A stretch of DNA of 41,029 nt from an uncultured Oscillospiraceae bacterium (GTDB taxonomy: Bacteria; Bacillota; Clostridia; Oscillospirales; Oscillospiraceae): contig CAKTOB010000022.1 in NCBI GenBank assembly GCA_934589525.1, positions 1 to 41,029 on the forward strand, written 5' to 3'. How positions within the stretch are numbered: position 1 is the first letter of the stretch; each line of letters opens with the position of its first letter. This document shows positions 1 through 41,029 of the stretch, one piece after another. A program made the translations under genes and the position numbers. The notes under the pieces were generated by a model. That model did not search any database. It was not told the DNA's origin and worked only from the letters and a program-made list of their open reading frames with translations.

Positions 1-220
1 TACATTCTCAGCTATATTGCATCGTTTTTCAACTGCTTTTTATTTCAACTCTTGAATGGCATTGACAATTGACAATTATTGGTGACGAACGTGTCCGTTT
101 TTGGAATACGTTGTGTAGAAAAATACACCAATCAGCGAAACCGTAGGGAACGGCCTGTGTGCCGTTCCGGAAACGCCTCCAATATAACCCGTGGGGACAA
201 ACCGGAACCACCCCCGATAT

Positions 221-340
221 GTCATCCCGACCGAGTGAAACGAGCGGAGGGATCTACTCAAGTAGCAAGTTCTACCTTACACAGGTTATTTTTGCCACTT
301 GAGTGGATTCCTCCGCTCGCTCTGCTAAGGCCTGAATGAC
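221..340. repeat. Long imperfect hairpin, REP-like
   Basis: The arms are GTCATCCCGACCGAGTGAAA at 221-240 with the following GAGCGGAGGGATC, and the complementary segment from about 300 to 340 ending in GAATGAC. The form is typical of the intergenic palindromes scattered through Oscillospiraceae chromosomes. No open frame or promoter is convincing. Confidence 0.55.
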
Positions 341-565
341 ATACCGGAAGGTGATTCCATTCACCCGCACAGGTTATATATGCAACGTGGCGGGCGGCAT
401 GGTAGCCGCCCCTACATGCACGTCGATATGTAATATCATTCAACCGCACAGAATATATTCGTTACGTTGCTTGTGGCGATGAATCATCGCCGCTACATTG
501 CGTGCTACCCTTCAACCGCACAGGTTGTATCCGAAACGTGGCGGGCGGCAGATTGCCGCCCCTAC

Positions 566-768
566 TAGAACGTTAACACTAAAGCTTTGCTTTTCGATTT
601 CATGTGCTATACTATAAATACAATCTAAAAAATAGGATGTGTAGCCACATGAATAACTAGGAACTCCAAACAAAAAGGAGTCTCCTGGCATTTCACAACA
701 GATTCTGCCCGAATCAAGCATGCTCATCTGTATCAAGAAGTGAAGTTTTAGTCTTACCAGACTACTAC
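566..768. repeat. 203-bp repeat, copy 1 (inverted relative to copy 2)
   Basis: This 203-bp segment is repeated, as far as I can read without a mismatch, in inverse orientation at 31528-31730. Its two ends are weak inverted repeats: GTTAACACTAAAGCTTT at one end against GGTAAGACTAAAACTTC read from the other. Inside are a promoter-like TATACT/TATAAA stretch, an ATGTG-TAGC-CACAT hairpin and a GGAACTCC/GGAGTCTCC hairpin. Both copies carry a stop-free frame, but it has no recognisable fold and no start signal in common. I read it as a small non-autonomous mobile element, or possibly a structured RNA. Confidence 0.75.
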
Positions 769-854
769 GATTTCGCTGGCCAGTGTATTTTTCTACACAA
801 CGTGTTCCAAAACCGGCCACGTCCGTCGCTTCAATAACTGTCAACTGTCAACTG

Positions 855-903
855 AAAAAAATTCCACAGCCTGTCCACGAACTGTGGAAAAAGGCTGTGG
901 AAT
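855..903 (-). terminator. Intrinsic terminator of spo0A
   Basis: Stem ATTCCACAGCCT (861-872) pairs with AGGCTGTGGAAT (892-903). On the minus strand it is followed by a run of T (855-860). It starts six bases after the spo0A stop codon. Confidence 0.85.
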
Positions 904-908
904 TTGTT

Positions 909-1688
909 TTAATACTGGGCCGCCTCGGCACTCTTGAGCTGCAATTGCAAGCGGTCGGCAATCAGGGCGATGAACTCACTATTGGTGGGCTTCCCCTTGG
1001 TATTGCTCACCGTATAGCCAAAGAAGCTCTGCAAGGTATCCAGATCTCCCCGGTCCCAGGCCACCTCGATGGCGTGGCGGATGGCCCGTTCTACCCTTGA
1101 GGGGGTGGTCTGGAAGGTTTTGGCCACCTGGGGGTAGAGGACCTTGGTGATGGCATTGATCACGTCCATGTCGTCCACGGCGATGATGATGGCTTCCCGC
1201 AGGTACTGGTAGCCCTTGATGTGGGCGGGGACGCCGATTTCGTGGATGATGTTGGTGACCATGGTTTCGATGCCTGTTTTGTCTCCCCGGCGGGGGCTGG
1301 GGCACCGGGGGCTCTCCCCTCCCCGGACCTCCTCCAGCCGCTCCACCAGGGCGGACAAATCGCAGGGCTTCAGCATCAGATACCGGACCCCCAGACCGGC
1401 GGCCTGGGCGGACACATATTCCGTTACAAAAGCGGAGGTGGCCAGGGTGATGGGCTTGCGCTCCATACCGGCCATGGCTTTCAGGACGCTGAGACCGTCC
1501 TGCTTGCTGAGCATCAGGTCCAGCACCAAGATCTCCGGCTTTCGTTCATTGATGAGCCGAATGGCCTGTTCTCCGTCGCCGGCCGTTCCTACGACCTGGA
1601 AACCCTCCGCACGCTGCAGCGCCGATGTAAGTCCGGCACAGAACTCCTCCGAACTATCCGCGATCAACACAGTTGTTTGATGTTCCAT
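909..1688 (-). CDS. spo0A: Sporulation master regulator Spo0A
   Basis: Response regulator at the end of the sporulation phosphorelay; when phosphorylated it binds 0A boxes and switches genes between growth and sporulation. The 259-residue protein has an N-terminal receiver domain with the phospho-acceptor aspartate in [11 protein letters not shown] (about residue 56), a linker, and the Spo0A DNA-binding domain, seen in [12 protein letters not shown] and the recognition-helix segment [20 protein letters not shown]. The start at 1688 is chosen because GGAGAGGAAT lies just upstream; the frame stays open further upstream but runs through the promoter. It is monocistronic, with its own promoter and terminator, and divergent from the aminopeptidase gene. 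The length is normal for the family. Confidence 0.97.
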
Positions 1689-1753
1689 ACATTCCTCTCC
1701 TGTCCACTTGAAAATACCCCATGTGCGGCGTTCCCGCCGTGTGCGACAACAAT

Positions 1754-1782
1754 AATTTAGCACAAAGGAAGTGATTTTGCAA
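1754..1782 (-). promoter_or_regulatory. spo0A promoter (sigma-A type)
   Basis: On the minus strand, TTGCAA (1777-1782) and TAAATT (1754-1759) are separated by 17 bases, about 65 bases upstream of the start codon. The untranslated leader holds a small GGCGGGAACGCC hairpin. Confidence 0.7.
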
Positions 1783-1861
1783 GGCCGTTTTGCAACAATC
1801 GCTCGTGCCAAATCGACCGATTGCCGTAAAAACAGCGCATTTTCGAAGCATTTCTTTGTTT

Positions 1862-1868
1862 TTCGACA
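1862..1868 (-). promoter_or_regulatory. Candidate 0A box
   Basis: TGTCGAA on the minus strand matches the Spo0A binding consensus TGNCGAA. It lies about 80 bases upstream of the spo0A -35 element and about 25 bases upstream of the divergent aminopeptidase promoter, so it could serve autoregulation or act on the neighbour. One seven-base match is weak evidence by itself. Confidence 0.4.
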
Positions 1869-1891
1869 AAATGTCGCTTTTATGGACCCAA

Positions 1892-1920
1892 TTGACGGAA
1901 ATAGCCGGTTGTAGTAAAAT
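1892..1920 (+). promoter_or_regulatory. Promoter of the M18 aminopeptidase gene
   Basis: TTGACG (1892-1897), a 17-base spacer and TAAAAT (1915-1920). The start codon follows 36 bases later, behind AGAAAGGAAC. Confidence 0.75.
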
Positions 1921-1956
1921 GGATGAAACCGATCACCTATAGAAAGGAACATCTTT

Positions 1957-3237
1957 ATGACAGACCGCATCAAGGAGCTTTGCGCCTTTCTGGACGCTTC
2001 CCACAGCCAATATCACGCCCGGGCCTACCTGGAGGACATCCTCCTTCGCCAGGGCTATGCCCCCCTTGCCGAAGGGGACCACTGGGACCTGATTCCCGGA
2101 GGAAAATATTATGTAACCCGGGGCGGCAGCGCCCTGATGGCCTTCCGCATCCCCCAGGGTAGCCCCCGGGGTTTCCTCATCAGCGCCGCCCACACGGACC
2201 GGCCCGCCTTCAAGCTCAAAGAAAACGGAGAGCTGGAGGGCACCTATCCCCGGCTGGCGGTGGAGCGCTACGGCGGACAGATCCTGGCACCCTGGCTGGA
2301 CCGGCCCCTGAGCATTGCCGGGCGGGTGCTGGTGGAGACCCCTCAGGGGGCCGAAACGAAGCTTCTGGACATTGACCGGGACCTGCTGCTGATCCCCAAC
2401 GTGGCTATCCACATGAACCGTCAGGCCAACGACGGCTACAAGTGGAACCCCGTCACCGATGTGCTGCCCCTGCTGGCAAGCCCCGAGAACAAGGGAAAAT
2501 TTGGAAAGCTCCTGGAACAGGAGGCCGGCGGAAAAATCCTCAGCCATGACCTGTTCCTGTACATCCGGCAGAAAGCCGCGGTCTGGGGCCTGGACGAAAG
2601 CTTCCTGTCCAGCGCCGCCCTGGACGATCTGGAGTGCGTCTGGGGCTGCTTCCAGGGCTTCCTGAACGCAAAAGAAAGCGGCTCCATCCCTCTGTTTGCG
2701 GCTCTTGACAGCGAGGAAGTGGGCTCCTGCTCCACCCAGGGCGCTGCCTCCACCTTCTTAAAGCAGACCATCCGCCGCATCTGCGCCGGTTTGGGCCTGG
2801 AAGAGGACCGGCTGCTGTCCCAGTCCTTCCTGGTCAGCGCCGACAATGCCCACGCCCTGCACCCCAACCGTCCGGAACTGGCAGACCCGGGCAACGCCCC
2901 CGTCATGGGCGGCGGCATCGTCATCAAGTTCAATTCCAACCTCCGCTACTGCACCGACGGCTACAGCGCCGCCCTGTTCCGCACCGTCTGCAGCAAGGCC
3001 GGGGCCCCCACCCAGAACTACTACAACCGCCCGGACATCCCCGGCGGCAGCACCTTGGGCTGCATCTCCGTGGGCCAGGTCTCCATCCCCACGGTAGACA
3101 TCGGCCTGCCCCAGCTGGCCATGCACAGCTGCTACGAAACCGCCGCCGTAGCCGACGCCGAGGCTCTGGAAGACGCCATGACCACCTATTTCGGCCAGAC
3201 CCTGACCAGAACCGAAGCGGGGTTTGTGTTGGAGTAA
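1957..3237 (+). CDS. M18 family aminopeptidase (aspartyl aminopeptidase type)
   Basis: Cytoplasmic metallopeptidase that removes N-terminal, often acidic, residues from peptides. The 426 residues carry the M18 metal and catalytic motifs in order: HTDRP near residue 79, [13 protein letters not shown] near 220, [13 protein letters not shown] near 250, and [11 protein letters not shown] near 295. The C-terminal metal histidine lies in [10 protein letters not shown] near residue 390. The length matches the family (about 430). The start is set by AGAAAGGAAC seven bases upstream. Single gene behind its own promoter, divergent from spo0A. The substrate cannot be told from the sequence. It is not a pseudogene: all metal motifs are present. 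Confidence 0.93.
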
Positions 3238-3640
3238 GATTGCAGTCCCTCTTGGCTCTCCCTCTGGGAGAGCTGGCTCGGCGCAGCCGAGACTGAGAGG
3301 GCCTTGCAGCGTTTTTTGAATGAGAACGTCCACCTAAATCATCAACGTAGACCCTCTCCGTCCTCGCTTACGCTCGGCCACCTCTCCCATAGGGAGAGGC
3401 AAGGGGTGCCTGGTTTTTTCGGTAACGGTTCCGTCCTTTCACGTGCGGAACGGCACATAAGCCGTTCCCTACGGTTTCGCTGAAAGGCGGCCGTTTTCAA
3501 CCGAGGTGTTCTAAGGACGGGCGGGGCAGCGTTACGGATTGCCGAAACGTCGGGCGCAATGGTAAAACTTCCGACCCCCAAAAATTGTCAATTGTCCATT
3601 GTCAATTGTCCATTTTAACAACTGTCAACTGTCAACTGAT
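3238..3640. repeat. Intergenic repeat cluster
   Basis: Contains two oppositely oriented copies of a CTCTCCC-rich hairpin unit (3245-3301 and 3350-3405), either of which may end transcription from the aminopeptidase gene. A GGAACGGC unit at 3442-3482 is an inverted copy of 132-172. Tandem short repeats follow at 3583-3615 (AATTGTCAATTGTCC units) and 3620-3638 (ACTGTCA units). No gene is seen. Confidence 0.65.
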
Positions 3641-3658
3641 TTAAGGAGGTGTCCCCCC

Positions 3659-5299
3659 ATGAAAAAAACGCCCATTTACATCACCGGGCATCAGCATCCC
3701 GATACGGACTCGGTGGCCTCGGCCATTGCTTACGCTTTCTTCAAGCGCTCCCTGGGCACCCCGGCGGTGCCTTGCTGTCTGGGGAAGCTCAATGCCGAGA
3801 CCAAGTATCTTCTGAACCGGTTCCACTTCCCCGAGCCCCAGCTGCTGACGGACGGGCGGATCACCGTGGGAGAGGTTTCCATGGACCCGCCTACATATAT
3901 TTCCCCGGAGACCACCATTTTTGAATGCTTGCAGCAGATGCAGCAGGGCAACCGGACCTACTGCGGTGTGGTAGACGAGGAGAAAAAGCTCATCGGCATG
4001 GTGACCAAATCCGACATTTCCGTCATCGGCCTGTATGACACCGCCCGCTCCATTGCCATCATGGCCCAGACCCCCCTGGACAACTTCCGCAAAACCCTGG
4101 AGGGCCGGGTGATCTACGACGACCCCCAGATGAAGCTCAACGGCAAGGTCAGCGTCATTGCCATGACGGAGTTCTCCAGGCTGGGCAGCTACGATGTGGC
4201 CCAGCGCATCGTCATCTGCGGCTGCGACCCGGAGGCCCAGAAGCAGGTCATCTGTCAGGGTGCGGGGCTTCTGGTGGTGGTTTGGGCGGAGGAGATCCGG
4301 CCCGATGTCATTGCCACCGCCCAGGCCCACCACTGCCCCATCATCATCTCCGGCCACGGGGCCATGAACACCACCCGTTACATTTACTTCGCCCCCTCCG
4401 CCAGCAAGATCATGAAAACCGAGCTGGTGAAGTTCACCTCCACGGAGCTTGCGGAGGACGTGAGCCGGAAAATGATGCAGACCCGGTACCACATCTACCC
4501 GGTGACGGACCCGGAGGGCCACCTGACGGGCTATGTATCCAGGTATCACATCATGCAGGCCCCCAGCAAAAAGCTGATTCTGGTGGACCACAACGAATTT
4601 TCCCAGTCCGTCCGGGCCATTGAAAAGGCCCAGGTGCTGGAGGTCATCGACCACCACCGGATCAATGATTTCTCCTCCCAGTATCCCGTCCAGTTCCGAA
4701 ACGAGATCGTAGGCTCCACCTGTACCATTGTGGCCACCATTTTCAGAGAGAACCAGATCCCCATTCCCGTGGACCTGGCGGGGCTGATGCTGGGTGCCAT
4801 TTTGTCGGACACCCTGAATTTCCATTCCCCCACCACCACGGAAAAGGACCGCTCCACCGCCAATATTCTGGCGGCCATTGCAGACCTGGACCTGGAGGAC
4901 TTCGCCACGGAGCTCTTTACCGCCACCGCCTCCAAGGTGGATTCCAGCCCCACAGAGCTCATCAAAACCGACATGAAGCTCTTTGATATTCTGGGCTGCA
5001 AGATCTCCATCTCCCAGGTGATCCTGGCCTCCCTGGAGGATCTGCACCTGGCCTCCGCGGACATTCAGCACGCCCTGGATGTGTTCGCGGAGAAGAAAGA
5101 CCTGGATCTTTCCCTGCTGGCCTTTACCAGCATTCAGGAAAACGGCTCCGTGCTGTACTATGGCGGCAACCGCACCCCCTGGGCGCAAGAAGCTTTCCCG
5201 GAAGACCCCACCCAGGAGCGGACCTTCCACCAAGGGCTCCTGTCCCGGAAGCAGCAGCTGCTGCCCCGGCTCACCGCCGTCATCGAAAAATACCTGTAA
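3659..5299 (+). CDS. ppaC: Manganese-dependent inorganic pyrophosphatase with CBS and DRTGG domains
   Basis: Family II pyrophosphatase, hydrolysing pyrophosphate from biosynthesis to phosphate in the cytoplasm. The 546-residue protein is longer than plain PpaC (about 310) because a regulatory insert interrupts the catalytic DHH domain. It begins with GHQHPDTDSVASA, then CBS 1 (about 70-125), a DRTGG-like domain (about 130-245) and CBS 2 (about 255-310), then resumes with LILVDHNEF and EVIDHHRI and ends in a DHHA2 domain. CBS pairs in this family bind adenine nucleotides, and DRTGG-containing members bind diadenosine polyphosphates. The start is fixed by AAGGAGGT nine bases upstream. Forms a two-gene unit with the next small gene. 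Confidence 0.94.
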   Translation: MKKTPIYITGHQHPDTDSVASAIAYAFFKRSLGTPAVPCCLGKLNAETKYLLNRFHFPEPQLLTDGRITVGEVSMDPPTYISPETTIFECLQQMQQGNRTYCGVVDEEKKLIGMVTKSDISVIGLYDTARSIAIMAQTPLDNFRKTLEGRVIYDDPQMKLNGKVSVIAMTEFSRLGSYDVAQRIVICGCDPEAQKQVICQGAGLLVVVWAEEIRPDVIATAQAHHCPIIISGHGAMNTTRYIYFAPSASKIMKTELVKFTSTELAEDVSRKMMQTRYHIYPVTDPEGHLTGYVSRYHIMQAPSKKLILVDHNEFSQSVRAIEKAQVLEVIDHHRINDFSSQYPVQFRNEIVGSTCTIVATIFRENQIPIPVDLAGLMLGAILSDTLNFHSPTTTEKDRSTANILAAIADLDLEDFATELFTATASKVDSSPTELIKTDMKLFDILGCKISISQVILASLEDLHLASADIQHALDVFAEKKDLDLSLLAFTSIQENGSVLYYGGNRTPWAQEAFPEDPTQERTFHQGLLSRKQQLLPRLTAVIEKYL

Positions 5300-5311
5300 G
5301 GAGGCCGCCCC

Positions 5312-5539
5312 ATGGCAGAATACGAGCTGGTCCACGAGATCCAGAACCTGTGCCGCAACAACCAGATGCGGGATGTCTTCATTGAAGAGATCACCTGCGA
5401 CGACCCGGAAACCTATGTCCGCAGCCGCCTGAATGGCAATCTCCAGGAGCTGACCCTGGACCCCCACCCCGACGGCACCCTGACCATCCACACCGTCACC
5501 GACGGGCTGATGGAAAAGTTTTCCTTTACAAAATTGTGA
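5312..5539 (+). CDS. Small conserved hypothetical protein, 75 aa
   Basis: Starts 12 bases after the pyrophosphatase stop behind AAGGAGGCC, so it is translated from the same message. It is an acidic, soluble protein with no signal peptide or membrane segment, predicted as a helix followed by strands. It has the look of a small protein found beside other clostridial genes (possibly a DUF6061-like family; this is from memory and unsure). No catalytic motif is visible. It is followed by a strong terminator, so the unit ends here. Being a real gene is likely; the function is unknown. Confidence 0.75.
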   Translation: MAEYELVHEIQNLCRNNQMRDVFIEEITCDDPETYVRSRLNGNLQELTLDPHPDGTLTIHTVTDGLMEKFSFTKL

Positions 5540-5580
5540 TATGGCCCCGCCATTCTGGCCGGGGCGACAGCGCCTGAAAA

Positions 5581-5619
5581 AGGCCCGGGATGACTTTTTT
5601 CGTCATCCCGGGCCTTTTT
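5581..5619. terminator. Bidirectional intrinsic terminator
   Basis: A perfect 14-base stem (5581-5594 with 5602-5615) is followed by TTTTT on the plus strand and preceded by AAAA, so it can end the pyrophosphatase unit and the convergent phosphatase gene. Confidence 0.9.
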
Positions 5620-5659
5620 CTGTTTGTTGACCGTTGACCGGTAAAGACCCTTCCGGCGA

Positions 5660-6151
5660 TCAAAGGGCCGCGTTGGAGCCGGAACAGGAAACCCCGGAGT
5701 CCTCCGGAAGGTGCTCCAATAGCCCCCGGCACCCTTCCGCGATCTGGGCGGCGCAGCTGTCAAATTTCCGGGTGTACCAGGGGTCCTCCACCGCCTCCCC
5801 GGGGCGGCCGGCGTATTCCATCAGGTAGTGGAGCTTCCCTTTCGGGTCTGCCCCCAGAATGCGCCTCATGTTGTATAGATTCTCCCGGTCCATGCCAATG
5901 AGCAGATCATAGGCTTCATAGTCCTCCGCCTTCATCTGCCGGGCCCGATGCACCCCCACCGGCACCCCCATCCGCCCCAGCACCGCCTTCATAGGCGGAT
6001 AAATTTCATTCCCGATCTCCTCCCGGGAGGTCGCCGCCGAGTCCACCAAAACCCCGGCGACCCCCCGCCGCCGCAGCAGCTCCTCCAAAATATACTGGGC
6101 GGAAACGCTGCGGCAGATATTGCCGTGGCAGATAAATAAGATTTTTATCAT
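5660..6151 (-). CDS. Low-molecular-weight protein-tyrosine phosphatase
   Basis: Cytoplasmic cysteine phosphatase acting on phosphotyrosine, or in some bacteria phosphoarginine, proteins. The 163 residues contain the signature C-x5-R-S as CHGNICRS at residues 9-16 and the general-acid loop DPWYT near residue 124. The length is normal. The start lies behind AAGGAAG. The last 15 or so residues are unlike the family and may be a variable tail. Convergent with the pyrophosphatase unit. No partner kinase is seen nearby, so the substrate is unknown. Confidence 0.93.
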   Translation of the reverse strand: MIKILFICHGNICRSVSAQYILEELLRRRGVAGVLVDSAATSREEIGNEIYPPMKAVLGRMGVPVGVHRARQMKAEDYEAYDLLIGMDRENLYNMRRILGADPKGKLHYLMEYAGRPGEAVEDPWYTRKFDSCAAQIAEGCRGLLEHLPEDSGVSCSGSNAAL

Positions 6152-6181
6152 TGTTTTCTTCCTTTTATATCGCTTTATAAG

Positions 6182-6600
6182 TCAAAAAGTTTCATTTTTC
6201 AGAATGCCATTGGTGTATAACCCGTTATATTTCTTTGCTGTTCTACAGCCAGTTGGTGTAAATTTGGTGTAACCGCAGCCGAACTTTTGGGATTTTCCGT
6301 TGGGCTGGAACTGTAATATCTTCCGCATGGCGGACTCCGCGTGCGCATAGGAAGCATGGGTATAGACATTCAATGTCACATCTGCATCCGAGTGTCCCAT
6401 CAGGTATTGCAGGTCCTTGATTGCCATTCCGGCATTGGCCATATTGGTGCAAAAGGTGTGCCGCAGAACATGGGGCGTGATGGTTGGAAACGGATCGTCA
6501 GGATGGAGCTTTCGGTACTTCTTCATAGCCCACTGCATATGATGCTCAATGTGCATGGCCACGCAGGGCTTTTATCATTGATGGCATCCACAATAAAGTG
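6182..6600 (-). pseudogene. C-terminal remnant of a tyrosine recombinase (integrase)
   Basis: The last part of a Tn916-like integrase remains. It carries TPHVLRHTFCTNMANAG (the R and H of the active site) and LMGHSDADVTLNVYTH (H and the catalytic Tyr). The N-terminal arm-binding and core-binding domains and the first catalytic arginine are missing. Reading upstream, DKxPCVAMHIEH appears to continue across a frameshift near 6575 into the preceding fragment, so the gene is both truncated and frameshifted. It directly abuts a fragment of hsdR, which suggests a deletion. It is a relic of an integrated element and cannot be functional alone. Confidence 0.85.
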
Positions 6601-6822
6601 ATAGTTGTTCAGCTTTTCCAGCTGTGTCCGCAGATTGGTGATCAAATCGGCCTCTTCGCGAATGGTCAGCTGCTCATAACCCAGTTCGCAGAGCAGCCGG
6701 ATGAACTCCTTTTCCAAGTCTGCTTCGCTCTGATATGCCTCCAAATGCTTGGCCTGTGGCTTGTATTCGGTGACAACAGTACTTTGACTGCTTTGGGTAA
6801 TGATGTTGAAGTAGCTCATCAT
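6598..6822 (-). pseudogene. N-terminal fragment of type I restriction subunit HsdR
   Basis: About 75 residues match the very start of HsdR proteins: TEYKPQAKHLEAYQSEADLEKEFIRLLCELGYE and onward to LEKLNNY-type sequence are typical, shown here only in part as EADLEKEFIRLLCELGYE. The nuclease and translocase motor domains (about 900 residues) are absent, replaced by integrase sequence. The start (6822 or 6819) lies two bases after the stop of the membrane protein gene behind AAAGGTG, as in an operon. It shows that a type I restriction locus once stood here. Confidence 0.8.
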
Positions 6823-6823
6823 A

Positions 6824-7471
6824 TTACACCTTTATTAGAGAAAGGTACGCAAAAACAGCTGCGATTATAGCAAGGACAATATTTAGTAGACTCTGTATAT
6901 AATCCCTGTCTTCTACTTTCTCAATTTCGATTGAGGAGATACGGAATATGCTGGCGAATATAAATGCAGCAAAGCTGAATGGGATGAAAGTATACCACTC
7001 GATGCCCCATAGCGGGGCACCTTGTCCACGGATGAGCGCAATGATCCCGCATACAAAGAAGAGAATAGCAACAACATACAGCATCAATGACACGAGGGCA
7101 AAAATCAAAGTCAACAGCATGCTCAGAATGCCAAAGGTAACACGGTCGCCTTTTATATTTTTCCGGGATAAAAAGCAGATTTTAAAGATGCATTTAATTC
7201 TATTGATCGCTATCTTAATGATACGCAGCAATCTATTCTTGTCATTATATTCTTTTAAACCAATTGCCTCCTGTAACTCTCGGATATTGGCCTCTTTCTG
7301 CTTTTGCCTCGCGTCCTCTTTCGTTTTTTGGGCTTCAATGATTGCGTTCGCAATGATGTGCTGCATTTCTGCTTGTGACATACTTGCAGGAAAAGTCACA
7401 GGCGGAGCAGTAGGCTGCGCTTTGGCATGATCACGCTGCTTTTTTCTGCCCTTCGATTTTTGGCTTGGCAT
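6824..7471 (-). CDS. Membrane protein of unknown function within restriction operon
   Basis: A 215-residue protein I do not recognise. Residues 1-25 are Lys/Arg-rich (MPSQKSKGRKKQRDHAK), about 30-90 are charged and probably helical or coiled-coil, and three to four hydrophobic segments follow at about 113-145, 158-180 and 192-212. No signal peptide or enzyme motif is seen. It lies between an hsdS relic and an hsdR relic with operon-like spacing, so it was probably an accessory cargo gene of the type I restriction locus. Unlike its neighbours it is unbroken. Its composition is more AT-rich than the flanking core genes, in keeping with horizontal transfer. Confidence 0.7.
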   Translation of the reverse strand: MPSQKSKGRKKQRDHAKAQPTAPPVTFPASMSQAEMQHIIANAIIEAQKTKEDARQKQKEANIRELQEAIGLKEYNDKNRLLRIIKIAINRIKCIFKICFLSRKNIKGDRVTFGILSMLLTLIFALVSLMLYVVAILFFVCGIIALIRGQGAPLWGIEWYTFIPFSFAAFIFASIFRISSIEIEKVEDRDYIQSLLNIVLAIIAAVFAYLSLIKV

Positions 7472-7483
7472 TCTGCACGCTCC

Positions 7484-7738
7484 TCATTTTTCAAATTCAG
7501 GTAGTTTATCCCTGTAATATTCCTATTGCTTCTGCCGTGCTTCGACTTCGGCAGGCAGGCCGGAGGAAAGGTCGGTGCAAAGGGTGTCAAAACGGTCGAG
7601 AATTTCGACGATTTCCTTTTGCTTTTGAAATAATGGTAACGGGATAAGAATCTTGTATAGATTTTGCTGATTCAATTTCGGCTGCGCGCCACCTGAAATA
7701 TATGGCGATAAGTCAATCGAATTCAAATAGAGTTCCAC
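7484..7738 (-). pseudogene. C-terminal remnant of HsdS specificity subunit, with nonsense codon
   Basis: Only the last conserved segment of an HsdS subunit is left, including SGGAQPKLNQQNLYKI, IPLPLFQKQKEIVEILDRF and LPAEVEARQKQ. The usual continuation after ARQKQ is a tyrosine; here it is TAG (7523-7525), yet the frame then continues with EYYRDKLPEFEK to TGA at 7484. So there is one point stop on top of the loss of both target-recognition domains. The fragment is in frame with and 18 bases after the Fic stop codon. Confidence 0.85.
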
Positions 7739-7756
7739 ATATCTTTGTGTCTCTCC

Positions 7757-8650
7757 TTACTCCCTCAGCATCGACAAATATCCATCCAGCCGTTCATCAA
7801 TATACCGTGCAAACAGCTTTTCCATTGCAGACAGGTTGTGCTTCACATGGTACTCGTCAAACGCATCATAATAAGCTATCCTGTCCGTAAATTTAATATC
7901 AATAGGCGGATACCCCGCCTTCATCAGTTCCAGATTTACCAGCAGCCGCCCGGTTCTGCCGTTACCGTCAATGAAAGGGTGTATCCCCTCAAACTCAATA
8001 TGAAACCGTGCCAGCTTTGTGACAATATGCTCCTGACTGGCCGCAAAATCCGCAAGTAATTGTTCCATCATTGGACGAATTAGATAGGGTTGCACCGACT
8101 CATGCTGTGCACCCATAATGCGGACAGGTACCCGGCGGTAAACGCCCCGGTCGTCTTTTTTGTCCGCCAGCACCAGATAATGGATCTGCTGGATCACCCG
8201 TTCCGACAGGGGGGCGTTTTCCTGCACCAGTTCCCGGACATAGTCGAAGGCTTCCTTGTGCCCCACGGCTTCCATGTGATCCTTCAAAGGCTTCTGGTCG
8301 ATGGTCAGCCCCCGCAGAACCATGTCCGTCTCCCGCAGGGTCAGGGTGTTGCCCTCAATGGCATTGGAGTTGTAGGTGTACTCCACCGTAAATTCCTCCG
8401 TCAGTCTGGCCACCTCTCCGGCGGTCAGCGGGCGCATGGTGTCCAGTTCCGCTTTCTTTCGGTCAATCCGTTCCAGCAGCGATTCCGTGGATTTGAACCG
8501 TCCGTCCGTCGGCTTTACAGCATCCATGGGAATCTTCCAGCCCCGTCCCTCCTGGAACGCACCGGGGATTTTACCCTCCGCGCAGAGAATCCGCACCCGC
8601 CGGTCAGACAGGCCCCATTTTTCTGCTGCTTGCTTGACTGTCATAAACAT
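7757..8650 (-). CDS. Fic family protein with N-terminal helix-turn-helix (class II, self-inhibited)
   Basis: Fic enzymes transfer AMP or another nucleotide moiety to a target protein hydroxyl. The 297 residues carry an excisionase/MerR-like DNA-binding domain (TVKQAAEKWGLSDRRVRILC, residues 4-23), an inhibitory helix with the (S/T)xxxE(G/N) motif as SNAIEGN near residue 97, and the active-site loop HPFIDGNGRTGR near 222. The inhibitory motif upstream of the Fic domain makes it class II. Start behind GAGGTG. It may repress its own promoter, which is overlaid with repeated motifs. Toxin, regulator or phage-defence roles are all possible; no antitoxin gene is adjacent. Confidence 0.92.
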   Translation of the reverse strand: MFMTVKQAAEKWGLSDRRVRILCAEGKIPGAFQEGRGWKIPMDAVKPTDGRFKSTESLLERIDRKKAELDTMRPLTAGEVARLTEEFTVEYTYNSNAIEGNTLTLRETDMVLRGLTIDQKPLKDHMEAVGHKEAFDYVRELVQENAPLSERVIQQIHYLVLADKKDDRGVYRRVPVRIMGAQHESVQPYLIRPMMEQLLADFAASQEHIVTKLARFHIEFEGIHPFIDGNGRTGRLLVNLELMKAGYPPIDIKFTDRIAYYDAFDEYHVKHNLSAMEKLFARYIDERLDGYLSMLRE

Positions 8651-8675
8651 GTTGCGCTCACCTCATTCTGGATTC

Positions 8676-8743
8676 AGTATAGCATCTTTACGGAACAATA
8701 TCAACTATTCGGAATAATATGTTATGGATTACCGGAACAATAT
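8676..8743 (-). promoter_or_regulatory. fic promoter overlaid by three repeated operator-like motifs
   Basis: On the minus strand, TTGATA (8699-8704), a 17-base spacer and TATACT (8676-8681). The plus-strand motif TACGGAACAATAT (8689-8701) sits between -35 and -10; variants TTCGGAATAATAT (8708-8720) and ACCGGAACAATAT (8731-8743) lie upstream. A fourth copy, TACGGCACAATAA, is at 10248-10260 upstream of the AAA ATPase gene. Confidence 0.65.
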
Positions 8744-8777
8744 AAAAACAGCAGGAGGAAAACACTTCCCCCTGTTG
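8742..8777 (-). terminator. Terminator of the AAA/DUF4143 ATPase gene
   Basis: Imperfect stem CAGGAGG with CCCCCTG around 8752-8773, followed on the minus strand by CTGTTTTTATATTG. It is similar in sequence to the hairpin at 10271-10304. Confidence 0.55.
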
Positions 8778-8792
8778 CCAAATTCTACGCTC

Positions 8793-10139
8793 CTATTGAT
8801 TTCCGTTTTGCCGTTCCAACGCCACCCCGATCAACCGGTCCGCCTGATCGGCCATAAACAGCGGGATATTCAGCACGTCCCCATCCAGTTTCAGATTATC
8901 CAGGGAGAACCGTATACGGAGTTTTACCTGGTCTGGGAACAGCTCTTTGAATTTTTTCAGGCTTTTGCTGGACGTATTGGCTTCTGATTTGACCTCCACC
9001 GGGAAAATGTCATTCTCCCGCTGGATCAGGAAGTCCACCTCGTAGGGTGGGTTGGTCTGGGTCCAGTAGCGGGGGGTAACTTCAAACTGCGGGATCAGGG
9101 ATTGCAGCACATAGTTTTCCGTCAATGCGCCTTTGAACTCCGTAAACAGGCGGTTTCCCTCGCCAAAAGCTGTGGGAGCCAGCTGGGCAAGGCGGCGGAG
9201 GAGTCCCACGTCTACCAGGTAAATCTTAAAGGCCGACAAATCATCATAGGCCGCAATGGGCAGTCCCGGTGCGGTGCTGCGATAAATTTTGTGGACAAGC
9301 CTCGCATCCACCAGCCATTGCAGGGCATCCTCATATTCCCTGGCTCTGGCCCCCTCTTTTACCACTTTGTAGATAAACTTTTTGTTTTCCCTTGCCAGTT
9401 GGGAGGGGATAGACTTCCAGATCATGGAGATTTTGGGAAATTCGCTCACATTGGGGTGCTTGGCAAAGTCCCGCTCATAGGCCCCGATGATGTTGCCCAG
9501 TGCCTCCTGCATGGCTCCCACATCCCGGGCCTGGGTCCACATCAGCACCGGCTCCGGCATTCCCCCTGTGACATAGTACATCTTGAGCTTTTCATAAAGG
9601 GGGTTAAAAAACGCATCGGGGATCGGTTCCAATTCCTCCAGGGTTTCCAGGTATTTTGCCAGATTTTCGTCCCCATTGGCAACCAGAAATTCCGAAAATG
9701 TCATGGGGTCGATCTGCATAAAGTTTACTTTCCCCACCGGGAAAGAGGAGGGCCTTGCCAGCGCAATGCCCAGCAGAGAACCGGCACAGGCGATATGATA
9801 CTGGGGGGCATTCTCGCAGAAGTATTTCATGGAATTGATGACCTTGGGGCAGTCCTGCACCTCGTCAAAAATGATCAGGGTCTTTTCCGGAACGATTTTC
9901 TGACCACTGGCCAGCATCAGATTTTGCAGGATGCGGTCAACATCCTTGGTGGTTTCAAAGAACTGCTTGTATTCCTCGTTTTCGTCAAAGTTAAAATAGG
10001 CAGTATTTTCATAATAACGTCTACCAAATTCTTTGAGAACCCAAGTCTTGCCCACCTGACGCACACCCTTTAAGATTAGCGGTTTGCGGTAGGGAGAATT
10101 CTTCCAGTCCAGCAGCTTTTTTAGGATGACTCTTTCCAC
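8793..10139 (-). CDS. AAA ATPase with DUF4143 nuclease-like C-terminal domain
   Basis: A 448-residue member of a common prokaryotic family of unknown role (AAA_14 plus DUF4143). The Walker A motif is GVRQVGKTW near residue 26 and the Walker B motif is LIIFDEVQDCP near 90. An arginine-rich sensor region follows, and the C-terminal part contains YEVDFLIQRENDIFPVEVKSE, a restriction-endonuclease-like D-x(n)-E-x-K core. I take GTG at 10139 as the start because GAGGAG lies seven bases upstream; a GTG at 10154 overlaps that site. It has its own promoter. Usual proposals are nucleic-acid or defence-related ATPase. A deleted paralogue lies at 40718-40840. Confidence 0.88.
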   Translation of the reverse strand: MERVILKKLLDWKNSPYRKPLILKGVRQVGKTWVLKEFGRRYYENTAYFNFDENEEYKQFFETTKDVDRILQNLMLASGQKIVPEKTLIIFDEVQDCPKVINSMKYFCENAPQYHIACAGSLLGIALARPSSFPVGKVNFMQIDPMTFSEFLVANGDENLAKYLETLEELEPIPDAFFNPLYEKLKMYYVTGGMPEPVLMWTQARDVGAMQEALGNIIGAYERDFAKHPNVSEFPKISMIWKSIPSQLARENKKFIYKVVKEGARAREYEDALQWLVDARLVHKIYRSTAPGLPIAAYDDLSAFKIYLVDVGLLRRLAQLAPTAFGEGNRLFTEFKGALTENYVLQSLIPQFEVTPRYWTQTNPPYEVDFLIQRENDIFPVEVKSEANTSSKSLKKFKELFPDQVKLRIRFSLDNLKLDGDVLNIPLFMADQADRLIGVALERQNGNQ

Positions 10140-10192
10140 TAGCGTTCTCCTCACATTTTTATTGGAATATTCGTGGCTGTAATCACATTTTT

Positions 10193-10221
10193 ATTATACG
10201 CAATCTCCCATCAAAATACAA
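10193..10221 (-). promoter_or_regulatory. Promoter of the AAA/DUF4143 gene
   Basis: On the minus strand, TTGTAT (10216-10221), 17 bases, TATAAT (10193-10198). The surrounding sequence repeats TCACATTTTTATT-like units at about 10151, 10182 and 10261. The motif shared with the fic promoter lies at 10248-10260. Confidence 0.7.
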
Positions 10222-10270
10222 CCCCATTCACAAAATTATTATGATCTTACGGCACAATAATCACATTATT

Positions 10271-10304
10271 ATAAAACAGCAGGAGAAAACGTCTCTCCTG
10301 CTGT
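10271..10304 (-). terminator. Intrinsic terminator upstream of the AAA ATPase gene
   Basis: ACAGCAGGAGA (10276-10286) pairs with TCTCTCCTGCTGT (10292-10304). On the minus strand it is followed by TTTTATAAT. It should end transcription coming from the LacI gene. Confidence 0.75.
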
Positions 10305-10317
10305 CGGTGTCTATTCC

Positions 10318-10477
10318 TTATTCACTTTCCATCCCATGCAGAGTTGTGCCGTTCAAATAGCTCTTAATTCTGCCAGACAGCACCAGTCCGGCATACTCTG
10401 TCGGCGCATGGTATACCAGCCAATCCAAATCTGTCAGTTGCCATCTTGTGACATGATACGGACGAAGTGACACGGCC
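10318..10477 (-). pseudogene. Possible C-terminal gene remnant
   Basis: Between the LacI stop and the terminator a minus-strand frame is open for about 50 codons and ends at TAA (10318-10320). It includes WQLTDLDWLVYHAPTEYAG and SGRIKSYLNG. It has no start codon with a ribosome site. Its composition looks protein-like, but I do not recognise a family. It could be the tail of a deleted gene; this is unsure. Confidence 0.3.
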
Positions 10478-11476
10478 CTACAGGGCGGCGTTTGTCCTGT
10501 CTACCGTGCTTCCCCGCCGTTCTACCGACACCGGGAGGGTGATCTCTTTCTGGCCGGTCTGGCCGCCGATCTGGTTCAGCAGGCACTCCACCGCCTCTTC
10601 GCACATCTGTGGGATCGGCTGCCGGATGCTGGTCAGCGGCGGGTTCGTAGACCTTGCCAGGAAGCAGCTGTTAAAGCCCACGACCTGCACATCCTGGGGG
10701 ATGCGCTTTCCCTGTCTGGTAAGCTTCTGCATGAGCGTGGCGGCCAGTGCGTCATCGGAGCAGAAAAAGCCGTCGCTGTCAGGATATTGCAGCAGGGCCG
10801 CATCGGTCAGCTTGTCAAACTCGTCATGGGGGTGGCTTCCGAACACCTGCACGGAGCGCTCCTCCAGACCGGCCTCCTGCAGTTCGGAAAGGAATCCGAT
10901 CAGCCGGGCATAGGCCGGAATATCATGGCTGTGGAAGAAGCCCACCATGGCAGGCTTTTTGCAGCCGCAGTCGATCAGCTCTCTGGCCGCCAGGCGGCCG
11001 CCCATCTCATCGTCACACAGCACCGTAGGATGGGCCGTTCCACGGAAGCGGGAGAAGAACACCACCGGCATATCCGGCGTCAGGATCCGGTCGATGGCCT
11101 TGCTGCGCAGGGCGATGATCATGCCGTCCACCCGGCTTGCCTGAAGCATGGATACATATTCCGACGCCGCGTCATCGATGTTAAACGCCACATAGAGCAT
11201 CATCTTATAGCCCTTTTCCGTCAGACACCGAGAAAGCTCTGAAGCGATCTCCGCATAGTACGCATTGTTCAGTGCGGGAAAGAGCACACCAATAATATTG
11301 GTGCATTTGTTGGAAAGGGATCTTGCCACTTCGCTGGGGCGGTAGTTAAGGTCCTCCATTGCCTGCCGGACCTTTTCCCGGATCTCTTCGCTGAGGTATC
11401 CGCGGTTATTCATGACACGGGATACTGTCGCTACGGACACACCGGCTTTTGCAGCCACATCTCGGATCGTTGCCAT
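10478..11476 (-). CDS. LacI family transcriptional regulator
   Basis: A 332-residue repressor. The N-terminal helix-turn-helix is ATIRDVAAKAGVSVATVSRV and the hinge helix contains YRPSEVARSLS, followed by a periplasmic-binding-like sensor domain (about 60-330) that would bind a sugar or sugar phosphate. The start at 11476 follows AGGAGG. It lies 157 bases downstream of the phosphorylase gene on the same strand but has its own promoter. It is the obvious candidate regulator of the saccharide locus that follows; LacI-like sites are present at 26301-26315 and 26446-26464. The effector is unknown. Confidence 0.93.
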   Translation of the reverse strand: MATIRDVAAKAGVSVATVSRVMNNRGYLSEEIREKVRQAMEDLNYRPSEVARSLSNKCTNIIGVLFPALNNAYYAEIASELSRCLTEKGYKMMLYVAFNIDDAASEYVSMLQASRVDGMIIALRSKAIDRILTPDMPVVFFSRFRGTAHPTVLCDDEMGGRLAARELIDCGCKKPAMVGFFHSHDIPAYARLIGFLSELQEAGLEERSVQVFGSHPHDEFDKLTDAALLQYPDSDGFFCSDDALAATLMQKLTRQGKRIPQDVQVVGFNSCFLARSTNPPLTSIRQPIPQMCEEAVECLLNQIGGQTGQKEITLPVSVERRGSTVDRTNAAL

Positions 11477-11534
11477 TGCGTGCCTCCTGTCTGGAGTTTC
11501 TTCATTCGCTTTAAAATCCAAATAATTTATTTAT

Positions 11535-11562
11535 ATTTTAACATATTATTTCAAAAATGCAA
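11535..11562 (-). promoter_or_regulatory. Promoter of the LacI gene
   Basis: On the minus strand, TTGCAT (11557-11562), 16 bases, TAAAAT (11535-11540), in a very AT-rich stretch. No other gene lies in 11477-11633. Confidence 0.65.
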
Positions 11563-11633
11563 GAAGGCTGACCGCTGTGTTTTCGTTTCCGGCGACGGTA
11601 TTTTCCCTGAACGCCCCTTTTTCCGCCTGTTCC

Positions 11634-13337
11634 TTACTCCTGCCGGAACCGGAACAGGACCTTATCCGTGGCCTTTTCCAGAACCTCAACGGAAAAAGCG
11701 CAGGTATCCAGGTCCCCGCGCAAAACCGCCCGCTGCTCCGGGGTATCCCAGGTCAGGCTCAGGTCCTGCCCCTGGGCCTGGGCGGAAATGCCCGCGTCGG
11801 GGGAGAAGACACCATAGGTATTGCGCATCCGCAGCAGGGTCAGCTGGTCCTGAACCACCTGCTTTTCCAGGCCCCGGCGAACGTCCTCCCCGGAGAGATT
11901 TGTGCGGTTGATCTCCTTATGCCCGTCCTTCCCCGCCCGCTTCATGGCCTCGTAGTCATTTTTCCCGGCGAACAGGTCCAGATACCAGACCTGGGGCTTT
12001 CCGGGCATGAACAGCTGGATGGCCCGGGCCAGCAGCATCCGGCGGTCATCCTCTCCCAGGGCGCTGTAGTAGGTGGCGTTGACCTGGTAGTAGACGTTTT
12101 TCTGGCCGTGGAGGTTTTTGACATAGCCGCCCCGGTCTACCACCGTATCGATGAGCCGGGAGATGCTGTCGTCATCCAGCAGTCCCTTCAGGTCCAGCAG
12201 GGGGATGCCGTCATGGCAGCCCAGCATGTTGACCGTGCGAATGTTTTTCTCCACCAGCTCCTCTGCCCAGCGCTTCAGATACACGCCGTCCCGGCGCTGG
12301 AACGCGTCAATGATCAGACCGGGCAGGAAGAAGTCATAGACCATGTAGCCCTTGGAGGCCAGGAGCTCATAGATTTTTTCGCTGTAGCTGGCGTGGATCT
12401 CCGGAAGCAATGTCAAACCAAGAGGCTCGGCCAGAGCCGCCACCCGGTCCAAAAGATCCCAGGTGCCCGGGTCATTCAGGAAATTCCGGGCGCCTACCTC
12501 CTTGGGGGCGTAGGCGAAGGCATCCAGCCGGACAATGGCGGCACCGTAGCCCGCCAGGGTTTCCAGGGTCTTTTGGTAATAGTCCCAGACCAGGGGCGAG
12601 CGGATATTCAGGTCCATCTGCCCCAGATATTTCCGGTGGCTCTCCAGATAATTCCGTACCGCCCCGCCAAAGGCCTCCAGGGGGCCAAAGTCCATTTCCG
12701 CCGGGGTCTTCCCGGCATCCAGGGCCTCATTGACAGTCGCCGCAAGGCGAAGGGCCTCCCCATACTGGGTGTGGGCCGTCTCCATCAGGTCCTGGGCATC
12801 CACATGGTCGTAGTGAACGCTTTGATAGAAGGTATTCCAGTAGGGGACCTCCCTGCCGTCCGGGAAGCGCACCATGAGGATGGGCAGCCCCGGCTTGCGG
12901 AAGAACATGTCCCGGATCAGGGCGGCATCCGGCTGAATATAGCCCTGAGCCGTCATTTCCCCGTGGCCCTCCCAAAAGCGATTCCAGTCGATGAAAAAGT
13001 CCCGGAAGGGGGAATCGTCACCGTTTTTCAGAATATCCTGAAATTCCTTGGACAGTACGGAGGCGTGGTTCAGAATGAAATCCAGGGCCAGGTCGATATT
13101 CAGATCCTTCAGGTCCTCCAGATCCTGCGGCGTGGCCAAAAGATGGTTCAGGCCGTAGTCGATCAGGGAGAAGCCCCGGTCCAGATCCGTGTTGAAAATG
13201 CTGGGAAGGATATAGAAGGAGGTAAAGGCCCCCTGAAACTCCGGGCGGCCCAGCACCGAGACGATGTCCCCCAAGGTGCCGCCTACGCTGTCCGGGTAGG
13301 CGTTGAGCATTGCGCCCATGGCGTTGTTGTTTGCCAT
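11634..13337 (-). CDS. GH13_18 glycoside phosphorylase (sucrose phosphorylase-like)
   Basis: A 567-residue cytoplasmic enzyme of the sucrose phosphorylase subfamily, which splits a glucoside with phosphate to give glucose 1-phosphate. The catalytic residues are recognisable: nucleophile Asp in VRLDAFAYA (near 290), acid/base Glu in LLPEIHASY (near 330), and the third Asp in GCHDGIPLLDLKG (near 395). It is somewhat longer than classical sucrose phosphorylase (about 500). Start at 13337 behind GGGGGAG, one base after the stop of the kinase gene, so the two are co-translated. Sucrose, sucrose 6'-phosphate or another glucoside such as glucosylglycerol is possible; GH32 and the importer next door favour a sucrose-type substrate. 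Confidence 0.9.
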   Translation of the reverse strand: MANNNAMGAMLNAYPDSVGGTLGDIVSVLGRPEFQGAFTSFYILPSIFNTDLDRGFSLIDYGLNHLLATPQDLEDLKDLNIDLALDFILNHASVLSKEFQDILKNGDDSPFRDFFIDWNRFWEGHGEMTAQGYIQPDAALIRDMFFRKPGLPILMVRFPDGREVPYWNTFYQSVHYDHVDAQDLMETAHTQYGEALRLAATVNEALDAGKTPAEMDFGPLEAFGGAVRNYLESHRKYLGQMDLNIRSPLVWDYYQKTLETLAGYGAAIVRLDAFAYAPKEVGARNFLNDPGTWDLLDRVAALAEPLGLTLLPEIHASYSEKIYELLASKGYMVYDFFLPGLIIDAFQRRDGVYLKRWAEELVEKNIRTVNMLGCHDGIPLLDLKGLLDDDSISRLIDTVVDRGGYVKNLHGQKNVYYQVNATYYSALGEDDRRMLLARAIQLFMPGKPQVWYLDLFAGKNDYEAMKRAGKDGHKEINRTNLSGEDVRRGLEKQVVQDQLTLLRMRNTYGVFSPDAGISAQAQGQDLSLTWDTPEQRAVLRGDLDTCAFSVEVLEKATDKVLFRFRQE

Positions 13338-13338
13338 C

Positions 13339-14280
13339 TTACTCCCCCATTTCCGCCCTGTACTGGGCATAGGTCAGCCGCTCACCGGTTTTGGCCAGAA
13401 TGATCTTCGCCTTGTGGGCGCAGCTGTCCAGCTCCGCCTGCTCGATCTCCAGAACCATGGTGGTAAAGGGGCTGTCGGTTTTTCCGTCCCGGCTGCGGGA
13501 GCGGCGGTGGGCCCGGGTCTGCTCCGGCGTGCTGTTGAGCAGCACGGGAATGTCGATGCCCCGGAGGAAATCGCTGTTGCCATGGGTCCATTCGATGATC
13601 AGCACGTTGGTGTCGGACAGGTCCACCGGGTCGTACCAGCGCTCCTCCTCCGTCCGCCCCATGCGCTTGAGCCAGAGGGTTTCCGCGCCGCTGTGGAACT
13701 TCTCGATGATCCCGCTCAGCTCCTCATAGTCCTGCTCCGCCTCGGTGCCCAGGTAACCCGCCAGTGCCTTTCGGCCCCGGTCCTGATAGATTTTCAGCCA
13801 GGGGTGCTGCTCTGTAAGCGTGGGCTCGGCATCGGTTTCCTGAAGCCAAAGGGCCGACAGGGTTTCCTTCACCGCCTCGTCATAGACGCCTGCCTCCACC
13901 AGACCCCGCAGGCCCGCCGCCCGGAAGATCCGGTTTCGCTCCGCGTCATTGTACATCGGGATCCTTTTGGGATAATTGTCGCCGGAGAGCGTATAGCTGC
14001 CCACCCCGGCGGTGCGGAAGTAATGGCTCAGCAGAGAGGCGATCTCCGATTTGCCGACGCCGGAGCCGCCGCAGACCGTGATCACGACCCGGCCGTTTTG
14101 GGCCAGCTCCGCCGCCATGGGCACCAGCGCGGGAAAAATGGTATTGGCCTTGGCAATATGCTCCGGGCCGATCTGCACCTTGTCCCCGGGCATATCTCCG
14201 TGAGGAATGGGGCCGGAGATCAGAGGGGGTGTCCATGTATTGACGGTTTTCGCCAGCATGGGAAGCGCGTTGACATTCAT
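13339..14280 (-). CDS. P-loop kinase of uridine kinase/phosphoribulokinase type, substrate unknown
   Basis: A 313-residue protein with Walker A GGSGVGKSE (near residue 72), a following SGDNYPKR segment typical of uridine kinase-like enzymes, and a Walker B-like IIEWTHGN near 225. The family phosphorylates small molecules such as nucleosides, sugars or glycerate. It is tightly coupled to the phosphorylase gene, so it probably acts on the same substrate or on a product of phosphorolysis. ATG at 14280 is preferred because AAAGGATG lies eight bases upstream; the ATG at 14289 sits on that site. Automated annotation could call it adenylylsulfate kinase; I see nothing supporting sulfate metabolism. 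Confidence 0.75.
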   Translation of the reverse strand: MNVNALPMLAKTVNTWTPPLISGPIPHGDMPGDKVQIGPEHIAKANTIFPALVPMAAELAQNGRVVITVCGGSGVGKSEIASLLSHYFRTAGVGSYTLSGDNYPKRIPMYNDAERNRIFRAAGLRGLVEAGVYDEAVKETLSALWLQETDAEPTLTEQHPWLKIYQDRGRKALAGYLGTEAEQDYEELSGIIEKFHSGAETLWLKRMGRTEEERWYDPVDLSDTNVLIIEWTHGNSDFLRGIDIPVLLNSTPEQTRAHRRSRSRDGKTDSPFTTMVLEIEQAELDSCAHKAKIILAKTGERLTYAQYRAEMGE

Positions 14281-14308
14281 AAACAACATCCTTTCACATG
14301 TATCTTTC

Positions 14309-14475
14309 TAAGGAAACTCTGAATAAATCGTCTGCGGCTGAGCGGCGAATCTTTTGTCCCCAGGCTGCGGTTTGAAAAATGGGAAATACATCCAGTATTC
14401 CCTCATTTTCCAAACCTTGCCTGGAACCAAAATCTTTCGCCGTCAGCTCTTGCCGATTTAATCAGAGCTTCCCTA
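14309..14475. repeat. 167-bp palindromic element (MITE-like hairpin)
   Basis: Nearly the whole segment folds back on itself. TAAGGAAACTCTGAATAAAT at the left matches TAGGGAAGCTCTGATTAAAT read from the right, and complementarity continues through CTTTTG and GGTTTG to a small loop near 14390. Both ends begin with TA, which could be a duplicated TA target. The start region of the kinase gene follows directly, so the element may carry its promoter or act as a terminator for the MATE gene upstream. Confidence 0.65.
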
Positions 14476-14505
14476 AATTCTTCCGACGATGGATTCAGCG
14501 GTTCC

Positions 14506-15873
14506 CTAGGCAACTGCGGAAATGCGGTATTTTTCCAGCTTGACCCGCCGGTAATATACCATTGTGGCGGCGCTGCACACCATCCATCCAGCGGGATAGC
14601 CCATCATCACAGGCAGCATAGCATCCGGGAACAGATGGGATACGGCAAACATATATACCTGCCGGAACAACACAAAGCTGGAGAGCATAATAAACATGGG
14701 CGCCACCGAATTGCCCGCACCCCGAAGGGCCCCCGCATAGACATTGTTGACGCAGGAGGCCAGGAAGAACGGAGAGATGACCCGCAGGATGGTCGTTCCG
14801 TAGGCCACCACCTCCGGCTTGGCATTGAAAAAGCCCACCAGCGCCGGGGCGAAGAACATCACAGGGATCAGTAAGCACACGGTGGAGACCTCCGAGATCA
14901 GGAACGCGCAGCGGATCCCCTTTTTTGCCCGGTCCACCTGTCCCTTGCCCAGATTCTGGCCCACAAAGGTGGTCGCGGCCAGCGCCACCGACTGCATGGG
15001 CAGGAACATCACCTGGTCGATCTTGCTGTATGTGGTCCATCCGGCCATGAAATCCGCGCCGAAATGGTTGATGTAGGACTGGATAAAAACATTCGAAAAA
15101 GCGGTAATGGCCATCTGCATGGCGGCGGGAATGCCTACCCGGAAAATTTTCCTCAAAATGGGCATATCCGCCTTCAGCGCCCTGACGCTGACCCTGACGC
15201 AGCTCTTTTCCCGCAGCAGGATCACCAGCACCAGAACGGCCGAAACCGCCTGGGAAATGATGGTCGCCAGGGCCACACCCTCAACGCCCATTTTGAACCG
15301 GAGCACAAACACCAGATCCAGCACCGTATTGACCAGGGCGCAGGCCACCAGCAGTAAAAACGGCCGATTGGAATCCCCTACTGCCCGCAATATTCCGGAG
15401 CCCATATTATAGATCATCAGGCCCAGGACACCGGAAAAGCAGATCCTTAAATACAGCGTGGCCTCCGGCAGCACCTCCGCCGGTGTCTGCATCAGCCGCA
15501 GCATGGCGGGCACCATGCCGACACCTACAGCCGTAAACACAAGGCCCAGGAAAAAGGTCATGACCAAAGCGGTATGGACGGTTTTTCCCACGTCCTCCAT
15601 GTTTCTGGCCCCGTAGTATTGGGAGATCACCACGCCGGCACCGCTGGCAAGGCCGGTAAAAAAGCCGATCAGTGTATTGATAATGGGCCCCACGGTGCCT
15701 ACCGCGGAATAGGCCTCATTGCTGACATAATTTCCGACCACCCAGGTATCCACCATGTTGTACATCTGCTGAAACAGGTTTCCCAGCATCAGCGGAAGCG
15801 CAAAGTTCAGCAGCAGCGGCAAAATGTTTCCCTGGGACATATCCACGTCCGTTCGCATTTTTTTCATTCGCAT
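14506..15873 (-). CDS. MATE family multidrug/sodium efflux transporter
   Basis: A 455-residue inner-membrane exporter with about twelve hydrophobic segments in two homologous halves. It starts with the typical LPLLLNFALPLMLGNLFQQMYN, followed by VDTWVVGNYV and, in the second half, GIPAAMQMAITAFSNVFIQSYIN. It exchanges cationic drugs or metabolites for Na+ or H+. Start at 15873 behind GAGGGAAGAG. It follows a terminator closing the upstream operon, so it is probably expressed separately or by read-through. Nothing links it specifically to sugar use. Confidence 0.93.
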   Translation of the reverse strand: MRMKKMRTDVDMSQGNILPLLLNFALPLMLGNLFQQMYNMVDTWVVGNYVSNEAYSAVGTVGPIINTLIGFFTGLASGAGVVISQYYGARNMEDVGKTVHTALVMTFFLGLVFTAVGVGMVPAMLRLMQTPAEVLPEATLYLRICFSGVLGLMIYNMGSGILRAVGDSNRPFLLLVACALVNTVLDLVFVLRFKMGVEGVALATIISQAVSAVLVLVILLREKSCVRVSVRALKADMPILRKIFRVGIPAAMQMAITAFSNVFIQSYINHFGADFMAGWTTYSKIDQVMFLPMQSVALAATTFVGQNLGKGQVDRAKKGIRCAFLISEVSTVCLLIPVMFFAPALVGFFNAKPEVVAYGTTILRVISPFFLASCVNNVYAGALRGAGNSVAPMFIMLSSFVLFRQVYMFAVSHLFPDAMLPVMMGYPAGWMVCSAATMVYYRRVKLEKYRISAVA

Positions 15874-15888
15874 CGTTCTCTTCCCTCT

Positions 15889-15947
15889 TAAAAAACGCCG
15901 CCAGCCCCGGGCACCGGCTTCCCGGTGTTCCGTGGCTGAACGGCGTG
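15889..15947 (-). terminator. Terminator of the saccharide operon
   Basis: ACGCCGCCAGCC (15895-15906) pairs with GGCTGAACGGCGT (15934-15946) with an inner GC-rich stem. On the minus strand it ends in GGCGTTTTTT. It lies eight bases after the last hydrolase gene. Confidence 0.8.
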
Positions 15948-15955
15948 GTTCTCTT

Positions 15956-16828
15956 CTACAAGTCGATTTCCAGGCCGTCCCAGGCTACGGTGCAGGCGTT
16001 GGGCAATCCGGCGTTGTCCCACATGGCTTGCAGCCGGTCGTGATAGGCCGAATGCAGATGATTGATATGGGTCAGATAAATTCTTGCGTCATTTCCCAAT
16101 GTGCCCATTTCCCGCAGCTGCCGGACGGTCGCCAGGGCCGTGGTATAGGACAGATGGGTGGGGTCCGGCATGGCATCTTCTCCATCGCCATTGGTACACT
16201 CGCTGATGAGCACGTCGATCTTGACATGCTTCAGATACTCCAGGGTCTCCGGCTCGTACTTGCCCGTATCGGAGCCGTAGTACAGCGTGGTGCCGTTGGG
16301 CATCTTGATCAGGAAGTTGGCGCACTGATCGTCCATATTCCCCCAGTGGTGACCCTTCAGAGGGATCACCTGCTTTCCGCCGATGGAATAGGTTTCAAAG
16401 AAGCGCAGCTGATGACACCGAAGGATGCCTTTCTGTTCCATCCTATGCAGGTTTCCTTTGATGAACGCCGGGTTATTGCGCATGACCTCCACGATCTCAT
16501 AACCCTTTTCCACAAAATAATAATTCAGGCAGGGCACAGCGCGATGTGTGGCCATGTTCCAGACGTTCATCATCATAAAGCAGAAGTGATCTTCGTGGGT
16601 GTGGGTGATCAGAACATCCTGAAGCCGGGTCAGGCCGCCATAGCGGTTTGCCTGGGTATAGGCATCCGCCCCCATGTCAATGACCATGGTGGGGTCCACC
16701 CGAAACATGGACCGGGTGCGCACATCCTTTCCCCCGTGGTCCCGGGCATATTGGCACAGATAGCAAGTGCAAAACGGGTCCGGGATCCCCTCGGCGGCGC
16801 CGGTGCCGTAAAACATGGCTCGCTCCAT
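15956..16828 (-). CDS. Metallo-beta-lactamase-fold hydrolase, PhnP/RNase Z-like
   Basis: A 290-residue metal-dependent hydrolase. A CxxC pair (CTCYLCQ, residues 20-26) like that of PhnP-type proteins is followed by the metal motif THTHEDHF near residue 75, KGHHWGNMDDQ near 159, YYGSDTGKYE near 185 and a final histidine in LTHINHLHS. PhnP-type members are cyclic phosphodiesterases, but the family is broad. ATG at 16828 overlaps the stop of the preceding hydrolase gene, so the two are translationally coupled. It is the last gene of the long minus-strand unit. Substrate unknown. Confidence 0.85.
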   Translation of the reverse strand: MERAMFYGTGAAEGIPDPFCTCYLCQYARDHGGKDVRTRSMFRVDPTMVIDMGADAYTQANRYGGLTRLQDVLITHTHEDHFCFMMMNVWNMATHRAVPCLNYYFVEKGYEIVEVMRNNPAFIKGNLHRMEQKGILRCHQLRFFETYSIGGKQVIPLKGHHWGNMDDQCANFLIKMPNGTTLYYGSDTGKYEPETLEYLKHVKIDVLISECTNGDGEDAMPDPTHLSYTTALATVRQLREMGTLGNDARIYLTHINHLHSAYHDRLQAMWDNAGLPNACTVAWDGLEIDL

Positions 16829-17592
16829 TACCGCATCTCCTTCCCAAGGGGGCAGATGATGCCGATGTCCTTATACAGAAGCTTCGTGGCCGGGCCGTGA
16901 TTGGTCTCAACCACATCGCCCCGGTCTCCGCTCAGCACCCGGCGGATTCCTTCCGCAAACTGGTCCAGGATCTCCGGCTCCACGGGCACCGCATGGTGGC
17001 CGGGCCAGGTCACGTCAAACCGGGGCCGCAGGGCCTGCAGCCGGTCGATGCTCCGGGCATATACCTCCGGGGCGGTGCTGCCGTCGCAGTTGAGCAGCAC
17101 GTCTGCCTTGCAGCAGGTATCCCCCGTGAAAAGCCAGCGCCGGGGGCCGTCCAGCAGGCAGATGCAGCCGGGAGAATGGCCGGGGGTGTGGATCACCTGC
17201 AATTGGCGTCCCCCCAGGTCAAAAACATGGCCATCCTCGATCCAATGAACGGGCCGCTCCGGGCTTTCCCGCCAGAGCTTCCCGCACAGGGGAGAATTTT
17301 TCAGGATTTCCTGCCGCCGGGGATAGAGATCTTTGTCGGCGCTGTGCATATAGATCTCCGTAAAATAGGGATTTCCCCCTACATGGTCTCCGTGATAATG
17401 GGTATTGACCACCATCACAGGCAGGCTCGTCAGTTCCCCGACCACCCGGGGCAGATCGATGCCGCCATAGCCCGTATCAATGAGCATGGCCTTTTCGCTG
17501 CCCGTCAGCAGATACATGTAGCTGTCCACAGGCTGGGCGATCTCTTCAATGCGCCAGGTCTGGGCATCCATGGGGATCACACGGTAATTCAT
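16828..17592 (-). CDS. Metallo-beta-lactamase-fold hydrolase, glyoxalase II-like
   Basis: A 254-residue zinc hydrolase with THYHGDHVGG near residue 64 (HxHxDH motif), HTPGHSPGCICL near 136, LFTGDTCC near 155 and a C-terminal WPGHH near 204. Such enzymes cleave thioesters, lactones or phosphodiesters. The start follows AAGGAGTGAGC. It lies seven bases after the YesL-like gene. Two different MBL-fold enzymes in a sugar operon, with esterases, hint at ester or lactone chemistry, but this is inference. Confidence 0.87.
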   Translation of the reverse strand: MNYRVIPMDAQTWRIEEIAQPVDSYMYLLTGSEKAMLIDTGYGGIDLPRVVGELTSLPVMVVNTHYHGDHVGGNPYFTEIYMHSADKDLYPRRQEILKNSPLCGKLWRESPERPVHWIEDGHVFDLGGRQLQVIHTPGHSPGCICLLDGPRRWLFTGDTCCKADVLLNCDGSTAPEVYARSIDRLQALRPRFDVTWPGHHAVPVEPEILDQFAEGIRRVLSGDRGDVVETNHGPATKLLYKDIGIICPLGKEMR

Positions 17593-17598
17593 AACTGC

Positions 17599-18255
17599 TC
17601 ACTCCTTTACTTCTTCCGGTGTATAATACTTTTGAAACACGGCATCCATCATTTTCCAGTTGCACCAGGCGATCACCGCCACCCCCAGCAGCAGCCACAG
17701 GAAGCTGGTTTTCACAAACAGTTCCGGCCGCTTCAGCAGCAGCCCCAGGGGAATGGCATTGAGCACGGCGGCCGAGATGGCGACCGCCGGATCAGAAAAG
17801 GCGATGAGGGCGGCGTTTTTCAGGGTCGCCCCCAGGGTATTGGCAAACTTCGCCTGCACAGGATATACAAAGCCGTTTACCAACGCCGCCAGCACCGCCG
17901 GGATCCAGCAAATCAGGCTGAGCACCCCGGTCAAGGGCTCCGCCACCATGTTCGCGATCCGGAAATCCGCCAGAAGCACCGCCAGGGCTCCCAGCTTTAC
18001 CAGCATCAGCAGCGTAGACTGCCGAAACTCCCGGCGAAACAGCCTAAAAAAGCAGGAAAACACCTCTACAGACTCCTCGCCCTTCTGCCAGTCCTTTTCC
18101 AGCGCCGCCACGGTCCCGTAAAGGCTTACCGTAGAAGCACCGATGCTCACCAGGGGCACACAGCAAAGGGCCCAACATAGATTGAGCTGCACCAGGCTCA
18201 TGAGCCTGCGCAGAAAGACCATGGCCGGAGCATCCGGACCGAACACGTTTTTCAT
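17599..18255 (-). CDS. YesL-like DUF624 membrane protein
   Basis: A 218-residue protein with about five hydrophobic segments (roughly 15-45, 85-105, 110-135, 155-175 and 180-200). It resembles the DUF624 family named for YesL of Bacillus, which is often encoded beside LplB/LplC-type oligosaccharide importers, as it is here. The function of the family is not established; an auxiliary role in the importer or its regulation is proposed. ATG at 18255 overlaps the TGA of the MFS gene by four bases (ATGA). Confidence 0.8.
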   Translation of the reverse strand: MKNVFGPDAPAMVFLRRLMSLVQLNLCWALCCVPLVSIGASTVSLYGTVAALEKDWQKGEESVEVFSCFFRLFRREFRQSTLLMLVKLGALAVLLADFRIANMVAEPLTGVLSLICWIPAVLAALVNGFVYPVQAKFANTLGATLKNAALIAFSDPAVAISAAVLNAIPLGLLLKRPELFVKTSFLWLLLGVAVIAWCNWKMMDAVFQKYYTPEEVKE

Positions 18256-19445
18256 AGCATATCCTCTTGCAGCGTTCTGGGGAATACCCAGAATGTAAAA
18301 ATCAGGGACAGGACCACGGTCAGCACACCGGACACCGCAAAAAGCGGCCGGATGCCTACCAGGTCTGCCAGGAAGCCTCCCAGATAGGAGGATACCATCA
18401 GGTTTGCCACGGTCTGCACCGTGGAGGAAAGGGTCTGGGCGGAGGTTTTCAGCTGGGGCTTCACAATGCGGATCAGAATCAGGGAATAGGCCACAGACTC
18501 GATCACATTGAAGAAATTCATGCATCTGGCCAGGAACAGCACCAGCACGGAGTTGGCCCCAAAGCACAGGAAATGCCGCAGGGCCGTAAAGCCGCAGAGC
18601 ATCAGCAGCATTTTCCGGGGCCCCAGCCGGTTCAGCCACCGGTCCGTCAGGAACAGGAACGGCACCTCGCACATGGCCGCCACCGCCACACACAGGGCAA
18701 ACTGCCGGGCGGTGCCCCCCATATCATCCGTAAAATAGATGGAAAAATAGCCGTTGCTGATGCCGGTGGCGATGCCCACCAGGGTCTGGAACACAATGAG
18801 GGTCACCACGGTCTTGTCCTTCAGCAGCACCGTGGGGGAAATGTGCTCCAGCCCCGAGTTTCGGTTGTTGGAGCCCTTTACATCCGGCGTCTGGGGCAAA
18901 ACCAGCAGGGAAACCACGCAGGCTGCCGGAAACAGCAGGAAGATGGCATCCACCGTTTTGTCCACGGCGGCGCTGATCACAAACATCATCAGAGAATAGC
19001 TCAGGGCTCCAAGCATCCGCATCGGCCCGTAGGGTCTTCCGTGGAGCTGGCAGTATTCCACAGACATGGCATTGTTCAACGTGACGGAAAAGCTGAAAAA
19101 CACATGAAACACCGTATACAGCAGGAAGATCCACAGCATATCCTTGCGCAGATACATGGCCGGAAAGGCCACCGTGGCGATGGTCAGCACCACGGCCATC
19201 ATCCGTTTCTTAGAGGCGGCTCCGTCTGCCATGCCTCCCAGAATGGGCTGGCAGAACAGGGCGATCAGCCCCGCCGTTCCGGTGATCAGACCGATCTGGG
19301 TCTTGGTAAATCCCACCTCATAGAGATAGAGCTGAATATACTGATTGGTGGTCTGGGTCGTGAAGAATACAAACATGAACAGGGCAAGCCAGCCGTAGGC
19401 GGACAGTCTTTTGCCGCCGGTGACGCCAAGAGCCATTTTTTTCAT
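18252..19445 (-). CDS. Major facilitator superfamily transporter
   Basis: A 397-residue membrane carrier with about twelve hydrophobic segments. The family loop is seen as GGMADGAASKKRMM between helices 2 and 3, and the two halves are separated by a polar stretch near residue 200. The fold resembles sugar or nucleoside proton symporters of the LacY/NupG kind. It begins with a ribosome site AAGGAGCG, 12 bases after the esterase gene, and overlaps the YesL-like gene. It could import a mono- or disaccharide or export a product such as a liberated acid; the direction cannot be told. Confidence 0.85.
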   Translation of the reverse strand: MKKMALGVTGGKRLSAYGWLALFMFVFFTTQTTNQYIQLYLYEVGFTKTQIGLITGTAGLIALFCQPILGGMADGAASKKRMMAVVLTIATVAFPAMYLRKDMLWIFLLYTVFHVFFSFSVTLNNAMSVEYCQLHGRPYGPMRMLGALSYSLMMFVISAAVDKTVDAIFLLFPAACVVSLLVLPQTPDVKGSNNRNSGLEHISPTVLLKDKTVVTLIVFQTLVGIATGISNGYFSIYFTDDMGGTARQFALCVAVAAMCEVPFLFLTDRWLNRLGPRKMLLMLCGFTALRHFLCFGANSVLVLFLARCMNFFNVIESVAYSLILIRIVKPQLKTSAQTLSSTVQTVANLMVSSYLGGFLADLVGIRPLFAVSGVLTVVLSLIFTFWVFPRTLQEDML

Positions 19446-19457
19446 GTTGTACGCTCC

Positions 19458-21059
19458 TTAGTCCGGGAAGGCCTTTCGTCGCTCCAGATGCTCCCGGATC
19501 AGTTCGTACAGCTTGCCGTTATCGTGAAACGCCTCGATCTCGTCTCCCAGCTCGATGTAGCCCCCCGCTTCGTCACTGGCGGGCCACTGGGGCAGTCCCG
19601 GGCCGTTGGGGTCGCCGGTTTTGATGAAGTTGGCCCAATAGTCGCACATGGTCCCGGCCAGGTCAAAGTCCAGCTTCTCCCAGGGCCGCAGGGGAGGGAT
19701 GCCCTGCCGCAAAGAGGCGAAAGCGTACCACAGCTCACTGGAATGCCAGCTCATCTGCAGGTCCGGGTCCCGCATGGTGCCCAGATCCTCCGGCCGATGG
19801 GGCGGCACCCGGGTGAACAGATAGGTATAGGTCTTCCGCTCCGGCGCCTTTTCCCGGCGCACACGGCCAAAGCGCAGGTTGATGGCCACGCCCCCCATGC
19901 GCTGGGTCATGTTGAGGCCCAGGGAGGCCAGATGCCGGGTGGCCCGGTCCACGTTCTCGTCCGTCACCTGCACCAGGTTTTCAAAATCGTATTTTTCGTA
20001 GAGATCTCCCAGCATTTCCTTGGCAAAGGCATAGAATTCCGATGCCTTTCGGATGCCGTATACGCCGCCCAGCTCCATGGAATTCAGGTGGGACTCTCCC
20101 AGGTTCGAGCCCGCCAGATAATCGTAGGGATAGCCCTGCTGCCGGACGGTATCCGCCAGCTTCCGGTTGGGGATCCAATAGCCGTCATAGATCAGCGGCC
20201 CGGGGGTCATGGTTTTCTTGCTGGAAGCAGGGATCAGGCGGCGGCTGTCGATCCTGCGCAGCTCTTCGGGGCTCAGGGTCGGGTCAATGCCCAGCAGCTC
20301 CAGGAAATCCGCGCAGACCTTTTCCGCTTCCTCCCGCTCCATGTACTCCACATTCCACTTCAGGGCGCTTTCGTTGATGATCCGCCGCACATGGCCGGGG
20401 GCAATGGGGCCGTAGGCAAGCAATGTGGATTTGGTGGTTCCCGCAGACTGGCCGCCCAGGGTGATCATGTGGTTATCGCCGCCGAAGGCATCGATATTGG
20501 CAATGATCCATTCCAGGGCCTTGTGGTTATCCATCAGGATATAGTTTCCGCTGTGGCCCTCCTGCTCCGCGTCCAGCTGGGGCAGCGCCAGGTAGCCGAA
20601 CATGGAAAGCCGCTGGGCCACGGATACCACCACGATGCCCCGGCTGGCCAGCTCCAGTGGATCAAACTCTACCTCATAGGAGTAGCCATGGTCCGAGCCG
20701 CCGCCGTGGAACCAGACATAAACCGGCAGCTTTTCCTCCGGCGCTGCCGCGGGCGTCGTAATGTTCAGGTACAGGCAGTCCTCGCTCTGAGGGGGATTGC
20801 CCATAAAGTAGAAGTCCGAGCCCCAGGGCTCCGCGTCCAGGTGGCCGTCTGTCGGCTGCACGCACACGGGGCCGTAGCTGTCGCAGCAGCGCAGACCGGA
20901 CCAGGGCTCCGGGTCCTCAGGCGGTCTCCAACGCAGCGCCCCCACCGGAGGCTTTGCAAAGGGAATGCCCCGGAACTGGGTGATGCCCTCGTATTTTCCC
21001 GCCATCTCCACGCCCTGGACCAGGCCGCAGGTGGTTTTTACAATGCCGATGGTTTTCAT
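19458..21059 (-). CDS. Type-B carboxylesterase 1
   Basis: A 533-residue alpha/beta-hydrolase of the carboxylesterase/lipase family, which cleaves carboxylic esters. It has the N-terminal FRGIPFAKPPVGALRWRPP signature, the EDCLYLNI motif, the oxyanion loop WFHGGG, nucleophile Ser in GGQSAG (near 195), a Glu in GSNLGES (near 320) and His in WHSSELW (near 435). There is no signal peptide, so it is cytoplasmic. ATG at 21059 overlaps the GH32 stop (ATGA), so they are co-translated. It probably removes acyl or aryl ester groups from an imported saccharide. It is clearly related to the divergent esterase at 26816. Confidence 0.92.
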   Translation of the reverse strand: MKTIGIVKTTCGLVQGVEMAGKYEGITQFRGIPFAKPPVGALRWRPPEDPEPWSGLRCCDSYGPVCVQPTDGHLDAEPWGSDFYFMGNPPQSEDCLYLNITTPAAAPEEKLPVYVWFHGGGSDHGYSYEVEFDPLELASRGIVVVSVAQRLSMFGYLALPQLDAEQEGHSGNYILMDNHKALEWIIANIDAFGGDNHMITLGGQSAGTTKSTLLAYGPIAPGHVRRIINESALKWNVEYMEREEAEKVCADFLELLGIDPTLSPEELRRIDSRRLIPASSKKTMTPGPLIYDGYWIPNRKLADTVRQQGYPYDYLAGSNLGESHLNSMELGGVYGIRKASEFYAFAKEMLGDLYEKYDFENLVQVTDENVDRATRHLASLGLNMTQRMGGVAINLRFGRVRREKAPERKTYTYLFTRVPPHRPEDLGTMRDPDLQMSWHSSELWYAFASLRQGIPPLRPWEKLDFDLAGTMCDYWANFIKTGDPNGPGLPQWPASDEAGGYIELGDEIEAFHDNGKLYELIREHLERRKAFPD

Positions 21060-22741
21060 GATTCGCGCTCTCTTTCTGTTCTCTCCGGCGAAGCCCAGAT
21101 GGAGCTGAGTCTTCGCACACTCAGGTCAAAGCTGAAGCCGGGCTCTGCCAGAACGGGCTTCAGCGCCGTCTCAAAGGGCTGCAGGGGCTGGCAGACCGCC
21201 GTATTAAAAGCGCCGTCATTGACATAGATCTCAATGGACAGCCGGTCCGTCACAAATCGGAACTCCAGATGGGTCAACCCTTTACCGATGTCAAAGGCCC
21301 CCGTAGGCAGCAGCAGATGGCCGGTAGCGGGCTCATAGGCGATGAGCACCCCCCGCAGGGCAAAGGCCAGGACCCGGTCCCCCTGAATGTCCACGGTAAA
21401 GGAAATGTCCATACATTCCGAAAAAATATCCTTGGGCAGCCGCTCAAATTCTTCAAAGCCCCGGTTGCGGACTTCGTATACATGCTCATACATATGCCCG
21501 ATCTCCTTTGCGGGCAGCACCCGCAGTCTCGGCCCCTCCCGGGTGGGCACCAGCCGCAGCTCATTGGCAATGCTGGCGCAGAACAGGAAGGGCGTATCCT
21601 CCGTCCTTGGCCGCAGCCAGGAATGCTGGATGATCCGGCCCTCCGGGGCACCAAAGTAAGTCTGGGCTGCGTAGCCTCCCGTGGATCTGGCATTGACCCA
21701 GTCCGGCATATAGATCTTGTGGCTGGGGCCCGGGATATAATCGCCCTCCGGGACGAAGCGCCCCTCTTCCATGTGCCCTACCAGATAATTGTCCGTACAG
21801 CCCCAAAAGACCCATTTCCACTGCTCGGTACCCTCCAGCCGGATTCGGAACAGGTCCGGGCACTCCGCGCTGCCGGGGATGGCAAGGATCTGACTGGGGG
21901 TCCAGTCCAGAAGGTTTTGGGAGGTCAGCAGCTGGTAGCGGTCGCTGTCCAGGAAAATGGCCATGACCCAGAGCCCGCACTCCGGCACCCAGGCGACCTT
22001 GGGGTCCCGGTTGGCAAAGGCGATGTTCGCAACCACGGGATTCCCTTCATACTTGCGGAAGGTCTTTCCCTCGTCGGTGCTGTAGGCAAGGGCGATTTCA
22101 AATGCCTTGCCCCGGCTCCACCGGCTTTTGGAGCCCGCCGCCGTATAAAACAGCAGCATGGGCCCTTGGCCCTTTTCCCCCAGGCCGGAGACATTCTTCT
22201 CGTCCATCACGCCGCAGCCGGAGTAGATGCGTCCCTCCGGCCCCGGCAAAATGGCGTAGGGCAGCTCCTGCCAATGGCACAGGTCCCTGCTGACCGCGTG
22301 GAGCCAATGGGTATTGCAGGGGGTGTAGCCAAAGGGGTTCAGCTGAGAAAAGTAATGGTATACCCCATTGTGGTACAGCAGGCCGTTGGGGTCATTCATA
22401 AAGCCGTGAGCGGGGGAAAAATGGCACTGGGGCCGCAGGGGCTCCCGGTAAATGGGCGGCTCGTCCACATAGCGTTCCGACAGCCGCAGCGTATCCAGCA
22501 GCGCCTCGTTCCCCCCGGTAAGCCGCAGGGTCAGCTCCGTTCCCCTGGGGTAGCGCTCCAGGAAAATAGGGCTCCAGGACCGGGGCGCTTCATCCAGCGT
22601 CAGCTCATACTCCTCTTTCAGGGTCTCCCCCTGAAAAAGCTGCAAAATCTGGATCCCCTCGGTGGATACAAAGTTGTATGTTTGTCTGCCAACAGGAACA
22701 AGAAGATATTTGTGGTCAGCACATATCCTTCTTTCTCGCAT
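21056..22741 (-). CDS. GH32 beta-fructosidase (invertase/fructan hydrolase family)
   Basis: A 561-residue glycoside hydrolase that releases fructose from sucrose or fructans. The GH32 triad is present: nucleophile Asp in GFMNDPNGL (near 115), the transition-state Asp in NRDPKVAWV (near 247), and acid/base Glu in AECPDLF (near 295). About 95 extra N-terminal residues precede the five-blade propeller, and a C-terminal beta-sandwich follows from about 410. With no signal peptide it works inside the cell after import. Start behind AAGGAGAGCGC. Co-translated with esterase 1. Invertase, fructo-oligosaccharide hydrolase or difructose-type activities are all open. Confidence 0.92.
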   Translation of the reverse strand: MRERRICADHKYLLVPVGRQTYNFVSTEGIQILQLFQGETLKEEYELTLDEAPRSWSPIFLERYPRGTELTLRLTGGNEALLDTLRLSERYVDEPPIYREPLRPQCHFSPAHGFMNDPNGLLYHNGVYHYFSQLNPFGYTPCNTHWLHAVSRDLCHWQELPYAILPGPEGRIYSGCGVMDEKNVSGLGEKGQGPMLLFYTAAGSKSRWSRGKAFEIALAYSTDEGKTFRKYEGNPVVANIAFANRDPKVAWVPECGLWVMAIFLDSDRYQLLTSQNLLDWTPSQILAIPGSAECPDLFRIRLEGTEQWKWVFWGCTDNYLVGHMEEGRFVPEGDYIPGPSHKIYMPDWVNARSTGGYAAQTYFGAPEGRIIQHSWLRPRTEDTPFLFCASIANELRLVPTREGPRLRVLPAKEIGHMYEHVYEVRNRGFEEFERLPKDIFSECMDISFTVDIQGDRVLAFALRGVLIAYEPATGHLLLPTGAFDIGKGLTHLEFRFVTDRLSIEIYVNDGAFNTAVCQPLQPFETALKPVLAEPGFSFDLSVRRLSSIWASPERTERERES

Positions 22742-22761
22742 AGCGCTCTCCTTTTACGTTC

Positions 22762-23649
22762 TTAACCCTTGACGCCTCCCACAACGATGCCCTTGACAAA
22801 GGACTTCTGGATCAGCGGATAGGCGATCATCACAGGGATCAGGGCGATCACGGCGATGGCCATACGGATGCCCACGCTGGGCAGCTGGCTGAGGTCCAGG
22901 TTGATGCCGTCCATGGCAGAGGTTTTCAGGAACTGAATGTTATTGAGCATATTGGTCAGCACGTTCTGGATGCTGTACAGGTCCGTCCGCTTTACCAGAT
23001 AGTACAGGCCGTTGGTCCAGTTGTTCCAATAGGCCAGTCCGGAAAGCAGACCGATGGTTCCAAGGATGGGGCTGGAAATGGGCAACACCACCCGGGTCAG
23101 GGTCTGCAGGTCCGAAGCGCCGTCCAGCTTGGCGGCCTCCACAATGGAGTCCGGAATGTTGGTCCGGAAGTAGTTGCGCACCAGGATCACGTTAAAGGGG
23201 CTCAGCAGCAGGTTGGGGACGATCAGCGCCCAGATGGTATCCCGGATGTGGAACAGCTGGGTATACATAATGTAGGTAGGCACCAGGCCGCCGTTAAACA
23301 GCATGGTAAAGAACACCAGGAAGGTGACGGTATTCCGGCACTTGATCTCCGGACGGGACAAGGGGTAGGCCAGGGTCACCGTCAGGGTCATGTTGGCCAG
23401 GGTGCCGACGATCGTCACAAACAGGGTGATGCCGTAGGCCCGGAAAATCGTGGCGCTGGAACGGAAAATATACTGGAAGGAATAGAGGCTCAGCTTCTTG
23501 GGGAAGAAGGAATAGCCGTTTTTGATCAGCTCCTGCTCATCGGTAATGGAAGCCACAAACAAAAGCAGGATGGGCAGCAGCGCCAGAACGGTCATAATGA
23601 CTAGCACGATATGGGGAATGACTCTTGCGGATTTGCTGGTTGTGATCAT
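22762..23649 (-). CDS. Carbohydrate ABC transporter permease, LplC type
   Basis: A 295-residue inner-membrane subunit with six hydrophobic segments and the ABC permease EAA loop, VEAAKLDGASDLQTLTRVVLPISSP shortened here to EAAKLDGASDLQTLTRVVLP, near residue 190. The C-terminal form VKGIVVGGVKG is typical of LplC/YtcP proteins. Start behind AGGAGGG. It pairs with the LplB-type permease just upstream. No ATPase gene is present; Lpl-type importers commonly share an MsmK-like ATPase encoded elsewhere. Confidence 0.93.
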   Translation of the reverse strand: MITTSKSARVIPHIVLVIMTVLALLPILLLFVASITDEQELIKNGYSFFPKKLSLYSFQYIFRSSATIFRAYGITLFVTIVGTLANMTLTVTLAYPLSRPEIKCRNTVTFLVFFTMLFNGGLVPTYIMYTQLFHIRDTIWALIVPNLLLSPFNVILVRNYFRTNIPDSIVEAAKLDGASDLQTLTRVVLPISSPILGTIGLLSGLAYWNNWTNGLYYLVKRTDLYSIQNVLTNMLNNIQFLKTSAMDGINLDLSQLPSVGIRMAIAVIALIPVMIAYPLIQKSFVKGIVVGGVKG

Positions 23650-23664
23650 CAGTGTTCCCTCCTA

Positions 23665-24606
23665 TCAGAATACGGCGCTGTCCGGGTCCACCTTCCGGGT
23701 CAGCGCATTGGCGCCCCAGACCAGCACGAAGCCCAGAACAGACTGGATAAAGCAGGCGGCAGAGGCACGGCCGATGTCATTGAGCTCCAGCAGGCCCCGG
23801 TAGACATAGGTATCCAGGGTATTGGTGGCGTTGAACAGCAGGCCATTGTTCATAGGCACCTGGTAGAACAGGCCAAAGTCCGAATAGAACATTCTGCCCA
23901 GGTTCATAATGGTCAGGGTGATGATGGTGGTTTTCAGGCACGGCAGGGTGATATACCGGATCTGGTCCCAGGTGGAAGCGCCGTCAATCACCGCCGCCTC
24001 GTAATAGGACGTATCAATGCCCACCAGGGTGGCGTAGTACATGATGGTGGTATAGCCCACGCTGCGCCAGAGCTGGATAAACGTCAGAATAAAGGGCCAG
24101 TATTTGGGCTTGGAATACCAACTGATGGCTTCGCCGCCCAGAGGCTTGATGATGCCGTTGTTCAGGAAGCCGCTGTCCTTGCTCAGGAAGGCAAAGGCCA
24201 GGTAGGCGATGACGGCGGTGGAGAGGATATGGGGCAGCAGGATGCTGGTCTGGTAGATCTTCAGCAGCTTTTTCTTCTTCACCTCACCAAGCAATATGGC
24301 CGTGGCCACAGCCGCGGCAGTACCCAGAACGATGAAGGCCAGATTGTAAAGCACGGTATTGCGGAAGATGATCGCCGCATCCTTGGTCTTGAACAGATAC
24401 TTGAAGTTGGACAGGCCGCACCAGGGGCTTTTGAAAATACCCAGGGTGTAATTGACCTTTTTAAATGCCAGCAGAATGCCCGCCATAGGGATATAGTTGT
24501 TGATCAGCAGGTAGACAAGGCCCGGGACCATAAAAAGGATCAGGGTCCAGTGCTTCTGTCCGGAGCTCTTCTTTTGGAGCCGATTACCGCCTTTTGGAGC
24601 GCTCAT
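23665..24606 (-). CDS. Carbohydrate ABC transporter permease, LplB type
   Basis: A 313-residue permease with six hydrophobic segments, the first in LILFMVPGLVYLLINNY, and the EAA loop at EAAVIDGASTWDQIRYITLP near residue 215. ATG at 24606 is chosen over 24624 because GAAGGTATCTTT gives a proper ribosome site only for the former. It forms the channel heterodimer with the LplC-type protein. A GC-rich hairpin separates it from the binding-protein gene. Confidence 0.92.
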   Translation of the reverse strand: MSAPKGGNRLQKKSSGQKHWTLILFMVPGLVYLLINNYIPMAGILLAFKKVNYTLGIFKSPWCGLSNFKYLFKTKDAAIIFRNTVLYNLAFIVLGTAAAVATAILLGEVKKKKLLKIYQTSILLPHILSTAVIAYLAFAFLSKDSGFLNNGIIKPLGGEAISWYSKPKYWPFILTFIQLWRSVGYTTIMYYATLVGIDTSYYEAAVIDGASTWDQIRYITLPCLKTTIITLTIMNLGRMFYSDFGLFYQVPMNNGLLFNATNTLDTYVYRGLLELNDIGRASAACFIQSVLGFVLVWGANALTRKVDPDSAVF

Positions 24607-24655
24607 AAAGATACCTTCTTTCATTTTGGAAGTGGTTCTTTCCCGGAATTAAGTT

Positions 24656-24687
24656 CCGGCGAAGAGCGGTAGTCCGCCCTCCGCCGG
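24656..24687 (-). promoter_or_regulatory. Intercistronic hairpin after the binding-protein gene
   Basis: CCGGCG and CGCCGG arms with an inner GCGG/CCGC stem, and no T run. Such hairpins after a binding-protein gene usually protect the upstream message and let the binding protein be made in excess over the permeases. Inferred from position and structure. Confidence 0.55.
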
Positions 24688-24703
24688 GAAAGGGGTATTG
24701 GGT

Positions 24704-26227
24704 TTACTTGGCAGCCAGGAATGCGTCCAGCTGTGCCTGCTTTTCGGCAACGATCTTCTCGATGCCGGCGGCCTTCATTTCATCCTGCAAGGTCTTGACC
24801 ATGGCGTCATAGTCATCCACAGCGTCGGAGAACAGGGCCTTGAAGTACTGGTTGTAGACGTTGGTGCAGGCGGCGATCTCGTCGGCAATGTTGGTGCTGT
24901 CCAGCTTGAAGCCAAAGGCGTTGGACTTGAGTGCGTCCTTGTTGGACTGCATCATCAGGTCAAAGTAGTTGGAGGGGTAGTTGAAGGGAATGGACAATGT
25001 AGAGTTCATGTTCGCCCAGGAGTAGCCGATGCACCAGCCCACGTTGGAGGAATCCACGCCCTCGGGATAGGTGGCGGAGCCGTCTTCCTTCACCACATAG
25101 TGGACACCCTCAATGCCGTTGACCATCAGGTTGACGATCTCAGAATCGGTGGCCATCAGAGCCATCATGGCGACCGCCTTGTCGGCGTTCTTGGTGGCGG
25201 GGTTGACGCAGAACACGGTGGTGGGGGTCTTGCAGTAAGCCTTGGGGAAGATGCTCATGCAGCACATATCCACGCCAAAGTTATCAGACTGCCAGATGCC
25301 GTTCATCTCGGCGGAGAAGTGAGAGGAGAAGGCGCCGAAGCAGCGGCCGGTGGGGATGTAATCGATCTGGGACTCGGTGACATTCATCATGTCGGTCATG
25401 TAGTAGCCGTTCTTGTTCCAGGTCTCCAGATGCTTCACGATCTCCAGGAACTCGGGGGACTCATAGTAGTTGGAAACGGTGGTGGTCTGGCCGTAGTCCG
25501 TCAGCACACCCAGGTTATAGGGGTTGTTGCCCATCTGGTCCACGCGGGTATCGGTGAAAACGCCGGTGCCGTTGTTCGGTCCGATCAGAGGCGTGTCGGG
25601 GTACTTTTCGTGTACCTTGGCGAAGAGCTCATCCAGCTCGTCCAGGGTGATGGAGTCACCGTTCTTGTAGCCGAACTCCGCGGCGATGTCGGCCCGCATG
25701 GAGTACATGGCGGTGGAGGCCATATCCAGCAGACGGGGGATGCCGTAGCAGACACCGTTCAGGTAGCCGCACTCAAATACATTTTCACCGACGGCCTTGT
25801 TGATCTCATCGGCATAGGGCGCGATCAGCTCGGTAATATCCATGGCCTGACCGTTTGCAATGGTGGTGGCCAGATCCTTGACGTAAAATACATCAATGGA
25901 ATCGTCGCCGGCAGAGAGCAGCAGGTTCAGCTGCTGGGTCTGGTTGGCGTACTCCATCATGATGAATTCCACATTGGCGCCGATCTTTTCACGGGTGATG
26001 GCGCTGACGGCCTCTTCGACCATGGCCACATCCTTGGGCACGGTCAGGCAGGACATCATCACCTTAATGGTGGGGTAGCTCTCCTCCGTTCCGGCGGCGG
26101 CAGTCTCACCGGACCCGGCAGCGGCGGTCGTCTTGGTGTCGCTTTCACCGGAGCCGCAGGCAGCCAGGGAAAGCAGCATGGCCAGCGCAAGAACGCAGGT
26201 CAGCATTCGCTTGATACACTTCTTCAT
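24704..26227 (-). CDS. Extracellular solute-binding lipoprotein of the Lpl-type importer
   Basis: A 507-residue lipoprotein that captures an oligosaccharide outside the membrane. The signal peptide is MKKCIKRMLTCVLALAMLL with lipobox LAAC (Cys at residue 24), followed by a low-complexity Ser/Thr/Gly/Ala linker and the binding domain. The size fits the LplA/YtcQ group (about 500), not the smaller maltose-type proteins. First gene of the long minus-strand operon, with ribosome site AAGGAG. Cognate permeases follow. The ligand cannot be read from the sequence; the GH32 and phosphorylase suggest a fructose- or sucrose-containing sugar. Confidence 0.94.
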   Translation of the reverse strand: MKKCIKRMLTCVLALAMLLSLAACGSGESDTKTTAAAGSGETAAAGTEESYPTIKVMMSCLTVPKDVAMVEEAVSAITREKIGANVEFIMMEYANQTQQLNLLLSAGDDSIDVFYVKDLATTIANGQAMDITELIAPYADEINKAVGENVFECGYLNGVCYGIPRLLDMASTAMYSMRADIAAEFGYKNGDSITLDELDELFAKVHEKYPDTPLIGPNNGTGVFTDTRVDQMGNNPYNLGVLTDYGQTTTVSNYYESPEFLEIVKHLETWNKNGYYMTDMMNVTESQIDYIPTGRCFGAFSSHFSAEMNGIWQSDNFGVDMCCMSIFPKAYCKTPTTVFCVNPATKNADKAVAMMALMATDSEIVNLMVNGIEGVHYVVKEDGSATYPEGVDSSNVGWCIGYSWANMNSTLSIPFNYPSNYFDLMMQSNKDALKSNAFGFKLDSTNIADEIAACTNVYNQYFKALFSDAVDDYDAMVKTLQDEMKAAGIEKIVAEKQAQLDAFLAAK

Positions 26228-26300
26228 CTTTTTTTGTTCTCCTTTTTTGTTTTTTATTGCAGGCCGTCCCCGGCCCTAGCTACATAGAAACCGCATCTTG

Positions 26301-26329
26301 TGAAAACGATTAACATAACCGTGCGTCAA
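26301..26329 (-). promoter_or_regulatory. Promoter and LacI/CcpA-type operator of the saccharide operon
   Basis: TGAAAACGATTAACA (26301-26315) resembles a catabolite-responsive or LacI-family site. On the minus strand a -35-like TTGACG (26324-26329) lies so that the site would cover the spacer and a weak -10. The promoter call is tentative; the operator form is clearer. Confidence 0.5.
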
Positions 26330-26374
26330 AATATACCGTTTTCTTGGACGCTTCCCTTCCGATTTCTGCAACGG

Positions 26375-26464
26375 TTCCCAGGAGAATCCTTGGATTCCCG
26401 GGAATGAGGAACGATTTCCCGGGAATCATTTCCGCGCTGGCTTCGTGTGAAACCGGTTGTCACA
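26375..26464. promoter_or_regulatory. Phased palindromes and LacI-like site between divergent units
   Basis: TTCCCGGGAA occurs exactly at 26395-26404 and 26416-26425, centres 21 bases apart (two helical turns). A degenerate copy TTCCCAGGAG lies at 26375-26384. At 26446-26464 TGTGAAACCGGTTGTCACA is an almost symmetric LacI-type site with one extra base. These lie between the binding-protein gene and the divergent esterase gene and could control both. Confidence 0.5.
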
Positions 26465-26666
26465 TCTCTGTTGTCATCAGGATACCACGGCAAATTCCTC
26501 TTGTCAATAGGCCCTGATTGCTTTCTCTCTTTTTCACAGAACTGCATGGTGGCTTTTGTATGATTCCCACAAAGTTTCCCGGTCGTCCCGCTATATTCCA
26601 CGATTTTTAATTAAAATATAAGATTAATGATGATTTTTATAAATGAAGTCGTGTTTTCGGCTCCTA

Positions 26667-26695
26667 TTGACAATCCGAGGCCCTCGTCATATAAT
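26667..26695 (+). promoter_or_regulatory. Consensus sigma-A promoter of esterase 2
   Basis: TTGACA (26667-26672), a 17-base spacer, TATAAT (26690-26695): a perfect match to consensus. The leader to the start codon at 26816 is about 115 bases and holds no structure I recognise. Confidence 0.85.
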
Positions 26696-26815
26696 GCAGA
26701 TGATTCAGAGAGTCAATCGGTTTCATATAGGCAGCTGTCCATGCTTTCGATCTCGCTTCTTTTTCCTCTTTGCCAAAGGCCCTATTCAAAACTCAAAACT
26801 TTTAGGAGGTTTTTT

Positions 26816-28222
26816 ATGATTTCGCAGGTTATGACCAAATACGGCGCCCTGGAAGGTGTCCGGTCCAACGCCGGTTATGCCCTATTCCGCGGGGTCCCCT
26901 ATGCCGCGCCTCCCGTCGGGCCTCTGCGCTGGCGGCCGCCCCAGGAGCCAACCCCCTGGGAAGGCGTTCGTGTGTGCGACACTTTTGGCCCCGCGTGCTG
27001 CCAGTTTGACCGGTGGCACACCGCCACCGATGACATCACCGACGACACCGGCCACGCCTACGTCCACATGCCCAACTACCCCTATCCTCCGGAAATGAGC
27101 GAGGACTGCCTGTATCTGAATATCTATACCCCGGCGGAGACCGACCATGACAAGCTCCCCGTCATGATGTACATCCACGGCGGCGGCCTACAGCAATGGT
27201 ACGGCTCCGACTATGAGTACTGCGGCGACGGCTTCTGCGCCCAGGGCGTGATCCTGGTTTCCATCACCTACCGCCTGAATGTATTCGGCTTCTACACCCA
27301 CCCGGAGCTGGAGGCCGAGAGTGAACACGGCAGCTGCGGCAACTATGGCATCCTGGACATGATCCAGGCACTGAAATGGATCCATGAGAACATCGCCCTC
27401 TTTGGCGGCGACCCGGACAATGTCACCTGCTTTGGCCAGTCCGGCGGTGCCAGAGCCACGGCAGCCCTGTGCTGCTCCCCCCTGGCCAAGAATTACTTCA
27501 GCCATGCCTCCATCCAGTCCGGCGGCGGTGTAGGCAGCCGGGTGCCCGACCGGAACAGGCAGGCCATGTACGCCAAGGGCGTGGCCTTCATGGAGCAGCT
27601 GGGCTGCCATTCCATTGAAGAAATGCGGGATCTGCCCGCCCAGGTCCTGCAAAAGGCCAACGATCAATTCGGCCTCCGGGGCGGCTTCAACCTCTATCCC
27701 GACGGCTGGGTGCTGCCGGAGGACGTGGACGACTGCTTCGCTGGCGGCCGTGAGCGGGACGTGGACATCATCATCGGCTGTACCTCCGACGAAGGTGCCA
27801 ACGATGCCCCCAGCCGCTGGCATTACAACACCCTGGCCTCCGTATACGCCCTGGGCTATTTCCGTCAGCTGCGGGGGAAAAAGCCGGTATATACCTATGT
27901 TTTTGACCAGCAGCAGCCAGGAGAGGACCATCCCGGCGTCCCCCACTCCTGCGACAACCGCTATCAGTTCGGCACACTGGACGGCTCCTGGCGGCCCTAC
28001 ACCCAGGAGGACTGGGCGCTTTCCCGTACCATGCAGCGCTACTGGGCAAACTTCGCCAAAACCGGCAACCCCAATGGCCCGGACCTTCCCCTCTGGGAAC
28101 CCTTTGACAACGATTGCCGTGTCCTCCGCCTCTCCGGCCAGGGCTGCGGCATGACCGACTATAACACCAACGCCCCCCTCCTGGAGGCGGAAGCCCAGAT
28201 GATCGCCCAATACCAAAAATAA
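26816..28222 (+). CDS. Type-B carboxylesterase 2
   Basis: A 468-residue cytoplasmic alpha/beta-hydrolase related to esterase 1. It shows FRGVPYAAPPVGPLRWRPP at residues 23-41, SEDCLYLNIYTPA, the oxyanion loop YIHGGG, nucleophile Ser in FGQSGG (near 207), an acidic residue in CTSDEGA (near 325) and His in PHSCDNRYQFG (near 380). It is shorter than esterase 1 in the C-terminal half. The start is fixed by AGGAGG six bases upstream. It is divergent from the importer operon and shares its regulatory region, which suggests a common inducer. It probably de-esterifies the same class of substrate at a different position or of a different acyl group. Confidence 0.92.
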   Translation: MISQVMTKYGALEGVRSNAGYALFRGVPYAAPPVGPLRWRPPQEPTPWEGVRVCDTFGPACCQFDRWHTATDDITDDTGHAYVHMPNYPYPPEMSEDCLYLNIYTPAETDHDKLPVMMYIHGGGLQQWYGSDYEYCGDGFCAQGVILVSITYRLNVFGFYTHPELEAESEHGSCGNYGILDMIQALKWIHENIALFGGDPDNVTCFGQSGGARATAALCCSPLAKNYFSHASIQSGGGVGSRVPDRNRQAMYAKGVAFMEQLGCHSIEEMRDLPAQVLQKANDQFGLRGGFNLYPDGWVLPEDVDDCFAGGRERDVDIIIGCTSDEGANDAPSRWHYNTLASVYALGYFRQLRGKKPVYTYVFDQQQPGEDHPGVPHSCDNRYQFGTLDGSWRPYTQEDWALSRTMQRYWANFAKTGNPNGPDLPLWEPFDNDCRVLRLSGQGCGMTDYNTNAPLLEAEAQMIAQYQK

Positions 28223-28233
28223 TTTGTCCCTCC

Positions 28234-28281
28234 AAACCCAAAAGGCAGAGTCCCAACATACGGGCTCTGCCTTTTGGGTTT
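28234..28281 (+). terminator. Terminator of esterase 2
   Basis: A 20-base stem (28234-28254 with 28262-28281) beginning AAACCCAAAAGGCAGAG, followed by TTTTC. Confidence 0.85.
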
Positions 28282-28319
28282 TCAATATGAATAAAAACCC
28301 CTGCGGATGAATGAAATCA

Positions 28320-28395
28320 CAATCGGAATGACATACCAGTGGGTATTACCGTTTATCCACACAGGTTATATTTGCAACGTGGCGGGGCTGTCTCA
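28320..28395. repeat. Intergenic repeat unit
   Basis: AATGACATACC followed by CACAGGTTATATTTGCAACG and TGGCGGG matches the unit at about 335-392 and, more loosely, 505-548. No gene lies between 28282 and 28506 apart from the following promoter. Confidence 0.55.
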
Positions 28396-28450
28396 CCAAA
28401 AGGCAGCCTCTTTTGTTTTGCTGCGGCGCAGGACTCGAATGAAAAGAATA

Positions 28451-28479
28451 TTGCGTTTTTCTTCCAAAAGTGCTATAAT
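28451..28479 (+). promoter_or_regulatory. Promoter of the truncated Crp/Fnr-like gene
   Basis: TTGCGT (28451-28456), a 17-base spacer, TATAAT (28474-28479), directly upstream of the short regulator gene. Confidence 0.7.
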
Positions 28480-28506
28480 CGGTATATGTCGGAAACAGAA
28501 GGAAGA

Positions 28507-28797
28507 ATGCGTCCATGCCAGGACCGCCACAGTGCCATTGGATCTGATGTGATGTGGGCAATGCAGCAGATCATGTTCAAGGGATTGGACCGTCGGCTGG
28601 CAGAATTTCTCCTTGCCGAAGCGCAGCGTACCGGCTCCGACACCATCCGCATGACCCATGAGCAGATCGCCCAGCACCTCAGCTCGGCGCGGGAGGCGGT
28701 GGCACGGATGCTCAAAAGCTTCTCGGAGGACGGGCTTGTGGAACGAAGGCGAGGCGCAATCACGCTGCGGGATAAGAACAGACTAAATCGCCTATAA
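28507..28797 (+). CDS. Crp/Fnr-type DNA-binding domain without sensor domain
   Basis: About 96 residues correspond to the C-terminal part of a Crp/Fnr regulator: SDVMWAMQQIMFKGLDRRLAEFLL (end of the dimer helix; shown in part) and the winged helix with MTHEQIAQHLSSAREAVARML. The N-terminal ligand-binding barrel (about 130 residues) is absent; repeat sequence and a good promoter stand in its place. It is either a decayed gene or a shortened regulator expressed from its own promoter. ATG at 28507 follows GAAGGA at short spacing; 28486 is another possible start. Rubrerythrin, with a Crp/Fnr-type operator, follows. Confidence 0.65.
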   Translation: MRPCQDRHSAIGSDVMWAMQQIMFKGLDRRLAEFLLAEAQRTGSDTIRMTHEQIAQHLSSAREAVARMLKSFSEDGLVERRRGAITLRDKNRLNRL

Positions 28798-28807
28798 TAA
28801 AAAGAAA

Positions 28808-28848
28808 TGTGACCTTGTCACAGAAAGAAATCATAAATTTGGTACAAT
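28808..28848 (+). promoter_or_regulatory. Crp/Fnr-type operator and -10 of the rubrerythrin gene
   Basis: TGTGACCTTGTCACA (28808-28822) is a perfect dyad. The -10 TACAAT is at 28843-28848, putting the operator centre about 40 bases before the expected transcription start, the position of class II activators. No good -35 element is present, which fits activator dependence. Confidence 0.7.
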
Positions 28849-28879
28849 AAAAGCAGAAAAGCTGAAAGGAGCATGAATC

Positions 28880-29422
28880 ATGAAAGAAACGAAATACGCA
28901 GGGACCCAGACCGAGAAAAACCTGATGGCTGCCTTTGCCGGTGAGTCCGAGGCACGCAACAAGTACACCTATTTTGCATCCAAGGCCAAGAAGGAGGGCT
29001 ACGAGCAAATCGCCGCATTGTTCCTCAAAACTGCTGACAACGAGAAGGAACATGCCAAGCTGTGGTTCAAGGAACTGAACGGCATCGGCGACACCGCCGA
29101 AAATCTTCTCTCCGCCGCTGAGGGCGAGAACTACGAGTGGACGGATATGTACGACGGCTTTGCCAAAACCGCTGACGAAGAGGGCTTCCACGAGCTGGCA
29201 CAGCGCTTCCGTCTGGTCGCCGCCGTTGAAAAGCACCACGAGGAGCGTTACCGTGCCCTGCTGCACAATGTAGAGATGGCGGAGGTCTTTGCCAAGAGCG
29301 AGGTCAAGGTGTGGGAGTGCCGCAACTGCGGTCATATCGTGATCGGTGAGAAGGCGCCAGAGGTCTGCCCCACCTGTAACCATCCCCAGAGCTACTTTGA
29401 AATTCATGCGGAGAACTATTAA
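28880..29422 (+). CDS. rbr: Rubrerythrin
   Basis: A 180-residue cytoplasmic peroxidase that reduces hydrogen peroxide in anaerobes. The N-terminal ferritin-like four-helix bundle carries the di-iron ligands in GESEARNKY (near 18), DNEKEHAK (near 53), EEGFHELA and EKHHEERY (near 118-125). The C-terminal rubredoxin domain holds its iron with CRNCGH and CPTCNHP (near 147 and 163). Start behind GAAAGGAGC. Length typical. Likely induced by a Crp/Fnr-type activator responding to oxygen or redox state. Ends at a terminator; monocistronic. Confidence 0.97.
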
Positions 29423-29477
29423 GGAATACGTCTACTGCAGCCTCCACAGCCTGTGGAACGCCTAATTCACCTTCTTA

Positions 29478-29510
29478 AAATCCGGCGCTCAAAAAACGCC
29501 GGATTTTTTT
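29478..29510 (+). terminator. Terminator of the rubrerythrin gene
   Basis: AATCCGGCG (29479-29487) pairs with CGCCGGATT (29497-29505), followed by TTTTTTT. Confidence 0.88.
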
Positions 29511-29515
29511 ATCAA

Positions 29516-29530
29516 TGTGACCTCGTCACA
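29516..29530. promoter_or_regulatory. Second Crp/Fnr-type operator
   Basis: TGTGACCTCGTCACA differs from the rubrerythrin operator only in one spacer base. It lies about 130 bases upstream of the T-box promoter, too far for class II action there, and no clear promoter sits at the right distance. It may be left over from a lost gene. Confidence 0.55.
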
Positions 29531-29652
29531 TACAAATGCAAGAGCTACCGGAGTGACTGGATCGGAATGACGGCAAACCGTTAATGAAACAGCAGGAGGA
29601 CAGCACGAATGTGGGCATTCACGCAATCGTCGTGGGTAACCGAAAATTGCTA

Positions 29653-29681
29653 TTGACAGCCCCGGCTTTCGGGTGTACAAT
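29653..29681 (+). promoter_or_regulatory. Promoter of the T-box/brnQ unit
   Basis: TTGACA (29653-29658), 17 bases, TACAAT (29676-29681). Confidence 0.8.
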
Positions 29682-29689
29682 GGCCATAA

Positions 29690-29960
29690 CTTCATAGAAA
29701 AGCGATGACGAAGACGGATTTGACCGTACAGCCGATAGAGAGCCGGGGATGGTGGAAGCCCGGTGGACTGCCTTCAAAATCCCATCCCTTCTGAGCCGGA
29801 GTCCCCAAAGCGCTGCAAGTAGGGGCTTTCGCGGAGGCTGCGTTAGTGCCTAGGGCTTGTTGGAGCCTGAAATGAGCGGTGCGCCTTGGCGCACAATTTG
29901 AGTGGTACCGCGGGTATATTGGACCCGTCTCAAAGAAATTTGAGACGGGTCTTTATTTTT
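29690..29960 (+). ncRNA. T-box riboswitch with terminator, probably isoleucine-specific
   Basis: A leader that senses uncharged tRNA. Stem I shows the AG-bulge region AGAGAGCCGGGG and GGTGGAAGCCCGG. The T-box sequence GAGTGGTACCGCGG is at 29900-29913. The terminator follows: GACCCGTCTCAAA (29922-29934) with TTTGAGACGGGTC (29939-29951) and a T run. Aligned on the stem base TCTGAG, the specifier position reads ATC, an isoleucine codon, which agrees with the branched-chain amino acid carrier downstream. The specifier call is tentative because the following base is C instead of the usual purine. Confidence 0.9.
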
Positions 29961-29991
29961 TTATTTTTCCATAAAAGAGAGGAAGAGCACA

Positions 29992-31329
29992 ATGAAACTG
30001 GGAAAAAGAAATCTGTTGGTTGTAAGCGTCATGCTGTTTGCGCTGTTTTTTGGAGCCGGAAATCTGATTTTTCCGCCCTTCCTGGGACAGAACGCCGGTA
30101 CCCACACCTTGGCGGCCATGGCGGGCTTTCTGGCCACGGCGGTGATCCTGCCGGTGCTGGGGGTGGTGGTGGTTGCCCGGTTTGACGGGCTGGAAAAGCT
30201 GGGGCAGCAGGTGGGGAAGCGGTTTTCCCTGGTATTTACCCTTCTCATCTACCTCTCCATCGGTCCAGGACTGGGCATCCCCAGAGCCGCTTCGGTGCCC
30301 TTTGAGATGGCGGTGGCCCCTTATCTGCCCCAGGGGGCCAATTTGAAGCTGTGCATGGCGGTCTATTCCCTGGTGTTTTTCCTGGTGGCCCTCTGGCTCT
30401 GCCTGAACCCGGGAAAATTGGTGGACCGGATCGGCCGGGGGCTAACGCCTGCCATGCTGACCCTGCTGACATTGCTCTTCGTGTGCTTCCTGTTCCGGGG
30501 ACAGACCCAGGTGGCCCAGCCCCGGGAGAGCTATGCCGCCGCCCCGCTGCTCAAGGGCTTTACCGAGGGCTACAACACCATGGACACCATTGCCGCGCTG
30601 AATTTTGGCCTGGTGATCTCCACCACCCTGGCCTCCTTCGGCCTGAGGGAAAAGCGGGATAGAATGCGCTATACGGTCCTGGCGGGGCTTCTGGCCGGGA
30701 CCATCCTGGCCCTGGTCTACGCCATGCTCTCCTACATGGGCATGTGCAGCTCCGGCGTTTATGATCTCCAGGAGAACGGCGCCTGGACATTGCGGTGCAT
30801 CGTCTACCAGGTATTCGGCGGCCCCGGGGCGGTGCTGCTGGCGGCGATCTTCACCCTGGCGTGTCTCACCACCTGCGTGGGCCTCATCAATTCCATCTCC
30901 CAGTATTTTTCCACCCTCTTTGCGGCCGTTTCCTACCGCACCTGGGTGTATGTCATCACCTTCTTCTCCCTGCTGGTCTGCAACCTGGGCCTCAACATGA
31001 TCCTGAGCATCTCCGTGCCGGTGCTGAATGCCATTTACCCCGTATCCATCGTGCTGATCCTGCTGGGACTGACCCACGACCTGTGGAAGCAGAACCGGTT
31101 CGTCTACCCCCTGACGGTGCTGGGCACCGGGGCCGTCAGCGTCCTGTACGCCCTGGGGGATGCCGGCGTCCCTCTGGGGAGCCTGGGCCTGCTGCTGCAC
31201 CGGCTGCCCCTTTACAAACTGGGCTTCGGCTGGCTGGGCGTAGCAGCCGCCATGCTGGCCCTGAGCCTCCTGGCCGGTGCTTTCACCAAAACCAAAAACA
31301 GCCCGGCAGTCCGGGACTGCCAGGCATGA
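29992..31329 (+). CDS. brnQ: Branched-chain amino acid:cation symporter BrnQ
   Basis: A 445-residue membrane transporter with about twelve hydrophobic segments that takes up Leu, Ile and Val with Na+ or H+. The N-terminal FALFFGAGNLIFPPFLG (residues 16-32) is the family signature; GLGIPRAASVPFEM follows near 95 and LNAIYPVSIVLILLGL near 340. The length is normal. Start behind AGAGAGGAAG. Controlled by the T-box leader, so it should be expressed when charged tRNA(Ile) is short. No terminator is obvious after it; repeats follow. Confidence 0.96.
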   Translation: MKLGKRNLLVVSVMLFALFFGAGNLIFPPFLGQNAGTHTLAAMAGFLATAVILPVLGVVVVARFDGLEKLGQQVGKRFSLVFTLLIYLSIGPGLGIPRAASVPFEMAVAPYLPQGANLKLCMAVYSLVFFLVALWLCLNPGKLVDRIGRGLTPAMLTLLTLLFVCFLFRGQTQVAQPRESYAAAPLLKGFTEGYNTMDTIAALNFGLVISTTLASFGLREKRDRMRYTVLAGLLAGTILALVYAMLSYMGMCSSGVYDLQENGAWTLRCIVYQVFGGPGAVLLAAIFTLACLTTCVGLINSISQYFSTLFAAVSYRTWVYVITFFSLLVCNLGLNMILSISVPVLNAIYPVSIVLILLGLTHDLWKQNRFVYPLTVLGTGAVSVLYALGDAGVPLGSLGLLLHRLPLYKLGFGWLGVAAAMLALSLLAGAFTKTKNSPAVRDCQA

Positions 31330-31339
31330 ACGGGAGGGT

Positions 31340-31500
31340 GCTCTCATTCACTCACATAAGCTGTATTCGTAACGCCAGCGGAACGGCACCCAGGCCGTTC
31401 CGGGGACGTTGCGAATATAATTTATGCGGTTCAACGGTACCACGCAATGTAGCGGCGATGATCCATCGCCATATAACCTCCCGAATAGAACTTGAGCGGA
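31340..31500. repeat. Intergenic repeat mosaic
   Basis: Contains a GGAACGGC/GCCGTTCC hairpin (31380-31405) and a segment at 31420-31475 that is an inverted match to about 476-520, including the AGCGGCGATGATC hairpin. It lies next to copy 2 of the 203-bp repeat, mirroring the arrangement at the left of the window. No gene is seen. Confidence 0.55.
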
Positions 31501-31527
31501 TAAATGCTGCCACCCGTCAGCGTGCAT

Positions 31528-31730
31528 GTAGTAGTCTGGTAAGACTAAAACTTCACTTCTTGATACAGATGAGCATGCTTGATTCGGGCAGAATCTGTTG
31601 TGAAATGCCAGGAGACTCCTTTTTGTTTGGAGTTCCTAGTTATTCATGTGGCTACACATCCTATTTTTTAGATTGTATTTATAGTATAGCACATGAAATC
31701 GAAAAGCAAAGCTTTAGTGTTAACGTTCTA
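31528..31730. repeat. 203-bp repeat, copy 2
   Basis: Inverted copy of 566-768, apparently without a mismatch. It ends 20 bases before the -35 element of the riboswitch promoter. The pair brackets about 31 kb including spo0A, the sugar locus and brnQ. Confidence 0.8.
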
Positions 31731-31749
31731 CTAGAGGTGAAAAAAGAAT

Positions 31750-31778
31750 TGACAAAGCCAGATGTCAGATGTATAATG
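31750..31778 (+). promoter_or_regulatory. Consensus promoter of the cobalamin-riboswitch operon
   Basis: TTGACA (31750-31755), 17 bases, TATAAT (31773-31778): a perfect consensus. High basal strength is expected, with control left to the riboswitch. Confidence 0.88.
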
Positions 31779-31858
31779 CACACCATAAAAGCAAGATAAT
31801 ACGAATGTTTTTATGGAAAATCTGCACAAAAGATGGACATTTCCAAGAAAATCGATGC

Positions 31859-32105
31859 TTTTTGCGCTCAGACCCATTCTGGGTGCGAAAAAAGTGAATA
31901 CATTGTTTCGGTGCCCCGCTTCATTGCGGGGAGAATAGGGAATCGTGTGAAAATCACGAACGGTACCGCCACTGTGGAATACCCAGAACGAACATGGGAT
32001 CGTCCGGCCATTGGGAAACCGAGAAGGCTGCTTCGTTCCGCGCGGAAGGCGCAAAGGGGATAAGTCAGGAGACCTGCCAAAACAGGTGTTTCGAGCCTTT
32101 GTACG
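31859..32105 (+). ncRNA. Cobalamin riboswitch
   Basis: Aptamer for adenosyl- or other cobalamin. Recognisable in order are GGTGCCCCGC (from 31910), the AATAGGGAAT segment, a GTGTGAAAATCAC stem, GGTACCGCCACTGTGG, and the B12 box AAGTCAGGAGACCTGCC (about 32062-32078). A separate hairpin at 31859-31891 precedes the aptamer. The terminator 30-60 bases downstream makes it a transcriptional off-switch, so the operon below should be silenced by B12. Confidence 0.93.
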
Positions 32106-32137
32106 GTTTTTTACAAATTGGCTCCTTTTGTTGTCAA

Positions 32138-32180
32138 AAACGTGACGACACGCCATAGGTGTGTTGCCGCGTTTTTTTGT
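32138..32180 (+). terminator. Riboswitch expression-platform terminator
   Basis: AACGTGACGACAC (32139-32151) pairs imperfectly with GTGTGTTGCCGCGTT (32159-32173), followed by TTTTTTTG. It lies between the aptamer and the first gene. Confidence 0.8.
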
Positions 32181-32213
32181 TTGCCAAACAGGCATGTTAC
32201 ATGGAGGTACAGC

Positions 32214-33038
32214 TTGACAGACGGGAAAGATTTATCCATACACCCCTGCTTTTCTCACAAAGCCCATTTTCTTTACGGGCGTATCCACCTTCCGGTGGCA
32301 CCCCGGTGCAACATCAGCTGCAATTTTTGCGATCGGAAATATGACTGTGTAAATGAATCCAGACCAGGGGTCACATCCAGGGTCCTGACACCCCAGGAAG
32401 CGCTGGACCGGTTGGAGCAGGCCCTGCGGGAGGAGCCGAGCATTCGGGTGGCCGGCATTGCCGGGCCGGGAGAACCTCTTTACAATGAGGAGACTTTTGA
32501 AACCTTTGACCTGATCCACCGGTGTCACCCGGAATTGCTGCTCTGTGTCAGCTCCAATGGACTGCTATTGGAGCGCCGCCTGGAGGATCTGCTATCCTGT
32601 GGAGTTTCCACCCTGACCGTGACCATCAACGCTCTGGATTTGCGGTCCGCAAATCAGATTTACCACGATGTGTTCCTGGACCAATATCCGGCTCGGCAAG
32701 ACCGGCTCCGGCAATTTCTGACCGCCCAGCGCAAGGGGCTGTACCGGGCATGTCAGGCGGGAATGACCGTTAAAATCAACACGGTCCTGATTCCGGGCAT
32801 CAACGAGAACCAAATCCAGGGCATTGCGGAAATGGGAAAGGATGCCGGAGCCACAATTATGAACATCATGCCCCTGATCCCCTGCGGGAAAATGGGGCAT
32901 AGTCACCCACCGGACAAAGAGACAATGCAGCGGGCCAGAGAACTGGCCGAATGCTACATTCCCCAGTTTTTGCTGTGCAGACAGTGCCGGGCAGATGCTT
33001 GCGGGATCCCCGGCAGAGAAAACGAACCCCGTATCTAA
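32214..33038 (+). CDS. NifB-like radical SAM protein
   Basis: NifB fuses two 4Fe-4S clusters into the 8Fe carbide core of the nitrogenase cofactor. This 274-residue protein has the NifB hallmarks: HPCF at residues 10-13, the radical-SAM C-x3-C-x2-C (C32, C36, C39), KYDCVNESRPGV at 42-53, AGIAGPGEPLYNEETFETF, LCVSSNG with a further conserved Cys, and C-terminal CRQCRADACG (C255, C258). It has no NifX-like tail, as in archaeal NifB. The start is TTG at 32214 because GGAGG lies six bases upstream; the open frame further upstream runs through the terminator. First gene of the B12-regulated operon. No nifE or nifN is present in the window. Confidence 0.9.
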   Translation: MTDGKDLSIHPCFSHKAHFLYGRIHLPVAPRCNISCNFCDRKYDCVNESRPGVTSRVLTPQEALDRLEQALREEPSIRVAGIAGPGEPLYNEETFETFDLIHRCHPELLLCVSSNGLLLERRLEDLLSCGVSTLTVTINALDLRSANQIYHDVFLDQYPARQDRLRQFLTAQRKGLYRACQAGMTVKINTVLIPGINENQIQGIAEMGKDAGATIMNIMPLIPCGKMGHSHPPDKETMQRARELAECYIPQFLLCRQCRADACGIPGRENEPRI

Positions 33039-33057
33039 GGAACCAGGAGGAACGCAT

Positions 33058-34110
33058 ATGAAAGCACTTACGCCCATAGGCCGTTATCAGCGGGACAGCC
33101 GCCGAAAAATCGCCATGATCGTTGTGGGGGTATTGCTATGTGCCGTGGTGTTTGTCTGTGATATTCTGGTAGGTACCTACGGCTTGACTGCGGGAGAGAT
33201 GTTTTACACACTGACACATCCGGCTGATCGGTCCGTGATGGCCTATATCATCGTGTGGACCATCCGACTGCCTCCCGCCGTTACCGGAATTTTAGCGGGC
33301 GTAGCCTTGTCTCTTGCCGGAGCCACCATGCAGACGATCCTGAATAATCCTCTGGCGACCCCCTATACCCTGGGGGTATCCTCCGGAGCGGGGTTGGGGG
33401 CCTATTCCGCCATTGTGATCAGCGTGGAAACCTTTTCCGTCTTGGGCCGGTATCTGTTGCCTGTATTTGCTTTTGTTTTTGCGCTGGGTGCCTGCCTTTC
33501 CATCTATGCCATCGCAAAGTTGAAGAACTTCACCTCCTCGATCATGGTGTTGGCAGGTATCGGCATGAACTTTCTGTTTTCGGCTGCCCAGACGTTGCTG
33601 CAATATGTGGCCTCGGCGGAGGAGCTGCAAACGGCCATGTTTTGGCTTTTCGGTAGTCTGAACCGCTCCAAATGGGAGGATCTGGCCATTCTCTTTCCGG
33701 TGATTCTGGTTTGCTTTTTTTACATCTACCGGAACAGCTGGAAGCTGACGGCCATGCAGTTGGGAGATGCAAAGGCGAAAACCCTGGGTATTCCTGTAGA
33801 AAAACTGCGGATGCGGATGTTTATCGCCATCTCCCTGCTGACGGCCACCGCCGTGGCCTTTGTGGGTACCATTGGGTTTATCGGTCTGGTAGGTCCGCAC
33901 ATCGCCCGGATGCTGGTGGGAGAGGATCAGCGCTATTTTATCCCCATGTCCTGTACCTGTGGGGCCTTGATCCTGTCTGCGGCGGGGTTGGCCGCCCGTA
34001 CCATTGTCCCGGGAACCATTCTTCCAATCGGCGTACTGACCTCGCTGCTGGGAGTCCCTTTCTTCTTTCTGCTGATCCTTCGAAAAAAGAGGGGGTTCCA
34101 GGATGCTTGA
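33058..34110 (+). CDS. FecCD/BtuC-type ABC permease
   Basis: A 350-residue inner-membrane permease of the siderophore/cobalamin/metal-chelate importer family, working as a homodimer. It has about ten hydrophobic segments; RLPPAVTGILAGVALSLAG (about residues 72-90) and NPLATPYTLGVSSGAGLGA are classic family sequence, and GFIGLVGPHIARMLVGEDQR (about 270-290) is the ATPase-coupling region. Start behind GGAGG. It overlaps the ATPase gene by eight bases. The B12 riboswitch makes a corrinoid a reasonable cargo, but iron, other metal chelates or another tetrapyrrole remain possible. Confidence 0.95.
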   Translation: MKALTPIGRYQRDSRRKIAMIVVGVLLCAVVFVCDILVGTYGLTAGEMFYTLTHPADRSVMAYIIVWTIRLPPAVTGILAGVALSLAGATMQTILNNPLATPYTLGVSSGAGLGAYSAIVISVETFSVLGRYLLPVFAFVFALGACLSIYAIAKLKNFTSSIMVLAGIGMNFLFSAAQTLLQYVASAEELQTAMFWLFGSLNRSKWEDLAILFPVILVCFFYIYRNSWKLTAMQLGDAKAKTLGIPVEKLRMRMFIAISLLTATAVAFVGTIGFIGLVGPHIARMLVGEDQRYFIPMSCTCGALILSAAGLAARTIVPGTILPIGVLTSLLGVPFFFLLILRKKRGFQDA

Positions 34111-34948
34111 TGTGCAAGATCTGTCCTTTTCCTATGGGACGGAACCTATTTTGAAACATGTGGGCTTTCAGGCTCAGGCGGGCTGTGTGACCTCGGTCAT
34201 CGGACCCAACGGGACAGGAAAAACCACGATGCTTCTGTGCATTGCCCGACTGCTGCCCTACTCGGGAGCGGTTTTTCTGGACGGCACCAACTTAAATCTG
34301 CTTTCCCGTCAGGACTTTGCCTCTCTGGTGAGCTTTCTGCCTCAGGATACTTCCTGCAGTGCAGAGCTGAATGTGTATGAGGTCATTTTGCTGGGGCTTG
34401 TAAACCGGCTCTCTTTCCGTGTAGCTCAAGAGGACACAGAGCGGGTCCGGTCGGTTATGGAGCTGTTGGGCATTACGAAATTCGCCGACCGGCGGATCAC
34501 AGAACTTTCCGGCGGTCAACGCCAGCTGGTGTTTATCGCCCAGACACTGGTAAAGGAGCCAAAGCTTTTGATTTTGGACGAGCCGACCAGCGCACTGGAC
34601 CTCAACCGTCAGTTCAGGCTGATGGACCTGATCCGGCGGATCACCCGGGAGCGGAACCTGACCACGCTGGTAACGCTGCACCACCTGGATATTGCCGCCA
34701 AATATTCCGATCGTGTGGTCACGCTGGACCGGGGCGGGATATACCGGGTGGGAACCCCTGAGGAAACCTTTACGCAGGGAATGTTTCGGGACGTATTTGG
34801 CATTGCATCCCAAATCTACAAAGATCCCCTTGGCGGACTCCATGTTATCGCCCTGGGGGACCTGCCCGAGGAAAACGGCAATGAGTCCCGGCCCGGAGGG
34901 CCGGATTCAAATAAAAGAAAGGGAGATGAGGGTCAGCCGATGCTTTGA
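34103..34948 (+). CDS. FecE/BtuD-type ABC transporter ATPase
   Basis: A 281-residue cytoplasmic ATPase powering the importer. Walker A is GPNGTGKTT near residue 34, the Q-loop lies in SFLPQDTS near 79, the signature is LSGGQRQ near 136, Walker B is LLILDEPTSALD near 156, and the H-loop His is in TLHHLD near 194. The tail after about 255 is polar and variable. It overlaps the permease gene. Only one permease and one ATPase gene are present, as usual for homodimeric BtuCD-like importers. Confidence 0.95.
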   Translation: MLDVQDLSFSYGTEPILKHVGFQAQAGCVTSVIGPNGTGKTTMLLCIARLLPYSGAVFLDGTNLNLLSRQDFASLVSFLPQDTSCSAELNVYEVILLGLVNRLSFRVAQEDTERVRSVMELLGITKFADRRITELSGGQRQLVFIAQTLVKEPKLLILDEPTSALDLNRQFRLMDLIRRITRERNLTTLVTLHHLDIAAKYSDRVVTLDRGGIYRVGTPEETFTQGMFRDVFGIASQIYKDPLGGLHVIALGDLPEENGNESRPGGPDSNKRKGDEGQPML

Positions 34949-35025
34949 AAATTGAACTACAAAAGTCGGGGCGCCGACCGGCTATCGGGACCCGACTGAA
35001 CAGACACACAGAAAGGATCATTTCA

Positions 35026-36231
35026 ATGAAAAAGATGTTATCACTGCTGCTGGCCGCCCTGCTGGTGCTAAATTTTGCAGGCTGCGGAGCCAAGGCCCCT
35101 GTCGCCCCGGAGACGACTGCCGCTGCCACCGCCAATCCGGAGACCACGGTTCCCGAAACCGTTTCCGCTGCCTTTGACATTGTGGACAGCGTTGGCAGAA
35201 CCGTTCATTTTGAAAAAGCCGCAGATACCTGTGTCACCGCAGCCATCCAGGGCGGTGCTTTTATGACCATGTGCGCCCTGTTTGGGGAGGACGTCACCCA
35301 GCATCTTGTGGCCTGGGATGACGGAATGGCCTCTTGGAAGGACTGGTACGAGGTATTCAGCAAGGCGCTGCCGGAACTGGCCTCCGTAAAGAATGTTGGC
35401 TCTTTCAAGCCGGATAAGCTGGACGTAGAAGCCGTTATTGCCATTCACCCTGATGTGTTTATCTGCCCCATTTACTACTACAATTTGGAAGGCATGAACG
35501 ACAAAATCGTACCCACTTTGGAGCAGGCGGGGATCCCCGTTGTGGTGGTGGACTACCGTCAGGACCAACTGGAAGCTCATCTGCACTGCATGGAAATCAT
35601 TGGAAAGGTTTTCGGCAAGGAGGAGCGTGCCCAGGAGTTGGCAGATTTTTACAAGGAACAAATGGAGCTGGTGTTCAACAAGACCGACAAGCTGAAGGCT
35701 GCTTCCACCAAGGCGCCGGTGTTTTATATTGAGTTTGCCTGGAAGGGTGCCGCAGATCAGGGCCTATCCTATTCCAATAAGTCCCAGTGGGGCAACATTC
35801 TGACCAGCATTGGCGCTTCGACCCTCTATGCCGATGCCGACACCGAATATCCCACGGTGGACCCGGAGTATATTCTTTCCAGCGATCCCGATGGTATCAT
35901 CCTGCTGGGCGGCTGGTGGGGCAATGACGGCCAAGTACCTCTGGGCTTCCAATCCAACCCGGAGATGGTGGACCAGGCCATGGCCCAGTACTGCGCCCGT
36001 CCCGGTTGGAGCCAGCTCCAGGCAGTGCGCAACGACCAGGTGTACGCTCTGTGCAACTCGCTGACCCATGATATTTTCAGCTTCTCCAGCTTCCAGCAGA
36101 TGGCAAAAATCGTATATCCGGAGGAATTCAAGGAGCTGGATCCCAATGCTGCTTTGAAAGCATTCTTTGATGCATTCATGCCGGTGGAGTTTTCCGGCCT
36201 GTGGTTCCACCAGATGACCGCCGCCAACTAA
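35026..36231 (+). CDS. FecB/BtuF-like substrate-binding lipoprotein
   Basis: A 401-residue lipoprotein. The signal peptide MKKMLSLLLAALLVLNFAGC ends in a lipobox with Cys at residue 20, followed by a Pro/Ala/Thr linker and a two-lobed metal-chelate-binding domain joined by a rigid helix (about residues 48-390). It starts with DIVDSVGRTVHFEKAAD, typical of the fold. GAKAPVA and similar linker sequence is not conserved. Start behind GAAAGGATC. It is longer than BtuF (about 265). It delivers its ligand to the FecCD-type permease. The C-terminal WFHQMTAAN overlaps the ribosome site of the next gene closely. Confidence 0.93.
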   Translation: MKKMLSLLLAALLVLNFAGCGAKAPVAPETTAAATANPETTVPETVSAAFDIVDSVGRTVHFEKAADTCVTAAIQGGAFMTMCALFGEDVTQHLVAWDDGMASWKDWYEVFSKALPELASVKNVGSFKPDKLDVEAVIAIHPDVFICPIYYYNLEGMNDKIVPTLEQAGIPVVVVDYRQDQLEAHLHCMEIIGKVFGKEERAQELADFYKEQMELVFNKTDKLKAASTKAPVFYIEFAWKGAADQGLSYSNKSQWGNILTSIGASTLYADADTEYPTVDPEYILSSDPDGIILLGGWWGNDGQVPLGFQSNPEMVDQAMAQYCARPGWSQLQAVRNDQVYALCNSLTHDIFSFSSFQQMAKIVYPEEFKELDPNAALKAFFDAFMPVEFSGLWFHQMTAAN

Positions 36232-36245
36232 GGGAGGCCCTGCCG

Positions 36246-37010
36246 ATGGACACAACCATGGATCTTCAAAAAATCAGGCAGGTGTTCTCCGACTACTGGT
36301 CTGTACGCGCCCAGACCTATTCGGACGATATGTCAAGCATCGACCTTCGGGATGACTGGAAGGCAGAGCTAAAAAGCAGAATACAGCAGCAGTTCCCGGC
36401 TCGGGCACCGGAAAGCATCAGGGTCCTGGAGCTTGCCACCGGTCATGGATATTTTGCGGGCATACTGGCAGAGCTGGGATACACCGTGACCGCCGTAGAT
36501 CTGGCTCCCGGCATGCTGGAGGTGGCGAAAAAGAATTGCGCCGCCTGGTCTGACCGGATCACGTTTCAGCAAATGAACGCCGAGGAGCTATCCTTCCCGG
36601 ATGCCAGCTTTGATGTGGTGTTTTGCCGCTTCCTGACATGGCTGCTGCCCCAGCCGGAACAGGCCTACGGTCAATGGTGCCGGGTACTGAAACCCGGTGG
36701 GCTGCTGCTGGTATATGACACCATGCTTGCCAAGGAACGGGGCACGGAACCGGACCCGGAGGAGCTGGATAACCCCTCTCGCACAGAGCTGCTCCAAAGG
36801 ACCGGCATGCGCCCGGAGCTGTATGACGACCTGATTCGTCTGAGCGGAGAGTTGGAAATCGGCTTCGTGAATCGCCCCAACTGGGATCTTCAGGTTTTGA
36901 AGGGCCGGGGCATGGAAGCGGTTTCTGAAAATGTAACACGGCTGAGTACCTTAAAGCAAAGCGATACCGAAATGTCTCAGCTGTTGCTGGTAAAGGGCGT
37001 TAAAAAATAA
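36246..37010 (+). CDS. Class I SAM-dependent methyltransferase
   Basis: A 254-residue cytoplasmic methyltransferase of the UbiE/Methyltransf_11 kind. Motif I is VLELATGHGYFAG (about residues 61-73), motif II is VTAVDLAPGMLEVAKKN near 83, and VLKPGGLLLVYDT (about 150-162) is motif III/post-motif. Substrates in this family are small molecules or cofactors. Start behind GGGAGGCCC, 14 bases after the binding-protein stop, so co-transcribed. Its place between the importer and the NifHDK-like genes suggests that it modifies the imported compound or the reductase product. Corrinoid biosynthesis uses different, CbiL/CobI-type enzymes, and this is not one of those. Confidence 0.9.
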   Translation: MDTTMDLQKIRQVFSDYWSVRAQTYSDDMSSIDLRDDWKAELKSRIQQQFPARAPESIRVLELATGHGYFAGILAELGYTVTAVDLAPGMLEVAKKNCAAWSDRITFQQMNAEELSFPDASFDVVFCRFLTWLLPQPEQAYGQWCRVLKPGGLLLVYDTMLAKERGTEPDPEELDNPSRTELLQRTGMRPELYDDLIRLSGELEIGFVNRPNWDLQVLKGRGMEAVSENVTRLSTLKQSDTEMSQLLLVKGVKK

Positions 37011-37027
37011 TTTACCCCTAATTATTG

Positions 37028-37077
37028 TTTGCCCGGAAAATTTGTAGAGAACATGCAAATCTTCCGGGCAAATTTTT
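37028..37077 (+). terminator. Intra-operon terminator or attenuator before the nifH-like gene
   Basis: TTTGCCCGGAA (37028-37038) pairs with TTCCGGGCAAA (37062-37072); AATTTG/CAAAT extends the stem. TTTTTC follows. It has the full form of an intrinsic terminator although the next gene starts 20 bases later. It may lower, or make conditional, the expression of the three structural genes relative to the importer. Confidence 0.8.
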
Positions 37078-37097
37078 CTTTATTTCCAGGAGGAACC

Positions 37098-37925
37098 ATG
37101 AAAAAAATCTGTATATACGGAAAAGGTGGTATCGGAAAATCCACCGTTGTTTCCAATGTAGCGGCGGCTCTGGCCTGTACCGGTTTGAAAGTTGCGGTAG
37201 TGGGCTGTGACCCCAAAGCCGATTCCACCCGAAATCTGACCAGAACAAGAACCGAAACGGTACTGAATTGCGTGATGCGGGGAGAGGAACGGTTCTATGC
37301 CTATGGCTTTAAGGATGTACTGTGCATCGAGTCCGGAGGGCCGGAGCCGGGTACCGGCTGCGCCGGACGGGGCATTGTTTCAGCGCTGACGGCCATTCGG
37401 GAGAAAAATCTGCTGGCAGATCGGGATGTGGTACTTTTCGATGTGTTGGGTGACGTGGTATGCGGCGGATTCAGCGCCCCTATGCGGGAGCAAGTGGCGG
37501 ACCAGGTGTATCTCGTAACAACTGACGACTACATGGCCCTGTATGCCGCCAACAACATCTGCAAAGGCATCTGCAAATACGCCGCCTACGGGGATATTCG
37601 TCTTAGCGGTGTTATCCGAAACGGCCGGTCCAGTGTCAGCGAAATGGGGGCTGCGGAGGCGTTCGCTGCGGCCATCGGTTCGGAGGTCATTGGCAGCATT
37701 CCCATGGACCGGGCAGTGAGTCTGGCAGAGATCCGGCGCCAGACGGTGATCGAGTCCTATCCGGACAGTTCCATTGCCCAGGCCTTCCGAGATCTGGCCC
37801 AGGCCATCCTCCAAAAAGAGGGCGGCATAGTACCCAACCCTTTGTCGGAAGATGCACTGGAAAGGCTTTATCTGGAAAGCATGAAAAAAAGGCAGGCAGA
37901 ACAGTGCGGAAAGGGCGGGCGGTAA
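37098..37925 (+). CDS. NifH-like nitrogenase reductase homologue
   Basis: A 275-residue P-loop ATPase forming a homodimer around one 4Fe-4S cluster and passing electrons to the NifDK-like partner. Walker A GKGGIGKS is at residues 8-15 and GCDPKADSTR at 36-45. Cluster Cys 88 lies in CIESGGPEPGTGCAGRG and Cys 122 in FDVLGDVVCGGF. These segments are much closer to true NifH than to BchL (which has HDSTF and a different cysteine loop). Arg 91 in CAGRG is the position ADP-ribosylated in NifH. Start behind AGGAGG. Slightly shorter than NifH (about 290). Confidence 0.93.
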   Translation: MKKICIYGKGGIGKSTVVSNVAAALACTGLKVAVVGCDPKADSTRNLTRTRTETVLNCVMRGEERFYAYGFKDVLCIESGGPEPGTGCAGRGIVSALTAIREKNLLADRDVVLFDVLGDVVCGGFSAPMREQVADQVYLVTTDDYMALYAANNICKGICKYAAYGDIRLSGVIRNGRSSVSEMGAAEAFAAAIGSEVIGSIPMDRAVSLAEIRRQTVIESYPDSSIAQAFRDLAQAILQKEGGIVPNPLSEDALERLYLESMKKRQAEQCGKGGR

Positions 37926-37927
37926 AA

Positions 37928-39463
37928 ATGGAAAAAACCCAGGCTTTTTGGAATCACCTCAGTGATGAGATGTACCCCACCTGGTTCCTCCATTCCTTTG
38001 TAATGAACGGAAAAATCTCTGGACACATTGCCGCCCTGGGGGAAATGCAAGGGGACATTCTGTGTATATTGGATGCGCCTATTGGCTGCGGCTTCCACTA
38101 TCGCAATGCCGCCAGAAGAAGGACCCATCCTTATTACGCCCTGCAATGCAGCGATTTAAAGGAGCGGGAGATCATTATGGGCGGTGACACACAGTTGGAG
38201 CAGTCTGCCCGGAAGGCCTATGCCCGCTTCAAGCCCCAACTGATTTTCCTAATTCCCTCGCCCATTACGGATATTCTCAACGAAGACCTGTTCTCAGTGG
38301 CGGCTCGGCTTCGGGCAGACGGTATCCCGGCAGTCGCCGCCAAATCCGAGCGATTTTCTCTACCGGATAAGGACTATGTGGCAAACCTTATGCACGAACG
38401 GGGAAGGCAAAAGGTAGATGGGGATAACCATCTGGAAATTGATGTCAGCGGCTGCGGCTTTAATGAGGCCATGTGTGCCGTCATCGATCAGGTCATGGAG
38501 AATGTACCCAAAAAGAAGCACAGTGTCAATATTGAAACCATCTCCTGGGGCATCGAAGGGCCCCAGGTCTTGGAGGAAATCGAAGCATTCCTTATGGAAT
38601 GTGGCATCCACGTCAATTGCCGGATCCCCAACGCCACATTGGAGGAAATTCGCCATGCTCCGGCGGCAGAACTGAATCTGGTCACCCATTTTATCAAATG
38701 GGCCAGAAGAATGCGCTGCCACTTTGGAACGGATTATCTGCACATGGGAGAGCGTACACGCTATGACGGGTTGGAGGGAATCTGCCGCTTTTACATGGAC
38801 ATTGCCCAGCGGCTGGACCTGACCGACCGAATGGAGCCTCTGGTCGCTGCGGCACGGGACAAGGCTCTGGCAGACACCGACGATGCCCGGCGGCTACTGG
38901 CCACGAAAACCTGTGTGCTGGTGTGCCGGGGGCTTCAGGAGGTACCCAAACAGCTGCAGCTGTACACAAAGGGATACGATCTTTCCATATCTGCTGTCTG
39001 TGTGATCTGGACGGCAGATATGCGGCGCTATTACTATGTGGACGAAGCTCTGGAAAAACAGCTGGAGGACCGGCTACGGACTGCCGGCGCACTGTATGCC
39101 CCGGCAGCGGAACTGCTGATCAACCCCTCGGCGGCAGATTTTCAAAGGGTCGTCTCCGGCTGTGACGGAATTGTGGGATCCGGCGATTTTACGATGGAGG
39201 GCAAAGGCGTGCCGGTGATCCCCGGCATTCTGAATACCATGTCCTTTTCCTTCCCCTCCTATGTCCGCAGTGTCCAGCGTTTGGCCCAGGCCTTTAACCG
39301 AGAGCGGGAAAAGAAATCCCTGATCCTAAACAGACTGGGTATCTCCGAGGAGGACCCCAATTTGCTTTCAGGCCCCAGCCACAGAGCCTCCCGTGAAATG
39401 TGGCTCCGGCTTTGGTGGGATTACCAGGACAATGGTGGAAACCGGAAAGGGTGTTGCGAATGA
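37928..39463 (+). CDS. NifD-like component 1 subunit, divergent
   Basis: A 511-residue protein of the nitrogenase component 1 family. Family landmarks are DAPIGCGF (Cys 54, matching NifD Cys 88), LKEREIIMGGDTQLEQSARK at 77-96, LNLVTHF at 249-255, and VGSGDFTMEGKGVPVIP near 425. Compared with Azotobacter NifD as I remember it, the first and third P-cluster cysteines are absent (no Cys 26 residues before Cys 54; Ser 111 in place of the third). The FeMo-cofactor Cys position reads Thr-His in LVTHF, and the cofactor His near the C-terminus is missing. Start at 37928; a GTG at 37904 is possible. It overlaps the nifK-like start (ATGA). Confidence 0.88.
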   Translation: MEKTQAFWNHLSDEMYPTWFLHSFVMNGKISGHIAALGEMQGDILCILDAPIGCGFHYRNAARRRTHPYYALQCSDLKEREIIMGGDTQLEQSARKAYARFKPQLIFLIPSPITDILNEDLFSVAARLRADGIPAVAAKSERFSLPDKDYVANLMHERGRQKVDGDNHLEIDVSGCGFNEAMCAVIDQVMENVPKKKHSVNIETISWGIEGPQVLEEIEAFLMECGIHVNCRIPNATLEEIRHAPAAELNLVTHFIKWARRMRCHFGTDYLHMGERTRYDGLEGICRFYMDIAQRLDLTDRMEPLVAAARDKALADTDDARRLLATKTCVLVCRGLQEVPKQLQLYTKGYDLSISAVCVIWTADMRRYYYVDEALEKQLEDRLRTAGALYAPAAELLINPSAADFQRVVSGCDGIVGSGDFTMEGKGVPVIPGILNTMSFSFPSYVRSVQRLAQAFNREREKKSLILNRLGISEEDPNLLSGPSHRASREMWLRLWWDYQDNGGNRKGCCE

Positions 39464-40662
39464 AGCCTGCATATTCATGTAAATTATTTGGTGCACAGCA
39501 GGTGTTTACGGGGATACAGGGCTGTGTTACCCTGCTGCACTCCGTCCCGGGCTGTAATTTTGGGACGCTGGCCATCCATGCCCCCAATGACATGGCAAGG
39601 ATCTGCCAGACGACCTCCGCACTTAATGACGAGGACATCGTTTTTGGCGGCGAAGCTTCCCTGCGCAAGGCATTGTACTCCATCGACGAGCTGTACCATC
39701 CAGAGTTGACGGCAGTCATCACCGGCTGTGTCAGCGATATTATCCATGATGATGTGGCCGCAGTGGTAAAGGGATACAAGGGGAGTACGGAAATTCTTGT
39801 CCAGGAAGCCGCCGGATTCCGGGGGACCTTTCAAGACGGATTTGAGGCGGCACTGCTACGTCTGGCGGACCTGATGTCCCCAGCCGAGACAAGGCCCCAA
39901 GGCAAACCCATGGTCAATGTGATCGGCATAGGAGCAGATGATCCCCACGGGTCCGCCGATGCCCGTGCTTTCCAGGCACTGCTGGGACCGGAGGTGGCGC
40001 TGGGCTGTATCATTGCCCAGTGCAGCCTTCAACAACTGCGACAGGCCTCCAACGCCTCCTTGAATCTAGTCCTTGGCCGGGGCGTTTCCCTGGCGGAGGA
40101 GATGAAACGCCGATTCGGCATTCCCTACGAGGTCGTGGACTATCCCTACGGTCTGACAGGCGCAGAGGAGATTTGGTCGTGTCTGTCCAGGCACCTGGAC
40201 ATCGATACAAAGCCTTTAGCCGATGCCTTTGTCCGGTATACCGGGGAACGGCTGAAACCCGTCTACTCCTACCTCAAGTCCCTTTATGCCATGCCGGTTT
40301 CCGTAATCGGCACCGGGGCACGCTATCGAGGTATGGCAAGGTTTCTGACCCAGGAGCTGGGTGCCCAGGTTCTCTGCGGTCAGGCAAGAGAAGAACTCCC
40401 GGACCTGGATGACTTTATTGACCGGGTGTCAGCCTCCGATACCGCCCTGGTATTTGGCTCCTCCTTTGAGGGGGAGATATCCGGCAAGCTGCATATTCCC
40501 GTTTTTTACTATGATTACCCGGTTTTCCGCAGAGTGTGCATTACAGACCGCCCCTATATTGGCGCAGCAGGCACCGTCAACCTGATAGAGGCCCTGCTGA
40601 ACGAACTGATGTCCTTCTCCACACCCCAAAGCGGCACCGTACCGGGAAGCTGCGGAATGTAA
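39460..40662 (+). CDS. NifK-like component 1 subunit
   Basis: A 400-residue partner of the NifD-like protein. Three cysteines match the NifK P-cluster ligands with the same spacing: Cys 7 (YSCKLFGA), Cys 32 (SVPGC) and Cys 90 (ITGCVSDIIHDD) are separated by 25 and 58 residues, as in NifK Cys 70, 95 and 153. NDEDIVFGGEASLRKAL (56-72) is the family motif. It lacks the roughly 50-residue N-terminal extension and some C-terminal sequence of true NifK. ATG at 39460 overlaps the NifD-like stop, so the pair is translationally coupled. Last gene of the operon; no clear terminator follows. Confidence 0.9.
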   Translation: MKPAYSCKLFGAQQVFTGIQGCVTLLHSVPGCNFGTLAIHAPNDMARICQTTSALNDEDIVFGGEASLRKALYSIDELYHPELTAVITGCVSDIIHDDVAAVVKGYKGSTEILVQEAAGFRGTFQDGFEAALLRLADLMSPAETRPQGKPMVNVIGIGADDPHGSADARAFQALLGPEVALGCIIAQCSLQQLRQASNASLNLVLGRGVSLAEEMKRRFGIPYEVVDYPYGLTGAEEIWSCLSRHLDIDTKPLADAFVRYTGERLKPVYSYLKSLYAMPVSVIGTGARYRGMARFLTQELGAQVLCGQAREELPDLDDFIDRVSASDTALVFGSSFEGEISGKLHIPVFYYDYPVFRRVCITDRPYIGAAGTVNLIEALLNELMSFSTPQSGTVPGSCGM

Positions 40663-40717
40663 CACTTCCCACGTCCTCCCAGGTACAGCGAACACAGCCC
40701 CGTCAAATCCTACGCTC

Positions 40718-40840
40718 CTATTTGTTCCCGCTTTGCCGGTTCAGTGCAAGCCCCATCAGCCGATCCGACTGATTAGCCATAAACAGGGGGATGTTCAGCA
40801 CATCGTTTTCCGTCAGCGCACCCTTGAACTCCGTAAACAG
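40718..40840 (-). pseudogene. Internally deleted remnant of an AAA/DUF4143 ATPase gene
   Basis: About 40 codons on the minus strand read LFTEFKGALTEN followed at once by DVLNIPLFMANQSDRL and end at TAG (40718-40720). Both pieces match the ATPase at 8793-10139, where they are about 115 residues apart. The join is in frame and lies at a short shared TGTGCTG/CGTGCTG sequence. The front part of the gene is gone; a 30-base palindrome begins at the broken end. Non-functional. Confidence 0.85.
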
Positions 40841-40866
40841 TAAGCGCTCAATTGAGCGCTTACTGT
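40837..40866. repeat. Perfect 30-base palindrome
   Basis: ACAGTAAGCGCTCAA and its exact complement meet at 40851/40852. The halves TAAGCGCT and AGCGCTTA resemble LacI/CcpA-type half sites but are six bases too far apart for a standard site. It could be an operator, a terminator stem or an element end. No T run follows on either strand beyond TTT. Confidence 0.7.
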
Positions 40867-40892
40867 AAAACGGGCACATCCGCTGTTCCGAT

Positions 40893-40911
40893 AATTGTCA
40901 ATTGTCAATTT
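40893..40911. repeat. Short tandem repeat
   Basis: AATTGTCAATTGTCAATTT, the same unit as at 60-77 and 3583-3615. Confidence 0.6.
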
Positions 40912-40918
40912 TTGCATA

Positions 40919-40949
40919 GAAAAAACCGCCTCGTTTTCACGAAGCGGTT
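40919..40949 (-). terminator. rRNA operon terminator
   Basis: AACCGCCTCG (40924-40933) pairs with CGAAGCGGTT (40940-40949), with one mismatch. On the minus strand it is followed by TTTTTT and lies just after the 5S rRNA 3' end. Confidence 0.85.
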
Positions 40950-40954
40950 ATCTT

Positions 40955-41029
40955 GTGTTGGCATTACCTATCTTCCCGGCAAGTCACCCTGCAAGTATTG
41001 TCGGCGCGGACGAGCTTAACTTCTGTGTT
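40955..41029 (-). rRNA. rrf: 5S ribosomal RNA, 3' part (runs off the window)
   Basis: Read on the minus strand, the segment contains GAACACAGAAGTTAAGCTC-type sequence from its beginning (AACACAGAAGTTAAGCTCGT) and ends in GGTAATGCCAACAC, the conserved core and 3' end of 5S rRNA. About 75 of roughly 117 bases are in the window. It is therefore the end of a minus-strand rRNA operon lying to the right. Confidence 0.92.

Follow-up and report, generated by a model that had tools for sequence, protein, structure and literature searches.

A nitrogenase-like operon under a cobalamin riboswitch in Bacillota and its possible part in acquiring cobalt or corrinoids

Introduction

Known relatives of nitrogenase fix N2, reduce tetrapyrroles or cleave C-S bonds. 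The window, by which we mean the whole 41,029-nucleotide stretch of DNA analysed here, from an uncultured Oscillospiraceae bacterium, carries NifB-, NifH-, NifD- and NifK-like genes in one run with genes for a chelate-type importer and a methyltransferase, and with a cobalamin riboswitch at their head. What would such a reductase do in a cell short of B12? An earlier note on the sequence had proposed two alternatives, the reduction and methylation of a corrinoid or tetrapyrrole after its import or the replacement of a B12-dependent reaction by the reductase, and it knew of no described function for the gene set; our literature search likewise found none. Nitrogenase-like genes next to ABC transporters were noted in Firmicutes and archaea in 2012, and a link to metal transport was proposed for such loci in the passages that deal with them (Dos Santos et al., 2012, PMC3464626). 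Like the window, those loci have NifHDK-like proteins with no FeMoco ligands, varying cluster cysteines and ABC transporter neighbours, but the cobalamin riboswitch, the NifB partner and the one-plus-three cysteine pattern described below are window features that these passages do not mention.

Results

A cobalamin riboswitch precedes eight tightly packed genes

The sigma-70-type promoter (TTGACA-17 bp-TATAAT; 31749..31777, plus strand, as are all features below) agrees with the consensus at 12 of 12 letters; the promoter scan in total returned five sites, compared with 5.8 in shuffles, and the four others reach just 9-10 of 12. It is followed by a cobalamin riboswitch aptamer (RF00174; 31892..32095), matched by cmscan over the full covariance model (positions 1-189) with 88 bits (gathering score 31.5; E = 1.4e-20), and by an intrinsic terminator hairpin with a T run (32136..32176; stem at 32146-32166 by pattern scan). 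All three elements lie where the earlier note had placed them. The RNA fold of 32060-32185 has an energy of -42.1 kcal/mol (z = -4.0). The hairpin is likely the expression platform of the riboswitch, and cobalamin is predicted to shut the operon off, in what we infer to be an OFF switch.

Eight genes follow, separated by 19, -8, 77, 14, 87, 2 and -4 bases, and Pfam and NCBIfam models assign them in order to Radical_SAM/NifB-like, FecCD, ABC ATPase, Peripla_BP_2, SAM methyltransferase, Fer4_NifH and, twice, Oxidored_nitro, which bears out the tight packing (-8 to 87 bases) and the families previously read from the sequence. The first encodes a NifB-like radical-SAM protein with no NifX domain (32214..33038); its start, corrected from the earlier note, is most likely the TTG at 32214, with GGAGGT upstream. 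It misses the NCBIfam nifB cut-off (TIGR01290, 257.6 bits against 343.65, the match covering only model positions 8-279 of 441), and it matches solved NifB structures at 239 bits (7jmb/7bi7) and 267 bits (6y1x). Alignment to 6y1x over residues 14-273 places the radical-SAM CX3CX2C core, the RPGV motif and the C-terminal cysteine motif, all of them present.

The importer comprises a FecCD-type permease (33058..34110; PF01032, 298 bits), a FecE-type ATPase (34103..34948; PF00005; FecE model 208.5 bits, under the cut-off of 375) and a substrate-binding lipoprotein of the metal-chelate class (35026..36231; Peripla_BP_2, PF01497). The permease scores best against BtuC, of the cobalamin importer BtuCD/BtuF, but it falls under that cut-off (218.7 of 334 bits), and the binding protein, which had been labelled BtuF-like, loses that label: it reaches 25.6 bits against a BtuF cut-off of 234, and among solved structures it is closest to 4mo9 (234 bits) and to iron/siderophore binding proteins such as 6b2x (134 bits). 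A SAM-dependent methyltransferase comes next (36246..37010; PF08241, 86.9 bits; CpaM model 69.7 bits, under the cut-off of 180), and the operon ends with a NifH-like ATP-dependent reductase (37098..37925; PF00142, 305 bits; ATG behind AGGAGG; TIGR01287 326.7 bits, under the cut-off of 394) and the NifD-like (37928..39463; PF00148 and alignments) and NifK-like (39460..40662; PF00148, 195 bits, and alignments) catalytic subunits.

The riboswitch and the reductase recur together

A search for the arrangement found the riboswitch and NifDKH unit again on other contigs and genomes, so the association goes beyond chance. We compared 13 Bacillota loci: the window, L001, L002, L003, L004, L016, L021 (Flavonifractor plautii ATCC 29863), L022, L023 and, from genomes sampled in the families of F. 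plautii and L003, L067, L068, L069 and L094. Of the 11 loci with visible upstream DNA, window included, 10 have a cobalamin riboswitch at the start of the nitrogenase-like unit; this count omits L022 and L023, where the contig starts within D or K, and includes L001, where the aptamer is 5'-truncated. A first riboswitch scan took in 10 of 12 intended loci and a later one L010; L005 lay outside both. In L021, L002 and L068 the riboswitch lies directly before NifD, 120-135 bases away, which marks the reductase itself as a regulatory target. The Selenomonas locus L004 (21 kb) gave no riboswitch, NifH-, NifB-, Fec- or SBP5-type match.

Importer genes lie within the same gene run in six of these loci, of the Fec type in the window, L016, L069 and L094 and of the DppA/NikA type in L003 and L067; the L021 unit is seen to start with NifD, and its SBP5 genes stand under a separate riboswitch. 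The NifB-like gene is present in 10 of the 12 loci that show the corresponding position (L016, whose contig ends in K, is omitted), the misses being L004 and L022. In the other 12 loci, as far as their sequence is visible, no methyltransferase resembling that of the window turned up. L002 is a damaged copy that has lost most of K, together with the beginning of H, to a deletion, and was used only for D, for the riboswitch and for its neighbourhood, in which CbiZ adjoins the unit. The pairing of nitrogenase-like with Fec-type genes is also seen in Sporomusa L057, together with a siderophore receptor.

A separate lineage with mirrored cluster cysteines

In trees, H, D and K of the window lineage branch outside the Nif, BchLNB, BchXYZ and Mar/Isr-like rows, and D and K additionally outside the NifEN, Vnf and CfbD rows; relatives from Methanosarcinales/ANME form the sister lineage of all three subunits. 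Placement of all three inside one characterised group, which would have told against the earlier note, was thus not observed with a reference set lacking curated Mar, Isr and CfbC rows. A single Mar-like plasmid locus (L061), rather than R. rubrum, stood for Mar, and the stand-in for Isr, the plasmid locus L060 with its radical-SAM and ABC transporter genes, grouped with L061 and apart from the window. The CfbD loci fetched yielded no CfbC, and the NifH tree was therefore built without it, as well as without L067-L069 and L094; the joint tree was built without L094, and its D/K set without D and K of L001, L005, L012, L019 and L018 set 2, all present in an earlier tree.

Ligand residues are numbered here as we take them to be in NifD and NifK, in agreement with the parts of PMC12552129 and PMC3464626 that treat them. 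In alignments, the window NifD-like protein retains the C88-type cysteine, has none at the C62, C154 and C275 positions and carries an additional Cys176, and the NifK-like protein has all three of the C70-, C95- and C153-type cysteines. The bacterial lineage has four cluster cysteines, a single one on D and the other three on K, a distribution that is reversed (three plus one) in the archaeal sister. The aligned rows of the window and the Bacillota have neither of the FeMoco ligands Cys275 and His442 in D, and the Cys275 equivalent is also missing in D of L068 and L094.

Each known system compared with the operon differs from it in some respect. Mo-nitrogenase NifDK was rejected, as D has neither Cys275 nor His442 and there are four rather than six P-cluster cysteines. 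MarBHDK shares the B-H-D-K set and a NifB-type maturase, and, in the account of it in PMC12552129, has P- and [Fe8S9C]-clusters with Cys270 and His429 as ligands; the window lineage, by contrast, lacks the Cys270 equivalent (the Cys275-type ligand) and two D cysteines, all retained by the Mar-like control L061, has four rather than six P-cluster-type cysteines and branches apart from the Mar-like row, and assignment to methylthio-alkane reductase was not retained. IsrBHDK likewise combines a radical-SAM gene with nflHDK, in the assimilation of an organic compound, but IsrB, as characterised in the relevant part of PMC11423573, resembles NifB in the radical-SAM motif only, whereas the window protein matches solved NifB as given above. 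NifEN has four bridging-cluster cysteines and the NifB product as partner, but carries three on NifE and one on NifN, the reverse of the window, and its tree position is separate. DPOR and COR (BchLNB, BchXYZ) were rejected on NCBIfam scores that are all under cut-off and on the lack of tree grouping, although the Bch rows are long branches, and CfbCD on its single homodimeric D-type subunit, where the window has two different subunits, and on the separate position of CfbD in the tree; against the CfbD cut-off of 268, D scores 22 bits and K 45.9, and the CfbC model gives 304.6 against 402. Archaeal "set 1" (Methanosarcinales/ANME; L006, L009, L010, L012, L014, L019) has sister H, D and K with Fec-type genes in the vicinity; L009, L014 and L019 also have methyltransferases whose similarity to that of the window is distant at best. 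The set differs in its three-plus-one cysteines, and scans of four of the archaeal loci (L006, L009, L010, L014) gave no cobalamin riboswitch.

Carrier genomes and their B12 and cobalt genes

CbiD and CbiJ are present in 10 of 11 carrier genomes, which suggests that the carriers likely make B12 or a corrinoid themselves. In the family sample, CbiD occurs in all five carriers and in 148 of 400 genomes overall (p = 0.007, kinship ignored). CbiM reaches its cut-off in none of the four genomes with importer-led units (in G003 it scores a weak 21.2 of 23.1 bits), as against three of three with units seen to be NifD-led (Fisher p = 0.029, post hoc, omitting G004, which has no CbiD, G006, which has no importer, and G007 and G008, whose unit heads are unseen). 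CbiM is, however, missing in 70 of 148 CbiD-bearing genomes, and is present in 3 of 5 carriers and 75 of 143 non-carriers (p = 1.0); strong CbiM matches were defined by E under 1e-15, and 19 genomes with weaker ones were set aside. NicO was found in none of the 11 carriers. In G005, where no CbiM was found, a riboswitch-led Peripla_BP_2-FecCD-ATPase set lies directly before CbiA- and CbiD-type genes. Absence calls are safest for G086, a single 4.3 Mb contig, the completeness of the other sampled genomes not being reported.

Discussion

The promoter, aptamer, terminator, gene order, protein families, lineage and cysteine pattern can be read directly in the sequence. As to substrate and chemistry, the reading that we favour, with somewhat less than even confidence, is that the operon is repressed by B12 and, when B12 is short, takes up a cobalt-bearing chelate, which might be a metallophore complex or a corrinoid, and processes it by reduction. 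When B12 is absent, the terminator would not form and the operon would be read; FecB, FecCD and FecE would import a metal chelate, and the NifB-like protein would build an 8Fe carbide-type cluster for DK. NifH, hydrolysing ATP, would donate electrons of low potential to a [4Fe-4S] cluster with one cysteine ligand from D and three from K. Co(III) ligands are exchange-inert, and from this cluster electrons would reach such an imported complex at the D active site, possibly via a cluster held by Cys176, which would either free the cobalt or turn a corrinoid into a form that the cell's own B12 pathway can use. For the methyltransferase we propose an accessory role confined to the window lineage, perhaps in methylating the freed ligand.

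Several observations were counted in favour of cobalt-chelate processing: the riboswitch at the head of most units together with the importers in six loci; the presence, in both importer classes, of binding proteins of solved structure whose ligands are metal chelates, nickel/metallophores or haem; the likely corrinoid synthesis of the carriers, with no NicO and, in the genomes with importer-led units, no CbiM over the cut-off; the Fec-type set before CbiA/CbiD-type genes in G005 and the CbiZ beside L002; and the frequent NifB-like gene, with the pairing with Fec-type genes in the archaeal relatives and Sporomusa. Against it, the importers are non-orthologous between loci and require no common ligand, CbiM is often missing anyway and equally so in carriers and non-carriers, the binding protein is not BtuF and SBP5 proteins carry peptides too. 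L021, NifD-led with separately switched SBP5 genes, and L004, with neither riboswitch nor importer, also fit it poorly, and reduction of a metal chelate seems less demanding than an ATP-driven, NifB-dependent enzyme would warrant. A more specific form of the proposal, an ATP-driven, NifB-dependent, cobalt-scavenging nitrogenase relative with its bridging-cluster cysteines swapped from D to K, produced only in B12 shortage and stripping or rebuilding imported cobalt chelates or corrinoids for the cell's own B12 synthesis, we regard as doubtful, if conceivable.

A main rival is a bypass of B12, in which the reductase would supply the product of a B12 enzyme, for example methionine sulfur or methyl groups by C-S cleavage of an imported compound. 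Cobalamin riboswitches do control B12-independent substitute enzymes too, the Chlorohelix Mar-like unit (L060/L061) adjoins ABC transporter genes and an O-acetylhomoserine sulfhydrylase, L003 and L067 have DppA-type importers, and Mar, as described in the relevant part of PMC12552129, has a NifB-type partner as well. Yet the D subunit has lost the Mar-defining cysteine and two of the three D P-cluster cysteines, no sulfhydrylase, methionine or other bypass gene was recognised in the units (few flanking frames being covered), small thioethers are ill-suited to Fec-type importers and the carriers likely make B12; we found no positive evidence for the substitute enzyme of the earlier note and consider the bypass unlikely. 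We give no better chance to a reductase that takes an imported ring of the corrinoid or haem type, reduces one of its double bonds or its cobalt, much like DPOR or CfbCD, and remodels it to a usable corrinoid. Four cysteines and no FeMoco ligand do recall the [4Fe-4S]-only tetrapyrrole reductases, as these are presented in part of PMC12552129, and the permease's best score, against BtuC though under the cut-off, the CbiZ beside L002 and the L003 binding protein, whose best relatives include haem-binding proteins, point the same way; but a NifB-like gene is unexpected for such enzymes, the trees show no grouping with Bch or CfbD, the binding protein is not BtuF, CbiZ occurs in just 3 of 11 carriers, and CbiJ is present, so the CbiJ reductase step is not missing. 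The earlier proposal of corrinoid or tetrapyrrole reduction thus keeps its importer and its reductase, given their recurrence and the CbiZ gene, but its methylation is weakly supported, the methyltransferase being seen, among the Bacillota loci, in the window alone, and that note's interpretation as a whole is partly supported.

That DK is a NifEN-like scaffold, maturing a NifB-derived cluster for another enzyme made under B12 shortage, is improbable. Its four cysteines and NifB-like partner would suit this role, and metal transport coupled to cofactor assembly was proposed for such loci in 2012 (in the relevant part of PMC3464626), but no second nitrogenase-like pair that could be the recipient was seen in the Bacillota loci, although the archaeal relatives do have a second set, and the cysteine at position 275, retained in NifE rows, is missing. 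Least probable of all is that the importer fetches cobalt or a corrinoid and the reductase simply rides along in the B12 regulon: cobalamin riboswitch matches number 18 in the F. plautii genome G001, 17 of them above the cut-off, and two of the six fetched precede SBP5 genes, but the riboswitch directly before NifD in three loci speaks against a passive role.

The import and reduction of a cobalt chelate or corrinoid, the reading we prefer, would place this operon in the supply of the cell's own B12 pathway. A conserved lineage directly under a cobalamin riboswitch links the nitrogenase superfamily to the economy of B12 and cobalt. The sister lineages, mirrored at one plus three and three plus one cysteines, both without the FeMoco cysteine and the bacterial one with a NifB partner, form a natural experiment on how a cluster is held, and riboswitch control offers a clear inducible phenotype, with a relative present in a named strain, F. 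plautii ATCC 29863. The locus likely helps its carriers to acquire cobalt or a B12-like molecule when the vitamin is scarce.

Organization and control of the operon

The operon (31749-40662) is headed on the plus strand by a sigma-70-type promoter matching 12/12 consensus letters and a full-length cobalamin aptamer (RF00174, 88 bits), with a terminator hairpin and T run ahead of the first gene. Eight plus-strand genes follow, with intergenic gaps of -8 to 87 bases, encoding in order a NifB-like radical-SAM protein (B), FecCD, a FecE-type ATPase, a Peripla_BP_2 lipoprotein (FecB), a SAM methyltransferase, and NifH-, NifD- and NifK-like proteins (H, D and K). The layout and gene families described in an earlier note are thus borne out by the feature and family matches, except that its FecB/BtuF-like binding protein is of the FecB kind but not close to BtuF. 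None of B, H, D and K reaches the NCBIfam cut-off of any named nitrogenase-family model to which it has a match; the core of B can be aligned to solved NifB, and a NifX domain is absent.

Several repeats surround the operon. One copy of a 210-base inverted repeat of 99% identity (31528-31737 and 559-768) stops 11 bases upstream of the promoter. The repeat may be mobile, and may either have brought the promoter in or flank it. Immediately 3' of nifK is one copy of an 80% identical direct repeat (40704-40804 and 8779-8879), followed by a perfect 26-base palindrome and a terminator-like hairpin (40839-40864; 40924-40949). Upstream, a T-box leader (29696-29935, 96.6 bits) precedes a transporter frame (29992-31329) that looks like BrnQ from sequence; in the Bacillota locus L068 the riboswitch likewise adjoins a gene for a branched-chain amino acid transporter (PF05525; 7097-8395).

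A rare lineage linked to cobalamin riboswitches

A protein search with NifD as query returned 44 proteins, and a scan of genome contigs 23 loci. The D subunit is rare and scattered: in whole-genome samples it occurs in 5/400 genomes of the Flavonifractor plautii family at E 1e-50, in 1/398 genomes of the phylum at E 1e-40, this being F. plautii itself, and in 2/329 genomes from the family of the L003 genome. The association of a nitrogenase-like unit with a cobalamin riboswitch, raised by the earlier note for the window, recurs in its Bacillota relatives: of the 11 Bacillota loci with readable upstream DNA, 10 have such a riboswitch at the head of the unit (the window, L001, L002, L003, L016, L021, L067, L068, L069 and L094, with L001 counted although its aptamer is cut by the contig end). 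Between aptamer and first reading frame lie 94-194 bases in the eight loci where the frame could be placed. No cobalamin riboswitch was found in the Selenomonas locus (L004), in the four archaeal loci scanned (L006, L009, L010 and L014), or in L007, from a MAG labelled Thermotogae. The F. plautii genome has 18 cobalamin riboswitch matches, 17 of them above the cut-off, and two of the six fetched precede family 5 solute-binding proteins.

The common order of the unit is D-K-H-B, from which the window departs with B in first place and H-D-K last. D lies directly behind the riboswitch in L002, L021 (F. plautii) and L068; FecB-FecCD-FecE intervenes in L016, L069 and L094, L016 stopping inside K; and in L003 and L067 the unit comes after an importer of the SBP5 type, which has two permeases and ATPases. 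A methyltransferase of the window type was found in 0/12 further Bacillota loci, a set that includes several short contigs. The archaeal units of L009, L014 and L019 have methyltransferases close by, which bear at most a distant likeness to it (L019: 39.7 bits). Because the longest contigs of homologues of the window binding protein (P0046) and of D (P0003) are equal in length (98,874 bases), the linkage appears to be retained in a close relative.

Other nitrogenase-like sets also adjoin transport genes or one another. A second D-K-H set (set 2) is present in archaeal L006, L009, L014, L018 and L020, its NifH being cut off in L006, and FecB-like genes form tandem arrays in L010 and L012. A Sporomusa termitida plasmid (L057, 1417-13866) has a distant nitrogenase-like set within a siderophore locus, comprising a TonB siderophore receptor, an ABC binding protein, two iron permeases, an ATPase, NifH, two nitrogenase component 1 genes and an alpha/beta hydrolase-fold gene. 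A single Chlorohelix plasmid (L060/L061) bears two units, of which one includes a radical-SAM gene together with an ABC transporter and the other, which is Mar-like, includes NifB, a NifB/NifX-family gene and an O-acetylhomoserine aminocarboxypropyltransferase gene. In L094 (2518-6698), a MoeA-like gene that scores below NCBIfam cut-offs runs divergently from the unit, together with FecCD-, FecE- and FecB-like genes; these may form an importer of molybdate or tungstate.

Phylogenetic placement and cluster ligands

In the NifH tree the window protein groups with its Bacillota relatives (98/99) and next with set 1 of Methanosarcinales/ANME archaea (81/91); Nif, BchL, BchX and both Chlorohelix proteins branch elsewhere. 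The joint D/K tree places both subunits alike, the window and Bacillota having archaeal set 1 as sister, then set 2; SH-aLRT values on these branches are 96-100 for D and 85-100 for K, the K Bacillota branch having 85. The trees were built by a quick method, and the position of the Bch and Sporomusa rows, which sit on long branches, is unsure. Both D and K lie outside the rows used for comparison (Nif, NifEN, Vnf, Chlorohelix Mar/Isr-like, Bch and CfbD). The outcome that the earlier note named as refuting, all three subunits inside a characterised group, did not arise with these references. The second Chlorohelix D protein is Mar-like as judged by its scores (475 bits against solved chain 9fmg and 473 against 9d9u, a Mar structure).

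The cluster cysteines are distributed unevenly between the subunits. D of the window and its Bacillota relatives retains the Cys88-type residue, with Gly at the Cys62 position and Pro or Val at that of Cys154 (Cys in L004), whereas the 70-, 95- and 153-type cysteines of K are all present in the window and ten Bacillota proteins, damaged L002 and cut L016 being excluded from the count. Archaeal set 1 has the reverse pattern, with three cysteines in D, and only Cys95, with Asp at 153, in K. For the window lineage a four-cysteine [4Fe-4S] bridging cluster, rather than a P-cluster, is predicted. Cys275 is absent from the window, its Bacillota relatives and set 1, and His442 likewise from the rows aligned for it. 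Cys176 of D, two positions before NifD His195, is invariant in 19/19 aligned rows; its GCG motif occurs in all 41 D homologues from the protein search that are 440 residues or longer, though so short a pattern can also match the Cys88 motif. Since the unit includes a NifB-like protein, we predict an 8Fe cluster as well, which would be held otherwise than in the known way.

Importers, cobalamin genes and a proposed role

The nearest relatives differ between the binding proteins of the window, L069 and L094; those with solved structures are named as iron/siderophore, iron-complex, nickel, haem or plain periplasmic binding proteins. That of L003 is closest to DppA, haem-binding protein A and nickel proteins, and that of L021 has weak relatives only. 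Since two unrelated importer classes were recruited to the same reductase, we infer that their common cargo is a chelate rather than a single fixed molecule.

CbiD and CbiJ occur in 10 of 11 genomes carrying the unit, which are therefore likely B12 producers by gene content; in the family sample CbiD is present in 5/5 carriers versus 148/400 genomes overall (p 0.007, kinship uncorrected). CbiZ is found in 3/11 carriers, CbiM above cut-off in 4/11, and NicO in 0/11. In a post hoc comparison of few, related genomes, CbiM exceeded the cut-off in 0/4 with importer-first units (a weak match in G003) versus 3/3 with D-first units (p 0.029); however, CbiM is missing from 70/148 CbiD genomes, and carriers overall are unbiased (p 1.0). 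In genome G005 (L077, 1884-10456), where CbiM was not found, a cobalamin riboswitch is followed by Peripla_BP_2, FecCD and an ATPase directly ahead of CbiA-/CbiD-type genes.

We propose that when B12 is scarce the riboswitch would let transcription proceed, a putative control that rests on the aptamer and terminator. The importer would then take up a cobalt-bearing chelate, and ATP-dependent electron transfer from NifH would reach the active site of DK by way of the four-cysteine cluster. The reduced ligand would release its cobalt or yield a usable corrinoid; from the cargo onward this scheme is inferred. One main rival, a reaction bypassing B12 such as C-S cleavage, is disfavoured by the absence of the Mar ligand from the window lineage and by the B12-making gene content of the carriers; the other is that the enzyme is a tetrapyrrole reductase proper.

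Our literature search found no link between a nitrogenase-like operon and a cobalamin riboswitch, the paired terms matching nothing. This agrees with the earlier note, which knew of no described function for the gene set, but the adjacency to ABC transporters is not new: Dos Santos et al. (2012; PMC3464626) described nitrogenase-like proteins without FeMoco ligands beside ABC transporters in Firmicutes and archaea, and proposed a tie to metal transport. The enzyme still counts as a variant within the nitrogenase superfamily; what is new, within the literature searched, is the riboswitch, the association of this lineage with NifB and the mirrored arrangement of cysteines in D and K.
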